A DNA stretch of 64,000 bases from a virus: positions 49,003 to 113,002 of the IMG/VR virus record IMGVR_UViG_3300042542_005394; one strand, 5' to 3'. The translations under genes and the position numbers were made by a program. Numbering within the stretch: the stretch's first letter is position 1; each line of letters opens with the position of its first letter. The notes beneath the pieces were generated by a model, which saw only the letters and a list, made by a program, of their open reading frames with translations, searched no databases and was not told where the DNA came from. Of this stretch, positions 1 through 64,000 are shown piece after piece.

Positions 1-1169
1 AAACAACCCGCCGCCGAGCCTCTGCCCGGTCCGGGAAGCCAACCATTTTTTCTTACATAATTAACAATATCTTGTACTATTAAAAAATAACTAGATAGAC
101 CAGCACCCTGTAATATATCTAATTCATATTTTACTCTGTCAACATACACTTGATGTTCTTCCTTGGGAATAACATTAGCTATTTTGGCTTTCCAACCTTT
201 GCGACATAATTCTCTTAAATACTCAGCATCATCCATCCCGTCTGGACAAGGAAATGGAGGTAATCTTGGTTTATGTAAAATATTATATTCTTCACACATA
301 TTAGCTAATATATTAGTATTAACTATTTCTTCTTCAGTATGAATCTCTTTAATTTCTTCCTGAGATAATATATGAAAATTATCAGATGTAAAAAAACAGC
401 CAAGAGCAACAGCCTCATCATTAGCTATTTTCCTACTAATGTCAGGAAATGTTGTCTTTAGATTATTGCACAATAAAATTCTTTGATCTGTTGCGTCTTC
501 TCTTCGTGCATAGTGAGCATCAGGAGTACATATGATCTTAGTATTGGTGATTTTAGATAATTGTCTCATAGCATCAGTTAATATGCTTTGTATTGGAGAA
601 TTATCTTTATCCATAAGCTGAGCCTCCAAAAAGAAATTCTCTGACCCAAAAATAGTTTTATAGGTAGAAATCTCCCGTTTTCCTATATCGACCCAATCTA
701 TTTTAAGTTGGTTGTTTTCAGTAATTTTATCTGCTATTACCGACCCAGGATGACCACAAAAGGCTATAATATTGTTGTTACAGAACTTGGATAACGTGGT
801 TAGGTCTAGTCTAGGTTTGTGATAATAAAAATCTGGCCTATTAGATTCTGATACTATTCTTATTAGACTTCTCCAACCCTCATAATTTTTGGCTAGAATA
901 ACTAGATGACTGAGTTTTTTATTTTCAGGGGTTTGTATAGACGGATCGGACTCACAGATATATAATTCACAACCTAATATTGGCTTTATACCATGTTTTT
1001 TCATTTCTGTATAAAACTTAACACACCCAGCTATATTACCATGGTCTGTTAATGCACAAGCTCTTACTCCTATCTCTAAACAACGTTCAGCAATAGTCGA
1101 TGGTTGAGAGAGTCCATCCAATAAAGAATAAGTAGAATGTAAATGTAGGGGGATATAGTTTACTGTCAT
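1..1169 (-). CDS. dnaE: DNA polymerase III alpha subunit (DnaE-type), N-terminal part, cut by window edge
   Basis: Replicative DNA polymerase of the bacterial C family. The ATG at 1169 opens a frame that runs off the left end (389 codons visible). The N-terminus is a PHP domain: HLHSTYSLLDG (about residues 9-19) and ALTDHGN supply the metal-binding histidines and aspartate typical of DnaE PHP domains. Near the edge the reading frame gives WLPGPGRGSAAGCL, the conserved start of the polymerase palm (GxGRGSAAG), so the fragment stops at the beginning of the catalytic core. It lies 4 nt downstream of the Cas4-like nuclease stop, in the same operon. A C-family polymerase rather than T4/T7-type family B or A enzymes is notable for a phage. 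Family assignment is secure; completeness beyond the window is unknown. Confidence 0.93.
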   Translation of the reverse strand, partial: MTVNYIPLHLHSTYSLLDGLSQPSTIAERCLEIGVRACALTDHGNIAGCVKFYTEMKKHGIKPILGCELYICESDPSIQTPENKKLSHLVILAKNYEGWRSLIRIVSESNRPDFYYHKPRLDLTTLSKFCNNNIIAFCGHPGSVIADKITENNQLKIDWVDIGKREISTYKTIFGSENFFLEAQLMDKDNSPIQSILTDAMRQLSKITNTKIICTPDAHYARREDATDQRILLCNNLKTTFPDISRKIANDEAVALGCFFTSDNFHILSQEEIKEIHTEEEIVNTNILANMCEEYNILHKPRLPPFPCPDGMDDAEYLRELCRKGWKAKIANVIPKEEHQVYVDRVKYELDILQGAGLSSYFLIVQDIVNYVRKNGWLPGPGRGSAAGC

Positions 1170-1173
1170 GTTT

Positions 1174-2214
1174 TTAAACGCTGCCTGGAGCTTTGTAGTA
1201 TCCTATACTATAACCCGGAACCTGATAGTGGTCAATCACCGCCTCTGGTCCTTTTATATCCATATCGTGCTTAACTTGTTCGCACTTGGTCATACATTGG
1301 TTTTTAGGTGTTATTTGATTATCTCTATATTCAACTATTGGTAACGCATGACTATTTTCGAATGTACTTTTTCCAAAATGACAAAACTTCGTACATTTCC
1401 AGCTTTTATTTAATTGGGGCTTATGTGTATTTTTAATAGTTTCAAATTTTTGTTTTAACATCATTTCTGTTTGATGTAAGTCTTTTTTATCAAAACAGAT
1501 ACTAAATGCTCCACCGTCATTTATAAAATAAATAGATACAATTACATGTTCAACTTCAGGGTATAAGTGCTGTATAGCATAATGATATATTCTTAGTTGA
1601 GCATCATTTTGTAATTTAGCTTGGGTTTTTTCTTCTCCGGTTGCCCAGTCAAGTCTCCGACCTGTTTTATAATCAACAATTTCTAATGTTTTGTCATTAA
1701 CTCTGGTTATTAAGTCTATCGTACCCTTTATAGCTAACTTACCTTCCAAAATCCCGTCTTTTGTTTCATATTTATAACCTGCCCAAGGCTTATCTATCTC
1801 TATATCAAAATGTTGTTCAGGTTGAACTATGTCTTGATTTCTTGGATCAAACATTCCATTATTGTATTCTAATGCCTTGTATACCCAGTTATGACAATCT
1901 TTGTAATCTTTGGGCGTCCACGTATGATGTTTTTCAGCAGATGAATAGTGTTTATATACTTTTTCAATAATAGTATTAAGATTATAGTCTGTCACATTGA
2001 TCGCGCCAATTATGTCATCCTCTATCGTGGTAGATTTATCCTGTGTGCCCTTTTTTATAACCGCAAGGATTTCCATCACCTTGTGTAAAACAGTGCCCTT
2101 AGCGGCTTTAAGACCGCTGGGACTTCTCATACCAAGTACGTACTCAAGCATGTACTGCATAGGACATAAACTGTGGGTTCCGTAACTAGAACTACGTATA
2201 TATGTAACTATCAT
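1174..2214 (-). CDS. Cas4/RecB-like PD-(D/E)XK nuclease with probable Fe-S cluster
   Basis: 346 residues. Motifs of the RecB/Cas4 nuclease clade are visible: GTVLHKVME (about 41-49, metal-binding His), a conserved Asp in KGTIDLITR, the core EIVDYKTGR (D-x-K catalytic pair) and the helix QLRIYHYA (motif QxxxY). One Cys near the N-terminus (SLCPMQ) and a C-terminal cluster (CTKFC...CMTKC) match the four-cysteine iron-sulphur arrangement of Cas4/AddB-type nucleases. Expected activity is single-strand DNA end processing. It sits between dNMP kinase (overlap 1 nt) and dnaE, so a role in replication-linked recombination is inferred. No other CRISPR gene is nearby, so an adaptation role is not suggested. 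Confidence 0.82.
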   Translation of the reverse strand: MIVTYIRSSSYGTHSLCPMQYMLEYVLGMRSPSGLKAAKGTVLHKVMEILAVIKKGTQDKSTTIEDDIIGAINVTDYNLNTIIEKVYKHYSSAEKHHTWTPKDYKDCHNWVYKALEYNNGMFDPRNQDIVQPEQHFDIEIDKPWAGYKYETKDGILEGKLAIKGTIDLITRVNDKTLEIVDYKTGRRLDWATGEEKTQAKLQNDAQLRIYHYAIQHLYPEVEHVIVSIYFINDGGAFSICFDKKDLHQTEMMLKQKFETIKNTHKPQLNKSWKCTKFCHFGKSTFENSHALPIVEYRDNQITPKNQCMTKCEQVKHDMDIKGPEAVIDHYQVPGYSIGYYKAPGSV

Positions 2215-2825
2215 TAGTTTAAAATTCCATTTTGATATAAGAATTGTTCTATAAATTGATTTTTATCAGCTATATTGATGTTTTGATTATTAATAACTGT
2301 GCTGAATTTTGACCAATCGTAATTATTTGGATCCAAAGCCATTTCAGCATCAGACTTTGATTCAAATGGATCTTTAGTGATTCTAATAACAAATCCATTA
2401 TTTTTTAATATGCTATTGACCTCATTGGGAAATCTACAATCAGCTATAATTGCGATATCTAAATTATCTCTTTGTATAGCTACTAAAGTAGCTTGGACCC
2501 AAACATCGTTTTTAATTTTACGAAAAATATTGGTACCAATAACCTCCATAACTTCTCTAGCGGTCATGGGACCAGTAATATTACCTAAATATCCTGGTAT
2601 ATTCTCCCATAAAATATCCGTTAAACTATTTTTATCGTCATCGCTACCGTAACACTGATCATATGTTAATCCTAGTATATTGATACATATGTCTTGTTTC
2701 AAAGGATCCGCAAAACTATAAACCTTATTTTTTAGACCCTTATTGTTTAATAGGTGCTGAACATACTCAGCACCAGTACTTTTACCAGATTGTTTTCTAC
2801 CAGAAAAAGCTATTATTTTGGTCAT
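2214..2825 (-). CDS. Deoxynucleoside monophosphate kinase
   Basis: 203 residues starting with a P-loop: IIAFSGRKQSGKST (about 4-17, GxxxxGKS/T). The arrangement (P-loop, a middle YDQCYG region, GPMTAREVMEVIGTNIFRK, then AIIADCRFPNEVN with a DxRF(x)NE motif) is that of phage dNMP kinases of the T4 gp1 type, which phosphorylate dNMPs to dNDPs for phage DNA synthesis. The start overlaps the primase stop (ATGA-type), indicating translational coupling inside the replication operon. Confidence 0.85.
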   Translation of the reverse strand: MTKIIAFSGRKQSGKSTGAEYVQHLLNNKGLKNKVYSFADPLKQDICINILGLTYDQCYGSDDDKNSLTDILWENIPGYLGNITGPMTAREVMEVIGTNIFRKIKNDVWVQATLVAIQRDNLDIAIIADCRFPNEVNSILKNNGFVIRITKDPFESKSDAEMALDPNNYDWSKFSTVINNQNINIADKNQFIEQFLYQNGILN

Positions 2826-4006
2826 TTAATACTTTCTATATAGTCGCTGATTTGTTCCTTGATCTCAACGGGTGTCATTTCTGCAACGTCAGCTTTGCTA
2901 ATTTGGGGAATAAAGATACGATAAGTATTTTTACACTTCAAGCTTATTTGCTCGGCAGCTTTACGTCCAGCGTCGTCTTGATCAGTTAGTATTATAAGAG
3001 TCATAGCTCCTGAAGAATCCAAAATAATTTTTTGTCTATCGCTTAATGACGATCCGAACATTGCTACGCTATTATGAATTCCATTTTCTTCTAATCTCCA
3101 TACATTACCTGGACTTTCAACAATAATCGCAATAGCCGATTGCTGTATAAAAGATTTGGCAAACCAAAAATTATATAGACAATTTTGGCTCTTAAAATTA
3201 GCGCTATGCTTCCATTTAGAGAATAACCACCTACTGTGTTCTGCTGGACAATCATGTTGATTGTTATGATAGGATGAACAAGTTTTACATTTTTCAAAAA
3301 TACTTCTACCAGAACAACCTATCATATATTGGTAGTCATTATTGTATATGGGGGTTACAACCCTATTATACATCTCTTTATCTGGTTTAGAACATAAACC
3401 TATATCATATTTATCTAGTATTTCTGATGAATAGTTTCTATCTATATAATAGGATGCTGGTATAGCTAATGATCTCCTAATTTGCTCTCTAGAAGGTCTT
3501 GGTCCAACACTAGCATTATTAGGATTATTTGTCAAATAAGTTATAGCATTAGAAAAGAATTGTTTATCTTTTGCTGTTTTTGATACTTTGATACTATTAA
3601 AATCTTTATTTAGAAACTTAAGAGCAAAGTCAAGAGCCTCATCAAATGAGCAGGCTTTGTCTCCATCTTTAGTCCATCCGTATTTATTATGAGACAATAT
3701 ACCTCTTATAAAGCCTATAATCGAAGACTTAAATATTTGTTCACAATTATGAGTCCTACATTTCCAATTACCTCTATATCTCTCTCCTTCTGGATAAAGA
3801 TTTACAGCAGATTTATTGTCACCTCCATGGATTGGGCAGGACATGCTGATCATTTTGGAATTATTTCGATAATCGATCTGAAAAGCATCTAATAAATCAT
3901 AGATACTATCACACAAATCGTCACAAATAATTTTAAGTTTAGCCTGATCTTTAGTTAAACTGGATTTCTGATTCATTTTCACTTTGTTCATCAACAACGA
4001 AGCCAT
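2822..4006 (-). CDS. DNA primase (DnaG-like: CHC2-type zinc finger plus TOPRIM)
   Basis: About 394 residues. A zinc-binding module (SCPIHGGD... KCRTHNC) near the N-terminus and a TOPRIM domain (AIIVESPGN with the catalytic Glu, then LIILTDQDDAGRKAA with DxD) identify a bacterial/phage primase. A second cysteine cluster (CKTCSSYHNNQHDC) lies in the middle and is unusual. The gene overlaps the helicase end by about 55 nt. I prefer the ATG at 4006, preceded by AAGGGTGG; a GTG at 4018 and an ATG at 3976 in the same frame are alternatives. It works with the adjacent DnaB-type helicase at the phage replication fork. Confidence 0.85.
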   Translation of the reverse strand: MASLLMNKVKMNQKSSLTKDQAKLKIICDDLCDSIYDLLDAFQIDYRNNSKMISMSCPIHGGDNKSAVNLYPEGERYRGNWKCRTHNCEQIFKSSIIGFIRGILSHNKYGWTKDGDKACSFDEALDFALKFLNKDFNSIKVSKTAKDKQFFSNAITYLTNNPNNASVGPRPSREQIRRSLAIPASYYIDRNYSSEILDKYDIGLCSKPDKEMYNRVVTPIYNNDYQYMIGCSGRSIFEKCKTCSSYHNNQHDCPAEHSRWLFSKWKHSANFKSQNCLYNFWFAKSFIQQSAIAIIVESPGNVWRLEENGIHNSVAMFGSSLSDRQKIILDSSGAMTLIILTDQDDAGRKAAEQISLKCKNTYRIFIPQISKADVAEMTPVEIKEQISDYIESIK

Positions 4007-5417
4007 CTTGTTTACCACCCTTATTGTTAATAATTTCTAATCTAGTTCTGCCTTCTGTAATCTTAGCACACCAGCCCTTCATATAGCAATTGATATAATC
4101 ATTATCGTCCAAGCCTCCCCCGTGTCTACTAATCAATGGTACTAATTTTCTATTACCATTTTCAGGACCATCTTCTGCTATTTCTTCTGGGGTCTTTCTT
4201 TTGAATATACTAAAGTTGCTACATAACCAAATAATTCTATCAGAACCGCTAGCGGCATCTGTGCTTTCTTTAGTTATTCCATCCCTGTTGAGCTGTATAA
4301 ATGCTACGATTGGGACTTTGTATCTAACAGCAAAATTATGTAAACTAGTCATCATGAATCCTAGAACCTGATATTCTTTAAGGTCTTGACTCATACCAGC
4401 ACTATCCATAAGTTTTAGATAATCATAAAATATTACGCACTCCTTTGCTGTTCCGTCATCGTGTAATCCTACTTCCTTTACTAACCATCTTCTCATAATA
4501 GCTAGTTGATCTTCAAATGGTTTACCAGCAATACTTTTATGGAACATTCTTAATGTTTTAAGTTTATCAACAGATTGTAATATTTTATGCTTTTTATCCG
4601 GCGACTCTGAGAACTTTCCTGTTTCTATACTATTGATTTCGATCTCACTCATCATAGCTAATGTTCTATTAATATGATCTTCTTTGTTCATTTCAGTATC
4701 CATGTTCAAAGTTGGTATACCTAGTTGAGCAACATTAAAGCCAATATTATCCGATAAAAGTGTTTTTCCTGTCTTGGGACGGGCAGCTATAATATTTACA
4801 GTACCCTTTCTTAAACCTCCACCAATAGCTTGGTCATATACGGGAAATCCAGTAGGAATACCGACTTGATCAATTTTATTCTCTTCTAGATTCTTTACAT
4901 ACTCATCCAGATTTTGTCCAAAAGATGAAGGATTATTATCTCCATCATTAAGAAGAGTCGTGAAGTTGAAGATGGTGTCTTCTGCTATACTTAGAATTGA
5001 TCCTATTGGTTCGCTTCCGTTTACGTCTAAAATCTTGTCTTGAGCTAGTTCTAGTTGCTTTCTTAAAAGTCTGGCTATTTCCAATTTTCTTATTTTTGCA
5101 GCAAATTTTCTAACATTTTCCAGAACAACAGGAAAATCCATTACAGCTTTAAGATGCTGTACTTCTTCTTTTTTTGTAAGAATATGAGCTAAGCCTAGTT
5201 CTTCTGCTGTAGAAAAGATAGTAGCAATATCTATTGATGGCTTGTGTTCTCTTTCACATATAATTTTTAGGCATTTATATATAATATTATTACTATCAAT
5301 AGTGAAAGTAGTATCTTGTATAATATCTGCAATATCAAGATATGCGTCCTCACCATAATTACAAATACCAGCCAATACTGCTCTTTCAGCAGATGGATCG
5401 CATAGTACCATTGTCAT
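3951..5417 (-). CDS. dnaB: Replicative DNA helicase (DnaB family)
   Basis: 488 residues, close to the usual DnaB length. The N-terminal domain begins CDPSAERAVLAGI, as in DnaB. The C-terminal RecA-fold motor has Walker A AARPKTGKTLL, GLRKGTVNIIAARP upstream of it, Walker B VIFYDYLKLMD, and the QLNRDG / SGSDRI segment of the DnaB4 family. The ATG at 5417 overlaps the previous stop (TGATG) with GGGAG upstream. Hexameric 5'-3' helicase, partner of the downstream primase. Confidence 0.92.
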   Translation of the reverse strand: MTMVLCDPSAERAVLAGICNYGEDAYLDIADIIQDTTFTIDSNNIIYKCLKIICEREHKPSIDIATIFSTAEELGLAHILTKKEEVQHLKAVMDFPVVLENVRKFAAKIRKLEIARLLRKQLELAQDKILDVNGSEPIGSILSIAEDTIFNFTTLLNDGDNNPSSFGQNLDEYVKNLEENKIDQVGIPTGFPVYDQAIGGGLRKGTVNIIAARPKTGKTLLSDNIGFNVAQLGIPTLNMDTEMNKEDHINRTLAMMSEIEINSIETGKFSESPDKKHKILQSVDKLKTLRMFHKSIAGKPFEDQLAIMRRWLVKEVGLHDDGTAKECVIFYDYLKLMDSAGMSQDLKEYQVLGFMMTSLHNFAVRYKVPIVAFIQLNRDGITKESTDAASGSDRIIWLCSNFSIFKRKTPEEIAEDGPENGNRKLVPLISRHGGGLDDNDYINCYMKGWCAKITEGRTRLEIINNKGGKQDGFVVDEQSENESEIQFN

Positions 5418-5818
5418 CAGCCTGCTCCCGTTGCGCACTTGTTACACTTGTATCTATCAATACTATCTGTTATTAGTACTGGATTAACTTTCTCTTTTTT
5501 ACCACAGACTCTGCATACGGCATTTATCCACTCAAATGGTCTGGCTCTTGGAACAGGAGGTAGTACAGATAGTTTTTTATCTATTGCGATATCTTCTTTA
5601 TGCATTCTAGCTTCCATCATAGCGTCAAATTTATTCTCTCGTGATGGCTTGGTCTTAGCTTTATGTTGTGTATTCTTTTTGGGTCTGGATCTGGATTGCT
5701 TTGCTTCGGATTTGGGTAGCTCCTCTTGTTTTATTTCATCATTAGACTGAGGCAACATAGACTGAAGCATAAGAATCATCTGTTGTATTTGTCTTGGGTC
5801 TAGATTTATATTATCCAT
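5417..5818 (-). CDS. Hypothetical protein with C-terminal zinc ribbon
   Basis: 133 residues. The N-terminal half is hydrophilic and low-complexity with a basic segment (KSEAKQSRSRPKKNTQ). The C-terminus has two CxxC knuckles (CRVCGKKE and CNKCATG) separated by about 19 residues, a likely zinc ribbon. Position directly before dnaB and after another small gene suggests a replication accessory or single-strand DNA/zinc-binding adaptor, but I do not recognise the family. Confidence 0.6.
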   Translation of the reverse strand: MDNINLDPRQIQQMILMLQSMLPQSNDEIKQEELPKSEAKQSRSRPKKNTQHKAKTKPSRENKFDAMMEARMHKEDIAIDKKLSVLPPVPRARPFEWINAVCRVCGKKEKVNPVLITDSIDRYKCNKCATGAG

Positions 5819-6302
5819 TTTTTGTCACCAGTTTAATCTTTTGAATAGAAATTAGTATGTCAGATAAATTTTTGATCGAGTTAGCCAAATAAGATAGTCT
5901 ATCTGTTCGTTGTTTTGCATAGATCTTAATCTTATTGATAGCTTGTGCTTTTTCATTATGTTTGATAGCTTGTAGAGATTTTTCTACGTATCCGTATCCC
6001 TTATAATTATTAATTTCGTCAGCTATAACCATTTTGATTGTTTCATCGGCCCAGTTATTACGAGCTATTTCTCTATTTATAGTACGTTGTATATAAAAAG
6101 AAAACTGAGCTAATCTATAAGATATTTGAGCACAATCTTCCGGTGTTATTTTTTCTAGCTCTGTTCTATCCATGGTTAAATAATTATTAAGCTCTTGCTC
6201 TGGCATACCATTACTATTATATTTTGGTAAGCCGAGTCCTTTCTCATATTCATCTAGGATATTATCCCAGTCTTGTAATTCTTCCTTAGCTGTTTTGTTC
6301 AT
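5811..6302 (-). CDS. Hypothetical helical protein
   Basis: 163 residues, mostly charged helical sequence without cysteines or recognised motif. It overlaps its neighbours on both sides (16 nt with the nuclease-like gene upstream, 8 nt with the zinc-ribbon gene downstream), so it belongs to the replication operon. Function not recognised; a helicase loader or small structural partner are possibilities without direct evidence. Confidence 0.6.
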   Translation of the reverse strand: MNKTAKEELQDWDNILDEYEKGLGLPKYNSNGMPEQELNNYLTMDRTELEKITPEDCAQISYRLAQFSFYIQRTINREIARNNWADETIKMVIADEINNYKGYGYVEKSLQAIKHNEKAQAINKIKIYAKQRTDRLSYLANSIKNLSDILISIQKIKLVTKNG

Positions 6303-6702
6303 TTGTTAACCTTCCAGTCCACTGGTTTTCATTTTCATGAAATGGTAATGCTATAAATTTTATCTGATTATTTTCACACCATTCTACTTTTTCACGATCT
6401 CTTTTTTGTGATCTTATAAAGCCCAAAGTATTATGATGGTAAAAGGGTACAAACTTATAATGCTGTTCTCCATGTACTTCTACGCACATCTGAATTAATG
6501 GTAGATAAAAATCTAGAAATAATGTTTCATTCTTCCTAATTACTACAGGCACCTCTTCCAATATTTGCAAAGTTGGAAAGCATAACATGAGTATTGAGCG
6601 AGCTTTGAGATGCAAATTAGATTTATTGGCAATTTTACCCTTAGCCATATTCCCGGTAAGTTGCCATTGAGATACGTTTCCTTCCAAATCTCTTACTATC
6701 AT
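6286..6702 (-). CDS. Vsr/EDxHD-like PD-(D/E)XK endonuclease
   Basis: 138 residues. The core reads LFLDFYLPLIQMCVEVHGEQ with HY following, then a Q-x-x-D-x-x-K helix (SQKRDREKVEWCENN) and a final strand IKFIALPFHE. This order (D in a strand, ExxGEQH, QxxDxxK, C-x-x-N, hydrophobic strand ending in P) matches small PD-(D/E)XK nucleases of the very-short-patch-repair / EDxHD homing type. Sits between recA and replication genes with ATGA-type overlaps, so a recombination or repair role is as plausible as homing. Confidence 0.6.
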   Translation of the reverse strand: MIVRDLEGNVSQWQLTGNMAKGKIANKSNLHLKARSILMLCFPTLQILEEVPVVIRKNETLFLDFYLPLIQMCVEVHGEQHYKFVPFYHHNTLGFIRSQKRDREKVEWCENNQIKFIALPFHENENQWTGRLTNEQNS

Positions 6703-7721
6703 CCTTTGATCCCCATTGTCTCCTTAACTTTTAGCCACAGACTTTCGTATACCTCAGGATTGTCTACAAGATACTGGCGAACCTTTTCTGTTCCCTGAAA
6801 TTTAGGTTTTGATTCGACCGTTGTTATAGTATACCAAGCTCCTGCTTTATGTATCAGTCCCAAGTCTGAGGCCAGTGTAACTATTTCTGTTTGTTTGTCA
6901 ATACCTTGACCATATCTAATATAGCTAGTTATAGTGCCTCCAGGCGGACCTAATGCTGAACACTGTACTTGCCACTGTATTTCTTGACCTATTTGTTGAC
7001 CGTCTTCTGCTGATCCAACTTTCCATGGTCTATGAAATTGAGCTTTTAACTTAATGTCTGTTTGATATGCAATAGCCTGACCGCTTTTCTCTTTCCATTC
7101 ACTATGACCCAAGCCAGGGTTACCCATAAGATGAGTAATACCGATAACAATATTTCTATTGACAGGAATAACATTGGCAACTTTTCTACAAAACTTAGCC
7201 AATAATTTAGCTCCGTCTGCTCTTTGCATCTTGTCCATATCGCTAGTAATTTCGGCCTCTGTACATAATGCGGAGTATGAGTCTATGATTAAAACAGATC
7301 CAGGTATTTCATTAATAATTCTTTCGCCTATTTGTAGATATTCTTCGGCATGTAATATTTTACCTTGCTTAGACCCTATAACATTAAACCGTGTCAAATC
7401 AAGGCCAGGTATACCCTCCAGATCTCGTTTTTTAAGCCGTCCCTCAATGTTAAGATAGTATACATTTCGACCTTCGGCAAAGGAACTGTGAGCGTATTCT
7501 TTTCTTTGTGCTGTGGCACAAAAATCTAATGAGGTTGTAGTTTTTCCACATTTTGGTTGACCAGTTAAAATCACAAAACTACCTTCGGGAATTCCACCAT
7601 TTAGAACAATATCCAAAGAGGGACTAACTGGTATTGTGATCAATTTCTTATCCACAATGGAATTACCATTAAGGATAATATCATCGCCAAATTTTTTGAC
7701 TACGTCTTCCTTTAAGCTCAT
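6699..7721 (-). CDS. recA: RecA-like recombinase
   Basis: 340 residues. Walker A is GQPKCGKTT (about 54-62), Walker B VLIIDSYSAL, followed by the RADGAKLLAKFCRK segment and the GITHLMGNPG(L) loop comparable to RecA loop 1. Start region LITIPVSPSLDIVLNGGIPEG is the canonical RecA entry to the ATPase core. Strand exchange and repair of phage DNA is expected. The gene overlaps the following nuclease start by 4 nt and begins 1 nt into the previous stop. Confidence 0.88.
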   Translation of the reverse strand: MSLKEDVVKKFGDDIILNGNSIVDKKLITIPVSPSLDIVLNGGIPEGSFVILTGQPKCGKTTTSLDFCATAQRKEYAHSSFAEGRNVYYLNIEGRLKKRDLEGIPGLDLTRFNVIGSKQGKILHAEEYLQIGERIINEIPGSVLIIDSYSALCTEAEITSDMDKMQRADGAKLLAKFCRKVANVIPVNRNIVIGITHLMGNPGLGHSEWKEKSGQAIAYQTDIKLKAQFHRPWKVGSAEDGQQIGQEIQWQVQCSALGPPGGTITSYIRYGQGIDKQTEIVTLASDLGLIHKAGAWYTITTVESKPKFQGTEKVRQYLVDNPEVYESLWLKVKETMGIKG

Positions 7722-8140
7722 TATTCTAAATCCTTCAGTTTTGAAATAATATTATTTTTAGTATTTTGTTGTTTTCCGAATTTAACGTTTGAGCTTCTAT
7801 CTATCTCTAACGTAATTTGTTTATTTTCTGAAGCTATCAATGCTTCCTGTTGTTCTATGATAGCTGGCAGATGGGGCGCTCGCAACGAATATATTCTTTT
7901 TCCAACATCAGTAGCAAGCGCCTTTATAATTGCTTTTGAACTATATTTTTTTAGCAATTTATGAGCAGAGCCTATTTGATTCCTATAAAAAGTTGCCCAT
8001 TTTTTTTCTACCCAAAACCTATAGTGCAGATCTTCTTTTTGGGAGACTGCTTTTCTTTCACAGATGATTTCTGTTATAAATTGAGCTGCTGATACTGGCT
8101 TATTGTTGGAATAACGAGATAGATATGTATCATTTTTCAT
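7721..8140 (-). CDS. Hypothetical protein of the recombination operon
   Basis: 139 residues from the ATG at 8140, which overlaps the previous stop by 11 nt (an upstream in-frame start at 8200 would overlap by 71 nt and is less likely). Aromatic and basic rich: YRFWVEKKWATFYRNQIG, then a helical stretch with SLRAPHLPAIIEQQ. Pattern resembles proteins of uncultivated phages that accompany replication genes, but I know no function. Confidence 0.6.
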   Translation of the reverse strand: MKNDTYLSRYSNNKPVSAAQFITEIICERKAVSQKEDLHYRFWVEKKWATFYRNQIGSAHKLLKKYSSKAIIKALATDVGKRIYSLRAPHLPAIIEQQEALIASENKQITLEIDRSSNVKFGKQQNTKNNIISKLKDLE

Positions 8141-8552
8141 GTTTTTTATTAGAGTGGATAATCCTGCAAGTTTCTTCCAAAGTAGTATGGAACTTATCAA
8201 AAAACTTATCTATATGTGGTTTATAGTCATCGTCTGTTTGTATAGGTATGTGGTAAAATTTTTCTATTATATCAACAATTGACAATAGTTGTCCGTGTTC
8301 ACCTATCTGAGAAGCCTCTGCTTTGATTATAAAAACCAATTCATTAGGAGAGCCTGTAATATTTTTCTTTTTGATAATATCAGGATGCTCTGTGGATAAA
8401 TCTATATACGGATCAACTATGTCTTCTAGTTTTTGATTTTTTTGATTTTTTTGATCTTCTAAAGAGGATAATAACTTGTTTTGAATCTTGTCTAGTATTT
8501 GTTTTTCTTCATCGGATAGTTCGTTTACAATTTCTTGGAAAAAATCAGACAT
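8130..8552 (-). CDS. Hypothetical acidic protein
   Basis: 140 residues, rich in Asp/Glu and Lys, starting MSDFFQEIVNELSDEEKQ; contains a short NQKNQKNQK repeat near residue 35 (visible in DNA as repeated tttttgatt units around 8435). No domain recognised. Tightly coupled to both neighbours. Confidence 0.6.
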   Translation of the reverse strand: MSDFFQEIVNELSDEEKQILDKIQNKLLSSLEDQKNQKNQKLEDIVDPYIDLSTEHPDIIKKKNITGSPNELVFIIKAEASQIGEHGQLLSIVDIIEKFYHIPIQTDDDYKPHIDKFFDKFHTTLEETCRIIHSNKKHEK

Positions 8553-8554
8553 AA

Positions 8555-8896
8555 TTATTTACTATATGGTCTATAGATACCTTTCTGGATTTTGGAAGAA
8601 GAATTAGTATTCTTTTTTAAATCATCATTCAATTGAGATGCTTCTTTGGTCATTATAGCTACGCTTCGAGTTTTATTAGAAGACTCTGTTATCATAAGGT
8701 TTTTGGATCGTGATCCATTAACCGGCGAAGTTTTGGTTTGCAAACCTTTTTCTGAAGTCTTATTAGCGTATTCTATTATAGTATTTGCAATTTGTGTTTT
8801 ACCAAGTTTTGTCTCTGCAACTATAGCTTCAGTGTCTAAACCCTGACTACTCAACCATAATATCGCATACTTTTGCATTTTATTTATTCTAGCCAT
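8555..8896 (-). CDS. Small protein with helix-turn-helix-like N-terminus
   Basis: 113 residues. The first 45 residues read like a helix-turn-helix (ILWLSSQGLDTEAIVAETKL then GKTQIANTIIEYANK), comparable to phage terminase-small-subunit or regulator HTH domains. The rest is a Ser/Thr/Lys-rich tail without predicted fold. DNA-binding is an inference from the HTH pattern only. Confidence 0.55.
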   Translation of the reverse strand: MARINKMQKYAILWLSSQGLDTEAIVAETKLGKTQIANTIIEYANKTSEKGLQTKTSPVNGSRSKNLMITESSNKTRSVAIMTKEASQLNDDLKKNTNSSSKIQKGIYRPYSK

Positions 8897-9288
8897 TACT
8901 CGTGCTCCCTTTCTGCATTAATTAACCATGATACATTTTTTGTGTTCAAGAACTCTAAATACATATTAAAAACCTTTTGTCCTACTTCTTTGAATCTGTC
9001 GTTGGATCTACAAATCCTATTAAGAAATGTATGAGTTTTTTCTTGTCCATAGATTGATAAAGGATTATAGAACTTACCGTTGTTTCCTAGTCTAATGCTG
9101 TATTTTAGAGTACCGTTTTTTCTTGTGGTTTTTTTAGCAAATACCGAACTATTCTCTTCCTCAACCCTTGCTCTATTGGATTCATCTATAAAAGATTCGT
9201 GATCTCGCAGAGTATAGAACTCTACTGTTTCTTCAGTGTTGATTTTTTTTGTAAATAAACTACTGGGCTTAAAAATAAAATTATCCAT
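8896..9288 (-). CDS. Hypothetical protein
   Basis: 130 residues, mixed alpha/beta with a central basic region (AKKTTRKNGTLKYSIRLG). It overlaps the previous zinc-ribbon gene by 8 nt and the next gene by 1 nt. No recognised motif. Confidence 0.6.
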   Translation of the reverse strand: MDNFIFKPSSLFTKKINTEETVEFYTLRDHESFIDESNRARVEEENSSVFAKKTTRKNGTLKYSIRLGNNGKFYNPLSIYGQEKTHTFLNRICRSNDRFKEVGQKVFNMYLEFLNTKNVSWLINAEREHE

Positions 9289-9643
9289 CTTGTCTCCATT
9301 TAATTTTCTGCTTGGGCCTTTGTAATCTGCTCATACCTTTTGGAAGTTCTTTAGTAGAAGCGGGTTCTTTATATTCATTATGTTTTTTGCCCAAGTGAGC
9401 CTTGTGGTCTTCGCTCATCTTATCTCTATTCCTATTTGCCAGATCTCCAATAGTTTTTAACTCGCTGTCGCTTTTCTTTATTGATGTATTTAAAGTAAGT
9501 AGATCCTCAACATAAAGTCTTGATACTTTTTTATCTTTATTACAAGATGGACAAATCTTTTTAGATTTATCATATTGCTGTAAAGATAGATAAAGCTCGA
9601 ATTTTTCTTTACATCCGTCGCAAAAAAATGAATATGTTGGCAT
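9281..9643 (-). CDS. FmdB-like zinc-ribbon protein
   Basis: 120 residues. N-terminus MPTYSFFCDGCKEKFE ... KKICPSCNKDKKVSRLY shows the two CxxC pairs and the PxYxFxCxxC start of the FmdB/putative regulatory zinc-ribbon family; the C-terminal part is a Lys-rich tail (KGMSRLQRPKQKIKWRQ). Often small DNA- or RNA-interacting proteins; precise job unknown. Directly follows the HNH gene by 3 nt. Confidence 0.7.
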   Translation of the reverse strand: MPTYSFFCDGCKEKFELYLSLQQYDKSKKICPSCNKDKKVSRLYVEDLLTLNTSIKKSDSELKTIGDLANRNRDKMSEDHKAHLGKKHNEYKEPASTKELPKGMSRLQRPKQKIKWRQDG

Positions 9644-9646
9644 GTT

Positions 9647-10222
9647 TTATATATAGGAATCAGGCAAATAAATTTTCCATTCGTTCGGTATGTCTGATCT
9701 TATTCTAAGAAGAAAGTGAGATATAGGCAAGTACTTGGGGCTTTTATTTGGTATCATCGGAAGATTTCTAATAGGCATATTAGCCTGTTTAGGTGTTCTA
9801 TTTCCTTTTTTACGATTACATTCTACGCAAGCTGTTACTATATTTGTCCAATTCGTTGGTGATCCATTCTTATTTTTCCATAATGATTTTGGAATAACAT
9901 GATCATAGGTTAATTTAGCTATTTCTTTAGTTTCTCCACAATACTGACAGCTATAATTATCTCTTATAAAAATATTTTTTCTAGAGAAATTAACTTTAGC
10001 ATTATTCACTCTAAAATATTTAGATGTTCTTATCACTGCTGGTATTGGAAATTTTTTGTTATTAGTACCATTAATATAATCATTTTTGTAGAAGTCTATA
10101 ACTTCTATATGAGAATGATTGCTATCTATTAATGACCATGTTATAGCTCTTTTCCAATCAACAATAGCTAATGGCGTAAAATCAGCATTTAACACCAAGC
10201 ATTTACTGTGTCTTATTTTCAT
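9647..10222 (-). CDS. HNH endonuclease (McrA-like)
   Basis: 191 residues. An N-terminal segment KCLVLNADFTPLAIVDWKRA is characteristic of one HNH group common in bacteria and phages. The nuclease motif has zinc knuckles CQYCGE and CVECNRKK flanking TYDHVIPKS and NWTNIVTAC, giving the H, N and H positions. Overlaps phoH by 20 nt. A free-standing homing enzyme is possible, but the embedding in the operon fits a phage nuclease equally well. Confidence 0.82.
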   Translation of the reverse strand: MKIRHSKCLVLNADFTPLAIVDWKRAITWSLIDSNHSHIEVIDFYKNDYINGTNNKKFPIPAVIRTSKYFRVNNAKVNFSRKNIFIRDNYSCQYCGETKEIAKLTYDHVIPKSLWKNKNGSPTNWTNIVTACVECNRKKGNRTPKQANMPIRNLPMIPNKSPKYLPISHFLLRIRSDIPNEWKIYLPDSYI

Positions 10223-10928
10223 TTTCGAAAGAATCTAAACGATGAATAATTTTGCCGATAATTGGATTTCTAACAATATCAGATGATGTTAATTTTGCAA
10301 TACCTATACCTTCAACACCTTCAAGAACGCTCATCATATTATAAAAGCCGCCCTGCATGTGTCTATGTAAATCTGATTGGCTGGTATCTCCTGTTACAAC
10401 CATCTTGCTATTCATGCCAATTCGAGTCAATAACATTTTAAGTTGATCATAGGAAGCATTTTGACATTCGTCAGCAACAATAAAGCAATTATGAAAGTTT
10501 CGCCCTCTCATTAAGCCCAATGGTACAATCTCTATTTTGTTATTGATTTTCAGATTAGCATATTGTGCTGCTGGAATAAAATAATTTATTTCATCTAGTA
10601 AGGGCAGTAGATATGGATGAAGTTTTTCTTCAGCACTTCCGGGTAAGTATCCTAATTTTTCTCCAGATTCTACTACTGGCCTTGTAATAATAATCTTTTT
10701 AACTTTTTCATCTAATAAATACTCTAGAGCTAAACCTACGGCTATATGACTTTTGCCGCTACCAGCTACTCCTTGACAGAAAGTTATAACGTTTTCTGCT
10801 ACGGTTCTGATGTATTCCTTTTGATTATCTGTTCTTGGTTTTAGTCTGTTTCTATAAGCATCTGGCATCCTGATTTCGTTTGTTGCGTCTATAACTTTAC
10901 TTTTCTTCTTATTGGGTTTTTTTCTCAA
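10203..10928 (-). CDS. phoH: PhoH-like ATPase
   Basis: 241 residues. Walker A FCQGVAGSGKSHIAVGLA (about 49-66), then KIIITRPVVESGEKLGYLPG, Walker B FIVADECQNAS and VVTGDTSQSD are diagnostic of the PhoH family (predicted RNA/DNA-dependent ATPase/helicase common in phages). Starts at TTG 10928 because the frame has no earlier start and AAAGGG precedes it. A GGTGTAT-type promoter element lies 47 nt upstream. Confidence 0.9.
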   Translation of the reverse strand: MRKKPNKKKSKVIDATNEIRMPDAYRNRLKPRTDNQKEYIRTVAENVITFCQGVAGSGKSHIAVGLALEYLLDEKVKKIIITRPVVESGEKLGYLPGSAEEKLHPYLLPLLDEINYFIPAAQYANLKINNKIEIVPLGLMRGRNFHNCFIVADECQNASYDQLKMLLTRIGMNSKMVVTGDTSQSDLHRHMQGGFYNMMSVLEGVEGIGIAKLTSSDIVRNPIIGKIIHRLDSFENENKTQ

Positions 10929-11001
10929 GTTAGGCCCTTTATTAATAGAATTAGTAAAACCAATGCATATTAAAATACACCGTTAATAAAGGCTATTTAT
11001 A
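10929..11001 (-). promoter_or_regulatory. Intergenic regulatory gap before phoH with GGTGTAT promoter element
   Basis: 73 nt without a gene. On the minus strand it contains GGTGTATTTTAATATG (element at 10975-10981), one member of the recurring late-type promoter family. A 10-bp inverted repeat CCTTTATTAA / TTAATAAAGG (10936-10945 and 10983-10992) brackets it with a 37-nt spacer; it could be an operator or a weak hairpin. No U-tract, so not an obvious terminator. Confidence 0.55.
10975..10981 (-). promoter_or_regulatory. GGTGTAT late-type promoter element (phoH)
   Basis: Minus-strand ACGGTGTATTTTAATATGC, 47 nt before the phoH TTG start. Confidence 0.5.
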
Positions 11002-11370
11002 TTATTTTAACACAAAATTCTCTAGATTTGGAGCTTTCCATCCCTCTGGTTTTAGCACCTTGCCGTCCTCTCTTTTCTTTACTTTTCCTGTTACAGAATC
11101 AATCTTGTCAAAATTGGTACGCATTACCTCATCCCAACCAGCTTCTCCATTTGCTCCCATACTATTGATAGCTCCCACAGTAACTACTATTATATCTATT
11201 AGAGCATCTAGAATTTCAACTCTGTCATTAGCGTCTATAGCCTCTTGTAATTCTTGAGTTTCTTCCTTGATCAAAGTATGATACATATTTAACTGCTTTT
11301 CATTAAACTCACATACTGTCTGATCACAAGCCACCATAAACTTAGTCTGGTCCTGAAATACGTTTCCCAT
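11002..11370 (-). CDS. MazG-like nucleotide pyrophosphohydrolase
   Basis: 122 residues, all-helical. LIKEETQELQEAI supplies the ExxE(12-28)ExxD-type metal motif together with EILDALIDIIVVTVGA; the tail GKVKKREDGKVLKPEGW is typical of phage MazG-like/phosphoribosyl-ATP pyrophosphatase-like proteins. Expected to hydrolyse (d)NTPs or alarmone-related nucleotides and so tune pools; neighbours are the ribonucleotide reductase genes, which fits. Confidence 0.8.
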   Translation of the reverse strand: MGNVFQDQTKFMVACDQTVCEFNEKQLNMYHTLIKEETQELQEAIDANDRVEILDALIDIIVVTVGAINSMGANGEAGWDEVMRTNFDKIDSVTGKVKKREDGKVLKPEGWKAPNLENFVLK

Positions 11371-11397
11371 AATTTACTTTTGTCCTTTCATGATTGA

Positions 11398-13047
11398 TTA
11401 TGATTCACAACTACTACACGTTAAAATACTTCTAGCTAATTCCTGAGCAGGATTGCTCGATCTCTGATAATAAAATGTCTTAATTCCATTTTCCCATCCA
11501 AAAATCAATAACTCGCTCACTTCTTTAGCCGGACAGTTTGGAGGTATCATTAAGTTAAGAGATACTGCCTGATCTATATATTTCTGACGTTGTATATTTT
11601 GAATAACAATTTCTTTCTGACTTATTTCGCCAAAAGTCTTAAAGATATTTTTTTCTTCTTGTGTGAGAAAATCTAAATGCTGAACACTACCACCCCTAAC
11701 AAGAATATCTTTCCATACTTCTTCTGTGTCTTGATTTTTGTCCTTTAGGAGTTTTTTAAGGTATGGATTTTTGTATGTGAAACTACCTTTAGCCAGTTTC
11801 TTCACAAAGTAGTTACTATTTAAAGGTTCGATGGATGGACTCACTTGCCCTAAAATAAAACTACTGCTCGTAGTGGGCGCCACAGCGACTGTGGTGACGT
11901 TTCTACGTCCATAGCCCTTGAGCAATTCTGGCTCTCCATACCTATGAGCTAATTCTACAGAAGCCTTGTCTGCCTTAGATTTTATTGTTTTCCATACGTC
12001 TACATTTAAAGCTTTTGCTCCCATAGACTCAAAAGGAACCATCTTAGACTGTAATAATGAATGCCAGCCAAGAACCCCCATACCTAATGCTCTTTGGTTT
12101 TTAGCAAAATTATGAGAAGACTCCATAAATTGACTATTAGCAGTTTTTCTAATGAACTCCTCATTGACTGCATCAAGAAAATATACTAAAGTTTCTATTG
12201 CGTCTGTTTCCTTGATCTCGTCCCAATGCAATAAATTAAGACTAGACAATACACAAACAAAACTATTATCCTCATCAGAAAATAGTGTAATTTCTGAGCA
12301 TAGATTTGATGACTTAATTTTTAGTCTTTTGTCTTTATATGGCTGAGGAGCAACATTGTTAACATTATCGCTAAACATAATATATGGATAGCCTGTCTGA
12401 AATCTCTTTTGAATTATTTTTGCCCAAATTTTTCTTTTTTCTTTGTCTCCATTAACCATATCTTTCATCCACTCATCACCTATGGTAACACCAATACTCA
12501 TATTTTGAATGGGATGACCCTCACTGCGTATTTGTAGAAACTCTTCTATATCAGGATGTTCTACAGGAAGATATGCAGCAAACGAACCTCTACGAGCAGA
12601 GCCTTGGGACACAACCTCAGCAACCTTGTCAAATAACTCCATAAAATGCACAGGACCACTACTTTCTCCACCAACACTTATCTTAGCTCCTCTAGCTCTA
12701 AGATCTCCAAAATAACCACTGGTGCCTCCACCTAATTTGCTCATCATACCAACTTCTGCTACTTTATTCAATATGCCATCCATAGTATCTGGAATATAAG
12801 AATTAAAGCAGGAAACTGGAAGCCCTCTATCGTTGCCAAAATTAGTCCACACTGGGGTTGCTAGACTATAGAAACCTCTACTCATATAGTCTTCGAATTT
12901 GTCAGCAAATCCTTCTGTGTTTAGGATAGCTTGAGCCGTTTCGGCAATTTGTCTAACTCTAGTTTCCGGAGTTATTCCTTCTTTAAGATATCCTCTTTCC
13001 AAGAAAATGCGACTATGAGAGTTAAGCCAGTAATATTTTTTATTCAT
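11398..13047 (-). CDS. nrdA: Ribonucleoside-diphosphate reductase, large subunit (class I)
   Basis: 549 residues, clearly shorter than cellular NrdA (about 700-760), because the N-terminal ATP-cone is absent: the protein starts in the helical domain. Catalytic elements are all present: C80 in PVSCFNSY, the thiyl-radical segment SNLCSEI (N, C, E), its partner Cys in FVCVLSSLNL, the radical-transfer Tyr pair in TFYYQRSS, and the C-terminal CSSC redox tail. Reduces NDPs to dNDPs with the adjacent NrdB. Loss of the ATP-cone implies loss of dATP feedback inhibition, as in several phage enzymes (inference). Confidence 0.93.
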   Translation of the reverse strand: MNKKYYWLNSHSRIFLERGYLKEGITPETRVRQIAETAQAILNTEGFADKFEDYMSRGFYSLATPVWTNFGNDRGLPVSCFNSYIPDTMDGILNKVAEVGMMSKLGGGTSGYFGDLRARGAKISVGGESSGPVHFMELFDKVAEVVSQGSARRGSFAAYLPVEHPDIEEFLQIRSEGHPIQNMSIGVTIGDEWMKDMVNGDKEKRKIWAKIIQKRFQTGYPYIMFSDNVNNVAPQPYKDKRLKIKSSNLCSEITLFSDEDNSFVCVLSSLNLLHWDEIKETDAIETLVYFLDAVNEEFIRKTANSQFMESSHNFAKNQRALGMGVLGWHSLLQSKMVPFESMGAKALNVDVWKTIKSKADKASVELAHRYGEPELLKGYGRRNVTTVAVAPTTSSSFILGQVSPSIEPLNSNYFVKKLAKGSFTYKNPYLKKLLKDKNQDTEEVWKDILVRGGSVQHLDFLTQEEKNIFKTFGEISQKEIVIQNIQRQKYIDQAVSLNLMIPPNCPAKEVSELLIFGWENGIKTFYYQRSSNPAQELARSILTCSSCES

Positions 13048-13072
13048 TGTTATTTCTATTATAATCCTTCAA

Positions 13073-14044
13073 CTAAAATAAATCATTAGCATCGAAACTT
13101 TGAGAATGTTTAGCATACTCCACAGGACGACTATGGAAAAAATCTGTCATGTTATTACCTAATATTTGTTCATCAAACCAAGATGTTTTTGAGATTATTT
13201 CCTTGTCAGCTTCAAAAATAGCATCGTACCCTATTTGTTTTAAAGACTCATTCATCCTATTCTTTATGAATTCTTTGAGGAGATCAGAGCTAAGTTTCTC
13301 ATGGTCGTATCCATTTACTATCCACTCTATAATTTGACACTCATACTTGATGGCATCTTTGGCTTCGTGTTCTATTTTAGCTTTCAGTTCCTCATCAAAC
13401 AGCTCAGGATGTTCGCTTTTGATCGTGTTTATAATTTTAATACCAATCATAGCATGAAGGTTTTCTTCTCTGCTGGTATATTCTACTTGTTTGTTAGTAT
13501 CTTTCAACAAGTTTTTATATCTGCCAAAAAAGCTAATAGTATAAAACTGAGAGAACAAAGCAATGTTTTCTACAAACAAAGTAAAAAGAATTAGTGAGTA
13601 AATAAATTGTTTTTTGTTGTTATCATGAAATTTATGTAGATGTTTGCGTAGATAATTTACTCTGCCCTTAATGATATCTAATTTGAGAATATCATCGAAA
13701 GCATCATCTATGCCTAAGACTTCTAGCAGTCTCTCATAGGCATCTCCATGAATGACTTCCACATTAGCCATTACATAACCCATATCATTAATACTTGGGT
13801 GAGGCAGATTATCTCCCAATTTGGCCCAAAACTTTTTGACACTAATTTCTAGTTGGCCTATTGTTGATAATGCTCTTATAACTATCTCTCGTTCTTGATC
13901 GGTCAAATTAACTTTAAAATCTTGAGTATCGCTACTAAAATTAAACTCTTTATCTGTCCAGAACCCGTTGTGCATGGCCGTTATGAATTCTTGTGTCCAA
14001 GGATAATTGTCTGGTTTGCGAGATATTTGTTCTTCAAAAATCAT
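13073..14044 (-). CDS. nrdB: Ribonucleoside-diphosphate reductase, small subunit (class I)
   Basis: 323 residues. Di-iron ligands are recognisable: a first acidic ligand in QLEISVKKFW, ExxH in NVEVIHGDAY with the radical Tyr four residues after the His, E in ENIALFSQFY, and ExxH in REENLHAM. The C-terminus (SFDANDLF) is the usual acidic/aromatic tail that docks to NrdA. Presence of the Tyr points to a tyrosyl-radical class Ia/b enzyme. A GGTGTAT promoter element lies 42 nt upstream, so nrdB-nrdA form a unit with their own start. Confidence 0.93.
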   Translation of the reverse strand: MIFEEQISRKPDNYPWTQEFITAMHNGFWTDKEFNFSSDTQDFKVNLTDQEREIVIRALSTIGQLEISVKKFWAKLGDNLPHPSINDMGYVMANVEVIHGDAYERLLEVLGIDDAFDDILKLDIIKGRVNYLRKHLHKFHDNNKKQFIYSLILFTLFVENIALFSQFYTISFFGRYKNLLKDTNKQVEYTSREENLHAMIGIKIINTIKSEHPELFDEELKAKIEHEAKDAIKYECQIIEWIVNGYDHEKLSSDLLKEFIKNRMNESLKQIGYDAIFEADKEIISKTSWFDEQILGNNMTDFFHSRPVEYAKHSQSFDANDLF

Positions 14045-14147
14045 ATAAGCACCTTTTGTGGTCGGATTATGGGAATACGTTCCATATACACCGCGACCGT
14101 ATTCAGTATACTAGAGTTTCTGGTGTTCTGGGGAAGGTCGAAATTTT
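14045..14147 (-). promoter_or_regulatory. nrdB upstream region with GGTGTAT promoter element
   Basis: 103-nt gap. On the minus strand CGGTGTATATGG (element at 14086-14092) stands 42 nt before the nrdB ATG. Next to it is an imperfect dyad GGAACGTATTCC and, farther upstream, AGTATACT. Dyads beside a promoter suggest a binding site for a regulator, but neither matches an NrdR box by eye. Confidence 0.5.
14086..14092 (-). promoter_or_regulatory. GGTGTAT late-type promoter element (nrdB)
   Basis: Minus-strand CGCGGTGTATATGGAACG, 42 nt before the nrdB ATG. Confidence 0.5.
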
Positions 14148-14945
14148 TTATTTGATTGTGTGTGGAGTTGGAACTCTTTTATCAAAGACCTGATTGTACC
14201 AAAAATGGTATTGATATTTATTACCGTCTCCAACATCAAATAAACATACCGATTGATCAATGCTAGAAACTAATCCTGGCCACATTTCTAAACTCAGTAG
14301 GTGATTGTGCGGCTTATACCAATCATCTTGGAATAGTATATCTGCATCGAACCAAAAAAAGGTACCAGAATAGTGAAAACAACTATTGAAATAGCAGTCT
14401 TTGTCTGTTCTTAAACAACCAATAAAATTATATAATTTAGATTCTATTTTGGGTTTGACAAGATCAAAAAATAAATCAATATTATATTTCCATAATGTAT
14501 TTACCCAACAAGTTACGGCATAATCTTTTTCTGGATGAGAACATCCTTTCCCATGACCAAAAAATACAAAATTCTGTTCTTCATCATTTTTTAATAGGCT
14601 TCGTAATAGCGGAGCAGATTTATCAAAAAAGTGTGACGATTCTTTGGTGGTTGATGAGTTAATACATGGTATGATTATGGTTCTCGGATCATATAATTCA
14701 TCTACAATCTTCTGAAACATAATATTATTATGGAACTCATTATTTGGGCTAGATACTGTTATTATTTTATAACCATTGAAAATATATAAATTTTGTTTTA
14801 ATTTGGCTATGGCATAATGTATTTTTTCATGATTCACACAATGAAGATGAAATATAAAATGATAATTTATATTATTTTGACTATTATCTAACGTTGCAAA
14901 ACTAGTATTTTCTTTTGTATTTTTGCATAAAAATTTAAACAACAT
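14148..14945 (-). CDS. Glycosyltransferase-like protein of the sugar island
   Basis: 265 residues from the ATG at 14945 (overlaps the previous stop by 10 nt; a TTG at 14960 is an alternative). The segment CFHYSGTFFWFDADILF and the later W-P-rich C-terminal part resemble uncharacterised glycosyltransferase-like proteins with an H-x-S-G-(N/T)-F-(W/F)-W motif. No clear DxD. Context (GT2 gene directly upstream) supports a glycan role; specific activity unknown. Confidence 0.55.
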   Translation of the reverse strand: MLFKFLCKNTKENTSFATLDNSQNNINYHFIFHLHCVNHEKIHYAIAKLKQNLYIFNGYKIITVSSPNNEFHNNIMFQKIVDELYDPRTIIIPCINSSTTKESSHFFDKSAPLLRSLLKNDEEQNFVFFGHGKGCSHPEKDYAVTCWVNTLWKYNIDLFFDLVKPKIESKLYNFIGCLRTDKDCYFNSCFHYSGTFFWFDADILFQDDWYKPHNHLLSLEMWPGLVSSIDQSVCLFDVGDGNKYQYHFWYNQVFDKRVPTPHTIK

Positions 14946-16068
14946 GACTTCTACACTCAATTAAATTTTTAACCATAATTGTGTAGATATCTAACTTAAA
15001 AGTTCCTGTTTGATTGTTATTTTTTATCATGGTTGGTAACCTAGCTAATAACCCAAAATTATTTTCATTAATTTTATTAGCGTCACATAGTATAAGCACG
15101 CTATCATTTGTTAAAATATTATCTATATTTTCAAAAAAATGTATTTTATTCCGTAAGTTAATTTTTGTATTTTTTTGTTCTTCTTTTAAGTAGTCAACAT
15201 ATAAATTAGACAAATTTTTATGTATATAAATATTATTACACCATGGTTCTATTAGCTCTAATATCTGATCATTACAATTATTTATTGCTATTGATGTCGA
15301 GTATTTAGGTCCTTTGAGTGTTGATCCCCATTTTCTAATAAAATTTCTATTTGACCGATATTCTATTTCTGAAGAAGTATTCATAAATTCATCAGAAAAT
15401 CTTGATGTTTTACTAACAAAATGGTAAGACAAAGCGTCTTTTGATGTAATAAGTTTTAAATTATTTGCTTCTAATCTCCATATTAAGTCAATATCTTCAG
15501 CAAACATTGGGTAAAAAAGAGTATCAAATCCTCCCACTTTTTCAAATGTCTCTTTACTTAAGGCCATAAAAAATGAACACCCTGCTTCTACTTGATCGAG
15601 ATATTCATGTTGATAACTTTCACAAAACTCATAGAACTTATTTGTGTCGATATTACCAACATTGTCACCGAAATTATTTAATACCTTACCAACTGAGGTA
15701 TTATTAAAAATTGGTGGCTCAACAACAGTATAAGAAACGACAGAATTATCATTAAGATGCTTATGTATATTTTCTAGAAATTTTGGACCTACAATCATAT
15801 CATTGTGTAAAAAAACAACGTACTTATTAGTAGATAATGATACTGCTTTATTATATGTTGTTGCTAAGCTGGCGTTTTCATGACTATAGTAAATTTTAAC
15901 ATTACTATCTTTGGTAGCTATTTGTTTTAACCATTTATGTGTATAGTCAGTACTACCATATGATACTAAACATATTTCTGTATCTGGATACAGCTTTCTG
16001 AAAGTTTGGTAAAAATATTTAGTATATTCTAGATTATTTTTAAGACCGACTATTGTTGAAATATTCAT
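14935..16068 (-). CDS. Family 2 glycosyltransferase
   Basis: 377 residues. GT-A fold: MNISTIVGLKNNLEYTKYF start, VSYGSTDYTHKWLKQ, nucleotide-sugar region ENASLATTYNKAV, metal site VVFLHNDM (D90), and FAEDIDLIWRLEANN, the ED acceptor/catalytic motif. The C-terminal ~110 residues are an additional non-GT2 region. First minus-strand gene after the divergent operon; a possible sigma70 promoter lies at 16112-16139. Confidence 0.85.
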   Translation of the reverse strand: MNISTIVGLKNNLEYTKYFYQTFRKLYPDTEICLVSYGSTDYTHKWLKQIATKDSNVKIYYSHENASLATTYNKAVSLSTNKYVVFLHNDMIVGPKFLENIHKHLNDNSVVSYTVVEPPIFNNTSVGKVLNNFGDNVGNIDTNKFYEFCESYQHEYLDQVEAGCSFFMALSKETFEKVGGFDTLFYPMFAEDIDLIWRLEANNLKLITSKDALSYHFVSKTSRFSDEFMNTSSEIEYRSNRNFIRKWGSTLKGPKYSTSIAINNCNDQILELIEPWCNNIYIHKNLSNLYVDYLKEEQKNTKINLRNKIHFFENIDNILTNDSVLILCDANKINENNFGLLARLPTMIKNNNQTGTFKLDIYTIMVKNLIECRSHVV

Positions 16069-16111
16069 TTTATTATTAGGTTTTTAACTAGATAGTTCAT
16101 TGACTTTTTTT

Positions 16112-16139
16112 ATTATAGAGAAGCATCCAAGTAAAACAA
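16112..16139 (-). promoter_or_regulatory. Possible sigma70-like promoter for the GT2 operon
   Basis: On the minus strand TTGTTT (16134-16139), 16-bp spacer, TATAAT (16112-16117), about 45 nt before the GT2 ATG at 16068. The -10 is perfect, the -35 weak. It lies in the divergent gap between minus-strand and plus-strand glycan genes. Confidence 0.45.
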
Positions 16140-16153
16140 GAATAGGAATATTT

Positions 16154-16528
16154 ATGGATTTTATACAAAAAAAATGGGGATATGAAATTTGGATAGAGAA
16201 TAATAGCTTGTATTGCGGCAAGCATTTACATGTGGTTCCAAATCGCTGGTGTTCAGTACATTATCATAAGAATAAAAAAGAAACTTTTTATGTTATTAGT
16301 GGCACATTAAAGCTACAATACTCTACTTCACTAGATAAAGAAGAATGGAAAACAAATCCCGAAGAACACTTAGTAAAAAGCATCATTTTAGAAAAGGGTC
16401 AATCCTTTACTATTAATCCCATGACAGCGCACAGATTTACTGCTCAATCACATTATCCTTGTGATTTTATAGAGATATCAACATTTCATGAGGATTCTGA
16501 TTCTTATAGAATAATAGAAGCTATATGA
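16154..16528 (+). CDS. Cupin-domain protein, mannose-6-phosphate isomerase/sugar-isomerase-like
   Basis: 124 residues from the ATG at 16154 with AGGA 7 nt upstream. Starts KKWGYEIWIENN as in type II phosphomannose isomerase C-terminal/cupin sugar enzymes. Metal motif VHYHKNKKETFYVISG (HxH...E) with a later His in TAHRFTA and the tail ISTFHEDSDSYR. Could be an isomerase or epimerase acting on a phosphosugar feeding the kinase two genes downstream. First gene of the only forward operon. Confidence 0.72.
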   Translation: MDFIQKKWGYEIWIENNSLYCGKHLHVVPNRWCSVHYHKNKKETFYVISGTLKLQYSTSLDKEEWKTNPEEHLVKSIILEKGQSFTINPMTAHRFTAQSHYPCDFIEISTFHEDSDSYRIIEAI

Positions 16529-16821
16529 TATACTATGTAGATATTGATAATACAATCTGTTTGACAGAAAATAGTGACTATGACAACAGTAGTCCATTAT
16601 ATGATAGAATCAGAGCAATAAACAACCTATATGACCAAGGACATACAATAGTTTATTGGACAGCGAGAGGGTCTAAAAGTAATAGAGATTGGTCTGAATT
16701 AACTAAAAATCAGTTGGACTTTTGGGGATGCAGAAGACATAATATATTATTTAATAAACCTCATTATGATCTGTATATAGATGATAAATCAATAAATTCA
16801 GAAAGTTTTTTCAATGAATAA
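16525..16821 (+). CDS. HAD-family phosphatase (small, sugar-phosphate type)
   Basis: 98 residues, compact HAD without cap: DIDNT (6-10, nucleophile Asp and acid Asp), WTARG (Thr of motif II), and YDLYIDDKS (acidic motif IV). Similar short HADs occur in capsule/LPS gene clusters. In context it may play the GmhB-type role, removing a phosphate from a heptose- or hexose-bisphosphate between kinase and nucleotidyltransferase steps; this is inference. Overlaps both neighbours (ATGA-type). Confidence 0.75.
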   Translation: MIYYVDIDNTICLTENSDYDNSSPLYDRIRAINNLYDQGHTIVYWTARGSKSNRDWSELTKNQLDFWGCRRHNILFNKPHYDLYIDDKSINSESFFNE

Positions 16822-17572
16822 AATTGCTGTGATAGGAGAATCTTGTATAGATGAATATGTTTATGGGATATGCGATAGGGTTTGCCCGGAAGCTGCCGCT
16901 CTGTGTTTCAAAACCAGTGAGGAAAAAAGATCTAATATGGGCATGGCACATAATGTATATAACAATATATTAGCAATGAATACGGATTTGGATGTTACTC
17001 TAATAACAAATAATACTACTATCATTAAAAGAAGATTTATAGACTATAGATATAATACTATAGTATTTAGAGAAGATATCAATGATTCATGTGAGCCTAT
17101 CGATATTAAACAATATGATTTTGACTCATATGATGTTATAGTATTCTCTGACTATTGTAAAGGATTTTTATCTGAAACAAGTATTATTGACATATGTAAA
17201 AAAATTAAAAAATCCTGCTATGTGTTTATAGATACAAAAAAAAAGATTAAAGATTTTATTAGATATGTAAGTTTTTTGAAGATTAATAGCACAGAATTAA
17301 AGCAGAATATTGTTGACATCGAAGATATTAGTAAATATTGTCGGGTAATTGTAACCAAAGGAGAGAATGGAGCTACTCTTTATGAGGGTAGTGTCGTTAA
17401 AAACTATCCAACAAAAAAAATAGAAGTAAGAGATGTTTGTGGAGCAGGGGATACTTTTATGGCTGGTCTGGTGGTTAAGTTCTTGGAAAACAAAGATATT
17501 GATGAAAGTATCAATTATGCTAATTTGTGTTCTTCCGTAGTGGTAGAAAAATTTGGGGTAACCACACCATGA
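16814..17572 (+). CDS. PfkB-type sugar kinase, HldE N-domain-like
   Basis: 252 residues. VIGESCIDEYVYG start, NMGMAHNVYNN (GGAANV-like), VFSDYCKGFL (112-119; SDYGKG in heptose kinases), KINSTEL, VTKGENGATL and the catalytic GAGDTF (210-215) match the kinase half of HldE/RfaE. About 50-60 residues shorter than that domain, mainly between the NV motif and SDYCKG. Phosphorylates a sugar phosphate in ADP-heptose-type synthesis by homology; substrate here unknown. Its stop overlaps the nucleotidyltransferase start. Confidence 0.8.
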   Translation: MNKIAVIGESCIDEYVYGICDRVCPEAAALCFKTSEEKRSNMGMAHNVYNNILAMNTDLDVTLITNNTTIIKRRFIDYRYNTIVFREDINDSCEPIDIKQYDFDSYDVIVFSDYCKGFLSETSIIDICKKIKKSCYVFIDTKKKIKDFIRYVSFLKINSTELKQNIVDIEDISKYCRVIVTKGENGATLYEGSVVKNYPTKKIEVRDVCGAGDTFMAGLVVKFLENKDIDESINYANLCSSVVVEKFGVTTP

Positions 17573-17970
17573 AAAATATATGGGTCAATGGATGTTTTGA
17601 TATTTTACATGTAGGGCATATTAGACTTTTAAAATATGCTAAGTCTTTAGGAGATAGATTGATAGTTGGTATCGACAGCGATGCTAGAGTCAGTGAGATG
17701 AAGGGTCTAAATAGACCCATTAATTCTCATATATATAGAAAAGAAATGCTTTTGAGTATTAAGTGGGTAGATAATGTTGTGGTTTTTGATTCTGAAATAT
17801 CTCTGATAAAAGCTATTAAAAATCATAGTATATCAGTTATGGTAGTTGGAGATGACTATGTAAATAAAAAAGTAATAGGGTCAGAATATGTAGAATCATT
17901 AATTTATTTTTCAAGGATACCTAATATTTCTACAACAATATTATTAAACAATAATATTACTTCTGATTGA
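17569..17970 (+). CDS. Cytidylyltransferase-fold nucleotidyltransferase, HldE C-domain-like
   Basis: 133 residues. NGCFDILHVGHIRLL holds the HxGH signature (14-17); GDRLIVGIDSDARVSEMKG, PINSHIYRKEMLLSI and VVGDDYVNK follow as in RfaE C-terminal/ADP-heptose synthase and glycerol-3-phosphate cytidylyltransferase. The ATG at 17569 overlaps the kinase stop (ATGA), so the bifunctional bacterial enzyme is represented as two coupled genes. Ends convergently, overlapping the tail of the GT9 gene by 27 nt. Activated sugar product is inferred. Confidence 0.82.
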   Translation: MKNIWVNGCFDILHVGHIRLLKYAKSLGDRLIVGIDSDARVSEMKGLNRPINSHIYRKEMLLSIKWVDNVVVFDSEISLIKAIKNHSISVMVVGDDYVNKKVIGSEYVESLIYFSRIPNISTTILLNNNITSD

Positions 17971-18804
17971 TGTTTTATTGACATATTCTAGAATATTATA
18001 TAAATCTGATAAATCTATGTCGTTTATAGTGTATGATTCTATAGATATCTGATTATGATTTTTAGGTTGCCAATTAATAGCAGTTGTAGCACCTGAATAG
18101 AAGGAATAACCATAAAACCCAATAACTGGATGGTTATATGCTGACGCAGCCCATATCATTCCAGTATCAGCCGATATTAAAAATCTACTAGATAACATTA
18201 CTTTAACTGATTCAAAATATGTACCATTAAATTTTGTAGCTCCTTCTATTGTAGAATCATTTGGTCCACCAAGCTGGACAATAGGAAGATTGAATTGCAA
18301 AGCAAATTTTTGAACTTTCTCTAGTATTTTATGCGTTAAATTTTTTGGACTTCCAAAACTAGTAAAAGGAGCTATTGTTATATAATCTTGTCTACATATT
18401 TGTCCAGGAATATTTAATGAGAAGTCCATTTGTTCTTCCGATGGTTCTGGAAGATTGTGCATTAAACAGTTTTCTGTTGTCTGGTGCCTATGTAAATACC
18501 AGTTTATTTCTTTGTGTTTAGCATTTGGATCGAATACATGCAAATTTTTCCCATAGATATCTATGAGATTTTGTATCATGAATACATCTTGCTCTCCTGG
18601 CCAATCATCATATTTATCCCATACGATTATATCGTCTATGTGATCACTATGTAAAAATATTTCTTTACAGTCTGAAAACTTTTTATTAATAGAGTATATG
18701 AGTCTAGACTCTGGATATTTTTGTTTTAAGACTGAGGCCGCTGTTAAACCTATGAACAAATCCCCGTACTGTCCATGATTAAATCCTATAAAAGTTTTTT
18801 TCAT
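17944..18804 (-). CDS. Family 9 glycosyltransferase (heptosyltransferase-like)
   Basis: 286 residues, GT-B fold. N-terminal GQYGDLFIGLTAASVLKQKYP corresponds to the GDxL..TP..ALK motif of heptosyltransferases; the second domain has APFTSFGSPKN, VQLGGPND and the nucleotide-binding SADTGMIWAASAY...PVIGFYG. ADP-heptose is the classic donor of GT9, which fits the neighbouring HldE-like genes, but donor specificity cannot be read from sequence. Confidence 0.8.
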   Translation of the reverse strand: MKKTFIGFNHGQYGDLFIGLTAASVLKQKYPESRLIYSINKKFSDCKEIFLHSDHIDDIIVWDKYDDWPGEQDVFMIQNLIDIYGKNLHVFDPNAKHKEINWYLHRHQTTENCLMHNLPEPSEEQMDFSLNIPGQICRQDYITIAPFTSFGSPKNLTHKILEKVQKFALQFNLPIVQLGGPNDSTIEGATKFNGTYFESVKVMLSSRFLISADTGMIWAASAYNHPVIGFYGYSFYSGATTAINWQPKNHNQISIESYTINDIDLSDLYNILEYVNKTSIRSNIIV

Positions 18805-18813
18805 AAAAACTCT

Positions 18814-19350
18814 TCAACTTGATACTTTATTGTATACTGCCATCTCAAATCTGCTTCCAGTAAGATAAAATAAATCAAAAATAGGATATTCTAATCTTAA
18901 TGCTGAACCCTTACTATTAAAATCATCACATAAAATCACTGCTTGTGTTCTATCTATTTTATTAAACTGCCTAAGCATCTCTTGTGGATCATCTGATCCA
19001 TCTAAATATATCAAATCATATGTACTATCAGAGATATGATTATATGCGTCATCATTTAAAAAATTTATTTTCGCATTAATTCCATAAACTAATTTTTTGC
19101 AATTTTCGAGCGCTTGATTATCTATATCTATTATATCTAGTCTACCGCCATATTGTTCTATATATCTAGCCCAAAAAATACTACTCCATCCGTCCCCAAA
19201 TCTGGCTTGATCAGATAAATCTCTAGCTGCTCCTATCTCTAATATATTGACTGGATTATGATTAAACATGTCTAAACAATGTTTAAATATATGATCTCTC
19301 CCAGCTTCTGTTTTTATTAGATGGTCTATGTATTTATTTGCAGTTGTCAT
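18814..19350 (-). CDS. Class I SAM methyltransferase-like protein
   Basis: 178 residues. NILEIGAARDLSDQARFGDG resembles motif I, RLDIIDIDNQALENC the acidic end of strand 2, and YDLIYLDGSDDP motif IV. Similar to small methyltransferases in glycan clusters. Motif I deviates from GxGxG (GAARD), so activity is less certain than fold. Confidence 0.65.
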   Translation of the reverse strand: MTTANKYIDHLIKTEAGRDHIFKHCLDMFNHNPVNILEIGAARDLSDQARFGDGWSSIFWARYIEQYGGRLDIIDIDNQALENCKKLVYGINAKINFLNDDAYNHISDSTYDLIYLDGSDDPQEMLRQFNKIDRTQAVILCDDFNSKGSALRLEYPIFDLFYLTGSRFEMAVYNKVSS

Positions 19351-19365
19351 AAGATAGAATAACTT

Positions 19366-19956
19366 TTATTTTGGTGTGTAGACCCCATATATTTCATCAT
19401 CATAGAATATTTGTAAATTATGAGTATCAGATAGAATATCTTGTATAAAATTAGAATTATCAAATTCTTTATTTGGTTTTAGATCTGTTCTTTTATTTTT
19501 TGAACACCATTCGCCATTATTGAGATAGACTCTTAAATCATCAACGAGTATAACGTCTTGGTGATTTTTTCTAAGTTTTTGTATCATTAATAGTTCTTCT
19601 TCTAATGGTAATCTTATTCTGTTAGGTTCATCACTACTATAAGAAGATAAGCCAGCATCAGCACCAGGATAATGAGCATCTAACCAAAAAATAATATTTT
19701 CTTCAATTGTTGGTAATATATCTGACATCGCAGATAGGCTATTATCTAGTTTAATTATTATGTTATTGATATTGTTGAACTTTTTGCTAACATTAGTATA
19801 TAGTTCTTGATTAATTTCTACAGATATTAATTTTTTAAATCCATATCTTTGTGCTGATACTAAACCGTCTCCTTTGTACGTACCTGTTTCAAAAAAGATA
19901 GTCGTATTATATTGTTTGATATATTGTTGTAAATTAAAATAATTAAGAGTACCCAT
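19366..19956 (-). CDS. Class I methyltransferase-like protein
   Basis: 196 residues. IFFETGTYKGDGLVSA (motif I-like ExGxxxGxG), KKLISVEINQELYTNV (motif II), ENIIFWLDAHYPGAD (motif IV region) and DVILVDDLRVYL. This pattern is common in uncharacterised methyltransferase-fold proteins of surface-glycan clusters. Lies 16 nt after the next MTase gene, same operon. Confidence 0.65.
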   Translation of the reverse strand: MGTLNYFNLQQYIKQYNTTIFFETGTYKGDGLVSAQRYGFKKLISVEINQELYTNVSKKFNNINNIIIKLDNSLSAMSDILPTIEENIIFWLDAHYPGADAGLSSYSSDEPNRIRLPLEEELLMIQKLRKNHQDVILVDDLRVYLNNGEWCSKNKRTDLKPNKEFDNSNFIQDILSDTHNLQIFYDDEIYGVYTPK

Positions 19957-19971
19957 TTGACTATCCTTTAT

Positions 19972-20622
19972 CTAAATATTAACGAATATATGAGGAGGAA
20001 TATTTTTAAATTTTTCTTCTGATTTTGGCCAGAGCATTTTTGAACTATCCCATCCTAAATTACGCAGTGTGTATACTACTTGCACAAAAGCCGCTTGGTG
20101 TATTCTTCTGTCCATAATTTCAAAAGCCATTTGTCGTAGAAAGGTATCAAAATTTTCTGGTGGATAAATTAATCCTGGATAAATAGTATTATGAGTAATA
20201 CTACTATGTGGTATAGTAATATATAAAATTCTTCCAGGCTTTAGGATTTGTTTGATCTCAAACAATAAATTGTATGGGTTGGTTACATGCTCTATGGTTT
20301 CTAAACAAAAGGCAATATCAATTGGTGCATTTTTTTCTAGAAATATTTCTGCAAATTTTGAATCAAGATTGGTAACAAAATATTCGCAAACTTCTGATGC
20401 TGCTTTGTTGTCGTATCCGTCCCATCCATAGAAGGTATTATTTTGATTTTTGGGTAGTCTATTAAATAGCATTCCATACCCGCATCCAAAATCACCAATT
20501 CTTAGATTGTTAAGTTCTTTTAACTTAAAATCTTTAACAAAATAGTCAAGCCTAAGTTGATGACTATTTTCATATACTTCTATAGGCTGTCTATCAAAAA
20601 AATTATAGTAGTTATTATTCAT
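19972..20622 (-). CDS. SAM-dependent methyltransferase (Methyltransf_23-like)
   Basis: 216 residues. Motif I LRIGDFGCGYGMLFNRL, strand 4 APIDIAFCLETIEHV, post-core ILKPGRILYITIPHS: canonical class I small-molecule/sugar methyltransferase. Expected to methylate a sugar or glycan. Overlaps the upstream glycosyltransferase end by 8 nt. Confidence 0.8.
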   Translation of the reverse strand: MNNNYYNFFDRQPIEVYENSHQLRLDYFVKDFKLKELNNLRIGDFGCGYGMLFNRLPKNQNNTFYGWDGYDNKAASEVCEYFVTNLDSKFAEIFLEKNAPIDIAFCLETIEHVTNPYNLLFEIKQILKPGRILYITIPHSSITHNTIYPGLIYPPENFDTFLRQMAFEIMDRRIHQAAFVQVVYTLRNLGWDSSKMLWPKSEEKFKNIPPHIFVNI

Positions 20623-21475
20623 GAGTGTAAAATTTATATAAGTTTAGAATATTTTTAGCAATTTGAAACTTAGAAAACCTGTGCTGGATTTGATTACTGC
20701 AATAGAGCATTATATGCTTGTTATATTCTTCAAAATTATTCAATATTTCTTGGTATTTATTTGATATTGATTCTTTGGTAGGATCACAAATGCAAAACTC
20801 TGGACATAATTCGGAATTGGGATTGTCTGAACAAACAATAGGCACCGCTCCGCAAACCATTGCTTCTAAAGCTGTTAATCCTAATCCTTCAAAACTAGAA
20901 GGTAATGGTACAATTTTGGCTCTATTATAGAGTTGATTTAAATTAATATCATTTACCATTCCAAGATTATGGCCAATGCCACCAAATGGGCCGACAGAAA
21001 TAATTTCTTCGAATAATGGCTCAAGCAAGTGTGTTCTTTTAACTGGGTCTGTGGCTCTTCCAACATACAAACAATTTATATCTTTGGTTATAGAAGAGTC
21101 ATAAAAAATATCTTTAATTGGATTATCAATAACATAAGCATCAATACCTATAATTTCATGTAGTTGTTTTTTGACTGGCTCACTAATGCAGGTGACTACC
21201 GACGCATGGGATAATTCATCCTTGAGCTGATCTATTGGGAAACTACTAATGTGCGTAGGAATATCTAACACATTAAATATTTTGAATACGTCATTATCTA
21301 ATGCGCAGTCTTGATAGTCTGGATCTCTCGATGAATAAGGAAAGTTATTGGCATATACAAAATCATACTTATCGGAGGGGCCGACATTGTGACCTAAGCC
21401 AGCAAACCCCTGCATTATACGAGGGACTTGACACCAATATTGTTTAGCTCCGTAAACCTTAATATTCATGAACAT
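20615..21475 (-). CDS. Family 4-type glycosyltransferase (GT-B)
   Basis: 286 residues. Second-domain landmarks: NCLYVGRATDPVKRTHLLE, LYNRAKIVPLPSSFEGLGLT with the E(x7)E motif (SSFEGLGLTALEAM), and GAVPIVCSD. N-terminal domain short. Retaining GT4 family is the best fit. Overlaps the GT2 gene upstream by 17 nt. Confidence 0.85.
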   Translation of the reverse strand: MFMNIKVYGAKQYWCQVPRIMQGFAGLGHNVGPSDKYDFVYANNFPYSSRDPDYQDCALDNDVFKIFNVLDIPTHISSFPIDQLKDELSHASVVTCISEPVKKQLHEIIGIDAYVIDNPIKDIFYDSSITKDINCLYVGRATDPVKRTHLLEPLFEEIISVGPFGGIGHNLGMVNDINLNQLYNRAKIVPLPSSFEGLGLTALEAMVCGAVPIVCSDNPNSELCPEFCICDPTKESISNKYQEILNNFEEYNKHIMLYCSNQIQHRFSKFQIAKNILNLYKFYTHE

Positions 21476-22109
21476 TATTTTTTGCCATATTTTTATAGAA
21501 TGAATTTTGACTTCTTTGTTTATTTATGTGTTTTCTATGCAAAATAGCTACTCTACCATCGTCTGAAATAGCGGCACTAGATTTAAATCCTTCTAGGTGC
21601 TCATGTACAAATCCACTCCAGTGTATTAAGTTATTATTTTTGTAAATCCTTGGCTGGTAGTCTGGCCAATTTATCCATCCTTTTTCATTTATTTTCCATG
21701 ACCATTTTTTAATATCCTCTTCAGTTAATCCATCAACAATATTAATACGTGGAAGATAATATAAATCTATATCATTGGAAGCTATCTCTTTTCTTAATGC
21801 TTGAATAGCATCAAAACGCATTTCCTCATCAGCATCAAAATTAAAAATATATGGCTGAGATGCTTGGCTAGTCATATAGTTTTTAAGTTCAGCAAAATTA
21901 TTTTTAAAATGGAAAGTGCTATATTTATTAGAGTATCTCTGGCAAATTTCTTCTATAAGCTTATAATTGTCTGTTTCTTTTTCGGATTCGTCTCTGTATG
22001 TTTGAATAATGACTAGTTCATCATTATCTTTTTTAGCACCATTAAGTAGCGTTATTAGCTTGATAATCTCTTTGGTTTCATTATATACTGTAACACAATA
22101 TGAGATCAT
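21459..22109 (-). CDS. Family 2 glycosyltransferase
   Basis: 216 residues. MISYCVTVYNETKEIIKLI start, DELVIIQTYRDESE, and YIFNFDADEEM with the DxD metal site; YQPRIYKNN and IHWSGFVHEHLEG are typical of GT2 enzymes related to LPS core beta-glucosyltransferases. Last enzyme of the glycan island; overlaps the deaminase stop by 4 nt. Confidence 0.85.
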   Translation of the reverse strand: MISYCVTVYNETKEIIKLITLLNGAKKDNDELVIIQTYRDESEKETDNYKLIEEICQRYSNKYSTFHFKNNFAELKNYMTSQASQPYIFNFDADEEMRFDAIQALRKEIASNDIDLYYLPRINIVDGLTEEDIKKWSWKINEKGWINWPDYQPRIYKNNNLIHWSGFVHEHLEGFKSSAAISDDGRVAILHRKHINKQRSQNSFYKNMAKNNVHEY

Positions 22110-22591
22110 ATTTTAATATTCCTAATCCAGGATAGGTCGGGATCGATATACTCTATATTAATACCGCTCATTTGTATAAACAAGTTGAATCTTTTTTGGT
22201 GTTCATCATCAAACAGATGAGTTCCGTGGTTTTTCCTCATAAATACTTTGGTAATACCTTCTTGCCATAGGGCCATGATACAATCATTGCAGCATTGACC
22301 AGTAACATATGCTATTCCATTTTCTGGTCTTATGGTGCAGTTTGAGAGGGCGTTCCTTTCCGCATGAATCATCCAAGGATATTTATCTGGCCTAGTATTA
22401 GGCAGTTTGCTATCGTCTAATCCTTTTGGAAATCCATTATATCCAACTCCCAAAATTCTATTGTCCTTATCTGTGATGACACAACCGTGTTTGGTTTGAA
22501 TGTCATGACTGCGCATTGCTACTGCGTGAGCTAGTCCTATAAAATATTCGTTCCACGATGGGCGATTAGTGGCTTTTGATTGATCTGTCAT
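22106..22591 (-). CDS. dCMP/cytidine deaminase family protein
   Basis: 161 residues. Zinc motif HAERNALSN (HAE) and GQCCNDCIMAL (CxxC), with GVGYNGFPKGLDD upstream, as in phage dCMP deaminases that convert dCMP to dUMP for dTMP supply. Start ATG 22591 (TTG 22597 also in frame); no strong ribosome-binding site. First gene after the late block, preceding the glycan island. Confidence 0.88.
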   Translation of the reverse strand: MTDQSKATNRPSWNEYFIGLAHAVAMRSHDIQTKHGCVITDKDNRILGVGYNGFPKGLDDSKLPNTRPDKYPWMIHAERNALSNCTIRPENGIAYVTGQCCNDCIMALWQEGITKVFMRKNHGTHLFDDEHQKRFNLFIQMSGINIEYIDPDLSWIRNIKI

Positions 22592-22643
22592 GATCAATTA
22601 TCATAGTTCTAGTGTTTGGGAAGTCAAGTTTTATTCTATTTGA

Positions 22644-25600
22644 CTATATTCTTCCTGAACAGGTGGTGAATCTAGGGACTTGGTTTGCGATACCTCCAAC
22701 ATCGCTCCAATTAAATATGCCATACGCATTGTATAATGGATATGGATATTCATTCCATTTATCAAGATCTATTTTACCCCAACGAGTATATAGAACTATA
22801 CCCGATGCTACGGGAGAGTCATTAAAATCAGGCCACTCTACTGTATAAGTACCACCACATCCGGTACTATTATTCATAGTCATAAAAGTACTTTGTATAT
22901 TTCCTCTATGTAAAGAATTAGTGAAGTCCACACTATAACTAACTCCTATATCTGCATCGTTTAAAGAATTATTTATTATAATATATCGATTACCAGTATT
23001 AGTAGATATATTGCCATAGTTAACAGAGCTATAAAACCAAGCGTCATTATTAATTCTATATATGGCTCTAAATCCAGTGCTGCTGGTCATCGTCATATCG
23101 TAAGCTTGAATATTACTATAATTTGTAGAAAGAGTAAAGTTAATAGTACGAGCACTTAAAAATCCTCTGTTTTCCGATTGATTAAAAATAATAGAACCAA
23201 CGCCGTTAGGATCATTTCCTGTATTAACAGATATGTTACCATAATTGATGGAGTTTGAAAATAAACAACTTAAATTACACAATCCAGAGTTAACAGAATT
23301 AGTAAAATATACTGATTCGAAAATATTATCTCCCGATGAAGCTGGTCCTTGTATTTTGCCATAGTTTATTGAGTTATAAAAATAAGGATATATAACATTT
23401 CCATAATTAATAGTATTGCTAAATGAGGATTTTCCTGCAATACTACCGCTGTTGATACATGACTGCGGTGAGGAACCACTGAAGATTGCTGTGGTATGTT
23501 CATTTGCTACCACTGGATAATTTGTAATATTTCCTTTGTTTGTGGAGTTATGCAAAAAATTATATTGATTGTAGCCATATAAATTTGCTAAATTTTGTGA
23601 ATAATCTAGAAAGCTTAATTTATTATTTAAAAATCCGGTATAGAAATCAGATAAAAACTGTAATTTATCACTATCTAAATCTCCGTTTGGTCCAGAGTAA
23701 TGGGTCAGGTCGTCATTGATTTTTAAAAAAATACCATCTGAATTAAAAATAAAATTATTACCAAAAATAAGATTACCAGAATTAACACTATTTTGACCAA
23801 AACTTACAATGCTATTATATATAGTAGATAGGTTTACTGAATATCCGCTAAAAATGATATTTGCTCTATTAATTCTATCAAATGATCCTGCATTTTTAGA
23901 GAAATTTAAAAATAATGCATTGGTTGCTGCTCCTGTTTTTCTGTTAGAGCTATTATCTTGAAATATTCCACTATTGACTAAGCCTTCATTATATGACTGA
24001 TTATAAAAAAACCAAATTAATCCCGAGCTGTTTTTAGAAGCAGATGATGAGTCGATATACGATCCGCTCCCCACAAATTTTTTATTTATCGCACTATTCT
24101 CAAAGTTGGCTTTTAAACAAAATCCTTCGTTCGAAGATTTATCATAAAAATCAAAACTGAAGTTTTCATTGCCACCAGAGCCATAATTAATACTATTGTC
24201 ATGGAATTGTGCTACTATTACATTTGGATTATATACTACATCCCCCATTTGATTCACATAATAATGACAATTTATAGATGAATCATTAAAAGTAGCACCA
24301 ACCAGAATAGGATTATCATTACCATATCCGCCAATTAATTGATTATTATTAAAGCTTAAATATATTCCATTTCTAGATTTATCATAAAAAGATGCATATT
24401 CTCCACGACCATAGTTTTGACTATTGTCATAGTAACTAGCATTTTCTGACCAACCATGATTATAGCTTTTATCGTTAAATCTACCATAAATCAAACCAGT
24501 AAGTCCAGAATTAGCAGAAGTATCGAAAAAAGAAGCCTGGTTAATTACTGCTTGAGCATAACTTAAGTTATAGCTTTGTTTATAAAAAGCTCCTGAATAT
24601 ACAGAACCTGCATTTATTGATGAATAAAAAAAAGCTTGACCAACTATTCTTCCTTCATTTGCGTTAACAGCATTGTTGAACGAAGCTTTGACAACCTGAT
24701 CACCAAAATTAGTTGAGTTAGTAAATTGACAATTAAAACTATCTAAATTTTCTCTTAACCATTTGTACCAATGAATATTTGGGATTGTTTCCTGGTCAAA
24801 AAAATTAGAAACATAATTCCCACTAGTATAGTCTTGCATAAATAAATGAGGAACATCATATTCTATTGCTTCTAGTAAGAAAGGCTGTTTTCTCGATGGA
24901 ACACCCTCAATATTATCTTTTTTTCTCCCTATCAAAAAGAAATCTTTGGATATCAATGCTCTTATCTTGCCATAATTCTTACTATCTTGTGTAAACGAGA
25001 CATTTTGAGAAGTTAAAGAACTGTTGTTGATACTTATTTGATTAAATGTTATATTTGGTGATTTTATCGGAAAGTAATTGTTAGAATTTTTGAATATTAT
25101 CTCTCCCTCGGTTCTGATAGTTCCATAGTTGCGCGAACCTATATACAATTGATCATCTGAATTAATTGGATTTACAGCAGACAAGAAAGAAACACTGCAT
25201 CCTTTTCCAACATACGGTCCATATTTTTGTTCTATATCTACAATAACAAAAGGATTACCTTCTTCTATTAGTTGTTGTGCTAGGCTCTGAGCACCTTCAA
25301 GGTTTGTGTGCTCGCGAAAAAAATCACCAGAACTTATAATCAATCCGGAATTAATTGAATTAATAAAAGTAATACTATTGTCACCAGAAATAGAACCATA
25401 ATTGATTGATTGACTATCATAAGAATTATATGGAGATGTAAATGTAGCATCAGATAATAATATGCCTCTATTAGTGGCATTTTTAAAAGTAGTTATACCA
25501 GATATACTACCGTAGTTTGTAGCTATAATACTTTGATTAGTGCTAAAATCATAACCTCCTCGCTGCCACGGTTGTCCTGTGGTTTCAAAAATTACATCAC

Positions 25601-26498
25601 CAATTATAGTTCCTCTATTAATAGAGTTTATGAAGTGTGCATTTCCTATTATGTTTCCCCAGTTTTCTGCTTGATCATAAAAAATACAATTACCAGTTAC
25701 TGTTCCGAAATTATAGGACTTACTGAAAGAGCTTCCTGTTGAAAAAATAGCACTGCCTACAACCGTTCCACGATTACTTGAGCCACGATCAAACAAAACA
25801 TTTCCATAAATAGTTCCATCAAAATAAGACCCATTATAAAAAGAAAAATCACCAACACCAGTAACTTTCTCACGAAAATTACCCAAAATAACATCACATT
25901 TATTTACTGTAAGGTTTGTGTTAGCTATCCAACTATTACAATTTATAGTTCCGGACAAAGCCGTTATATCACACCCAATAACTGCTGGTTGATCAAAAGC
26001 AAAACCACCACATATACAGAAGCTATTAGTATTTATTTTACAATTAATTATTGAGCCCTTGCCCCCGAAAGTCATTTCTGTGGGACTGCCACTACAATTA
26101 AAATTAAATTGATCAGTATCTATAACCAATGAAGCCATAAATACATTTCCGGTTGATAATATGGTTTCAGCTTCGTAATAGCAAAATTCTCCAGGCTCCC
26201 AGTGAGTAAGAGTAACCCCCGGACCAACCGTAAGTGTCGAAGTTTTTAAGTTTTCGCAAGTAAATTTTTTTTGCCCGAATGTATATGAATAATTATCATT
26301 TGTAGTAGAATCAATTTCTACATTAATATTAATGCTTTCTATAGATGGAATTTTTGTAAAACATGTAATATCGTCGATTTTTAAATTTATACTTTCTACT
26401 ACAATGTCATTAACTTCATTTATTGGTATAGTTTTATGTGGTTTGCTAAATTCAGCATTTTTGTACCACTTACTAGAATCACACCAGTTATTAGACAT
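22644..26498 (-). CDS. Giant Asn/Ser-rich repeat protein, probable beta-helical tail fibre or adhesin
   Basis: 1284 residues. After a ~230-residue Cys-containing N-terminal region, the protein is built of dozens of degenerate ~17-25-residue units with the pattern hydrophobic-x-F-x-x-S-x-N-x-G-x-I-x-G, e.g. AHFINSINRGTIIGDVIFE, ASFYDKSRNG, FSNSINYGNI. Regular N/G/F/S spacing suggests a parallel beta-solenoid such as those in receptor-binding fibres. The C-terminus (WNEYPYPLYNAYGIFNWSD) is non-repetitive. Lies with papain-fold and tail-fibre-like genes in the presumed late block. Function inferred from architecture only. Confidence 0.7.
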   Translation of the reverse strand: MSNNWCDSSKWYKNAEFSKPHKTIPINEVNDIVVESINLKIDDITCFTKIPSIESININVEIDSTTNDNYSYTFGQKKFTCENLKTSTLTVGPGVTLTHWEPGEFCYYEAETILSTGNVFMASLVIDTDQFNFNCSGSPTEMTFGGKGSIINCKINTNSFCICGGFAFDQPAVIGCDITALSGTINCNSWIANTNLTVNKCDVILGNFREKVTGVGDFSFYNGSYFDGTIYGNVLFDRGSSNRGTVVGSAIFSTGSSFSKSYNFGTVTGNCIFYDQAENWGNIIGNAHFINSINRGTIIGDVIFETTGQPWQRGGYDFSTNQSIIATNYGSISGITTFKNATNRGILLSDATFTSPYNSYDSQSINYGSISGDNSITFINSINSGLIISSGDFFREHTNLEGAQSLAQQLIEEGNPFVIVDIEQKYGPYVGKGCSVSFLSAVNPINSDDQLYIGSRNYGTIRTEGEIIFKNSNNYFPIKSPNITFNQISINNSSLTSQNVSFTQDSKNYGKIRALISKDFFLIGRKKDNIEGVPSRKQPFLLEAIEYDVPHLFMQDYTSGNYVSNFFDQETIPNIHWYKWLRENLDSFNCQFTNSTNFGDQVVKASFNNAVNANEGRIVGQAFFYSSINAGSVYSGAFYKQSYNLSYAQAVINQASFFDTSANSGLTGLIYGRFNDKSYNHGWSENASYYDNSQNYGRGEYASFYDKSRNGIYLSFNNNQLIGGYGNDNPILVGATFNDSSINCHYYVNQMGDVVYNPNVIVAQFHDNSINYGSGGNENFSFDFYDKSSNEGFCLKANFENSAINKKFVGSGSYIDSSSASKNSSGLIWFFYNQSYNEGLVNSGIFQDNSSNRKTGAATNALFLNFSKNAGSFDRINRANIIFSGYSVNLSTIYNSIVSFGQNSVNSGNLIFGNNFIFNSDGIFLKINDDLTHYSGPNGDLDSDKLQFLSDFYTGFLNNKLSFLDYSQNLANLYGYNQYNFLHNSTNKGNITNYPVVANEHTTAIFSGSSPQSCINSGSIAGKSSFSNTINYGNVIYPYFYNSINYGKIQGPASSGDNIFESVYFTNSVNSGLCNLSCLFSNSINYGNISVNTGNDPNGVGSIIFNQSENRGFLSARTINFTLSTNYSNIQAYDMTMTSSTGFRAIYRINNDAWFYSSVNYGNISTNTGNRYIIINNSLNDADIGVSYSVDFTNSLHRGNIQSTFMTMNNSTGCGGTYTVEWPDFNDSPVASGIVLYTRWGKIDLDKWNEYPYPLYNAYGIFNWSDVGGIANQVPRFTTCSGRI

Positions 26499-26503
26499 TG
26501 TTT

Positions 26504-28324
26504 TTACTCATCTAAATATAAAGTTGCACTATCCAATAATTTACGATTGTTGATTGGATAAAATTGTTTATAACTTAGATTTCTTTTAGGAAAACCTTTA
26601 GTTGTAGATAACGCAAATAATAAACCAAATGCAGACTGATTTTTCCCGCAATAATAGGGAATACAATTACTACTACCAGAGCAACATTCTCCTGTTGGAG
26701 GATTAGCATTACAGCCCTCATATTGTTTTCTAATAAATTCATCTACACAAGGGCCAGTATTTGGTCCATTATTTAGAGCATTAATAAGTCTATACAACAG
26801 AGCATCAGAATTAGAAAGAAATCCACTAACAGCTAATAAAGAAGGTAAGTCAGGCGAAAGAATGATATTGTTCTCTTGCAAATCTAGTCCTATCCTAGCT
26901 CCAGCAGAAGCAACATTAGATGGACAAAATTTACTTCTACAACCCTTAAAGCTTGGACTGTGATTAAATTTAGTCATTCCTTTAAGATGACTTTCTGTAA
27001 CCAAAAAAGATCCTGGAGGAATAGGTCCCCAGCTAGGCTCTCCTCCACTATTCCAGTCCCCCCAACTATTTGCAATCAAATACACACACTCAGGATACTC
27101 TATTTTTGTATCATCATAGCCTATAATAGAAAAAGTATGATACCAAATTCTATCTGGATAAGCTACGCCGCTAGAATCTCGTGAATTAGGAAATCCTACA
27201 TTAGTCATCCAGACAACACCATATCCATTAAATAGTAAGTCTTTTATTCTATTCATTCTAGTATTATCGTCTCCGCCAATAAAAGATATTGTTTTAAATC
27301 TTTCTATGGCTGTATGATCGTTAACATAATCCGTGGTACCGGGCATTATTTCTGCAGCATTTTTATAGTTATAGTTATTTTTACTTTGAAAATATTTTAA
27401 AAATATATCATCAGTACACGCATAAAAATTAGGACCACTATTATTAATAAAATTACCATATCCTCCATAACTTTTCCTTTTTAGGATTCCAATATGTTTT
27501 AGAGTGGAAAAGTCTATATCCATCATCATTCGTAGTTCGATAATAGTATCTAGGTTAAGTTTGCTATTAGAATTTTTTTGTATGTATGAAAAATATAATC
27601 TATTAGTTTCTGGCGCCCCGCAGCACATTTCTTTATTTTCAACACAGGTTTTAGCCTGACAACATAAACTACCCGGCTCTTCTGGATTACAAGTTTCACA
27701 ACTTACACATTTAGGAGTAGTTTCAGGAGGAAAAACTTTGCAATAAAAGTCGGCTCCTGCCGCTCCTTTCTCTGGATTCTTTATACAGTTAAAGAAGTAC
27801 TCTGTGTCTCCTTCTCTATAAGAGCATCCTGGTGCCTGCTGATTTTGAGCTATTTCCTCCGTTACAATATCTGGTCCTAACATCATTAAACAGTCCGGTA
27901 ATGAGTTGTTACCAAAATGCTCAAGATACTCAGCAGACATGCGACTTTCCCATTTATGATATTCTCTAGTATTCTCAATATCGCATGCTCTGGTAATGTC
28001 GCAAGCATTTCTTACAGCATGAGATGTGCCGCTTCTTGTTGTTGGTTGAATTTCTGTAAAAGCTTCTGCATCTATACGGCTTAAAAATTTATATGGTATT
28101 CCTAACTTTCCTGCTCCCGTATCTTTTATCCCTAAAGGATTTTGCTCAGAAGGTACTATATCAACATAAGGAGCGCCTTCTATACATGGATACTTTAGAT
28201 GTCTCAGAAATCGTATTAAACGAGGTAAATCATACGGAGTACCATTAGCTTCATACATGATTATGGAGTCATAATAACACGGCTCCAGAGTGTACTGCAA
28301 ATATAATTCCTGGGGAGATAGCAT
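26504..28324 (-). CDS. Papain-fold protein lacking the catalytic Cys (pseudo-peptidase), Cys-rich insert
   Basis: 606 residues. Aligns by eye with the peptidase at 29594: TTRSGTSHAVRNACD matches TTGDCVSHGTRNACD, but the nucleophile Cys is Gly99. The His (IWYHTFSIIGYDD) and Asn (LIANSWGDWNSGG, then EPSWGPIPPGSFLV) positions are kept. A Cys-rich stretch (about residues 200-240, CVSCETCN, LCCQAKTC, MCCGAP) has no counterpart in the paralogue. Likely non-catalytic C1-family scaffold, perhaps virion-associated. Starts 5 nt before the repeat protein gene. Confidence 0.75.
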   Translation of the reverse strand: MLSPQELYLQYTLEPCYYDSIIMYEANGTPYDLPRLIRFLRHLKYPCIEGAPYVDIVPSEQNPLGIKDTGAGKLGIPYKFLSRIDAEAFTEIQPTTRSGTSHAVRNACDITRACDIENTREYHKWESRMSAEYLEHFGNNSLPDCLMMLGPDIVTEEIAQNQQAPGCSYREGDTEYFFNCIKNPEKGAAGADFYCKVFPPETTPKCVSCETCNPEEPGSLCCQAKTCVENKEMCCGAPETNRLYFSYIQKNSNSKLNLDTIIELRMMMDIDFSTLKHIGILKRKSYGGYGNFINNSGPNFYACTDDIFLKYFQSKNNYNYKNAAEIMPGTTDYVNDHTAIERFKTISFIGGDDNTRMNRIKDLLFNGYGVVWMTNVGFPNSRDSSGVAYPDRIWYHTFSIIGYDDTKIEYPECVYLIANSWGDWNSGGEPSWGPIPPGSFLVTESHLKGMTKFNHSPSFKGCRSKFCPSNVASAGARIGLDLQENNIILSPDLPSLLAVSGFLSNSDALLYRLINALNNGPNTGPCVDEFIRKQYEGCNANPPTGECCSGSSNCIPYYCGKNQSAFGLLFALSTTKGFPKRNLSYKQFYPINNRKLLDSATLYLDE

Positions 28325-28327
28325 AAT

Positions 28328-28576
28328 TTATTTGCTGGTTAATTTATTATATAAAACAAGAGTTAGCACACCACCAACTGTACCAGCAAATAGTCCAGCA
28401 GGAGATAGAGTTTCATATTTACCAATCATATATAAAATAGCCCCACCCATGTATGATCCTGCTACTCCAAGAGCGACCGTTTTAACAAAACCAAAATTTT
28501 CTTCGCCAGGAACTAAACTTTTAGCAATTGATCCCACGAATAAGCCATAAACACACCATACTAATAGACTAAACAT
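28328..28576 (-). CDS. GlsB/YeaQ/YmgE-family small membrane protein
   Basis: 82 residues with three hydrophobic segments and glycine-rich motifs: LLVWCVYGLFVGSIAKSLVPG then VKTVALGVAGSYMGG and AGLFAGTVGGVLTLVLYN. This is the layout of the GlsB/YeaQ/YmgE (transglycosylase-associated) family. In a phage it could act at the host membrane during lysis or superinfection; unknown. Confidence 0.75.
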   Translation of the reverse strand: MFSLLVWCVYGLFVGSIAKSLVPGEENFGFVKTVALGVAGSYMGGAILYMIGKYETLSPAGLFAGTVGGVLTLVLYNKLTSK

Positions 28577-28967
28577 TGGCAGCCTCCACTAAGGTTTGAA
28601 TATCATCATCCGTGAGAGTTTCTCCTGTATTCAGCAGGGCCGATAGTATGCTTAGCCCATATTTTTCATAATCTTCTCTGTTCATTTCTTTGCGTAAAAC
28701 TTTTTTGATTCTCATTTTGGTAAACCAACCACGATTTCTAGAAAATGTTTTTATTTGTTCTCCATATAATATATATTTATCTTCCGGAGAGCAACTAGAT
28801 GATAACTTATTTTTATTACATTCTTGTAGTATTCTGACGCAAGTGAGTATAATGCTAATTATCATCAAAATAGTAACAATAGCAAAGCCATATTCATCAT
28901 TTCTTTGCACTTGAGATTTTTCAAGAATTTTAATTGCTATATTTTTAAGTTTTTCATTACTATCCAT
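28569..28967 (-). CDS. Single-pass membrane protein, unknown
   Basis: 132 residues from the ATG at 28967 (AAAGG 8 nt upstream, just after the previous stop). One transmembrane segment (YGFAIVTILMIISIILTCVRI, residues about 27-46, written here only in outline), followed by a basic/charged cytoplasmic-type domain. No recognised family. Confidence 0.6.
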   Translation of the reverse strand: MDSNEKLKNIAIKILEKSQVQRNDEYGFAIVTILMIISIILTCVRILQECNKNKLSSSCSPEDKYILYGEQIKTFSRNRGWFTKMRIKKVLRKEMNREDYEKYGLSILSALLNTGETLTDDDIQTLVEAANV

Positions 28968-28971
28968 TAGT

Positions 28972-29322
28972 TTACCTTTTGTTGTTTTTAGGTAAGGGAC
29001 AAACACCATTTGGACAATCTTTACGAGGAGGAGTTGGCGCTGGTGTGACGGACTTAATTGGACCAATAGAAATAGTTCCTGAACCTTCATCCGGTTCGCA
29101 ATAATTACAATCTATTTTTTTAATACCATCACCACTCATATACCAACCCTTACCCTTGCATACAGGACAGTCTTTGCGCTTGTGTTTAATTGTGATCTCG
29201 TCTGAGTGCTTAGCTTTTATAATACCTCCAGCTATGACCACTGGGGCGGTTGTAGAGCCATAGTATGAGTCTTGAAATGAGAGAAAGCCTATAGCTAATA
29301 TTCCACACATTATTTTATTCAT
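28972..29322 (-). CDS. Exported protein with DnaJ-type zinc knuckles
   Basis: 116 residues. Hydrophobic N-terminus (MNKIMCGILAIGFLSF) looks like a signal peptide. The middle has CPVCKGKGWYMSGDG and CNYCEPDEG, CxxCxGxG-like repeats as in DnaJ zinc fingers; a proline-rich stretch and CPNGVCPLP end the protein. Role unknown; neighbours are small membrane/exported proteins. Confidence 0.6.
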   Translation of the reverse strand: MNKIMCGILAIGFLSFQDSYYGSTTAPVVIAGGIIKAKHSDEITIKHKRKDCPVCKGKGWYMSGDGIKKIDCNYCEPDEGSGTISIGPIKSVTPAPTPPRKDCPNGVCPLPKNNKR

Positions 29323-29323
29323 A

Positions 29324-29533
29324 TTACTTCCTCCATGGAAGAGGGATAACTTTATCTATACTATCTATTACTTTCTTAAGTGGTCTTGGTCTGTTAGGTT
29401 TGCTTGGAGAAGGAGTAACTTCTGGCTTTGGTTTGGACGGACCATATTTGTCAAAAAGAGCAGCTAATCTTTCGATTACGCTAATAATGAGATTGATTAA
29501 TGCTCTGATTTGCAATCTTTCTCTTAAATTCAT
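29324..29533 (-). CDS. Small hypothetical protein, Pro/Lys-rich tail
   Basis: 69 residues; the ATG at 29533 is chosen because GAGGTGG precedes it (the ATG at 29545 contains that site). Amphipathic helix followed by KPKPEVTPSPSKPNRPRP. A GGTGTAT promoter element stands 37 nt upstream (29570-29576). Confidence 0.6.
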   Translation of the reverse strand: MNLRERLQIRALINLIISVIERLAALFDKYGPSKPKPEVTPSPSKPNRPRPLKKVIDSIDKVIPLPWRK

Positions 29534-29569
29534 AAACCACCTCATAGAGTATTAATGCTACATATATTA

Positions 29570-29576
29570 ATACACC
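29570..29576 (-). promoter_or_regulatory. GGTGTAT late-type promoter element
   Basis: Minus strand reads GTGGTGTATTAATATATG, in the 60-nt gap between the intein-containing peptidase (stop 29594) and the small gene at 29324-29533. Member of the recurring promoter family. Confidence 0.55.
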
Positions 29577-29593
29577 ACAAAATAGCCTATATT

Positions 29594-31612
29594 TTAGAGA
29601 TAGGTATCAAAGCCGTAATCTGGGAGTTTTTGTAGTGGAAACCCGTCGAATCCACTAAAAGCATACGATCCATTTTGAGAAAGCATACCTTCAGCAACAT
29701 CTGCGTGAATAAGAAACGATCCATCTGGAATTGGTCCCCATTCTGGATGACCACCATCGTTCCATTTGCCCCAGCTATTTTGAACTAGAAATGCTGGTTC
29801 TCCTTGGGTATCATCACATGCTATCCATGCCATGCAATTATGAGATGCTACTCCGTCTACTATATAACTGTGATTGTTTTTAACTTCTAAATTATATACT
29901 TTACCTATATATTTATTAGATTTAATGTTTCTAATAGGATTATATAAATAATTACTATCGTTTTTTAGTTTGGATACAGCATTCTTCAAATTCCAGGCTA
30001 GAGTATAAGAGCTATTATGAGAATTATAAGCAGTATCCCCATGTTTTTGCTCAAATATAGTTGGCTTATAGTCTAAATTAATTAATATATTTCTTAATTG
30101 ATAAATTAATGGTTTATTGCTCATACTGATATATTTGATTTCTTTTCTATAGAAACCATCACCACAAAAAATACCATCTATAATACTTTCTACATCCCAC
30201 CCTTCGGTTAATAAAAATTCTGGTATTTGTCGTTCTGTAGAATAATGACCAAACCAGCTATCAAATGAACGAGCTAATACGGAAGAATCACAGTACACTC
30301 GGATATAGGTTGTGTGTTCTTTAATTCTGATTTTAAGACCCAATATATCAAAAGCTTTTTTTAGTCTAGCTATATAATCTTTTTCTGTAATAGAAAAGGT
30401 AAAACAAATTTTATGATTTTTTACACTATTTCCATCGGCAATATATAGACCAAACATCCAAGCAACATCGTTATTAGGATGATTTAGTTGTTCCGGAATA
30501 TTTTTGGTTTTATTACTAATACCTATATATGGTAATCCTGCGAATGGTTTTGATTGAAATTTTGTTTTTGGAGTAACTAGCCAGTCCGTATCTATAATAT
30601 CTTTTGCTTCCACCCACATTAATTTTCTTTTTTCAACTTTTTGTTTTTGCTTTTTGATAACTAATACCCCGCCATCGGACTCTTCTATGTCTTCATATTC
30701 TTTAATATCTCTTATATTTCTAAAAATTAATATAGGATGCTCTGCTGTTACATTAAAAGAAGGTAATCCCCAAGCTCTAACAGATACCACTTCTCCATCA
30801 TAGTCTTTTTCAAAAACATGACTTACAGAATCGACTTCTCCGATATGATTAAATAGTTTATCTCCTACGTAAAAACTATTGATAGTTTTATTTCCATCGG
30901 GGGTAAAAACTAAAGAATTTGACATATAACAATGAGCCCAACTACCAGATACTTTTGCGAATCCCTTTTTATCTCTAGTATTACTAAATCCATAACTAGA
31001 GCATACGGCTAACCCATAACCATTAGCAAGAGCATCACGAGCTTCTTCTACTGTTCGTATTAGTGAAGCTGTCTTGATCTGGTGATCATTAGAAAGGTCT
31101 AATACCTTATCAGGAAGACCTCTGCCACCCCAACCCGCTCCTAAATTACCATTATATTTACTAAAGTCCACAAAACCATAATTCTTTCTTACCACAATAC
31201 CACCAACCTTACTAACAAATTCAGCTGCTCTGGCACAACTCATGCCCTGTCCACTAAATCCCCTATATCCATAGATAGCCTCTGTTGCACCCCTTGCTGT
31301 CCAATCCTCTCTCTCGTTATGTACATCTATTTCTACTGCTCTTGTAACATCACAAGCGTTTCGTGTTCCATGACTAACACAATCCCCAGTGGTTTGTCTT
31401 TCGTTATAAGGATTTTTATCAAATTTTAACACACTCTTATATGGTGTTGATAGTTTACCCTTACCACTACCACTAATTTTTTTACTAGCATCACCGAATA
31501 GTGGATATTTGGAAGTTTCCATCAAATGATCATATACGTGCTGTTCAAATAAACAACCACTAAAACCATTACGATAATTATCATATAATTCTTTTGGTGT
31601 CATTCTTGCCAT
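29594..31612 (-). CDS. Papain-like cysteine peptidase interrupted by an intein
   Basis: 672 residues; the spliced product would be 307. Host domain: catalytic Cys78 in QTTGDCVSHGTRNACD, catalytic His227 in SGSWAH directly followed by the intein (228-592), and Asn in VQNSWGKWNDGGHPEWG after it. So this is a C1-type fold in which the intein sits at the His motif (GSWAH/CMAWIAC). The Arg/Gly-rich remainder has no signal peptide. Its paralogue at 26504 lacks the Cys. Gene overlaps the upstream membrane-anchored gene by 1 nt. Possibly a virion-associated or maturation peptidase; substrate unknown. Confidence 0.85.
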   Translation of the reverse strand: MARMTPKELYDNYRNGFSGCLFEQHVYDHLMETSKYPLFGDASKKISGSGKGKLSTPYKSVLKFDKNPYNERQTTGDCVSHGTRNACDVTRAVEIDVHNEREDWTARGATEAIYGYRGFSGQGMSCARAAEFVSKVGGIVVRKNYGFVDFSKYNGNLGAGWGGRGLPDKVLDLSNDHQIKTASLIRTVEEARDALANGYGLAVCSSYGFSNTRDKKGFAKVSGSWAHCYMSNSLVFTPDGNKTINSFYVGDKLFNHIGEVDSVSHVFEKDYDGEVVSVRAWGLPSFNVTAEHPILIFRNIRDIKEYEDIEESDGGVLVIKKQKQKVEKRKLMWVEAKDIIDTDWLVTPKTKFQSKPFAGLPYIGISNKTKNIPEQLNHPNNDVAWMFGLYIADGNSVKNHKICFTFSITEKDYIARLKKAFDILGLKIRIKEHTTYIRVYCDSSVLARSFDSWFGHYSTERQIPEFLLTEGWDVESIIDGIFCGDGFYRKEIKYISMSNKPLIYQLRNILINLDYKPTIFEQKHGDTAYNSHNSSYTLAWNLKNAVSKLKNDSNYLYNPIRNIKSNKYIGKVYNLEVKNNHSYIVDGVASHNCMAWIACDDTQGEPAFLVQNSWGKWNDGGHPEWGPIPDGSFLIHADVAEGMLSQNGSYAFSGFDGFPLQKLPDYGFDTYL
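29837..30931 (-). mobile_element. Intein with LAGLIDADG homing endonuclease (365 residues)
   Basis: Begins at Cys (CYMSNSLVFTPDG, block A) and ends VDGVASHN followed by extein Cys+1 (CMAWIA). Block B is NVTAEHPILIF (TxxH). The endonuclease has two LAGLIDADG-like helices, WMFGLYIADGNS and SIIDGIFCGDGF. Block F is YIGKVYNLEVKNNHSYIVD. All residues needed for class 1 splicing (C1, TxxH, penultimate His, terminal Asn, C+1) are present, so it should splice. Extein residue -1 is the catalytic His. Confidence 0.92.
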
Positions 31613-32100
31613 TATTTACTAGCCTCATTATAAGCCCAAGCTAATGCATTGAAACCATCTACAGCCTTAGCTCTTAGTTCTGTTGAAAGATTGATATTAT
31701 CGTCGCCAACTGCTGCGAACATGACCTCTTTAGCTTCTTTGGCTAAATTTGGATATTTGCCTTTCACATCCAACTTTAACATAGGACCAGCAATACTATT
31801 AGCTTGGCGAATCTCATCAGTATTTTTAATTACAACATCTTCGCCATCTAATTTAACCAATCGTCCTAGATCAAGACTCAAGTCTCGCAACCTCTTAAAA
31901 TCATTTTTTGAACCACCCGAACCTTTAAGCAAAGTTACTACATCATTTGCTTCTTTTTTAAGAGTTTCGTCTGTTGGAGCAGTTAGCTCCATCACATCTA
32001 CATTAGCTGGGGAAACTGGCACAAATCTAGATGGGTCTAACTTAGTTAACCCTACCAATATTAGTAATCCAGCAACAACTAGAATTATATTCTTATTCAT
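31612..32100 (-). CDS. Membrane-anchored hypothetical protein
   Basis: 162 residues; N-terminal signal-anchor (NIILVVAGLLILVGL), then a helical acidic/basic domain with KGSGGSKNDFKRLRDLSLDLG. Overlaps the peptidase start and, by 4 nt, the previous gene. Together with the two genes upstream it forms a small set of membrane proteins. No family recognised. Confidence 0.6.
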   Translation of the reverse strand: MNKNIILVVAGLLILVGLTKLDPSRFVPVSPANVDVMELTAPTDETLKKEANDVVTLLKGSGGSKNDFKRLRDLSLDLGRLVKLDGEDVVIKNTDEIRQANSIAGPMLKLDVKGKYPNLAKEAKEVMFAAVGDDNINLSTELRAKAVDGFNALAWAYNEASK

Positions 32101-32474
32101 TTGACAGCATCCTTGTTACAAACATTAGGACTTAAGAAAGGAAACATTTGATCAGCCACCTTAACTGCTTCAGAACATCCGCTCTGAACAGCAAGATCGC
32201 GAGTTTGTTTCCAGCTTACTACCAGCTTAAAAAAAGTGTCTTCTGTATCATTCTTTTTAGACGGCAAAACTACTGGATCAATAGTTGGAACATTAACAAC
32301 CGGTAAGGCTGATCCACTCTTAATCTTCTCGGTTAGTGATAAAAGAAACTTTTGAACCGGACTAAGTTTATCCTTAAACAATACCCATAATACTAATCCC
32401 ACACCAGCATAAAGAGCCAGATCCGTTGGGCCTAACTTGCTGCTAAATTCTTGAAAACTTTCTGTAAAATTCAT
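32097..32474 (-). CDS. Single-pass membrane protein, unknown
   Basis: 125 residues. One hydrophobic segment (LALYAGVGLVLWVLF, about 19-33) then a Lys-rich linker (KDKLSPVQKFLLSLTEKIK) and two cysteines in the C-terminal domain (SGCSEA, PNVCNKD). Unknown role. Confidence 0.6.
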   Translation of the reverse strand: MNFTESFQEFSSKLGPTDLALYAGVGLVLWVLFKDKLSPVQKFLLSLTEKIKSGSALPVVNVPTIDPVVLPSKKNDTEDTFFKLVVSWKQTRDLAVQSGCSEAVKVADQMFPFLSPNVCNKDAVK

Positions 32475-32485
32475 CTTAGCCTCTC

Positions 32486-32923
32486 TTATTTATCTGAAAC
32501 TCTGGGTTTAACATCAACAAAAGTATTTACCCTTACACTAGGATCAACAAATACGCCCGTTTGTCTAAATGTTGTGACCATAGCATCAATGGTAGAACTT
32601 ACTAGTATCATCAAAAACGATTTGAGATACTTATGTATAATAGGTTCAACCAGAGATGGAACAAAGGGAATATCTATCACAATGAAAACACTATCATAAA
32701 ACTTAGATAATAGATCCATAGCAATAACTTTTTTATCTTTACCAGTTAGGTCTGTCGCACTATTCTCTATGATCTGAACTGTGCTAGCTACTGCTAGTTG
32801 CAATATTTTCCACGCTTGAGATATAGCAACAGCTTTTACTTCTTTAAGTGATTGTTTGGCTTGATCTATTAGCTTATCAACTTCTGATAGTATAAGAGAT
32901 TGTATTTCTACAGAAACCGACAT
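32486..32923 (-). CDS. Hypothetical protein of the late block
   Basis: 145 residues, amphipathic helices with a hydrophobic middle (DSVFIVIDIPFVPSLVEPI) that might associate with membrane. Own promoter element: TTGGTGTACTACTTATAG 35 nt upstream (32958-32964), RBS AAGGA. Not recognised. Confidence 0.6.
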   Translation of the reverse strand: MSVSVEIQSLILSEVDKLIDQAKQSLKEVKAVAISQAWKILQLAVASTVQIIENSATDLTGKDKKVIAMDLLSKFYDSVFIVIDIPFVPSLVEPIIHKYLKSFLMILVSSTIDAMVTTFRQTGVFVDPSVRVNTFVDVKPRVSDK

Positions 32924-32957
32924 AGTTTTATCCTTTATATAAGAGCTACTATAAGTA

Positions 32958-32964
32958 GTACACC
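32958..32964 (-). promoter_or_regulatory. GGTGTAC variant of late-type promoter element
   Basis: Minus-strand TTTTTGGTGTACTACTTATAG in the gap between the holin-like gene (stop 32973) and the gene at 32486-32923. One substitution relative to GGTGTAT. Confidence 0.5.
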
Positions 32965-32972
32965 AAAAACGG

Positions 32973-33311
32973 CTATTTTTTAATCTGTGGTTTTTTCTTG
33001 GTTTTTCTGGTTACTGGCTTCTTTTTCTGTTTGGGAACCGTTATCGTTTCGGTTTTTGGAGATTCTGGGTGATTGTCTTTTTCTGAACTCCACCAAATTT
33101 TTTTAATTTCTGTTCGTCCTTTAATATAGCGAAATAGTACCGCTAATTGACCTATAATCAAAATAAAGGCCTCAACTCCTCTACTAGTTTCTGCTATTAG
33201 ATCTTCTTTTTGACCATGATCATCCAATAATCCCACTAGGTATAGACCACTAAAAATAAAACTTACTACGGTTAACCAGAATTCACTAGTTCTATAGCCG
33301 GGTTTTACCAT
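32973..33311 (-). CDS. Holin-like small membrane protein
   Basis: 112 residues from the ATG at 33311 (TTGGAG 6 nt upstream). Two transmembrane segments (FWLTVVSFIFSGLYLVGLL and AFILIIGQLAVLFRYI) separated by a short polar loop, then a strongly basic tail (KQKKKPVTRKTKKKPQIKK). This is a class II holin-like topology, and it sits in the late block, but no sequence family confirms lysis function. Confidence 0.5.
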   Translation of the reverse strand: MVKPGYRTSEFWLTVVSFIFSGLYLVGLLDDHGQKEDLIAETSRGVEAFILIIGQLAVLFRYIKGRTEIKKIWWSSEKDNHPESPKTETITVPKQKKKPVTRKTKKKPQIKK

Positions 33312-33354
33312 ATTAAACTCCAAATAAAGATAGGATTTATATATTTAGAATAAT

Positions 33355-33361
33355 ATACACC
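33355..33361 (-). promoter_or_regulatory. GGTGTAT late-type promoter element
   Basis: Minus-strand ATCGGTGTATATTATTC, 44 nt before the holin-like gene start, immediately downstream of the fibre-gene stop at 33370. Confidence 0.55.
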
Positions 33362-33369
33362 GATTAGCA

Positions 33370-34008
33370 CTATACGTTTTGGTCAACAAATCCGAAGCAA
33401 ACTGTGCAGTAATATTCGGCAGCTCCGTAATTAAACGTCACACTACTCATTGTTCCGTCGATTCGTATAATGTTAAAACCTTCTTCTCCAACAAATTGAG
33501 TATATTGTGTAGAATTTACTTGGTTTAGGTATATTGTTTGTGTGTTGGGAACAATACCGTTTGACGACCAAATAGGAGTAAAAGGTTTTGGATCACCATT
33601 CCCATCAAGCACTTGTACGGGAACTGCTCCGCCCGCTTGACCAACACTTGCAAATGCAACCAAAGCATCCGTGATTGGTTGGCTAAATACAGCAGTAAAT
33701 ACTCCCTGCTCTGTGTTTGCAATTTGATTACCGCTAGTTGGTACTCCATATTCTGCGGGAAAGAGTTCGGACGCAACCATTCCAGTATGCAAAAACATGC
33801 CACCACCGTTCTGGGTAATATTGACTGTTATATTATTTTGACCAATTCCTGATGCTGTAGATTCCGTAATAGAATTCATTGTCATCCATTGAAAACCAGA
33901 ACTTCCAAAAACAGGAAACACTTGTTCTGTTCCCAAAAATATTTTAGAAACATTATTATTACCTAATTTAATAGCAGATGTTACAGAATTATTTAATAAT
34001 ATAGACAT
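33370..34008 (-). CDS. Probable virion structural protein (tail-fibre type)
   Basis: 212 residues, Ser/Gly/Thr/Asn-rich beta-type sequence. N-terminus MSILLNNSVTSAIKLGNNNVSKIFLGTEQVF has the I-K-L-G-x-x-x-V-x-K-I-x-x-G pattern seen at the start of many tail-fibre-associated proteins. Ends VCFGFVDQNV. Follows the fibre-like gene at 34009 with no gap. Confidence 0.55.
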   Translation of the reverse strand: MSILLNNSVTSAIKLGNNNVSKIFLGTEQVFPVFGSSGFQWMTMNSITESTASGIGQNNITVNITQNGGGMFLHTGMVASELFPAEYGVPTSGNQIANTEQGVFTAVFSQPITDALVAFASVGQAGGAVPVQVLDGNGDPKPFTPIWSSNGIVPNTQTIYLNQVNSTQYTQFVGEEGFNIIRIDGTMSSVTFNYGAAEYYCTVCFGFVDQNV

Positions 34009-35052
34009 TTATGAGATAACATACAAAGTAGTAGAATTTTTAGTAACAAGAGCGTCGTAATTTGCTTGAGATATACTAACTATATTAGTAATATTAATTG
34101 AATTTGGAACTAGTCCAGTATTACTTGGTACTCCAGCAGAAGTTTGAGTGGTGTTATCTGAGAATGTGATACTACCACTAGCTGGTAATGTTAATGCCCC
34201 ATCTGTGCCAAAAGTCCAGAGATTGGTATTTGAATCGGTGCCGATCACAACATCTCCACCATCTTTTTCAATCTTAACATATTGATCATCATCACCCAAA
34301 TAAATATCAACCGTCGAAGGATCTCCTGCCACAAGATGTACATGACTATGTTCTGAACTAGATATTCCATTATTAGTTACAGTAATAAACTGACCAATGG
34401 GCATAGCATTTTCTTCAAAATCATAATATAAAGCTGGATCATTTTGAGTCTGTTCATTAGTGGATCTTGTGCCATCAACACTTGTTAGTGTAAGAGTAAA
34501 TTCAGAAATAGTACTATTAGCTGGTATTGTCCAAGTAATACTTTCTGCCTCTGGACCGGTTGTACTTACGAAAGTTAGTTTACCAGTTAGTGCTCGACCC
34601 AATGATTGTGGGGTAACTCCAGTACCAGAGATTGTATAGTTTACTGTTCCAAAATAAGACCAGGTTTGTAAAGTAACTATAATAGTAATAGGATTACCAT
34701 ATTCAATATAATTACTAGAACTAATTGCCCAAATAGCTGCGGTTGGACGAATTACTAAACTCTGTCCAGAAGCTGCTGTTGGAGGCATTAAAGATACTGT
34801 ATTATTTGTTTCACTGAATATGCTGCCGCTGGGTAATGTTAAAGAACCATTTCCAGTAAGTATAACTTCTTTATCGTCTTTAATTAATCTGTCTGATGAA
34901 GAACCTACGACTCCTATAGCACTAGTGAGTTCGCTTAAAGTTATTTTTTTAGTAACTCCGCTAACTAATGGACTGTCCATGAATAAAAATATATCATCGC
35001 TACTTAGTGATCCACTACCTGTTGGAAATTCGTTTATTCTTTTTATACTCAT
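34009..35052 (-). CDS. Tail-fibre-like structural protein
   Basis: 347 residues from the ATG at 35052 (2 nt after the previous stop). N-terminal INEFPTGSGSLSSDDIFLFMD and ITLSELTSAIG is a frequent opening of phage fibre proteins; the middle has TLPASGSITFSDNTTQT repeats; the C-terminus IVSISQANYDALVTKNSTTLY is the I-x-Y-x-A-L-x-x-K-x-x-x-T-x-Y module of upper tail-fibre proteins, also present in the gene at 35766. Confidence 0.7.
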   Translation of the reverse strand: MSIKRINEFPTGSGSLSSDDIFLFMDSPLVSGVTKKITLSELTSAIGVVGSSSDRLIKDDKEVILTGNGSLTLPSGSIFSETNNTVSLMPPTAASGQSLVIRPTAAIWAISSSNYIEYGNPITIIVTLQTWSYFGTVNYTISGTGVTPQSLGRALTGKLTFVSTTGPEAESITWTIPANSTISEFTLTLTSVDGTRSTNEQTQNDPALYYDFEENAMPIGQFITVTNNGISSSEHSHVHLVAGDPSTVDIYLGDDDQYVKIEKDGGDVVIGTDSNTNLWTFGTDGALTLPASGSITFSDNTTQTSAGVPSNTGLVPNSINITNIVSISQANYDALVTKNSTTLYVIS

Positions 35053-35053
35053 A

Positions 35054-35275
35054 TTAGCCACCAACCAATGTTTGATCATCAACTAATTGTACAAAAATAC
35101 CGTTATAGAATCTATTACCATATTTACTCTGAATAGAACTTATAGCTGGAGTATTTTTAACATTGGTATTATTAGTATTATGTGTTCCGGTAAAAGTTGT
35201 TGATGTAATCGTTGTACCATTTTTAATAGGTTGACTGTTTTTACTTTTAGCAATATCTGTGAATGGTCTGCTCAT
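35054..35275 (-). CDS. Small hypothetical protein of the fibre cluster
   Basis: 73 residues, Thr/Asn-rich (TTITSTTFTGTHNTNNTN) with C-terminal GNRFYNGIFVQLVDDQTLVGG. Likely structural or assembly; not recognised. Confidence 0.55.
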   Translation of the reverse strand: MSRPFTDIAKSKNSQPIKNGTTITSTTFTGTHNTNNTNVKNTPAISSIQSKYGNRFYNGIFVQLVDDQTLVGG

Positions 35276-35293
35276 TTTTTATCTCCATTAATA

Positions 35294-35764
35294 TTATGAT
35301 ATTTTTTCATAGCTAGCAAAGCCGGAAAGACGATTACTCACATTAGAGATTAACTTAATACTTTGACCCTCTGTAAGATATATCGAAGAAGTTTGTCCTA
35401 TAACAAGATCAACTGTTTGACCAGCACTAACAGGAGTATATTTAGCAATATAACTAAGTATGTCGCTTCCATCATCAATATAAGCTGTAATTGTGGCACT
35501 ATTAAGACCATCTATATTTGTAACATACAGGTTATTAATTTTTAATACTTTATTATTCTCACAAGAAACAATAACCTGAGCCTGGGCGTCAAGAACACTG
35601 TCGAATAACTTTGTTGTACCTCGATATACTTTTTTAATCAGATTTGTTCCATTGTATATCGCTATTCCATTATTTGATCCATACTTAATATTACTATCCG
35701 GAATATTAGAAATATGGGCATTTTCGCCATATACATTAAGTAAGTTTTTTAAATTAATATTCAT
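35294..35764 (-). CDS. Probable virion structural protein
   Basis: 156 residues. GIAIYNGTNLIKKVYRGTTKLFD resembles the N-terminus of the gene at 33370 and the fibre-attachment pattern I-K-K-V-Y-x-G-x-x-x-L-F. The rest is a beta-sandwich-like sequence (TITAYIDDGSD, TVDLVIGQTSSIYLTEGQ). Fits the fibre cluster. Confidence 0.55.
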   Translation of the reverse strand: MNINLKNLLNVYGENAHISNIPDSNIKYGSNNGIAIYNGTNLIKKVYRGTTKLFDSVLDAQAQVIVSCENNKVLKINNLYVTNIDGLNSATITAYIDDGSDILSYIAKYTPVSAGQTVDLVIGQTSSIYLTEGQSIKLISNVSNRLSGFASYEKIS

Positions 35765-35765
35765 A

Positions 35766-36176
35766 TTAGGTTACAAAATAAATAGTGTTGGAATCTTTAA
35801 CAGAAAGGGCGGTATAGCTTGCTTCACTAATTACAACAATATTATTAACAGTTGAGGCACCGTTGATAGTTGTAACATCGCTTTTAACTAATCCAGTAGA
35901 ACTTACAGTGAATGTCTTATTGGAAGAAGCAACATTAATATTTGCGCTTCCAACAACATTTACAACTGAGAGTAAACCGCTAACAGAACTATTGAAATCG
36001 GTTATACTACTAGTTTGATGAGTATGACTTGTTAAGCTTACTCCAGTACTGTTAACATATAAGCCTTGAGTAAAATTACCACTGCCAATAACATCAATAG
36101 AACCAGTACCAGCTATATTAAAGTTATTTAAATCTAGATTAGCTCCTAGTTTCGGATTTGTTTCATCTATAAGCAT
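35766..36176 (-). CDS. Tail-fibre-like structural protein
   Basis: 136 residues. NPKLGANLDLNNFNIAGTGSI and SLTSHTHQTSSITDF are typical phage fibre motifs (the H-x-H trimer-forming element). The C-terminus VISEASYTALSVKDSNTIYFVT is the same module as in the gene at 34009. A GGTGTAT element lies 42 nt upstream, AAAGGAAG is the RBS. Confidence 0.72.
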   Translation of the reverse strand: MLIDETNPKLGANLDLNNFNIAGTGSIDVIGSGNFTQGLYVNSTGVSLTSHTHQTSSITDFNSSVSGLLSVVNVVGSANINVASSNKTFTVSSTGLVKSDVTTINGASTVNNIVVISEASYTALSVKDSNTIYFVT

Positions 36177-36217
36177 ACTATCTTCCTTTATATAAAGTTA
36201 ATTATTGATTCTATTTA

Positions 36218-36224
36218 ATACACC
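36218..36224 (-). promoter_or_regulatory. GGTGTAT late-type promoter element
   Basis: Minus-strand TTTGGTGTATTAAATAG, in the 58-nt gap after the gene at 36235-36558 and before the fibre gene starting at 36176. The downstream TATTAAATA is close to the T4 late box. Confidence 0.6.
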
Positions 36225-36234
36225 AAATGACCTT

Positions 36235-36558
36235 TTAGCTTTTTTCAATACGATTTTCTATTGCTTCTAGTGTTTTACTCAACATTGCTATCTGTACTTT
36301 TAATTCATTCATCACTTCTGTGTTGCGTTGCAAAGCATTAGCAAAAGCTGCTTGATTTTCTTTATTATTATTTAAACGCTCCATAATAAATTGTCTATCT
36401 TGAACATATGGAGAATGAGTTTCTATTAGAGACAATACTTCTGCTTTGGTAATCATATGTCTTACTATAGTAGCCCAAAAAGTAATTAGTGTTACAATAA
36501 CGCCAACGCTAGTGGTTGCTATAATTTGCCATAAATGAGCCAAGTTTGAATCTGTCAT
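36235..36558 (-). CDS. Membrane-anchored coiled-coil protein
   Basis: 107 residues. The ATG at 36558 is used because AGGAGAG precedes it and the upstream part of the frame lies in a terminator hairpin. One transmembrane segment (ATTSVGVIVTLITFWATIV) followed by a long heptad-rich helix (LNNNKENQAAFANALQRN... MLSKTLEAIENRIEK). Topology recalls holin-accessory proteins of the XhlA kind; no sequence proof. Confidence 0.55.
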   Translation of the reverse strand: MTDSNLAHLWQIIATTSVGVIVTLITFWATIVRHMITKAEVLSLIETHSPYVQDRQFIMERLNNNKENQAAFANALQRNTEVMNELKVQIAMLSKTLEAIENRIEKS

Positions 36559-36571
36559 ATTAGTCTCTCCT

Positions 36572-36611
36572 AAAAAAATGAGCCAACGACACATAAGCAT
36601 CATTGGCTCAT
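36572..36611 (-). terminator. Rho-independent terminator
   Basis: Minus-strand stem ATGAGCCAA (36603-36611) / TTGGCTCAT (36578-36586), 16-nt loop, then seven T. It lies 39-78 nt after the stop of the gene at 36650 and overlaps the upstream edge of the next gene's leader. The clearest terminator in the window. Confidence 0.85.
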
Positions 36612-36649
36612 CGTATTATGGTATTTACCTCGTATGAGTAATATACGAA

Positions 36650-37201
36650 TCAACCGGTTTTTGCTTTATAGTTAACCTCTACAGGAACGGGCTGACCAAG
36701 TTTGTAGGTTATAGTACCAGGAACAGATCGAGTAGGTGTAGCAGCATTATCTGTTGCTAATGTGTCAACGGTAACTGCTGGGAAACCTGAATCAAACTGA
36801 CCGGTATAACGATTATACTTGTTGGCTCTGATTGCTGTTGTAAACTTACGAGTTCTTAAAACTTCTAGCTTATGAATACCTCTATTCAGAGAAGGTACAT
36901 TAGCTCCACTTCTTAAAGAGGTGTTGCTAACACCACCTATTGTGGATGTGTATCTCATGCCGACACCATCTTTGTCTCCGTAAGCAAAAGCACCACCACT
37001 AACAGCCTTATCTGCCCAGCTATTATCAAGAACTGTAGAAGCAAAAACTGTTGTATTATAACGAGAAACACCTACGTTAGTTAGTTTGCCAGAAGCAACA
37101 GAACCGCCTCTAGCCACAACACCACGATTATTGCGTGATCCACTAGCTATTACATTTGGTGGAACGCTATATGCTGAACCATTTACTTTTTGTGTGGCCA
37201 T
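36650..37201 (-). CDS. Probable abundant virion protein, single-gene transcription unit
   Basis: 183 residues from the ATG at 37201 (GGAG 8 nt upstream). Rich in Gly/Ser/Val/Arg/Asn: RNNRGVVARGGSVASGKLTN, few acidic residues, no cysteines, beta-type. Own promoter-like element (GGGTATACTATATTAG) and own terminator enclose it, and its codon use looks less AT-biased than neighbours. These signs suggest high late expression, e.g. a capsid decoration or tail component; family not recognised. Confidence 0.65.
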   Translation of the reverse strand: MATQKVNGSAYSVPPNVIASGSRNNRGVVARGGSVASGKLTNVGVSRYNTTVFASTVLDNSWADKAVSGGAFAYGDKDGVGMRYTSTIGGVSNTSLRSGANVPSLNRGIHKLEVLRTRKFTTAIRANKYNRYTGQFDSGFPAVTVDTLATDNAATPTRSVPGTITYKLGQPVPVEVNYKAKTG

Positions 37202-37236
37202 TTTAATCTCCATGTGTTAGTAGAAATACTAATATA

Positions 37237-37244
37237 GTATACCC
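37237..37244 (-). promoter_or_regulatory. Late-type promoter element, variant
   Basis: Minus-strand TAGGGTATACTATATTAGTA, 36 nt before the start at 37201, in the 62-nt gap after the DeoC-like gene. Differs from GGTGTAT (GGGTATA) but has the same position and AT-rich continuation; it could also be read as an extended -10. Confidence 0.4.
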
Positions 37245-37263
37245 TAAATCTGAAAAAACTTGG

Positions 37264-37905
37264 TTATTTTTTAGATACCAACTCTAGAGCATTAAGAGAA
37301 TTGACCATTATTCCAAACATACTACTTTTTTTGATAATATTAATTTGATTAATATTCCATAAATTACCATTACATATAATGTTAACAGATACTTTTTTAT
37401 TAATTAGGCCAGCGGCTAGTATATTATCATTAATATCGTCTAATAAATATCCGGTTGATGGATAAATAGTACCAACTCCTAAATCCAATAAAATTTGAGA
37501 TACCTTATATAGTAGCTCGTAGGTAAACACCCGATATTCCAATATATACCTTAATTCTGCCCCATATTTTGAGCAAATTTCGCTATTTGTGCGAATATCC
37601 TCTCTAAACTTATCATACTTTCTATTGCAAAAATTATAAGGTTGTGCTACAACACTTACTATTTGAGCACCATTTTTTAAACATGTTTCAACAGCCGAGC
37701 TTCTATTTTTAGTGTCTAATAGACCTAAAGGATAATCGACTATTGTTGCTAATCCTATTGAAGCCGGTAGAATATTTTTTGCTAATTTAACAGATGTTGG
37801 TAATACGGATATGGTATCCGGCTGAAAAGTAATTGCTTGTTGCAAATTAGTTCTTAGTTCATCATCAGAGAGAGATATATCATATGCTGAGTATTCGATG
37901 ATCAT
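37264..37905 (-). CDS. DeoC-like (deoxyribose-phosphate aldolase fold) protein with altered active site
   Basis: 213 residues, TIM-barrel pattern of DeoC: VDYPLGLLDTKNRSSAVETC corresponds to the FPxG...K..E segment, ELRYILEYRVFTYELLYK to strand 6, and GTIYPSTGY to the signature fVKTSTGf. The Schiff-base Lys is replaced (Tyr148-Pro149 in IYPSTG), and the acidic relay of GAxEID is GAQIVSVV. So aldolase activity by the usual mechanism is unlikely. Coupled (4-nt overlap) to the ClpP-like gene upstream. Confidence 0.68.
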   Translation of the reverse strand: MIIEYSAYDISLSDDELRTNLQQAITFQPDTISVLPTSVKLAKNILPASIGLATIVDYPLGLLDTKNRSSAVETCLKNGAQIVSVVAQPYNFCNRKYDKFREDIRTNSEICSKYGAELRYILEYRVFTYELLYKVSQILLDLGVGTIYPSTGYLLDDINDNILAAGLINKKVSVNIICNGNLWNINQINIIKKSSMFGIMVNSLNALELVSKK

Positions 37906-38582
37906 TTTTTAAACTTATAGGATTTTAGAAAGTCAATATTAGGATATTTCTTACTACCTAATACACCGTCAGCAAATCCGTATTCAACAGCATCGTCAGC
38001 CTTTAGTAACCAGTCACACTTACTAGCTAACTGAGAAACTATATGTTTCTTAGCCATCATTTTTTTCCAATTTTTTTGTTTGGACATTTCACTTTCCATA
38101 CATCTGTCAGAAAATATATCAACCATTTTATCACATTCTTCTTCATTCCATTTAACGCTGCTAGCTGCCGCTTTACTGTGTTCATCATTTAGGCTAAATG
38201 AACCATAATGAATAAGCATCGTCACGTTGGGCATTAAAATTCTTAGTGGAGCAGCTTGCAGCACAACACTGCTAGATGATTCTACCTTTGCATATGCCAG
38301 TAAGATAATTTTGGATTTAGAAAATTTAATAGTGTCATAAATACCTAAACAATCTTGCCATTCACCTCCAGGCAAGTGCATATGAACAAGAATGGGTTCG
38401 TGTGATAATGTATTGAGATATCTGACATTCTTCTCGAATACTACGGCAGATCTATAGTCTACTCCCGGCTCTCCTGATTCTGATGAATCAAAATATGAAT
38501 GCAAATAGATCTCTCTGTTTTTAGTATCTATATTAAAATTTTGAATATCAGTTATGTCATTATCATTTAGATTTACCATCAT
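37902..38582 (-). CDS. ClpP-like serine protease
   Basis: 226 residues. ClpP/crotonase fold: VHMHLPGGEW (oxyanion strand, GG), YAKVESSSSVVLQAAP with the Ser nucleophile near residue 104, MLIHYGS with catalytic His125, and an Asp region DAVEYGFADGV. Phage ClpP-like proteins often act as head-maturation proteases, but no capsid genes adjoin here. ATG at 38582 overlaps the previous stop. Confidence 0.82.
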   Translation of the reverse strand: MMVNLNDNDITDIQNFNIDTKNREIYLHSYFDSSESGEPGVDYRSAVVFEKNVRYLNTLSHEPILVHMHLPGGEWQDCLGIYDTIKFSKSKIILLAYAKVESSSSVVLQAAPLRILMPNVTMLIHYGSFSLNDEHSKAAASSVKWNEEECDKMVDIFSDRCMESEMSKQKNWKKMMAKKHIVSQLASKCDWLLKADDAVEYGFADGVLGSKKYPNIDFLKSYKFKK

Positions 38583-39007
38583 ATTTCTTGATCCAGGTAT
38601 TCGTAAACTTTGTCGTTAATATTTGTCATTACTTTTGCATCATCAAATACTTTCCCTATAGCTATCCTAAAACGATATCTTGTAAAAACATCTAGAGTTT
38701 CTACTCCGTCTGAAGTTTCAATTATATCGACTACTTTTCGAGACAGATTAAAGTTAGTATGACCAACCCAAAAATTAAAAATTTTACTACTAGCAGTATT
38801 TTCGGTATATGGTATTAATCCCATAGGAGTGATGATAGCCTTTAGAGGTCCCTCTTTTAGAGAAGCGGTATCTTCTTTTGAAGAATAATCTTTTAGATCA
38901 TCATTATCTTCTTCGTCTATAGGATTTTCTAAAGGTAGATCATCATGACCAAAAGGATCAAACCATTTTTGCCAAACTATTAAATTAGAAGATTTATACG
39001 TGCTCAT
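38579..39007 (-). CDS. Hypothetical protein
   Basis: 142 residues, acidic N-terminal linker (GHDDLPLENPIDEEDNDD), then a beta-rich domain with ITPMGLIPYTENTASSKIFN and FWVGHTNFNLS. Overlaps neighbours by 4 nt on both sides. No family recognised. Confidence 0.6.
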   Translation of the reverse strand: MSTYKSSNLIVWQKWFDPFGHDDLPLENPIDEEDNDDLKDYSSKEDTASLKEGPLKAIITPMGLIPYTENTASSKIFNFWVGHTNFNLSRKVVDIIETSDGVETLDVFTRYRFRIAIGKVFDDAKVMTNINDKVYEYLDQEI

Positions 39008-39444
39008 TTATACTGTTTGAAAACATTAGATGGTTTAATTAAGGGTTTGAAGCTTTTGCTCTGTACCTTATCATAATACTCAACCCATTTATCGAGAACC
39101 TCTTGAACAAAGAATATATCGTATGCGTTATTTGCTTTATGAACATCATATAAAGTATCTATGATATCTTTTTTAGCTAATCCATTATCTATTAAATATA
39201 TCATCTGAGCATATTGCTCTGCTATAAGTTTTATTGCTGGCTCATTAAGATTTTCTAATTCTGGCCAATAACACGTAATATTTATTAATCCATCAAAACC
39301 CAGCTCAAAGTTTAAACTACATAAAAATTTCTTATCAGGAATAATCGGAGATGGTTGTTCTTTTTCTATAGTATTTTCCTTAGATTTTTCTATGGTAGAT
39401 GTTTGAAATCTAGATAATAGCCAAACTAAAATTTTTTTAAACAT
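39004..39444 (-). CDS. Hypothetical protein
   Basis: 146 residues. Short hydrophobic N-terminus (FKKILVWLLSRF), a Glu/Lys-rich linker, then a helical domain (NEPAIKLIAEQYAQMIYLID). Coupled to adjacent genes. Unknown. Confidence 0.6.
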   Translation of the reverse strand: MFKKILVWLLSRFQTSTIEKSKENTIEKEQPSPIIPDKKFLCSLNFELGFDGLINITCYWPELENLNEPAIKLIAEQYAQMIYLIDNGLAKKDIIDTLYDVHKANNAYDIFFVQEVLDKWVEYYDKVQSKSFKPLIKPSNVFKQYK

Positions 39445-39784
39445 AGTATAATGCTTTACGAGCTAACCTATCTATGATTGATATATTTTTACTTATATAG
39501 TATGTGTTTTTTAAGGGGGTGTTAGGAGGTATTGTGCAAGCGTATGATATAAGAATGTTATCTTCTTCTTTGGTTACATCTATTAATTTTGTATTTATCC
39601 AACCAAATCCAAGACTAACGTGTTCTTCAAATAGTTTTTGCAGTAATGATTCTATTGACCCTTTGTCTTCTTTTATTTCTGTCTCTAGAGGAGTATATTT
39701 ATTATCTTTTAAGGATACAAAACATTGCTCTGAGGAGAGTAGATTATAACTAACTATATAAAGACGTAACTTAATATCACACAT
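39437..39784 (-). CDS. Hypothetical protein
   Basis: 115 residues from the ATG at 39784, which overlaps the sigma-factor stop by 8 nt. Alpha/beta sequence with QKLFEEHVSLGFGW, faintly similar to a Nudix helix but lacking the full GX5EX7REUXEEXGU signature. Function unknown. Confidence 0.55.
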   Translation of the reverse strand: MCDIKLRLYIVSYNLLSSEQCFVSLKDNKYTPLETEIKEDKGSIESLLQKLFEEHVSLGFGWINTKLIDVTKEEDNILISYACTIPPNTPLKNTYYISKNISIIDRLARKALYYV

Positions 39785-40361
39785 ACTGTTTGATTCTCGA
39801 CAATCCCTTTTGTATATTTTGGCGAATGGCTTCTCTAGTGACTCCAAACTCTTCACCTATCTCAGATAAAGTCTTATCTTCAAAATAATATTGCTTAATC
39901 TGCTCGGCCTGTTTTTCTGTAATCAAACCACTATACATTATATCGTCAATATTCTGTCTTAGGTTTTCATGATACTCTTTCTCTTCTGCCAAAATAGCTG
40001 GATCATACTCCTGTTTGTCTGCCAAATGATCAGCAAAAGAAGTATCAAATTCTGGATTCTTATTTTCTAGAGACAGATGATTATTCTGCTTCTTATACTT
40101 ATTGGTTATATAGGTTTTAATAGCCCATATGCCGCATTGATTTCTATAAGAATAGCGAGTTTTCTTTTTGCCCTCGAAACCTGTACGATCTTTGTCCCAT
40201 TTCCAGTCTCCTACCATAATTGCAGAAGCTATATCTGCTATAGCATCTTCATTAGATAGTAATTCTTGTCTTAATGAAGAGTAGAATGATGGGGCAAACT
40301 TAGATATGATCTTTTTAGCCAGAGTAATATACGTAGACAAGCTTTCAAATTCTTTTTCCAT
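39777..40361 (-). CDS. RNA polymerase sigma factor, phage-encoded
   Basis: 194 residues. The C-terminal ~50 residues are a region 4 helix-turn-helix: LITEKQAEQIKQYYFEDKTL, then SEIGEEFGVTREAIRQNIQ and KGLSRIKQYV. A region-2-like core precedes it (WDKDRTGFEGKKKTRYSYRN, IWAIKTYI). Length matches small phage sigma factors such as T4 gp55-type or ECF-like proteins. It would redirect host RNA polymerase to phage promoters; the GGTGTAT element is the obvious candidate target (inference). Confidence 0.85.
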   Translation of the reverse strand: MEKEFESLSTYITLAKKIISKFAPSFYSSLRQELLSNEDAIADIASAIMVGDWKWDKDRTGFEGKKKTRYSYRNQCGIWAIKTYITNKYKKQNNHLSLENKNPEFDTSFADHLADKQEYDPAILAEEKEYHENLRQNIDDIMYSGLITEKQAEQIKQYYFEDKTLSEIGEEFGVTREAIRQNIQKGLSRIKQYV

Positions 40362-40397
40362 TTATTTTTCCTTTTAAAGAGTCCTTAAAACCAAATC

Positions 40398-40826
40398 TTA
40401 CTTACTGAGCCTTTTCCATGCATCTGGGTCGGGTCTATCTTTATCTCCAGGTTTAGCTGGTCGATATTTCTTTCCTTCCCTTTCTCTTTTCTTGCGAATA
40501 TTTTCCCAGAGTCCGGGTTTTGATCCGCTTAGAGCATTATCGTCATGATCCGAGACGTACATGACAAAATCGTGTATAGTGCGCATATAATCCTCAGTTA
40601 TGGCGATTTTACCTTGTAGCCAGCTTTCTGTCAAGTTTTCTTTAATTTTTGGATCGCTAACAGCATCTAGTATAGACTGAGCGTTAGCAACTATAGCTCT
40701 CAGAGAACCAATATTCATCTCATAAAAATCTTCTTTATAATCTTCTAGATTATCATTAGACGAATGTGTTTTGTTATGAGTTAATACTGTTTGTATAGAG
40801 TTCAATATTTGGTAAAATCTATTCAT
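40398..40826 (-). CDS. Hypothetical protein with phage-type basic C-terminal motif
   Basis: 142 residues; helical N-terminus, C-terminal PGLWENIRKKREREGKKYRP followed by AKPGDKDRPDPDAWKR. This Trp/Arg/Pro-rich tail recurs in environmental phage structural or packaging-related proteins of unknown function. Ends 36 nt before the sigma-factor start. Confidence 0.55.
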   Translation of the reverse strand: MNRFYQILNSIQTVLTHNKTHSSNDNLEDYKEDFYEMNIGSLRAIVANAQSILDAVSDPKIKENLTESWLQGKIAITEDYMRTIHDFVMYVSDHDDNALSGSKPGLWENIRKKREREGKKYRPAKPGDKDRPDPDAWKRLSK

Positions 40827-41467
40827 AATATTTTATCTTTAAGCTTATTAAATAATAATTTTGTTAATTTTATTGAAGCATTATTGTCTGATGGATAATG
40901 AACACCTTGTAATACCCTAGCCTTTGCAGTATTTTTAACCAATACATCCAATTTTTTTTCATCCACTTCCGGATAATGATGCTTAATAATTTGAGACACC
41001 AAACTACTATACACCGTATGTCCAGATGGATATGCTGCCGTATGATGAGTATCAGTTACTATAACATCAATATCCAGATTGTAATATTTGGCCAATTGAG
41101 CAGGTCTGGGCCTGTTCCATAAAGACTTAATATTAAATATAATAGGTTTGATAATATTGTAAAATTCTAATATTTTAGGATATGGATATTCCAGACCATA
41201 TTGTTTAAGTAATTCAATAAAAAAACTATCAGGATCTTGGTCCATTCTTTTTACTAATTCAATATCTTTATCATTTCTATTTATAGTTGATCGTGATACT
41301 AGCTGTAATTCTAAAAAAGTCTCTTTACTAATGTTAGACGGAGGAGCTTCTAAAATTTTCTTCCAATCAAAATCTACTATATCAGCAACGGGCTGCTCTA
41401 CATATACAGTATCATAGCCTAATGATTCGATTTCTTTGTATTTTATCAACGAGTTTAGATTGATCAT
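40823..41467 (-). CDS. PAP2-superfamily phosphatase
   Basis: 214 residues. Three PAP2/vanadium-haloperoxidase motifs: SLWNRPRPAQ (KxxxxxxRP-like), AAYPSGHTVYSS (PSGH) and ARVLQGVHYPSDN (SRxxxxxHxxxD). No clear transmembrane helices, so a soluble acid phosphatase is likelier than a lipid phosphatase. Overlaps the ferritin-like stop by 4 nt. Confidence 0.82.
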   Translation of the reverse strand: MINLNSLIKYKEIESLGYDTVYVEQPVADIVDFDWKKILEAPPSNISKETFLELQLVSRSTINRNDKDIELVKRMDQDPDSFFIELLKQYGLEYPYPKILEFYNIIKPIIFNIKSLWNRPRPAQLAKYYNLDIDVIVTDTHHTAAYPSGHTVYSSLVSQIIKHHYPEVDEKKLDVLVKNTAKARVLQGVHYPSDNNASIKLTKLLFNKLKDKIL

Positions 41468-42018
41468 GTTTGTATACTAAGAAAATTATCAAGACCCATT
41501 TGCTCAATTAACTTGAGATAACCTTCATATAATACTATACCATCTTCACTTCCTTTTAGTAGTGGTATCATTACATTGGCTGTCATCTCATCACCGATTG
41601 ATCTAGCTGCAACTATAGTTGCTCTTTCAGCAGCGGACGCTTCTTGAACTGAAGCTAGATTATATTTGATCATAGCAAGCATATCATGCCTACTCCAAAC
41701 TGGAGGTTGAACTACCAGTGGTTGATAGTCAGCATCAAAGAATTCTAGTCTTGATAGATTAATCATAGCGTGTTCATGCTCTTCTTTTGCATCAGCTTTT
41801 ATAACTTCAGCAAGTTTTTTATATCCCCATCTATCTAGATGAACAGCTTGAGCAGACAATACTGTGGTTTGCTGCCAGTGTATATTTAGAGACTTTTTAA
41901 GTAGTTCAATCACAGTGTCAGTTGAATAATTAGATACTTCTTGTGCTTGTATTGGAGATGTTTCTACTTCTTGCATTGTTAGTCCTTGTTCTTCTAGTAG
42001 TTGAGAAATTGTTTTCAT
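41464..42018 (-). CDS. Bacterioferritin-like / ferritin-fold protein
   Basis: 184 residues. Four-helix pattern: ELLKKSLNIHWQQTTVLSAQ, WGYKKLAEVIKADAKEEHEH (Bfr/Dps-like D-A-K-E-E-H-E-H-A with ExxH ligands), LSRLEFFDADYQP (Bfr RILFLxGxP equivalent), and a second ExxA helix VQEASAAERATI. The first ferroxidase Glu is not obvious. Possible iron storage or oxidative-stress relief in infected cells. A GGTGTAT element (42046-42052) lies 28 nt upstream inside the HNH-like gene end. Confidence 0.7.
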   Translation of the reverse strand: MKTISQLLEEQGLTMQEVETSPIQAQEVSNYSTDTVIELLKKSLNIHWQQTTVLSAQAVHLDRWGYKKLAEVIKADAKEEHEHAMINLSRLEFFDADYQPLVVQPPVWSRHDMLAMIKYNLASVQEASAAERATIVAARSIGDEMTANVMIPLLKGSEDGIVLYEGYLKLIEQMGLDNFLSIQT

Positions 42019-42022
42019 GATT

Positions 42023-42607
42023 TTATCCTATTTGAGTAGCATGTAATACACCACTATTAGACTCTAATTGTTTCATATATTTATATACTAATTCTAGCTC
42101 TCTAAAATTAGCATTACTTTTGATAGTATTAGCTTTAAAACTTATAATTTGTACATTTCCTTTAATATATCCTTTATTATTATCTATTCTATCTATAGAA
42201 TAGGAATTATCTTCAGCTTTTCCTTTGTTAAATTGTAGCTCTATTCCGAGTATAGGACATTCTCTAGGTAATATTATGTCATTCAGATCTAAATTAAATT
42301 CTAGATTATAGTCTTTAGATCTTTTTTTGGCAGCATTAAGCAAAACTTTTCTTCTGTCTCTGGTATAGACTCTTTGCTTGTCACAGCATTTACAAAAATA
42401 AGAATATCCAAAGGCAGAATTTTTATTTTTCCTAAATTCTTCAAATTTTTTAATAATACGACATCTACCACATTTTTTACAGTTGGCGGGAACATCTTTA
42501 TGTAGAACTAATAATCTATTATAGCTAGTTGAGCAAGAAAGCGAGCAGAATCTGACATTTTTTCTTTTGTGAGATATATCTTTATTACAGGCTATACATT
42601 TTTTCAT
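42023..42607 (-). CDS. HNH-like endonuclease, multi-zinc-knuckle
   Basis: 194 residues. Three Cys pairs at the N-terminus (CIACNKD, CSLSC, CKKCGRC ... CKCCDK) precede a treble-clef nuclease core ECPILGIEL ... SIDRIDNNKGYIKGNVQI with N-x-K, as in phage HNH homing enzymes. Own GGTGTAT element 24 nt upstream. Likely free-standing homing endonuclease, but could be an ordinary phage nuclease. Confidence 0.75.
   Translation of the reverse strand: MKKCIACNKDISHKRKNVRFCSLSCSTSYNRLLVLHKDVPANCKKCGRCRIIKKFEEFRKNKNSAFGYSYFCKCCDKQRVYTRDRRKVLLNAAKKRSKDYNLEFNLDLNDIILPRECPILGIELQFNKGKAEDNSYSIDRIDNNKGYIKGNVQIISFKANTIKSNANFRELELVYKYMKQLESNSGVLHATQIG
42046..42052 (-). promoter_or_regulatory. GGTGTAT element upstream of the ferritin-like gene
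   Basis: Minus-strand AGTGGTGTATTACATGC, inside the last codons of the HNH-like gene and 28 nt before the ferritin-like ATG. Could be coincidental coding sequence. Confidence 0.35.
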
Positions 42608-42630
42608 ATCTTTTTCTCCGTTGTGATTCT

Positions 42631-42637
42631 ATACACC
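42631..42637 (-). promoter_or_regulatory. GGTGTAT late-type promoter element
   Basis: Minus-strand ATTGTGGTGTATAGAATC in the 56-nt gap between genes 42664-43230 and 42023-42607, 24 nt before the HNH-like start. Confidence 0.5.
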
Positions 42638-42663
42638 ACAATGGAAGAGAATATATAAAAATA

Positions 42664-43230
42664 TTAGTCTTTAACTGGACTATTTGATCGCCACTGATAA
42701 CAACTCCACCATTTTGGTTTCCACTTTGGTCCTGGATTTTTATCACATCCATGTCTAGCCCTAAAGCTTTTACGACGTTCTGGATCATCTCTCTTTATGG
42801 ATAAATTGGGATCCCCAAATCTGACTATAACAACCTTACCCTTGTCGTTTTTTGTATAAACAGCAAACTTTTTAGAACCTCCGGGAGTTCTAAATGGTTT
42901 GTTTAGAGTAACTTTACGTCCTTGATATTCAGCAGCTAATGTATAAAGATCCCATACTTCTTCTGGTTCGTTAAAATCTATATAATCTTCATCATTTGGG
43001 ATAATGAGATTAGATGGGGTAACCTCTTCACCATCTTCATCCAACTCTTCGTCATAATTATACTCCAGAATTTGTCTAACCTGTTCTACTAATGAAGATT
43101 TAGTTTGACCTAAACAAACAGCTATTCTCTGCTTATTGTCAGGATAGTCTTTTTTCATAACTTCGTCGCCCATGCAACGAGCTACAAACTTTTGTTGATC
43201 TTCGTCTTTATCTGGTTTTGGTATAGGCAT
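42664..43230 (-). CDS. Conserved phage protein (DUF6321-like)
   Basis: 188 residues. N-terminus KFVARCMGDEVMKKDYPDNK ends in AVCLGQ; C-terminal domain KKFAVYTKNDKGKVVIVRFG, DPNLSIKRDDPERRKSFRAR, HGCDKNPGPKWKPKWWSCYQ. This C-terminal block is a well-known conserved element in environmental phages, often in capsid-proximal or unknown proteins. Function unknown. Confidence 0.65.
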   Translation of the reverse strand: MPIPKPDKDEDQQKFVARCMGDEVMKKDYPDNKQRIAVCLGQTKSSLVEQVRQILEYNYDEELDEDGEEVTPSNLIIPNDEDYIDFNEPEEVWDLYTLAAEYQGRKVTLNKPFRTPGGSKKFAVYTKNDKGKVVIVRFGDPNLSIKRDDPERRKSFRARHGCDKNPGPKWKPKWWSCYQWRSNSPVKD

Positions 43231-43240
43231 AGTATTTCTC

Positions 43241-44305
43241 CTATTCTTGTATACACCTAACTAATGTATTGGCCGAATTTTCCCAACTATATTGTTCGGC
43301 CGTTGCTAATCCTGCTGGATTTTCTTTTGTTCTATTTTGATACATTTGTCTCATATACCATATAATAAAATCTTTTTCGTTATCTCCAATTTTAGCCCAA
43401 TTTCCTGTGCCATGAAACCATCTATTATCAATAGCAGACTCTGAATCAGATATTTCTATTAAAGAGCAATTATCTTTATTGCAATATTCTGTGTGTGCGG
43501 AATAATTCGTAGCTATTATCGGTTTGTTCATAGACATAGTCTCTAGTAGTTCAAGATTCCAACCCTCCGCTTTAGATATGTAAATACCGCAATCACAATA
43601 ACTCATTATATGAGCTAAATCATTTTGAGTAGGTAATCTAGGAAAAACTCTTATTTTAGATTTTAATTTAGAATTTTGCACCAAATTTAGCCATTGTTTT
43701 TCTTCTTCTTGTTTAAGAAATATATTGTGTGTAACTAACCATAACTCAACCTCATCATTCTGTTCAAAAGCTTTATTAAAGCATTCTATTAAAACATCAT
43801 GAGATTTTCTAATTTCCCATTTTCCAGCTGTCATAAATATATAATTATTTATTTTTCCTTTGTCTTCTGGAGTTCTAGGATAGAATATTGATCTATCTAC
43901 CCCTAAAGGCACCACCTTAACGGGCTTATTAATATTATTTTTTTCTACGATAGATTTTGCCCAATTACTACTAACTATAATAGTATCTGGAAAATTTAAA
44001 TGATGTTTTTCTAGTTCATTAAAAGTGTCAATTTCAAAAAATGGATAAGCAAAGTATTTTCCCCTACCAGGCTTATTTAGCAGATCAAACTGGTGCCAAA
44101 TTTTAACCGCTGGAGCGTCGTATGCTACTGATGCTTGTTTCATTGTGGCGTTATTTATTACTTCTGCATCTTCTCTATTTTCAGGCGTAGCATTTCCAAT
44201 AATAGATAAGCACACATTATTATTTTTAGCTAGTGCTTTTAGTATATGTAAAGAAGCGTGTCCATAACCTGTGCCTCCCATTGGGGCTTGTAGATGTATA
44301 TTCAT
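43241..44305 (-). CDS. Family 4-type glycosyltransferase
   Basis: 354 residues. GT-B: N-terminal PMGGTGYGHASLHILKAL, donor domain IFMTAGKWEIRKSHDVLIEC, CDCGIYISKAEGWNLELLET with the E(x7)E motif, and MNKPIIATNYSAHTEYCN. Separate from the main glycan island (20 kb away). Four nt downstream of guaC. Confidence 0.85.
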   Translation of the reverse strand: MNIHLQAPMGGTGYGHASLHILKALAKNNNVCLSIIGNATPENREDAEVINNATMKQASVAYDAPAVKIWHQFDLLNKPGRGKYFAYPFFEIDTFNELEKHHLNFPDTIIVSSNWAKSIVEKNNINKPVKVVPLGVDRSIFYPRTPEDKGKINNYIFMTAGKWEIRKSHDVLIECFNKAFEQNDEVELWLVTHNIFLKQEEEKQWLNLVQNSKLKSKIRVFPRLPTQNDLAHIMSYCDCGIYISKAEGWNLELLETMSMNKPIIATNYSAHTEYCNKDNCSLIEISDSESAIDNRWFHGTGNWAKIGDNEKDFIIWYMRQMYQNRTKENPAGLATAEQYSWENSANTLVRCIQE

Positions 44306-44309
44306 ATAT

Positions 44310-45410
44310 TTATATTCCTAGTATTGGATTGTGATTATTGTGTATTTTATTAACTCTACAAAATTGTCCACATTTGGACATATATTTTATATTATTGGCT
44401 CCTATATAACAACAACAAGATCTTATTCCTCCAAGAAGTTCTTGTGTTACTTGATCAAGAGTTCCTTTATATGGAACCGTTATTTTAGTACCTTCGCTGG
44501 CTCTATAATTTTTCTTACCGTCCTCGAATAGGTCTTGAGAATGATGAGTACTCATGCCATAGTAGGTGAATCGACCTTTAGATTTTTTCTCAGACCCTAA
44601 TATTTTAGAATAATCTCCTCCAAATTCCCACTCTCCTTCGCACGGTTCACTACCAGAAAAGTACCCGCCTAACATTAAAAAGTCTGCCCCTGCGCATAGT
44701 GCTTTACATACATCTCCAACAGTTTTATGTCCACCATCTGAGCATATTAGTCCTAGTTTTTTAGGTCCGTTTTGGAGTCCATGAGCGACGTAAGAATTTT
44801 CTAAACAAGTTGACAATTGAGGAATTCCACATCCTGTTTGAAAGCGAGTGGTACACGCACTACCTCCTCCCACTCCAACCTTTACAATATCAACTCCACC
44901 ATATATAATTAATTCTTGTGTTGAAGAAGTATTGGTAACATTACCAGCCAGTATAATAGATTCTGGAAACTCGTCCCTTACTTTTTTGCAATATTTAACA
45001 AAAACATCCATATGACCATTGGGTACATCAATGCATATGTTAGGTTGTTTATTAAGTTTATTTTTAAGTTCAAGTAAATGATTTAGGTCGCTTTTTTTAT
45101 AGCCTATAGACACAAAAGTATAATCTATATTTTCTGGGTGTTCTGTAAAATAATTATATAAATCATCCACAGAATGATACTTATGTAAGCACGCTATCAT
45201 TTTGTGTTTAGCTAGAGCCTTTGCCATATCAAAACTACAAAAACTCATATTTGCACACATTACTGGAACACCTGTCCATTTGCGTGAAGAATGATAAAAA
45301 CTAAACGTTCTCTCAAGTTGTATTTCTGATCTACTAGTAAGAGTAGATCGCTGAGGAACTATTAGTACATCATCAAAATCAAGCTTGGTTTCATTGAGAA
45401 TTTTTTGCAT
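44310..45410 (-). CDS. guaC: GMP reductase / IMP dehydrogenase family
   Basis: 366 residues. LDFDDVLIVPQRSTLTSR start, CIDVPNGHMDVFV, catalytic loop VKVGVGGGSACTTRFQTGCG with the Cys, then ICSDGGHKTVGDVCKALCAG and ADFLMLGGYFSG. The absence of CBS domains and the T-R-x-x-T-G-x-G pattern fit GMP reductase, which deaminates GMP to IMP with NADPH. Part of the phage nucleotide set. Confidence 0.88.
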   Translation of the reverse strand: MQKILNETKLDFDDVLIVPQRSTLTSRSEIQLERTFSFYHSSRKWTGVPVMCANMSFCSFDMAKALAKHKMIACLHKYHSVDDLYNYFTEHPENIDYTFVSIGYKKSDLNHLLELKNKLNKQPNICIDVPNGHMDVFVKYCKKVRDEFPESIILAGNVTNTSSTQELIIYGGVDIVKVGVGGGSACTTRFQTGCGIPQLSTCLENSYVAHGLQNGPKKLGLICSDGGHKTVGDVCKALCAGADFLMLGGYFSGSEPCEGEWEFGGDYSKILGSEKKSKGRFTYYGMSTHHSQDLFEDGKKNYRASEGTKITVPYKGTLDQVTQELLGGIRSCCCYIGANNIKYMSKCGQFCRVNKIHNNHNPILGI

Positions 45411-45858
45411 TATTCAGCTCTATTTTTTCTTTATCTTTAAAATAATTGGGCCCATAATTTACATATATTTCTTCTCCTGCTAATATGTCTTTATTGGCTA
45501 TTACATCAGCATAACTGTGTTCCCAATTAAATTTCCATACAGCATTAGGTTCATCTTGATGATTATAAATCATGCCATATCCTAATGCCATATGTAATAC
45601 AAATCCATGTCTTTTACATTCTTGGCATGGGCATAATGGCTGTGTATATAAATATCTGTATATTTGAGGGTCTGTATGATATCTTGACCTAAAAGCCAAA
45701 GGGACCAATGGACATCTTTCAATTAGTTCGTCTGTTTTAATATTCTTTGTTGAAAAAATACCCAATCCTTGAATAAGAGATTTTTTAATAGTAACCTTAG
45801 AAGGATATACATAATCTATATCTGGAATTATTTTAGGATTATTATCATTATTGTCCAT
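45391..45858 (-). CDS. SET-domain protein (second of a tandem pair)
   Basis: 155 residues. SET motifs: SLIQGLGIFSTKNIKTDELI (G-x-G), GMIYNHQDEPNAVW (NHxxxPN), DILAGEEIYVNYGPNY (E-x-x-x-x-Y). Contains CPCQECKRHG, a Cys cluster missing in the tandem neighbour. Lysine methyltransferase fold; substrate unknown. About 40-50 percent similar by eye to the adjacent 45848 product, a clear duplication. Confidence 0.8.
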   Translation of the reverse strand: MDNNDNNPKIIPDIDYVYPSKVTIKKSLIQGLGIFSTKNIKTDELIERCPLVPLAFRSRYHTDPQIYRYLYTQPLCPCQECKRHGFVLHMALGYGMIYNHQDEPNAVWKFNWEHSYADVIANKDILAGEEIYVNYGPNYFKDKEKIELNNAKNSQ

Positions 45859-46300
45859 TGTATTTTACCTGTTCTATGCCAGTATAGGCATCTTTACTAT
45901 TAAAGTAGCAATTACCATAGTTAATAAAAATTTCCATATCTTTTGGTATATCTTTTATTGCAACAATGTCCCCTAGTAATTGAGGATAATTGAACTTCCA
46001 CAAAGCATTGGGTTCGTCCTGATGATTATAAAGCATACCATACCCAGCAGCAACATACATTATAAATCCATGTTTTTGTGCTTCTTCATCATTTTGATAC
46101 CTAGCGTACATGTATCCAAATATTGTCGGGTCTAATTGATACTTAGAACGATATTCCATTTGTATTAATGGACATCTTTCTATAACCTCTCCTTTTTTAA
46201 TATTGGTAGTAGCAAAAACTCCTCGACCTTGTATTGTGGAATCACCAACAATAATTTTGGTGGGAGCAATATATGCCGGTTGTTGTAAATTAATATTCAT
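45848..46300 (-). CDS. SET-domain protein (first of a tandem pair)
   Basis: 150 residues. STIQGRGVFATTNIKKGEVI, GMLYNHQDEPNALW and DIPKDMEIFINYGNCY give the SET core. Opens with MNINLQQPAYIAPTK. Overlaps its paralogue by 11 nt. Protein lysine methylation of host or phage protein is the family function. Confidence 0.8.
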   Translation of the reverse strand: MNINLQQPAYIAPTKIIVGDSTIQGRGVFATTNIKKGEVIERCPLIQMEYRSKYQLDPTIFGYMYARYQNDEEAQKHGFIMYVAAGYGMLYNHQDEPNALWKFNYPQLLGDIVAIKDIPKDMEIFINYGNCYFNSKDAYTGIEQVKYNGQ

Positions 46301-46497
46301 ATAGTTTCCTTTAAAAAATCATCAGTATCGTAGCAGGTAAGGTTGGTTGACCATCCCGTTTCGCTAACGCAAATTTTTGCTACAGTTAAAAATCCTTTAC
46401 CTTTATATTTTTGAATGACGCACAATATTGCTGCTCTGTGAGATTTTCTATCTATAATTTCTTTGATTTGACCTGAGATAACATAGTATTTTGGCAT
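46297..46497 (-). CDS. Small conserved phage protein
   Basis: 66 residues; KYYVISGQIKEIIDRKSHRA, AAILCVIQKYKGKGF, ICVSETGW. This small alpha/beta pattern (K-Y-x-V-x-S-G-x-L-K) recurs in environmental phage genomes without known function. Confidence 0.6.
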   Translation of the reverse strand: MPKYYVISGQIKEIIDRKSHRAAILCVIQKYKGKGFLTVAKICVSETGWSTNLTCYDTDDFLKETI

Positions 46498-46499
46498 TA

Positions 46500-47030
46500 T
46501 TAAATATCAAAAAAGCGCCATCTATTATAGTGTTCTATATTTTCATCACTATTGATATGACTTATGTAATTCTTTAATTCTTCCCAGTCTGAAAAAAACC
46601 ATTCATGAGGCAATGTTCCAAACAACCAATCTGGAACGTGTGTTTTACCTTGTTCTATATGAATCAATATGGGTTTTTTAGAACGATTACATAAGAATAA
46701 TTCTTCCCATGTTCCGCAGGCATAGTGGTCGAGATCTAGATTGACTACCAAAAAATCACTTATATCTACTAATCTCAAGTCAACTGATCTTATAGTTTTC
46801 ATCATTGATGAAAGCTCATCGTATCTTTTTTGATTTTTGAGTTTAGTTTTTATAATATGAGAATCATTATCTTCCATGCCGGTCGTAGTAGGTTTTGTTA
46901 TAGGATTAAATACTACAACACCCATACTTTCAAGAAAGGGAGTTATATTATCTCTCCATGTTGCTCCTCTATCCGCAACTCTGTCCATAGCACCGGCCAA
47001 ATAAACTCTTTGATTTTTTAATCTATTCAT
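46500..47030 (-). CDS. Nucleoside 2-deoxyribosyltransferase-like protein
   Basis: 176 residues from the ATG at 47030, 2 nt after the stop of the small gene upstream. RVYLAGAMDRVADRGATWRD and LVDISDFLVVNLDLDHYACG with TWEELFLCNR match the Rossmann-like NDT/DUF4406 fold: G-x-M near the N-terminus, D in the middle, G-x-x-x-E active-site Glu (CGTWEE). NDT enzymes cleave or exchange nucleosides; related SLOG/TIR-like folds bind NAD-type ligands. Exact activity unknown. Confidence 0.65.
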   Translation of the reverse strand: MNRLKNQRVYLAGAMDRVADRGATWRDNITPFLESMGVVVFNPITKPTTTGMEDNDSHIIKTKLKNQKRYDELSSMMKTIRSVDLRLVDISDFLVVNLDLDHYACGTWEELFLCNRSKKPILIHIEQGKTHVPDWLFGTLPHEWFFSDWEELKNYISHINSDENIEHYNRWRFFDI

Positions 47031-47032
47031 AT

Positions 47033-47152
47033 TCAGTTCGGAAATAGAAAGTCCCACAAATTTTTAGAATGTTGGATATTGTTACTATTTTGTACTTTTA
47101 ATAGTCCGTCAATAAATCCCATAATACAGAAAATTACCAATAAAATATACAT
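47033..47152 (-). CDS. Tiny membrane protein
   Basis: 39 residues starting at ATG 47152 with an excellent GGAGGAG 6 nt upstream. N-terminal hydrophobic helix (MYILLVIFCIMGFIDGLL), then a polar tail ending in NLWDFLFPN. Fills the gap between the macrodomain and NDT-like genes and stops 2 nt before the latter. Function unknown. Confidence 0.6.
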   Translation of the reverse strand: MYILLVIFCIMGFIDGLLKVQNSNNIQHSKNLWDFLFPN

Positions 47153-47167
47153 AAGAACTCCTCCAAA

Positions 47168-47713
47168 TTATAGAGTATATACAAAAACATCCATATCATA
47201 CCAAATATCTGTAATTAGTTCACTAATAAAATTCCAGTTTCCTCCTGCTAGTCCGCTACCAAACTTAGGAGCATGTATTTCTACTCTGTTAATATCAGAG
47301 GCTGATTGAAGATGCTTAGTATAAGATCTGACCTGATTCATACAGTAAACCAAAGCGGCATAGTTAAGAGGTCTTTTATTTTTATCGCTAATTAATTTAT
47401 TTTGAGCAATCATATTAGCGAATATGATGCTATGGCCATACTTTTTATCTGATCTAACATTAATGAACTGTACATGGCCTAACTTTGCTTGAGAACCTAA
47501 CATATGAAAGTTAGCTTTAACTTCTGGATATAGTTGTGCTACTTGAGCAGCAAATCCAGCACCAAAAGCATTGACATTATTACAAACATGAGGAACTATA
47601 ACACTAGCTCCGTTTTGTTCTGATGTAATCCTATTCGATACTATATCAAATAGGTTTGCATTTTTTACAAAAGAAAATGTTTCTTTAAATTTAGGATATG
47701 TTTTTTGTGCCAT
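47168..47713 (-). CDS. Macrodomain (ADP-ribose-binding) protein
   Basis: 181 residues from the ATG at 47713 (AGGAAG upstream). IVPHVCNNVNAFGAGFAAQV is the N-x-x-G-x-G-F loop of Poa1p-like macrodomains; IHAPKFGSGLAGGNWNFISE the second ligand loop. Such domains bind ADP-ribose or hydrolyse ADP-ribosyl groups and related NAD signals. In phages this suggests ADP-ribose handling or counter-defence (inference). Confidence 0.8.
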   Translation of the reverse strand: MAQKTYPKFKETFSFVKNANLFDIVSNRITSEQNGASVIVPHVCNNVNAFGAGFAAQVAQLYPEVKANFHMLGSQAKLGHVQFINVRSDKKYGHSIIFANMIAQNKLISDKNKRPLNYAALVYCMNQVRSYTKHLQSASDINRVEIHAPKFGSGLAGGNWNFISELITDIWYDMDVFVYTL

Positions 47714-47972
47714 GATTCTTCCTGTCAATTTTATTCCATTTGTTTTGAGGACAGTGCTGATCGGCCCACGCTAGTTTGTTTAAGAAAACCTTTTTAGTAT
47801 TAACATTGCAGCCACATACCAGACACTGACTCTTTTTATTATCGAAGAACTCGCAGCTTTGGCAAATCTCGAAACGCTTTAAAATTTCTTGTTTAGTACT
47901 CTTTGGGAAACCCGCCCAAACATGAAATAGTAAAGACTTAAAAAAGATCGGTAGTTTTTTCAGAATACTCAT
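47691..47972 (-). CDS. Cys-rich zinc protein (DUF6171-like)
   Basis: 93 residues. KLPIFFKSLLFHVWAGFPKS, then FEICQSCEFFDNKKSQCLVC and GCNVNTKKVF, WADQHCPQNKW: the CxxC...CxxCxC...C arrangement of a small zinc-ribbon family common in phages and bacteria. Overlaps the macrodomain gene by 23 nt. Confidence 0.68.
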   Translation of the reverse strand: MSILKKLPIFFKSLLFHVWAGFPKSTKQEILKRFEICQSCEFFDNKKSQCLVCGCNVNTKKVFLNKLAWADQHCPQNKWNKIDRKNHGTKNIS

Positions 47973-48201
47973 TTTTAATTTCCTTCAGGGCTATAATATT
48001 CCCCTCTTTATCTCTAAAATATAGATCTAGACTTTCAACAATTTTATCGTCTTCGACCCATTGTAAAAATCCATTACTAATATTAACCGACAATCTTTTA
48101 TATTTGTCTTGTTTAGATAGTCTAAAATCACTAGTTAATATAAATCTCTCATTATTAACTAAGAATAGGTCGCCGGGTTTTAATTCATCAATGTATTTCA
48201 T
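47938..48201 (-). CDS. Hypothetical protein
   Basis: 87 residues, beta-rich (DELKPGDLFLVNNERFILTS, FRLSKQDKYKRLSVNISNG). SH3-like barrel possible. Overlaps both neighbours. Unknown. Confidence 0.55.
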   Translation of the reverse strand: MKYIDELKPGDLFLVNNERFILTSDFRLSKQDKYKRLSVNISNGFLQWVEDDKIVESLDLYFRDKEGNIIALKEIKNEYSEKTTDLF

Positions 48202-48376
48202 CTTCCCAGTCTTCCCACAATTCTTCCTGTCTTATTTCTTCCTTGTGTTTTTTAAACTGTTTTTTTAGTTTATTAGTATCTCTATAATCTATATCATTAG
48301 ATCTGCGATTTAGATTCTTTTTTTGTATATTTTGTCTACGATTATTTTTACGATTTTCGAAATCAGATTCTGTCAT
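48188..48376 (-). CDS. Small, highly charged protein
   Basis: 62 residues, Arg/Lys/Asn-rich (ENRKNNRRQNIQKKNLNRRS) with acidic C-terminus (EELWEDWEDE). Preceded by AAGGG and a sigma70-like promoter with a dyad (48402-48439). May bind nucleic acid. Confidence 0.55.
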   Translation of the reverse strand: MTESDFENRKNNRRQNIQKKNLNRRSNDIDYRDTNKLKKQFKKHKEEIRQEELWEDWEDEIH

Positions 48377-48401
48377 TTGACTATTACCCTTAACATAACA
48401 T

Positions 48402-48439
48402 ATAGTATTCTGGAAAATAACAATGTCAAGCTCCAGAAT
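48402..48439 (-). promoter_or_regulatory. Possible sigma70-like promoter overlapped by an inverted repeat
   Basis: Minus strand: TTGACA (48424-48429), 16-bp spacer, TACTAT (48402-48407). The arms ATTCTGG (48433-48439 strand-complement) and CCAGAAT (48407-48413) flank the -35, a 7-bp dyad that could be an operator or hairpin. Lies in the 123-nt gap between the subtilisin gene and the gene starting at 48376. Confidence 0.5.
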
Positions 48440-48499
48440 AATAAAAAATTAGGCTTGACGGAAACATGGTATCTCATTATGAATTATGCAGTTGAGCGG

Positions 48500-49426
48500 T
48501 TATATAATAGGTTTGATGATTCCGTTTCCTTCGTAATTCCTCTTCCCTTTGTATTTTTCCTGTTTTAGTTTCAGACTATTGCGCGCAAACGCCGCTACAT
48601 AATCTTCGCGTGTCCTTAGCATATTGTCAATCGCAGAGTTTGGATTTTTTCTAAAGTATGACAATAGTAAAGCAGCACAACCGACCGCAAATGGAGTAGC
48701 CATGCTAGTGCCGCTCATTGAGGCATAACTATTACCGGGAACCGAGCTTACAATATTAGCCCCAGGAGCCAAAAAGTCTAATTCTGGACCACTGCAACTA
48801 AATTCACAAATTTCTAACTGTTCATTAATAGCTCCTATGCTAACTGTATCTTTATACTTGGCAGGATACTGTATACCTGACTCTATGCCACTATTACCAG
48901 CAGCACAAAATACTACAACACCTTTACTTCTTGCGTAAGATATTGCCTGTTCCATAGGGGAATGGGGATATTCAGACCCCAGAGACATGGTGATGATGTC
49001 TGCTCCGTTGTCTACAGCCCACAGTATCGCGTCTGTGACACTTTTATTATCTCCTCGACCCGAACCGTCAAGAGCTTTAATTGGCATAATCTTGGCTCTC
49101 GGAGCGATTCCTACCATACCTATCTCGTTATTTGAAGCTGATATTGTTCCAGCTACATGAGTTCCGTGAGAATTATCATCTATTGGATCTTTGTTTTTAT
49201 CTACAAAATTAAATCCTTGAATTAAATTATCTTTTATATCATCATGATTGAGATCACAACCAGTATCTATAACTGCTATCTTAACTCCTTCACCCTGAGA
49301 ACTTCTCCAACTTTTTTCCACATTAAATGTTTTAATGGGCCATGGATAAAATTGAATAGAGTTTCTGTCTAAACCAAATAGATCTGTTCTAACGTGAGGT
49401 AGTAGTTCGCACTGTTTTCTTCTCAT
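48500..49426 (-). CDS. Subtilisin-like serine protease (S8)
   Basis: 308 residues from the ATG at 49426, which overlaps the trypsin-like stop (ATGA). Catalytic triad: D54 in AVIDTGCD, H87 in DNSHGTHVAGT, S241 in SGTSMATP; oxyanion Asn in AAGNSG. No signal peptide or pro-domain is visible, so it probably acts in the cytoplasm or virion. Its translational coupling to a secreted trypsin-like protease is unusual. Confidence 0.92.
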   Translation of the reverse strand: MRRKQCELLPHVRTDLFGLDRNSIQFYPWPIKTFNVEKSWRSSQGEGVKIAVIDTGCDLNHDDIKDNLIQGFNFVDKNKDPIDDNSHGTHVAGTISASNNEIGMVGIAPRAKIMPIKALDGSGRGDNKSVTDAILWAVDNGADIITMSLGSEYPHSPMEQAISYARSKGVVVFCAAGNSGIESGIQYPAKYKDTVSIGAINEQLEICEFSCSGPELDFLAPGANIVSSVPGNSYASMSGTSMATPFAVGCAALLLSYFRKNPNSAIDNMLRTREDYVAAFARNSLKLKQEKYKGKRNYEGNGIIKPII

Positions 49427-50163
49427 GGTTTTATAGTTTCTTTTATCCAATCGTGATGTAGACTTACTCTTGTATGGCAACTTTCATCTCCGTAAGTAGA
49501 ATCAGACTTACCATCATATCCTATTACAGAAGAATTTATACCTGCTAATTTATTTTTTATAAATAATCCACCACCACTATCTCCGCTGCAAATAAGATAT
49601 TCTAATTCTGTTATTTTTTCATATTTTTTGGATGGAGAACATATCAAAACTCCTCTTTCTGCTTTGTCTATAAAATTAGATCCTGCTCTTTTGTGACCAT
49701 CATGTTTTTTTATACCTGTATTAAAATTACCAGTAAATCCTAATCCAGCAATAGAACAGATCATACCTATTTCATCATTATCTTTATATAATTCTGGGTA
49801 ATATTCTAGATCAATAGGTTTCTCTAGGTGACCCAACGCTATATCATTGTATCCAAAAATATCTGATTTATAGTTTTGATGAATAATCATTTTATCAATA
49901 TTATATTTTTTTTCACCTATTGTGACTGTCCAACTATGACAACCCTCAACCACATGTGCTGCGGTTATTATCCAATTAGGATCAACTACTACAGCAGATC
50001 CACAGGACAACCCCTGACCATCAAAACAACATAATTTAACTACGCTATGAAATTTGGATCCATACTCAATATATTTTTCATCTGGAGTATTAGGGTCTAT
50101 AGTGCCTGCATAGCATACAGCATTTAAGCATACTAATATAATAAATAAAAATAATCTTGTCAT
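49423..50163 (-). CDS. Trypsin-like serine protease (S1), secreted
   Basis: 246 residues from the ATG at 50163 (AAGAGG upstream; an ATG at 50178 is less likely). Signal peptide MTRLFLFIILVCLNAVCYA with cleavage after Ala19. Triad: H70 (WIITAAHVV), D107 (GYNDIALGHL), Ser in LICSGDSGGGLF. Four or more Cys suggest disulphides. A GGTGTAT element lies 50 nt upstream in the end of the HNH gene. Export would target periplasm or cell exterior. Confidence 0.9.
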   Translation of the reverse strand: MTRLFLFIILVCLNAVCYAGTIDPNTPDEKYIEYGSKFHSVVKLCCFDGQGLSCGSAVVVDPNWIITAAHVVEGCHSWTVTIGEKKYNIDKMIIHQNYKSDIFGYNDIALGHLEKPIDLEYYPELYKDNDEIGMICSIAGLGFTGNFNTGIKKHDGHKRAGSNFIDKAERGVLICSPSKKYEKITELEYLICSGDSGGGLFIKNKLAGINSSVIGYDGKSDSTYGDESCHTRVSLHHDWIKETIKP

Positions 50164-50185
50164 CCTACACCTCTTCATGAGATGA

Positions 50186-50494
50186 CTATGGTCTATTTCT
50201 AATCTTATTATTATACACCGAGCAATCCTGGACCACTTCTCTATTCCAGCTTTTAAAGTTCATTAAATGGCCGAATAAAATATGGCAAGGGTCTGAGCAT
50301 AAAGTTAATAAATTTGACGGATCAAGTTCTAGATCTGGAAACAAATGAACAGGTTTGATGTGATGAACTTCTTGTTTTTTATCTGACCCACAAGCAGCAC
50401 AATTGGGATTATTATTTATATGATTTTTTCTTACTTGGGTCCATTTCGGAGATCTTTTAGCAAACCGTATTTGTTTTAAAAAATTAAACATCAC
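50186..50494 (-). CDS. HNH endonuclease
   Basis: 102 residues. NPNCAACGSDKKQEVHHIKP, LDPSNLLTLCSDPCHILFGH: HNH core with CxxC ... HH ... N ... H, typical of small phage HNH nucleases. Overlaps the actin-like gene by 4 nt. Could be a packaging-related nick enzyme or homing enzyme. Confidence 0.82.
   Translation of the reverse strand: MMFNFLKQIRFAKRSPKWTQVRKNHINNNPNCAACGSDKKQEVHHIKPVHLFPDLELDPSNLLTLCSDPCHILFGHLMNFKSWNREVVQDCSVYNNKIRNRP
50213..50219 (-). promoter_or_regulatory. GGTGTAT late-type promoter element
   Basis: Minus-strand TGCTCGGTGTATAATAATAAG, inside the last codons of the HNH gene and 50 nt before the trypsin-like start. Confidence 0.45.
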
Positions 50495-51489
50495 AGAACT
50501 TTAGATGCTATCAAACACCCTTTTGCTACAGAATGTAGCGGGTCTGATGCGTGGACTACTTCTTTTATTGGTAGAGGAAAATTATTCTCCAAAAGTTTCT
50601 TGTGAAAAGTCTCTACATAACCTTTAGCTAAGGAGGTGCCACCAGCAATAACAATTTTAATAGGTTCTTTAAATTTTGGTAAAGACTTATGATCAGTCAG
50701 AGCAGACGATAAATGCTTTGTTGTATAATCAATTAGTCTCTCGTAATAAGAAGAAACAGCGGCTAATATAGCATTACCGTTTGGTTGCCCTATAACAAAA
50801 TCCCCGCTCTCTTTTTCTGCTTGAACAACAGTATCTTTTTCTCCAGTAGCAACTGCACTCATTCTGTCGATCCAATCCCCACTATGAGTTGTGCTAAATT
50901 TAACTGTTGGTTCACCATTTAACATTACACATATATTTTGCATACCAGAACCTGCTGATACAGAAATACCTGTGTAGTCATCATTCTCAAGTTCTGCATA
51001 GCAAATCGCCTCTGCTTCATTGATTGCTCTAGCATCATATCCACATTCTAACAGAATACTCTTTAATACGTCTTCATGATAACCAACATCAAAATCTTCA
51101 TCTTGTTGGTCTACTGGTTGTGCAGGAACGCAGAAAACCAATTTTTCGCCGGGTTCTTTTGCTTGTCCGACTACTTCCTTTAGAATAAAAGCCAATACTC
51201 TTTTTGCATCTTTTTCTTTGGCCGAAACAACTCCTTTATGCATTGGTCTTTTTGCATTATCATTTCTTTCAATGGCTTTTTCAATAGCGTCTTTACCAAG
51301 TATAATAAAAGACCCGTCTGTATCTCTGATAAAAGTCTTACCAGCTAAACCCTTTTCAATCATTTTAGTAGCTACTGGAGTGGTGGGTTTGATAACATAA
51401 AAAGCATCTCTAAAATCTTTATACTTAACACCCTTGGAGCCGTCTGTTGCTAAAACTATAAAGCTTGTGCCTATATCTAAACCGGCCAT
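50491..51489 (-). CDS. Actin-like ATPase (ParM/MreB fold)
   Basis: 332 residues. MAGLDIGTSFIVLATDG (phosphate 1 loop D-x-G-T-S), ISVSAGSGMQNICVM (phosphate 2-like), KIVIAGGTSLAKGYVE (adenosine motif GG-T) and VHASDPLHSVAKGCLIASK (C-terminal connect motif) identify an actin/Hsp70-type ATPase, closest to prokaryotic segregation filaments. An anchored protein is encoded directly downstream. Possible DNA positioning or assembly role. Confidence 0.78.
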   Translation of the reverse strand: MAGLDIGTSFIVLATDGSKGVKYKDFRDAFYVIKPTTPVATKMIEKGLAGKTFIRDTDGSFIILGKDAIEKAIERNDNAKRPMHKGVVSAKEKDAKRVLAFILKEVVGQAKEPGEKLVFCVPAQPVDQQDEDFDVGYHEDVLKSILLECGYDARAINEAEAICYAELENDDYTGISVSAGSGMQNICVMLNGEPTVKFSTTHSGDWIDRMSAVATGEKDTVVQAEKESGDFVIGQPNGNAILAAVSSYYERLIDYTTKHLSSALTDHKSLPKFKEPIKIVIAGGTSLAKGYVETFHKKLLENNFPLPIKEVVHASDPLHSVAKGCLIASKVL

Positions 51490-51493
51490 AAAA

Positions 51494-51823
51494 TTACCTC
51501 TTTAAGTTTTTAAGTTTATTTATTGATCCTGATATATTCTCTTGAGACTCTTTAACGTCGCCCAAAGACTCGTATTTCTTTTCTAATCCTTCAGTTTTTA
51601 TATCAACAACATATTTTCTTTCATCCATTACGATAGGTTTTGGGGCTTCGTTCTGTTGTTTAAAAAAACTAACTGGTCTTTGTTCTTGAATATTATATAC
51701 ACCGACAGCTCCTTTCCTACCAAATAAATAGCCGATTAAAAACAAACACACCCCTATTGCTAGGAGTGTGATTGAGAAAAAAATTATTGTTGGAATATTT
51801 ATTGTTAGTGATATTTCATTCAT
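51494..51823 (-). CDS. Membrane-anchored protein beside actin-like ATPase
   Basis: 109 residues. Very hydrophobic N-terminal segment (IPTIIFFSITLLAIGVCLFL), cytoplasmic tail with coiled-coil potential (GLEKKYESLGDVKESQEN). Encoded between RuvB-like helicase and the actin-like gene, so could tether filaments; inference only. Contains a GGTGTAT match (51697-51703) in coding sequence. Confidence 0.6.
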   Translation of the reverse strand: MNEISLTINIPTIIFFSITLLAIGVCLFLIGYLFGRKGAVGVYNIQEQRPVSFFKQQNEAPKPIVMDERKYVVDIKTEGLEKKYESLGDVKESQENISGSINKLKNLKR

Positions 51824-52739
51824 TTTTATATGAGCCTATCACCCTGCCTTTCTGAGTTCTAACAACATATCCTTTCCTGACTAAGTATGGCTCGATACTA
51901 TTTTCTATAGTTTCAATAGCAATACCAGTTAAAGAAGATATACTTTTTAGTCCTAGAGCAGAGCCTTTGTGTTTAATAAGAACAGTTAAGTACATCTTAT
52001 CATACACATCCAAGCCATTCTTATCAATTCCCTGATTATTAAATATATCGTCAATAGTCATATGCTTATCTGTATAATAGGCAACACAGTTTTTATACCA
52101 TTGCAATCTACCATTAAGAATACGAGGTGTTCCTTTGCTTCTTTTAGCGATTTCAAATAAGTCAGTATCATTAATCATTAGTCCGAGCTTTTCGGCGTTT
52201 AACCTTGCCAGTTTAGCTAAATCATCATCACTATAGAAGCACAAATGCTCTTTAATTTGAAATCTATCATAAAAAGGTTGACTCAAACTACCACCACTAG
52301 TTGTAGCTCCAACAATAGTAAACATTGGAAGTTCAATAGTTTCAGGCTTTTCCTTATCTTCATTATCTTTGTCCTTAACAGTAATATTAAGAACAAAATC
52401 TTCCATTACAGGATAGAGAAATTCTTCTACAATTTTAGGAAGCCTGTGAATCTCATCAATAAATAAAACTGATCTTGGCTCTATACCCACAATGTATGGT
52501 AAAATATTTTTAATACTACGAATAACGGCCCCATTGATAGTATATAGATTCACCCCCATCTCCGTAGCTATAGCACTGGCAATAGTTGTCTTACCAAGGC
52601 CGGGAGGACCGTCTATTAAAACGTGAGGCATCACACCGCCAGAATTTTTACAACCCGAAACTATGATGCTTAGACGATTAGTAACTTGTGACTGACCGAT
52701 GATTTCACTAAAACATGTGGGCCTAATTGTATTAGCCAT
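51816..52739 (-). CDS. ruvB: RuvB-like Holliday-junction helicase
   Basis: 307 residues. IIGQSQVTNRLSIIV, Walker A DGPPGLGKTTIASAIA, Walker B VLFIDEIHRLP, sensor GATTSGGSLSQPFYDRF, Arg-finger/sensor 2 KGTPRILNGRLQWY and C-terminal winged helix RKGYVVRTQKGRVIG as in RuvB. No ruvA or ruvC seen. Branch migration of phage recombination intermediates is the family function. Confidence 0.88.
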   Translation of the reverse strand: MANTIRPTCFSEIIGQSQVTNRLSIIVSGCKNSGGVMPHVLIDGPPGLGKTTIASAIATEMGVNLYTINGAVIRSIKNILPYIVGIEPRSVLFIDEIHRLPKIVEEFLYPVMEDFVLNITVKDKDNEDKEKPETIELPMFTIVGATTSGGSLSQPFYDRFQIKEHLCFYSDDDLAKLARLNAEKLGLMINDTDLFEIAKRSKGTPRILNGRLQWYKNCVAYYTDKHMTIDDIFNNQGIDKNGLDVYDKMYLTVLIKHKGSALGLKSISSLTGIAIETIENSIEPYLVRKGYVVRTQKGRVIGSYKNE

Positions 52740-52791
52740 ATTATCTCCAAAGTAAATGTTATTTAAACCAATTTATTACTACCAACTAATT

Positions 52792-53208
52792 TCAATTCTC
52801 TTCAGGTTTCTCTTCTTTTACCCAAAAAATAAAATCATTTTGCTCATCATCATAAGCACTATCAAGCAGACCTTTATTAACCAAAGAGTTTAGTATGTTG
52901 CTAATCATTCTATTATTCAGATCTTCTATGATGGACTGAAGAAGCTTGTCAGTCAGACAATATCTGACTTCTTTTGTTTTCTTGTTTATTTGTTTTCTTG
53001 CGTGATTTTTTATTATAATAGCAGATTCATCGTGTGTTAATGTTTCATTCATCTCTTCTGTATCTTGTTTGCTCATCTCAATGAGAGATGCTGTCATTGA
53101 GTCATCTGCTACCTTATTTACTTCACCAAAAAACTTAAAAACTAAAGACCTTGAATGGTCAACAAAATCATCAAAATCATTAATAAAAAACCATTGATCG
53201 TTATTCAT
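52792..53208 (-). CDS. Hypothetical protein
   Basis: 138 residues; starts MNNDQWFFINDFDDFVDHSR and continues as helical, acidic sequence. Its ATG is the end of an upstream overlapping frame (ATGA). Unknown. Confidence 0.6.
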   Translation of the reverse strand: MNNDQWFFINDFDDFVDHSRSLVFKFFGEVNKVADDSMTASLIEMSKQDTEEMNETLTHDESAIIIKNHARKQINKKTKEVRYCLTDKLLQSIIEDLNNRMISNILNSLVNKGLLDSAYDDEQNDFIFWVKEEKPEEN

Positions 53209-53303
53209 GATATTAAGGTAATCCTATCCTCGTATTTTTGCATCTCAGCCCATGTTAGTTTAGCAGAGAAGCGGTGGTTTGCAAATGGTTGGTACTCTGT
53301 CAA
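53205..53303 (-). CDS. Tiny overlapping ORF (TTG start)
   Basis: 32 residues (TEYQPFANHRFSAKLTWAEM core). Its TTG overlaps the stop of the ORF at 53300-53395 (TTGA) and its stop overlaps the next ATG (ATGA). No clear ribosome-binding site. Possibly a translationally coupled leader or a decayed gene; it accounts for an otherwise empty 160-nt stretch. Confidence 0.3.
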   Translation of the reverse strand: MTEYQPFANHRFSAKLTWAEMQKYEDRITLIS

Positions 53304-53395
53304 TTTTTTATTTTTTCTACTACAGTTTTCGCTATAGTCCTACCCTCATTCAAAACTTTTACTATCAACTTTATTTTTTTATTTTTGACTGACAT
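53300..53395 (-). CDS. Tiny overlapping ORF
   Basis: 31 residues, Lys/Val-rich (MSVKNKKIKLIVKVLNEGRT), starting inside the end of the gene at 53371-53619 and overlapping the next tiny ORF by 4 nt. No recognised motif and no strong RBS, so tentative. Confidence 0.3.
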   Translation of the reverse strand: MSVKNKKIKLIVKVLNEGRTIAKTVVEKIKN

Positions 53396-53619
53396 TTGTT
53401 GTGTTTGTCTACAAAAGTTCTTTCAAAGCCTAGTTCAGCTAAAATTGGCATTTTATAAAACGTAATAGTAAATCTTACATTATTGTCATCATCTGTCATT
53501 TTTGTCCACTCTACTCTTTGCGACCTACTCATATGAGTGGCAAGATCATAGGCTACAAAGGGGGTTTCCGTTAATGAGCCAAGAGCCATTGCTAAATATA
53601 AAAGTGCTGCTGGTAACAT
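53371..53619 (-). CDS. Small protein with hydrophobic N-terminus
   Basis: 82 residues; AAGGAGCAAGG precedes the ATG. Hydrophobic start (MLPAALLYLAMALGSL) may be a signal peptide or membrane anchor, then a polar domain ending in a Lys-rich tail. Unknown. Confidence 0.6.
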   Translation of the reverse strand: MLPAALLYLAMALGSLTETPFVAYDLATHMSRSQRVEWTKMTDDDNNVRFTITFYKMPILAELGFERTFVDKHNKCQSKIKK

Positions 53620-53628
53620 CCTTGCTCC

Positions 53629-54036
53629 TTAGTTCAAAATATCAAACAGTCCTTTATAGTAATTGGGCTGTTGTAAAAAATGAACCGCGTTTGATCTTAG
53701 ATGATTCTTATAGTAGCTTTGTAATTTATCATGAACAAAGTATTGCGTCTTATAGATTGGTTCTTTGTAATGATTGTTCCCCAAATACAGGGAGTTTTTA
53801 AAGTTCCCTGATTTGGAGAAGTAATCATTCACAGGTAACGAACCTTTCTGAAAGCTCGGGCCAATATACCATACGTTTGAAGGATATTCAACTATTTCAT
53901 TTAGAGTATCATATAGCATTTTGCCCCAAGCATCCCAAGCATCGGGATCAAACTTGAAGTATTTTTTATACTGACTCTCTAAATTGTCCTGACTATCATC
54001 GTCATCGTAGTTGTCATCTTCATAATCTTCATGCAT
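53629..54036 (-). CDS. Hypothetical acidic protein
   Basis: 135 residues from the ATG at 54036 (earlier in-frame TTG 54054 is less likely). Asp/Glu/Tyr-rich N-terminus (HEDYEDDNYDDDDSQDN), aromatic rest (WYIGPSFQKGSLPVNDYF). Follows the primase-like gene. DNA-mimic-like acidity is noted but no evidence for a target. Confidence 0.58.
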   Translation of the reverse strand: MHEDYEDDNYDDDDSQDNLESQYKKYFKFDPDAWDAWGKMLYDTLNEIVEYPSNVWYIGPSFQKGSLPVNDYFSKSGNFKNSLYLGNNHYKEPIYKTQYFVHDKLQSYYKNHLRSNAVHFLQQPNYYKGLFDILN

Positions 54037-54041
54037 AATAA

Positions 54042-55181
54042 TCACCCGATGCAAAATTTGTCGCTGATCTTAGACGCTAGTTCTTTAGCAGCATTAGAGA
54101 GGAACCTGTTGTTGCTAAAATAGAGTGGTGTTGAGACTTGATTAAGGAACTCCACGACCGTCTTTAAAAGTTTGGTCTGAGAACCGTCAAGATCTAAATC
54201 ATCACCCCCAGCGTCAACAGGGAGCGGCTCAATAGCATCTGTATCGTCCTCAGTAACAGGAGATACTGGAGTAGGATCACCATAAGCCTTGTTGAACATA
54301 CCATGACCAGAATAGATATACTTTGTCTTGATATCTTCTGTGCTGTTGGTATATGTGTTAAGGTTTAAAGACTTCATCTGATTTGCAATAGTTGCAGCAA
54401 CATTAACTGACACCGGAACTCCAGCGATGTCAGACTTTTTATAAGCCTTGGCATATTCTTTAAACCATTCGTCGCTAGTCTTATTAGCAACAACATTAAC
54501 AACAGCAGAAACTCCATCAAGAGCCTCTTTAAGTTGTTCAATATTTATCGGATTACCAGTTGATCCAGACAAAATACTGGTAAAATAAGGTTGCTTTCCT
54601 TCCCAACCCTTTCTCCACCAAGTATAAGGGATTCTATAAATCTGATTGATTTTTATAGCTCGGGCATCACCACCAAAGTGATTTACAAGCTTCTTTTGAA
54701 TACCATTCCAATAAGTCTTGTGAGGATTAATATTGTTTTGGTTTAGAATCCAATAGCACTGATAACCATTACGAGTATCAACAACCCAGCTTGGCTTTAC
54801 TGGAAAGTTATTAATCTGGTTCAAGAATTCCTTTTTCTTCTGCATGACGATACTAGGCTTAAAATAACGACCCTGATCATCTCGCCCAGCATCCATATCA
54901 ACAAAACAAGCACGAATTCTACTAATAGCGTACTGCTTACGTCCACCATTAACATAGAAGTAAGCATCAGCACCTTGACTATCATTGGCAATAGCAACGG
55001 TGGTAAGATGATCCGTATGACTCATACTACTGATCTTCTTACGAGGATCACCGTTGTAACAGAAAATCTGCTGACCACCAAAAGAATCAAAAAACTTATT
55101 TCTTAAAGCAATCTGATCTCTTGTTCCAATAGCACTATGGGTCTTATCGAACGGATTAAAAGCCAAAGTATCGCTAAACAT
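54042..55181 (-). CDS. RepB/AEP-like primase-polymerase
   Basis: 379 residues from the ATG at 55181 (AAAGGA 6 nt upstream; a TTG at 55199 is in frame). RIRACFVDMDAG (D95-x-D97) and SWVVDTRNGYQCYWIL match the metal-binding and GNGYHxYW motifs of archaeo-eukaryotic primase-like RepB proteins; then HFGGDARAIKINQIYRIPY. A C-terminal acidic linker (VTEDDTDAIEPLPVDAGGDD) follows. A second primase beside the DnaG-like one. Codon use is less AT-rich than in most of the window. Confidence 0.72.
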   Translation of the reverse strand: MFSDTLAFNPFDKTHSAIGTRDQIALRNKFFDSFGGQQIFCYNGDPRKKISSMSHTDHLTTVAIANDSQGADAYFYVNGGRKQYAISRIRACFVDMDAGRDDQGRYFKPSIVMQKKKEFLNQINNFPVKPSWVVDTRNGYQCYWILNQNNINPHKTYWNGIQKKLVNHFGGDARAIKINQIYRIPYTWWRKGWEGKQPYFTSILSGSTGNPINIEQLKEALDGVSAVVNVVANKTSDEWFKEYAKAYKKSDIAGVPVSVNVAATIANQMKSLNLNTYTNSTEDIKTKYIYSGHGMFNKAYGDPTPVSPVTEDDTDAIEPLPVDAGGDDLDLDGSQTKLLKTVVEFLNQVSTPLYFSNNRFLSNAAKELASKISDKFCIG

Positions 55182-55260
55182 TTGTTTTCCTTTTTCCAAC
55201 TTCCTACCTACATTTTTGATATTGGGACAGTAAACACTACTATCAAAAGCAATATCCTAA

Positions 55261-55342
55261 AAGATGGTAACGGAATCGAACCGTTATTGCACGATAGCAG
55301 AAACTATATAGGTGCTACCTTACAAGTTACCAAACACCACCT
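55261..55342 (-). tRNA. tRNA-like element with non-canonical centre
   Basis: 82 nt on the minus strand. A 7-bp acceptor AGGTGGT/ACCATCT, discriminator T, and a perfect T-arm AACGG-TTCGATT-CCGTT immediately before the 3' acceptor strand. The centre does not fold canonically: no 5-bp/7-nt anticodon arm, only a 7-bp stem GGTAGCA/TGCTATC with a 13-nt loop, and position 8 is G. No anticodon can be assigned. No CCA is encoded. Could be a degenerate tRNA or a tRNA-like RNA. Lies between rIIB and the RepB-like primase. Confidence 0.6.
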
Positions 55343-55355
55343 TGACTATCAAGAA

Positions 55356-56225
55356 TCAATACTGATCATCCTCATCGTCATAATCTTCATCCTCATCCTC
55401 GTCATCATCTTCCTCATCAAACTGATCCCAATAACTCTCGTCATAATCATTCAGATAATCGTCCTCATCATCCTCGTAATCGTCCTGACTAAAATCAGCC
55501 TTATAAAGAGGCTTGAGCAATTCGCCCTCATACTCACCAACCACTTCGTAGCGACAAGTGCGGAGCTTTTCATAGTTGCAATCACTAGGAACACTCACAA
55601 CATCCTTGGGATTAATCTTGACGATCACAATGCGGTCGCCAGCCTCAAGACTACCATAGCCAGCAACATAATTCAATGCTCCAGCATGAAGTCCATTAGA
55701 ACAACCACGACCACGATCATCGTCTACCTTTGCTCGTTGCATTTCACAGACCTTACCAACTCTGTTGTCAAAAACTCCCCTATACTTATCCTTAAAGTCT
55801 GAACGAACAGCCTTATAGGCGAGGAAATAACCATCCTCAGTAATAGGCAGATGCTCATGCTCCAAGAAATCATACAGTTCCTTCTGACTCTGCATACTTG
55901 GATTTTCCATGAGATTATTCAGGAAATTAACAAGGGGCTGGAAGGGCAGTCCTTTGCTCATAAACTCCAGAATTCTCTTACTAATACTACCATGAACTTC
56001 CTCACCCTCGTAGAGAACTTGCCCATTCTTGATCTCCACAAGACCGTCGCTAAAAGAAGCAACAGCCTTTTGAACATCAACAACTTCCAACAGTTCCTCT
56101 GCCGTAGCAGTAGGAAGTCTTTCCAGAATCAACTTATAGTTGATATGATCCGGCAACACCTGATAACTCTGATTATTAAGAACCAGCGTCAAATTACCAT
56201 CCACAAACATAAACGGAACAGCCAT
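55356..56225 (-). CDS. rIIB: RIIB-like protein
   Basis: 289 residues. SKGLPFQPLVNFLNNLMENP, LYDFLEHEHLPITEDGYFLA, YKAVRSDFKDKY, CSNGLHAGALNYVAGYGSLE match the T4 RIIB core, with an acidic C-terminal tail (DEEDDDEDEDEDYDDEDDQY). T4 RIIB works with RIIA in exclusion of the phage under lambda Rex; here it lies directly downstream of the RIIA-like gene. Strong sigma70-like promoter at 56270-56297. Confidence 0.88.
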   Translation of the reverse strand: MAVPFMFVDGNLTLVLNNQSYQVLPDHINYKLILERLPTATAEELLEVVDVQKAVASFSDGLVEIKNGQVLYEGEEVHGSISKRILEFMSKGLPFQPLVNFLNNLMENPSMQSQKELYDFLEHEHLPITEDGYFLAYKAVRSDFKDKYRGVFDNRVGKVCEMQRAKVDDDRGRGCSNGLHAGALNYVAGYGSLEAGDRIVIVKINPKDVVSVPSDCNYEKLRTCRYEVVGEYEGELLKPLYKADFSQDDYEDDEDDYLNDYDESYWDQFDEEDDDEDEDEDYDDEDDQY

Positions 56226-56269
56226 AATCCAATCTCCTAGTTTTAGTTACGATACCTGTGATACTGTCA

Positions 56270-56297
56270 TTCTACACTAATCGGCAAGCTTGTCAAG
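56270..56297 (-). promoter_or_regulatory. Sigma70-like promoter for rIIB
   Basis: Minus strand TTGACA (56292-56297), 16-bp spacer, TAGAAT (56270-56275); 45 nt upstream of the ATG. Shares the stretch TTGCCGAT downstream of -35 with the rIIA promoter. Confidence 0.7.
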
Positions 56298-56317
56298 GGG
56301 TCTTGAGAAATTTCTGA

Positions 56318-58993
56318 CTACTTGATCAAACTACTCAACTGAATCTTAAATAGGTCAATATTTTCCTGACTCATCTGCTCAACCCAATCCCTACTCTGCT
56401 TTCCATAGTATGAGCGATCTTCAATGATGGGATTCTGATTAGATTTAAGGTCTACCAGATTACCAGAGACTTGATGATTTCCCATAATAAACTTGAGCAT
56501 AGGATTCTTGTCTACCTCAGTTTTAATCTTTTCCCTAATCTCAGAGATTCTCCATCTCTTCAAATCTTCCGTAGAAGTTCCACGGATAATCTTGAGATAA
56601 ACATCTGACTTACTATCACCAGCATACAAGTAATTAACAATCATTTTTGTCAAGGTGTTGTAGGCCAAATTAGCATTACGAATCTCCTTGCCATCAACAT
56701 TATCAATACCAACCTCTTTCATAAGCTTAGAGATATGGGAAAGATATTCTGTTTGATTGAACCTTGGAATATTAAAAGGACTCACATGAACAGTATTAGC
56801 AAAGAACTCTGTGAGCATGGTCTTATTCAAGCAATCCACAAGAGTCTTGTTGCCAATAAACTTATCATAATCCAGACCAAAGATATTCAGAATATGAAAC
56901 ATAAACTGCTTATCTGTTGTTCCGTGTTGATAATATCTGTATCCTCCGGTACTCCTCTCCTCTTCTGCGTAATCCTTCTTGCAATATTCAACAAGCTTGT
57001 TAATAGAAGCAAGATTCTTAAAGTGTTTTTGTGCTACAACTTTGAGTTGACGCTTCAGAAAATCATTGAAGTTAATAAGATTGTAGTTATCCTTCTCAAG
57101 CTTTTTAAGGAAAGCTGTTTTGATAGCATAAATCTTACTATTACTAATCAAGTCTTTTGTTATGCTCTTTAGAGTATCCTCTTGGAGGGTTCTAGCAATA
57201 TCAGCAATCTCTGGACAACCAGACTCAGGTTCAGTTCCATACCTCAACATGGGAACATAAATAATCTCATCTTGTTCCAGAAAGTTTTCTAGTTGTTCTT
57301 CTGAAAGAATTCTTAGATGTGTAGCATCATTATAAGGGTTTGTAATTTGCTTACTATCCTTATCATAACCGTGAATAAAGAATACGTCTTGGTCACTGAC
57401 ACTACCATGAGAATTTCTATTGTAAGACTTTCTTGGGCCAGAACTTTGTGTCAGATGCTTATAATCTGAAACCTTCAGTAGATTTTCAGCACCAACATCT
57501 TCGATCAGTTGATCAAAACCTTCATTGCTTTTTGTATGATCCTTAGTGTCGATCATCAGATAAGCAAAGCAATCGTTAGCATTACAATATCTTGTGAGAA
57601 TTTTCTTGGCACTTTCTTCACTGGCAACGTCACACACAAAGAAAGCCATTGTACCCTTCTTCTTCTGATTATTCCAATAATAGGAACCTTTACCAGTAAG
57701 AGTTTCGTGATGGATTCTGTCTGTTAGAGCAACTTGGCGACGAGAACGATAGCCAGCCGTCTTATAATTAAAAACGTACAGACTCTTACCGGCAGGAATT
57801 TTATATTCCAAGTCATTACCAGAGTTGATAGGATGATCTTTACCCTTGGGATCAGTCCAAGTAGCACCAACACCCCAGCCGCCAGCCAATTCATTCATAG
57901 TATAATATGAAGTAATTGCTTCTACCTTGTTTTGGGCAGCTTGAATTTTCTTGGAGAATTCTTCCTTCATCTCCATGTAAATTTCTTGAGTCTTTTTACG
58001 CAGGGTCTTGATTACGTCCTTAGTATACTGCAAACCTTCACGGGAAACATCCATTTCCAGTTCACCGATACCAAAATCAAGCTCAAGATATAGGCCAGAA
58101 TTAAGAATCTCTCCCACAAAGCTCTTCCAAGAATCAATATCTGCTTTCTGGAAAGCTCTATTCCACTTCTGAATATGATCGGGCATTTCTTCCTTTTCTT
58201 GACCAACAATCTGTGCGGTCTGAACAGGATAGGCAATATTACCCATGATAGCTACGATACCACTATCAATTCGATGATAATTGCTGGGGAAATAACTGTT
58301 GTCATTATTAAGACGGCAAACTCTCCAACCTTCACCACTGATAATGATATTGGTGTTGCTGTACTTATGATCTTGCAGATTATTCCCGATACCACCTTCA
58401 AGGATGGGTTTCATGCGAAAATAATGGAAGATTCTCTTAGCCTTATCAGTAAACTCTTGAAAGTCATGCTGCTTAACAGCAAAACTAATCTCAAGACCAT
58501 TAGGCTCAGATGTAGTAGAAGTATTAAAAAGATTCAGAGTAGGAACACCACTCTCGTCAATCGCTGCAATGTAAGTATACTTCTTTCCGTTGAAGTATGA
58601 TGCAGTAGTAAAACTCTTGGTATATGCGAAGGGACTCTTAGACCCTAGACCAAGACAACCAACAAAATCATTGCTATCATTCTTGTTGGATGCTCCGTAG
58701 GTTGTATACAAGTCCTCCATATCTTCCTGACTAAGACCAGTACCATAATCTCTCACAACAAAAGTGGGATTAGCAGCAGTGGGCAAAGTAACCTTGAAGG
58801 GATTCTTATTCCCGGCAGAGATATGACTATCATAAGCATTAGTAGAAAGCTCACGAATCGCAGCCATAACCTTATCAGAATAAAGAGAGTCTGAAAGGAT
58901 TTTAAACATTTTGCTCGTCTGAGCAATATTAAACTGATTCCTGCTTGCAACACCAACGCTATGAGTCTCAATCGTCCTATCTGCCAACTTCAT
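56318..58993 (-). CDS. rIIA: RIIA-like protein (GHKL ATPase)
   Basis: 891 residues. GHKL/Bergerat ATP-binding fold at the N-terminus: N-box AIRELSTNAYDSH, G1 VVRDYGTGLS, G2 GCLGLGSKSPFAYT, as in T4 RIIA. The long remainder is not recognised in detail. Large, less AT-biased gene with its own strong promoter and TTTGGAG ribosome-binding site. Forms a pair with rIIB. T4 RIIA is a membrane-associated protein of uncertain biochemical role. Confidence 0.88.
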   Translation of the reverse strand: MKLADRTIETHSVGVASRNQFNIAQTSKMFKILSDSLYSDKVMAAIRELSTNAYDSHISAGNKNPFKVTLPTAANPTFVVRDYGTGLSQEDMEDLYTTYGASNKNDSNDFVGCLGLGSKSPFAYTKSFTTASYFNGKKYTYIAAIDESGVPTLNLFNTSTTSEPNGLEISFAVKQHDFQEFTDKAKRIFHYFRMKPILEGGIGNNLQDHKYSNTNIIISGEGWRVCRLNNDNSYFPSNYHRIDSGIVAIMGNIAYPVQTAQIVGQEKEEMPDHIQKWNRAFQKADIDSWKSFVGEILNSGLYLELDFGIGELEMDVSREGLQYTKDVIKTLRKKTQEIYMEMKEEFSKKIQAAQNKVEAITSYYTMNELAGGWGVGATWTDPKGKDHPINSGNDLEYKIPAGKSLYVFNYKTAGYRSRRQVALTDRIHHETLTGKGSYYWNNQKKKGTMAFFVCDVASEESAKKILTRYCNANDCFAYLMIDTKDHTKSNEGFDQLIEDVGAENLLKVSDYKHLTQSSGPRKSYNRNSHGSVSDQDVFFIHGYDKDSKQITNPYNDATHLRILSEEQLENFLEQDEIIYVPMLRYGTEPESGCPEIADIARTLQEDTLKSITKDLISNSKIYAIKTAFLKKLEKDNYNLINFNDFLKRQLKVVAQKHFKNLASINKLVEYCKKDYAEEERSTGGYRYYQHGTTDKQFMFHILNIFGLDYDKFIGNKTLVDCLNKTMLTEFFANTVHVSPFNIPRFNQTEYLSHISKLMKEVGIDNVDGKEIRNANLAYNTLTKMIVNYLYAGDSKSDVYLKIIRGTSTEDLKRWRISEIREKIKTEVDKNPMLKFIMGNHQVSGNLVDLKSNQNPIIEDRSYYGKQSRDWVEQMSQENIDLFKIQLSSLIK

Positions 58994-59035
58994 CTGTATT
59001 CTCCAAAAAGTGTTATCGTTCCCTGTGATGGCTCA

Positions 59036-59064
59036 AGTATATCATCGGCAAACCGTCTTGTCAA
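59036..59064 (-). promoter_or_regulatory. Sigma70-like promoter for rIIA
   Basis: Minus strand TTGACA (59059-59064), exactly 17-bp spacer, TATACT (59036-59041), 43 nt before the ATG at 58993. Contains the shared TTTGCCGAT element. Strong consensus, consistent with immediate early expression by host polymerase. Confidence 0.8.
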
Positions 59065-59312
59065 GCTCCAGTTTTCTTTTCTCGTCTGTCGGCTATTATT
59101 TTAAAACCTATGGCTATGTCTATCAGACCCAAAACTTTTAAAAAGACCACTGGCAACGTGAATGTCATTCCCCCAACCAGTATGCAGAGAAGTCCCATTA
59201 TCCAGACAACAACCTTTGGCATCCAATCAAATAATGATAATAAATAACTTAATGGCCCAATAATTAGCACAGATAAAAAAATTATTGTTACTAGTAGAGC
59301 TAAACTAGCCAT
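59061..59312 (-). CDS. Small integral membrane protein
   Basis: 83 residues with two to three hydrophobic segments (LALLVTIIFLSVLIIGPL, VVVWIMGLLCILVGG, PVVFLKVLGLIDIAIG) and a basic end (ADRREKKTGA). Overlaps the coiled-coil gene stop. Function unknown. Confidence 0.6.
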   Translation of the reverse strand: MASLALLVTIIFLSVLIIGPLSYLLSLFDWMPKVVVWIMGLLCILVGGMTFTLPVVFLKVLGLIDIAIGFKIIADRREKKTGA

Positions 59313-59629
59313 TAGTTATCTTCATCTTCATTTTCATCGAAGGTAAAATTACGATCCTCATATGGAGTCCAATCTTCATTTTCTTCATTTTCGTCCATTT
59401 CTGCAATCATATCTTCATCCAACTCAGCTTCATGCAATACAATAGTAATAGCTTCCAGAATATCATAGACTTTCTGTAAAACCCCATCCATTCTTTGGAT
59501 TTTAGTCTCAAGGCTTTTAATATTTCTTTTAAGTTCGCTAATGTCTTTAGATATATGAGTATCCATGTTATGTATTTCTTTATTGCTTTTCATAACTTCT
59601 TTTACTATATCATCTATATTTTTTGACAT
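59312..59629 (-). CDS. Coiled-coil protein with acidic tail
   Basis: 105 residues; heptad region ISELKRNIKSLETKIQRMDG, then a strongly acidic tail (MDENEENEDW, DENEDEDN). No known family. Confidence 0.58.
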   Translation of the reverse strand: MSKNIDDIVKEVMKSNKEIHNMDTHISKDISELKRNIKSLETKIQRMDGVLQKVYDILEAITIVLHEAELDEDMIAEMDENEENEDWTPYEDRNFTFDENEDEDN

Positions 59630-59642
59630 CTTGATCTCTTTA

Positions 59643-59972
59643 CTATTTTAGTCGTTTATACTCTTTAATATCGCCGTTTTCAATAATTTTTTGGTTTTCA
59701 TAAGTTTCTGCAACTCGACGATAAAATTCTTGCTTAATATTCTCTAATACACCAGTAATCATAGCGATTTTAGAGTATGAAACATCCCCCATTACTCCGC
59801 TTAATATTCTGGAAAAACAGTAGTTAATTTTACCCAAAAGCATCATGGTTTGTTTGTCAGATAAACTATCTCCATTACAAATTTCTCCCTCTAAAGAACA
59901 CTTCATAATAAAAATAATATCGTCAATATGAGTATCAAATACTCTTCTATCTTCTTCTTTAATATATGGCAT
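59643..59972 (-). CDS. Hypothetical helical protein
   Basis: 109 residues, helical with two cysteines (KCSLEGEICNGD). Adjacent to the kinase-like gene. Not recognised. Confidence 0.55.
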   Translation of the reverse strand: MPYIKEEDRRVFDTHIDDIIFIMKCSLEGEICNGDSLSDKQTMMLLGKINYCFSRILSGVMGDVSYSKIAMITGVLENIKQEFYRRVAETYENQKIIENGDIKEYKRLK

Positions 59973-60497
59973 TTATTCTCCAGTACATTTACATTCATAT
60001 TTTAAACAATAGCTGCATTTGGGACCAGGATCAACATTCCCAAAATAATTTGCATCACCAAGCCAAGTTTCTTTACCAGTATCAATACAAACCAACTTTC
60101 TCTTTCCTTCTCTTATGATATATCCAAGATTATCCCAATGACAATCCCAAAATTTAAGCTTAGTTTTTGATTGAATTTTATCAACTAGCTTCTGTATTTT
60201 ATTTAGAGATACTGCGTTTTTATTGATTGTTTTAGCTACTTCAGTAAGATATCCCCACCCACTTTTTTGCCTAGGAAAAAGTACCTCATATTTTATTTTA
60301 CATAACTTAGAAAGTACCTTTGGTGCAAGATCATGCTTGCTTAATTTAAGTTGAATTTTTCTAGCATATTCAGCCCTAGCTTTTGATATGAATTCTTTAA
60401 ATGCTAATTGCTTATTATTACTAATACAATAAAATGTACAGTATCCACCATTCTCACTATATGAAAATAAATCAATAGTATATTTATTGTTAATCAT
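59973..60497 (-). CDS. Protein-kinase-like fold protein with Cys tail
   Basis: 174 residues. ATP-binding Lys candidate in LAFKEFI (K34), Glu in EYARK, catalytic loop WDCHWDNLGYI (H120-x-D122-N), and DFG-like VCIDTG (D139) fit a minimal protein-kinase/aminoglycoside-phosphotransferase fold. C-terminal CSYCLKYECKC may bind zinc. Kinase or pseudokinase is undecided. Confidence 0.6.
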   Translation of the reverse strand: MINNKYTIDLFSYSENGGYCTFYCISNNKQLAFKEFISKARAEYARKIQLKLSKHDLAPKVLSKLCKIKYEVLFPRQKSGWGYLTEVAKTINKNAVSLNKIQKLVDKIQSKTKLKFWDCHWDNLGYIIREGKRKLVCIDTGKETWLGDANYFGNVDPGPKCSYCLKYECKCTGE

Positions 60498-60498
60498 A

Positions 60499-60822
60499 TT
60501 AATAAGAGATTACTTTTGGTTCTTCTCCGGTTAAATCTAGTAAAAAATTCAAAGCTTGATCAAGATCAAAAAATTCAGCAAGAAATCTGCCGGGACGAGT
60601 GTCATGTTTATGAAACCTAGCATAGATATGATAGAATGGCTCATCATAAGCATTGTTGTTTTTTTCTAGGAATTCGGCGGCGGTTTTTACTTCTTCTATA
60701 TAAGTACCACCATTGTAGTCATTATACTCTCGTACTGTAACAAGTTCTAGCTCCAATATTCTAGACTTTGGATGATTAAATGGAACTATAGATTTACAAA
60801 GAGTATTTGTATTGTGTTTCAT
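60499..60822 (-). CDS. Hypothetical small protein
   Basis: 107 residues, alpha/beta (VREYNDYNGGTYIEEVKTAA, YHIYARFHKHDTRPGRFLAE). Overlaps the next gene by 4 nt. Not recognised. Confidence 0.55.
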   Translation of the reverse strand: MKHNTNTLCKSIVPFNHPKSRILELELVTVREYNDYNGGTYIEEVKTAAEFLEKNNNAYDEPFYHIYARFHKHDTRPGRFLAEFFDLDQALNFLLDLTGEEPKVISY

Positions 60823-61226
60823 GTCTTTAATCTATAAAGAGGCACTACTGTATTCTGATCTATATATGGATTATTTTGGAGTCTCAGATCAAACAAATCC
60901 CCATACTTATTTAATCTGGCCCAAGCAACAGGTTTATCAAGAGAGTCTTTTAGATCTTGTATCTGTTGTGATGCTTCTAGATATTCATTAGTTTGTTCAA
61001 CAGCAAACTTATTAGCTCTATAAACTTCTGCTACCCACTCTTTGTTTTTCTCTCTTAATTTTTTAAGCTCATCTTTCGCATTATTTACCCAAAACATATC
61101 AGCACCAGAGGCCCAAGCAAAATCAATAATACTTTCAAGAGGATCAGAATGTTTTTCCATATAAGTTGCTAATTCTATAAAGGTTCTTCTTATACCATCT
61201 TCCCAGTTTTCATATTCTTCGATCAT
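60819..61226 (-). CDS. Hypothetical protein
   Basis: 135 residues, helical, with a C-terminal tail VAWARLNKYGDLFDLRLQ then TVVPLYRLKT. This W-A-R...V-P-L-Y pattern is common in small phage proteins. Unknown function. Confidence 0.55.
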   Translation of the reverse strand: MIEEYENWEDGIRRTFIELATYMEKHSDPLESIIDFAWASGADMFWVNNAKDELKKLREKNKEWVAEVYRANKFAVEQTNEYLEASQQIQDLKDSLDKPVAWARLNKYGDLFDLRLQNNPYIDQNTVVPLYRLKT

Positions 61227-61443
61227 TCTTTAGCTGTTCTATTTCTCTTTCCAATTTAGCTACTCTTTCATATATATCATGGTTAGCTAAATGAGGCAGG
61301 TCTTTTGCTGGTGTTTTGCCATCTCCAATTCTTGTATCCCACAACTCAGCAATGCTATCATACTGGTATAAGAATAGTTCGCCAAGTCTTGGGATAATAT
61401 CACAACCATTCTTGGCTTTTGGTAGACTAAAAGATCCATTCAT
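61210..61443 (-). CDS. Small hypothetical protein
   Basis: 77 residues; LGELFLYQYDSIAELWDTRI GDGKTPAKDLPHL is reminiscent of fibre-attachment 'RIGDG' motifs, followed by a short coiled coil (RVAKLEREIEQLKND). Standing in the early region argues against a structural role; unresolved. Confidence 0.5.
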   Translation of the reverse strand: MNGSFSLPKAKNGCDIIPRLGELFLYQYDSIAELWDTRIGDGKTPAKDLPHLANHDIYERVAKLEREIEQLKNDRRI

Positions 61444-61658
61444 TCTAACACAGTAATTTCTGCTCCCTTCAATTCAGGCTTATAATATCCTGTCAAACTG
61501 TCCTTCTGATAAGTATCTTCAACAATGAATCTAATATCATACTTATTCTCCATTATGGAAACTTCTGAACGAGTAGAAATTTTCTTATTCTCAACAATAT
61601 ATTGAATGATTGCTGTTTTAATTTCTTCAGTAGTTAGGCTATATAGATTGTATGGCAT
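61440..61658 (-). CDS. Small hypothetical protein
   Basis: 72 residues, alpha/beta (SLTTEEIKTAIIQYIVENKK, then GAEITVLE end). Overlaps the previous gene start by 4 nt. Confidence 0.55.
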   Translation of the reverse strand: MPYNLYSLTTEEIKTAIIQYIVENKKISTRSEVSIMENKYDIRFIVEDTYQKDSLTGYYKPELKGAEITVLE

Positions 61659-61660
61659 AA

Positions 61661-61891
61661 TTAAAAATCATCTCCCATTCGATATTCATCAAACTTTTCT
61701 TGACATTCTTCATTAGCGTCATAATATCCAGTATCATAACCTTGTTCATGACCCATAGCATAAGCAGCCATCAGCCACTTAATTATATCGTCAGTTTTTC
61801 CTTTTGCAACACAATTTCTTATGTCACTTATAGCTCTTTCGTGTCTGACACTATATCCTTCGATTTCATTGAGCCAGTGGTCAAATGTCAT
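61661..61891 (-). CDS. Small hypothetical protein
   Basis: 76 residues from the ATG at 61891 with AAAGGA upstream; a longer frame to 61951 would run into the tRNA and is rejected. Helical, ends in an acidic/aromatic tail (GYDTGYYDANEECQEKFDEY). Begins 20 nt downstream of the tRNA-Leu 3' end. Confidence 0.58.
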   Translation of the reverse strand: MTFDHWLNEIEGYSVRHERAISDIRNCVAKGKTDDIIKWLMAAYAMGHEQGYDTGYYDANEECQEKFDEYRMGDDF

Positions 61892-61910
61892 AAAAGTTCC
61901 TTTATTTAAG

Positions 61911-62202
61911 TACCCCCGGTCGGACTTGAACCGACAAGCCATTACTGGCAACGGATTTTCTTACTACTATAACTTTCGTTACCATTTCTGTTTGTAGTCT
62001 GGACTTTACCTTAACCGTAGTTATACAACATTAGGTTCCTGCCGTCAAGTCTCTACACCTTCTTAATATTTCTATTAAGCTTGGCTCGGTATTGCCATTT
62101 TACAGGTTTCACCGAATTTGACAGGTTCTACTTTAAAGATTTCTCTCTAAGCACTCCAATTTACTAAAAGTCCGTTGTGTTTGCCAATTTCACCACGGGG
62201 GC
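61911..62202 (-). tRNA. tRNA-Leu(UAA), interrupted by a group I intron
   Basis: Spliced tRNA is 84 nt: exon 1 at 62168-62202, exon 2 at 61911-61959. Acceptor GCCCCCG/CGGGGGT (one G-U at 1-72), D-arm GTG/CAC, anticodon stem ACGGA/TCCGT with loop CUUAAAA giving anticodon UAA, long variable arm GCCA-GTAA-TGGC (type II tRNA) and T-stem GTCGG/CCGAC. No CCA is encoded. Promoter TAGACA-17-TATGAT is 20-50 nt upstream. Confidence 0.9.
61960..62167 (-). ncRNA. Group I intron in the anticodon loop of tRNA-Leu(UAA)
   Basis: 208 nt inserted after U34. P1: exon ACUU pairs with intron GAGU, ending in the obligatory U-G. The core reads AATTCGGTGAAACC / ATACCGAGCC (P4, TCGG-CCGA), GAGACTTGACGG (with GACTT) and AAAGTCCAGAC (AAGTC) for P7, and the intron ends in G. 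This sequence and the insertion site are those of the cyanobacterial/plastid tRNA-Leu(UAA) group I introns. No open reading frame inside. Confidence 0.88.
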
Positions 62203-62222
62203 ATGATGCCTCCAAGCTACAT

Positions 62223-62251
62223 ATCATAACGATTGGTTAGATGTTTGTCTA
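62223..62251 (-). promoter_or_regulatory. Sigma70-like promoter for tRNA-Leu
   Basis: Minus strand TAGACA (62246-62251), 17-bp spacer, TATGAT (62223-62228); five of six matches in both boxes. Predicted start about 13 nt before the tRNA 5' end. Lies in the gap 62203-62308. Confidence 0.6.
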
Positions 62252-62308
62252 TGTGTCTCTACCAATATTTATGAGGGATGTAGTTGGAAGCATTTGGTTT
62301 AACTAAAC

Positions 62309-62593
62309 TCAGCCGTTAGAATGAGCAGCCTTTAGACGGCGAACTGTCTCAGCCATAGCCTCGACATTATCCACTGTCTTTGTGGGCTTTGCTCGCTCCA
62401 TCGCGGGCAGTTCAATACCCTTCTTAACCAAAGCTGCCTTTGTACGAGCATAACGAGCCATCGTACTAGCAACCTTCTGACCAGTCTTACCAGCAATCTC
62501 AGCATACGTCTTGCTGGAAAAAACTGCTTCAAGAAACTGGTCATCACTGCAACGAACACGACTTTGCTTTTCAACAGTAGTAACTTCAGCCAT
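62309..62593 (-). CDS. Small protein, HTH-like, early gene
   Basis: 94 residues from the ATG at 62593 (GGAGG 6 nt upstream). Helical sequence SDDQFLEAVFSSKTYAEIAG, KTGQKVASTMARYARTKAAL resembles a helix-turn-helix followed by a basic helix. Codon use is clearly richer in GC than the neighbours. Driven by a near-perfect sigma70 promoter 62673-62701. Possible early regulator; family not recognised. Confidence 0.6.
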   Translation of the reverse strand: MAEVTTVEKQSRVRCSDDQFLEAVFSSKTYAEIAGKTGQKVASTMARYARTKAALVKKGIELPAMERAKPTKTVDNVEAMAETVRRLKAAHSNG

Positions 62594-62651
62594 AATCAAC
62601 CTCCAAATTCTTAACCAATCTTACAAGTGAGGCTCAGTCGCATGACTGATC

Positions 62652-63269
62652 TTACCTCGCGTTGTTCCTTCGATTATACAGTATGGTATCGTCAATGTCA
62701 ATGGGCGACCTTGATTTTTTTTTCGTTCTCGCCAGAAATTGTTGTTGAATGTCTTTAAAACTCCAAGGAGTACCAAACTGTACCCCATCTCTTTTATTAT
62801 CCACGCCTACATCAAGCGTGAGCGTTCCAGAAGCAACGTCCTCACGATGCAGTCTGCCATGAACATGACCATACAGCATCCAACTTTTTCTATAACTACC
62901 AGACCAACTTCTCATTGGATAATGACACATAAATATTTTTTGATTGGTATACAGAATCATTTTTTGATATTCTATACTGGCAAATTCATTTCCAAACTTA
63001 TTTGCATTATCATGATTACCAAGAATTATATGAACGTACTGACTATTAATTCTTTCTCTGTATTCTTTAACATCTCCGCCTTTATGGCAGAAATCTCCTA
63101 TAATATAAAGAATATCATTTTTTGAGACTGTTTCATTTATAGACGAAATTATAGCGTCATCCATTTCTATTTTATGTGAGAAAGGACGATTGCAATATCC
63201 TCGTATCTTATCATGCCCCAGATGCAAATCAGCAGTAAAAAATACCTTCTGACCAACTATCCTATCCAT
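62652..63269 (-). CDS. Metallophosphatase (calcineurin-like)
   Basis: 205 residues. All five metal motifs: FTADLHLGH (DxH), YIIGDFCH (GDxxH), IILGNHDN (GNHD), MCHYPM, and YGHVHGR (GHxH). Small phage phosphoesterases of this kind cleave phosphate mono- or diesters. The strong promoter for the gene at 62309 lies inside its last codons. Confidence 0.9.
   Translation of the reverse strand: MDRIVGQKVFFTADLHLGHDKIRGYCNRPFSHKIEMDDAIISSINETVSKNDILYIIGDFCHKGGDVKEYRERINSQYVHIILGNHDNANKFGNEFASIEYQKMILYTNQKIFMCHYPMRSWSGSYRKSWMLYGHVHGRLHREDVASGTLTLDVGVDNKRDGVQFGTPWSFKDIQQQFLARTKKKSRSPIDIDDTILYNRRNNAR
62673..62701 (-). promoter_or_regulatory. Near-consensus sigma70 promoter
   Basis: Minus strand TTGACA (62696-62701), 17-bp spacer, TATAAT (62673-62678): a perfect bacterial promoter, inside the end of the metallophosphatase gene and 80 nt before the ATG at 62593. 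The strongest promoter by sequence in this window. Confidence 0.88.
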
Positions 63270-63273
63270 TAGA

Positions 63274-63459
63274 TTAATCCTCTGTTGGAAGAACCAGAGC
63301 CATTAGTAAATATGCCCAGAAAAGAATACTTCCGGTAAAAATTGCACCAGCAACAAAGCCCAGCCTAACTACAGAGACATCTAACCCTAGACTTTCTGCT
63401 AGTCCTCCACAAACACCAAAGAAAACTCTCTTCTTATTACTTTTGTGAAATTGATTCAT
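63274..63459 (-). CDS. PspC-domain small membrane protein
   Basis: 61 residues from the ATG at 63459 (AAAGGA 8 nt upstream). KRVFFGVCGGLAESLGLDVS and VVRLGFVAGAIFTGSILFWA are the PspC domain: GVCGGLAExxxxDxxxVR then a transmembrane segment. May touch host envelope-stress signalling. Confidence 0.82.
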   Translation of the reverse strand: MNQFHKSNKKRVFFGVCGGLAESLGLDVSVVRLGFVAGAIFTGSILFWAYLLMALVLPTED

Positions 63460-63559
63460 AAGATGATCCTTTAATAATTTGTTGAATCTCATAATCTGAA
63501 TAGCCAGAGATCAACATGGCTTGATAGTATCCTATAGAGGGAATTAGTTCTGAGATCAT
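63437..63559 (-). CDS. Small hypothetical protein
   Basis: 40 residues: ATG at 63559 overlaps the previous stop (ATGA) with AGGA upstream; the frame ends 23 nt inside the PspC gene. SGYSDYEIQQIIKGSSYESI has a helix-turn-helix-like look. Unrecognised but well placed in the operon. Confidence 0.45.
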   Translation of the reverse strand: MISELIPSIGYYQAMLISGYSDYEIQQIIKGSSYESISQK

Positions 63560-63840
63560 GATTTTTCCTGCGGTGAGTATAGAGTAATTTTAATTATTAT
63601 ATACCCATCCCTGCCACTGTCAATATTTTGTATTGCTGATATTCTTCCTTTACCCAAGAAAGAATCACCAACCAATAGGAATGGCCCACCATCTAGGTTA
63701 GCAGAAGTTATTACTGAGATATCCGATTGACAACCAAATTTTGCCCAATCACTTTCTCCCTCAATCAAATATTCGTATTCGCCAATTTGTGTTATTATTC
63801 TTTTGTTCTTGTTATCCTTAGACTGTAAGCATTGACTCAT
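63556..63840 (-). CDS. Hypothetical protein
   Basis: 94 residues, beta-rich (TQIGEYEYLIEGESDWAKFG). Overlaps the partial coiled-coil gene upstream by 23 nt and the tiny gene downstream by 4 nt. Not recognised. Confidence 0.55.
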   Translation of the reverse strand: MSQCLQSKDNKNKRIITQIGEYEYLIEGESDWAKFGCQSDISVITSANLDGGPFLLVGDSFLGKGRISAIQNIDSGRDGYIIIKITLYSPQEKS

Positions 63841-64000
63841 TAAATGACTCGCTATCGAGAATGTAACCTTCGTTATTTTCTGACGCTAGGTTAGCAAGAA
63901 CGTCTTTTAGTCTTTGATTTTCTTGTTCAAGAGAGTTCATGATCTTCTCAGCTTGGTTTAGTGCTTTTTGTAAAGAAGCTACTCTGTCAGTTAATTTATC
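63818..64000 (-). CDS. Coiled-coil protein, partial (start beyond window)
   Basis: The frame enters at the right edge and ends at TAA 63820-63818; 60 residues are visible: DKLTDRVASLQKALNQAEKI and EQENQRLKDVLANLASEN are heptad-type. Strong coiled-coil C-terminus of an unidentified protein. Confidence 0.6.
   Translation of the reverse strand, partial: DKLTDRVASLQKALNQAEKIMNSLEQENQRLKDVLANLASENNEGYILDSESFNESMLTV

Follow-up and report, generated by a model that had tools for sequence, protein, structure and literature searches.

A 208-nt group I intron in a phage tRNA-Leu(UAA) gene is one of many phage tRNA introns and is probably mobile

The window, as we call the whole 64,000-nt stretch of phage DNA analyzed here (positions 49,003 to 113,002 of the virus record IMGVR_UViG_3300042542_005394), carries a tRNA-Leu(UAA) gene that is interrupted after U34 by a group I intron of 208 nt. 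This identification is confirmed by tRNA prediction, a covariance search and naturally intronless alleles, and the intron is not a one-off: it is one of many phage tRNA introns, recurrently present or absent at the same tRNA. We consider it likely that it is a mobile tRNA intron of phages, and that HNH endonucleases probably spread such introns in cis or in trans.

The preliminary description of this DNA had proposed a tRNA-Leu(UAA) gene split after U34 by a 208-nt insert with P1, P4 and P7 pairings and a terminal G, and all of these were recovered. ARAGORN run with introns found the split gene, and the spliced tRNA folds canonically (Table 1). The same program run blind to introns returned zero tRNAs in the window, illustrating that ARAGORN without its intron option misses split phage tRNAs; in the other 49 kb of the record, runs with and without introns yielded no further tRNA. 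The boundaries are fixed independently of any model, because relatives L291 and L292 share flanks and tRNA body (with few substitutions) and differ essentially by the intron, located exactly at CTT|AAAATC. In a covariance search the Rfam model RF00028 (Intron_gpI), which was also detected in Synechococcus elongatus as a positive control, matched positions 62177-61979 with 62.9 bits (E=1.4e-13, model positions 1-253), above the Rfam gathering cut-off of 50 bits, and no second match was found in the 113,002-base virus record.

Table 1. Features of the split tRNA gene and its upstream neighborhood, in window coordinates
Feature	Position	Strand	Basis
tRNA-Leu(UAA) gene, split by group I intron	61910-62202	-	ARAGORN with introns: 85 nt spliced
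5' exon of tRNA-Leu(UAA), last base U34	62168-62202	-	ARAGORN with introns and intronless alleles, junction CTT|AAAATC
Group I intron, 208 nt, IC3-like, between GGACTT and AAAATCC	61960-62167	-	RF00028 and covariation (54 pairs)
3' exon of tRNA-Leu(UAA), first base A35, class II long variable arm	61910-61959	-	ARAGORN
Conserved long hairpin directly 5' of tRNA, contains promoter-like -10	62206-62293	-	MFE -32.8 kcal/mol, z -7.4
Small gene between phosphoesterase and tRNA, no assigned function	62309-62599	-	ORF list; weak PHROG 19159
Phosphoesterase gene, conserved neighbor used to find syntenic relatives	62652-63269	-	PHROG 547

The window intron contains P1 (ACUU/GAGU, with the splice-site U.G pair), P3, P4, P6, P7, P8, P9 and a terminal G, and the group I core of P3-P8, P4, P6 and a G-binding P7 is found both by RF00028 and in covarying helices. 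Its length, an aligned P5 of 2 bp and its insertion after U34 agree, as judged from these features, with subgroup IC3, whose tRNA introns are compact, sit in the anticodon loop and have a small P5 lacking P5abc. This tRNA and insertion position are the classic site of the cyanobacterial and plastid tRNA-Leu(UAA) group I intron, and the earlier view of a compact, IC3-like intron at that site, devoid of an endonuclease of its own, was borne out, the 208 nt leaving no room for an endonuclease gene.

Folded alone, the window intron was mildly better than its shuffles by MFE (z -1.7), and so the structural argument rests on covariation. To this end, we aligned 28 divergent phage introns, each with 10 nt of either exon, and built by hand a model of 12 helices and 54 pairs, comprising P1, P2, P3, P4, P5, P6, P6a, P7, P8, P9 and inner stems. 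Across the 28 introns, 94.4% of the cells of this model, P3-P7 pseudoknot included, were paired, and changes on both sides were seen at 33 of the 54 pairs (290 cells versus 85.4 in shuffles). Moving the partner by 1-3 columns left pairing at only 28-43%, a slide control somewhat biased towards the model, which was derived from the window sequence; despite this derivation, the compensatory changes are far above the controls. Of the 28 introns, 27 retain the splice-site U.G pair and all have P7; P7 and most of P4 are invariant.

The phage is a large one, of which the record covers a linear fragment; contigs of relatives span up to 200-244 kb. The record encodes RIIA, RIIB, a UvsX-like recombinase, a DnaB-like helicase, a primase, a clamp loader, a ribonucleotide reductase and a DnaE-like polymerase; the phage is probably lytic, and its marker proteins indicated no clear host. 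The record's far end contains a single open reading frame of 5082 aa (L193, G000:C1:28-15276). A tRNA reading UUA is plausibly useful to this phage, since its GC content is 34% and UUA, at 37%, is the codon it uses most often for Leu.

The tRNA gene had also been credited with a promoter of its own, a claim that we found weak and rejected. The promoter-like match upstream of the tRNA (TAGACA-17-TATGAT, 10/12 positions) is one of 7 such matches in the region, where 3.2 were expected, and its -10 falls within a long, conserved hairpin of ~90 nt, on the 3' arm; the hairpin stops three bases short of the tRNA. In a divergent sister subfamily, the hairpin is kept with different but pairing arm sequences and the -10 is missing. 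A processing signal or another structured RNA is as likely here as a promoter, and the hairpin is possibly an RNA processing element.

Using the phosphoesterase gene as a guide, we located syntenic relatives of the window locus. All 31 carry a tRNA with a UAA anticodon at this place, the intron being present in 23 and absent in 8, that is, plus and minus alleles occur at one site, as they do for mobile introns. Two kinds of tRNA body occur at the locus: class II, which the window has, and class I, whose variable arm is short. UAA tRNAs of both kinds harbor the same intron lineages and are intermixed on the intron tree. The class I form takes the place of the class II tRNA-Leu in L280, L284, L288, L291, L292 and L303, and class I UAA tRNAs were also seen in Prochlorococcus, Lactobacillus and Streptomyces phages.

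Introns of this kind extend well past the syntenic relatives. A BLAST search of phage records revealed a like split tRNA-Leu in huge phages of 735 kb and 595 kb and in Agrobacterium phage Atu_ph07, in which no tRNA is annotated at that position, and a pattern scan identified 95 viral and 85 bacterial stretches. Pooling two pattern scans (one with a generic P7) and the neighbor-gene search, and after discarding 'ggc' calls (four, overlapping) and a single 'gaa' call, we counted at least 124 viral loci with an intron exactly between tRNA positions 34 and 35, the window and a near-identical copy included. The anticodons at the viral loci listed were at least 109 UAA, 10 UUU (Lys), 5 UGU and 3 GGU (both Thr). 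Chance tRNA calls were rejected as a source of these loci, as a brute-force caller found 121 with the real flanks and 0-6 with shifted ones. According to a 2014 review, phage introns had up to that time all been seen in protein genes, despite the many phage tRNAs (PMC3984707). In the open-access literature, we found no later report of group I introns in phage tRNAs, and the main text of the huge-phage paper does not mention introns. The idea that such an intron is rare to unheard of in phages agrees with the literature searched but not with the data, and the viral tRNA introns run counter to the rule, as it had been stated, that tRNA genes of phages stay free of introns.

Several loci are worth recording in their own right. 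Three contigs carry group I introns in both a Thr(GGU) and a Leu(UAA) tRNA (L049, L101 and L077), two of which (L049 and L101) hold an additional Met(CAU) candidate called by ARAGORN alone. Related introns split phage tRNA-Lys(UUU) at the same position in L053, L054, L196, L207, L236, L255, L261, L269 and L277, and the Opitutia contigs L105, L106, L121, L127, L141 and L142 have related introns in tRNAs of other kinds, where the insertion apparently lies elsewhere in the anticodon loop. Four conjugative Bradyrhizobium plasmids (CP094621.1, 160673-160925, and three more) match the split tRNA-Leu at 68% identity, with no gene listed there.

The match to the classic tRNA, position and compact type had suggested that the phage took its intron-split tRNA-Leu directly from a cyanobacterium or plastid, a scenario that the relationships among the introns make highly improbable. 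In a tree of 151 phage and bacterial introns, which included one approximate Anabaena sequence, the window intron lies within supported phage-only sets of 3, 10 and 16 rows (SH-aLRT 95-96). Its nearest relatives are phage introns (85-95% identity), while the closest bacterial copies found, from Flavobacteriales and Anaerolineae, share 70% and the Anabaena intron, an approximate sequence and the sole cyanobacterial sample, shares 61%. Proteobacterial introns mostly form a separate clade, and elsewhere on the tree phage and bacterial introns interdigitate. A search for the cyanobacterial-type P4 pattern matched four viral loci, with no tRNA among them, and BLAST of this approximate Anabaena intron against plasmids and phages gave no match. 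Moreover, the tRNA bodies have been shuffled separately from the intron. Though cyanobacteria are barely sampled, nothing specifically ties the window copy to cyanobacteria or plastids, and the acquisition proposed earlier is left without support.

Could the intron instead be an old, vertically inherited and non-mobile resident of this phage lineage that is occasionally lost? It occupies one syntenic place in most relatives and the window copy has no endonuclease, as such a resident might; nevertheless, we regard this as unlikely, given that intron identity does not track gene identity. Thus, L309 and L291 share 64% identity in the neighbor gene and 91% in the intron, L301 and L284 share 84% and 99%, respectively, and L286 and L288, 93% alike in the neighbor gene, harbor two distinct intron lineages at one site (69% identity). 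The intron and the neighbor gene do not have a common history. Presence and absence of the intron require at least seven changes on the neighbor-gene tree, a tree blurred by phage recombination, and the empty label is clustered no more than shuffled labels; part of this pattern could come from introns having been lost instead of gained. It is more doubtful still, and in our view very unlikely, that the intron is kept because it serves the phage, for instance as a shield of the precursor anticodon against anticodon nucleases of the host, or as a timer of tRNA maturation. That many phages carry it, always in the anticodon loop among the called loci, would fit such a benefit, but the mature tRNA would be exposed again once spliced, the intron is dispensable, since empty sites are frequent, and the constraints of homing and splicing also explain the anticodon site.

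A mobile intron remains the reading that we favor, and HNH genes of a single family point to how it may move. Members of this family reside inside the intron at L003, L058 and the bacterial L167, and free-standing members lie within 150 bp of the tRNA, upstream or downstream, at 29 of the 99 loci with enough flank, while none is found beside the tRNA at the 8 empty sites. When only syntenic loci are considered, an HNH gene is adjacent in 5 of 23 intron-plus and 0 of 8 empty sites, too few to prove a link. Neither the window nor the rest of the 113-kb record, which is possibly incomplete, contains an HNH gene of this family. The earlier characterization of a ribozyme kept without a homing endonuclease holds for the window intron itself, but not the immobility that it implies, in view of the recurrent gain or loss among relatives and the HNH genes in or beside their introns.

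Taking these observations together, we infer the following course of events. The precursor RNA would fold such that an exogenous G attacks after U34, and exon joining would then yield a UUA-decoding tRNA suiting an AT-rich phage. The window intron would come from a pool in circulation at the UAA tRNA site of large phages; in other phages, members of this pool may enter uninterrupted UAA tRNAs and also those for Lys or Thr. HNH homing endonucleases, encoded within the intron or free-standing beside the tRNA, probably cut the intronless anticodon region, the putative target of the HNH proteins of the relatives L057 and L284 being intronless GGACTTAAAATCC tRNA genes. Recombination following cleavage could swap the tRNA body as well. 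The window copy, lacking an endonuclease, would represent either a passenger mobilized in trans or a stage after loss of the endonuclease.

The tRNA-Leu intron is the textbook example of an ancient, vertically kept intron. With at least 124 viral loci, empty sites, swapped tRNA bodies and nearby endonucleases at hand, the transfer of tRNA introns between bacteria by phages becomes testable. A wider proposal, which we put forward only tentatively and hold to be rather doubtful, is that large phages share endonuclease-less introns of tRNA anticodon loops, mobilized in trans by tRNA-adjacent HNH enzymes, and that phages, and not cyanobacteria, seeded bacterial tRNA-Leu introns such as those of Burkholderiales.

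Compared with known systems, the window intron shares with the IC3 tRNA-Leu(UAA) introns of cyanobacteria and plastids the tRNA, the insertion between U34 and A35, a compact core and the absence of an endonuclease, yet it differs from them in P4 and in overall sequence (61% identity to the approximate Anabaena copy), resides in a phage and comes and goes between close relatives. With the tRNA-Leu(UAA) introns of Burkholderiales, Xanthomonadales and other bacteria, which among the 85 genome stretches are mostly 210-285 nt long, it has in common the site and the TCGGTGAA/CCGAGCCAAG P4 motif, whereas these mostly form their own clade and are at most 70% identical to it. The group I introns of phage protein genes, such as T4 td and those of Twort, are likewise phage-borne ribozymes, often associated with homing endonucleases, but interrupt protein genes, while the window intron interrupts a tRNA gene. 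Finally, the arrangement resembles the intronless or collaborative homing of T4 SegF and SegB, in which an endonuclease gene adjoins the element or its target and acts in trans, SegB being itself linked to a tRNA region (PMC13096335); here, by contrast, it is a family of HNH proteins, putative cutters, that lies beside or inside a tRNA intron.
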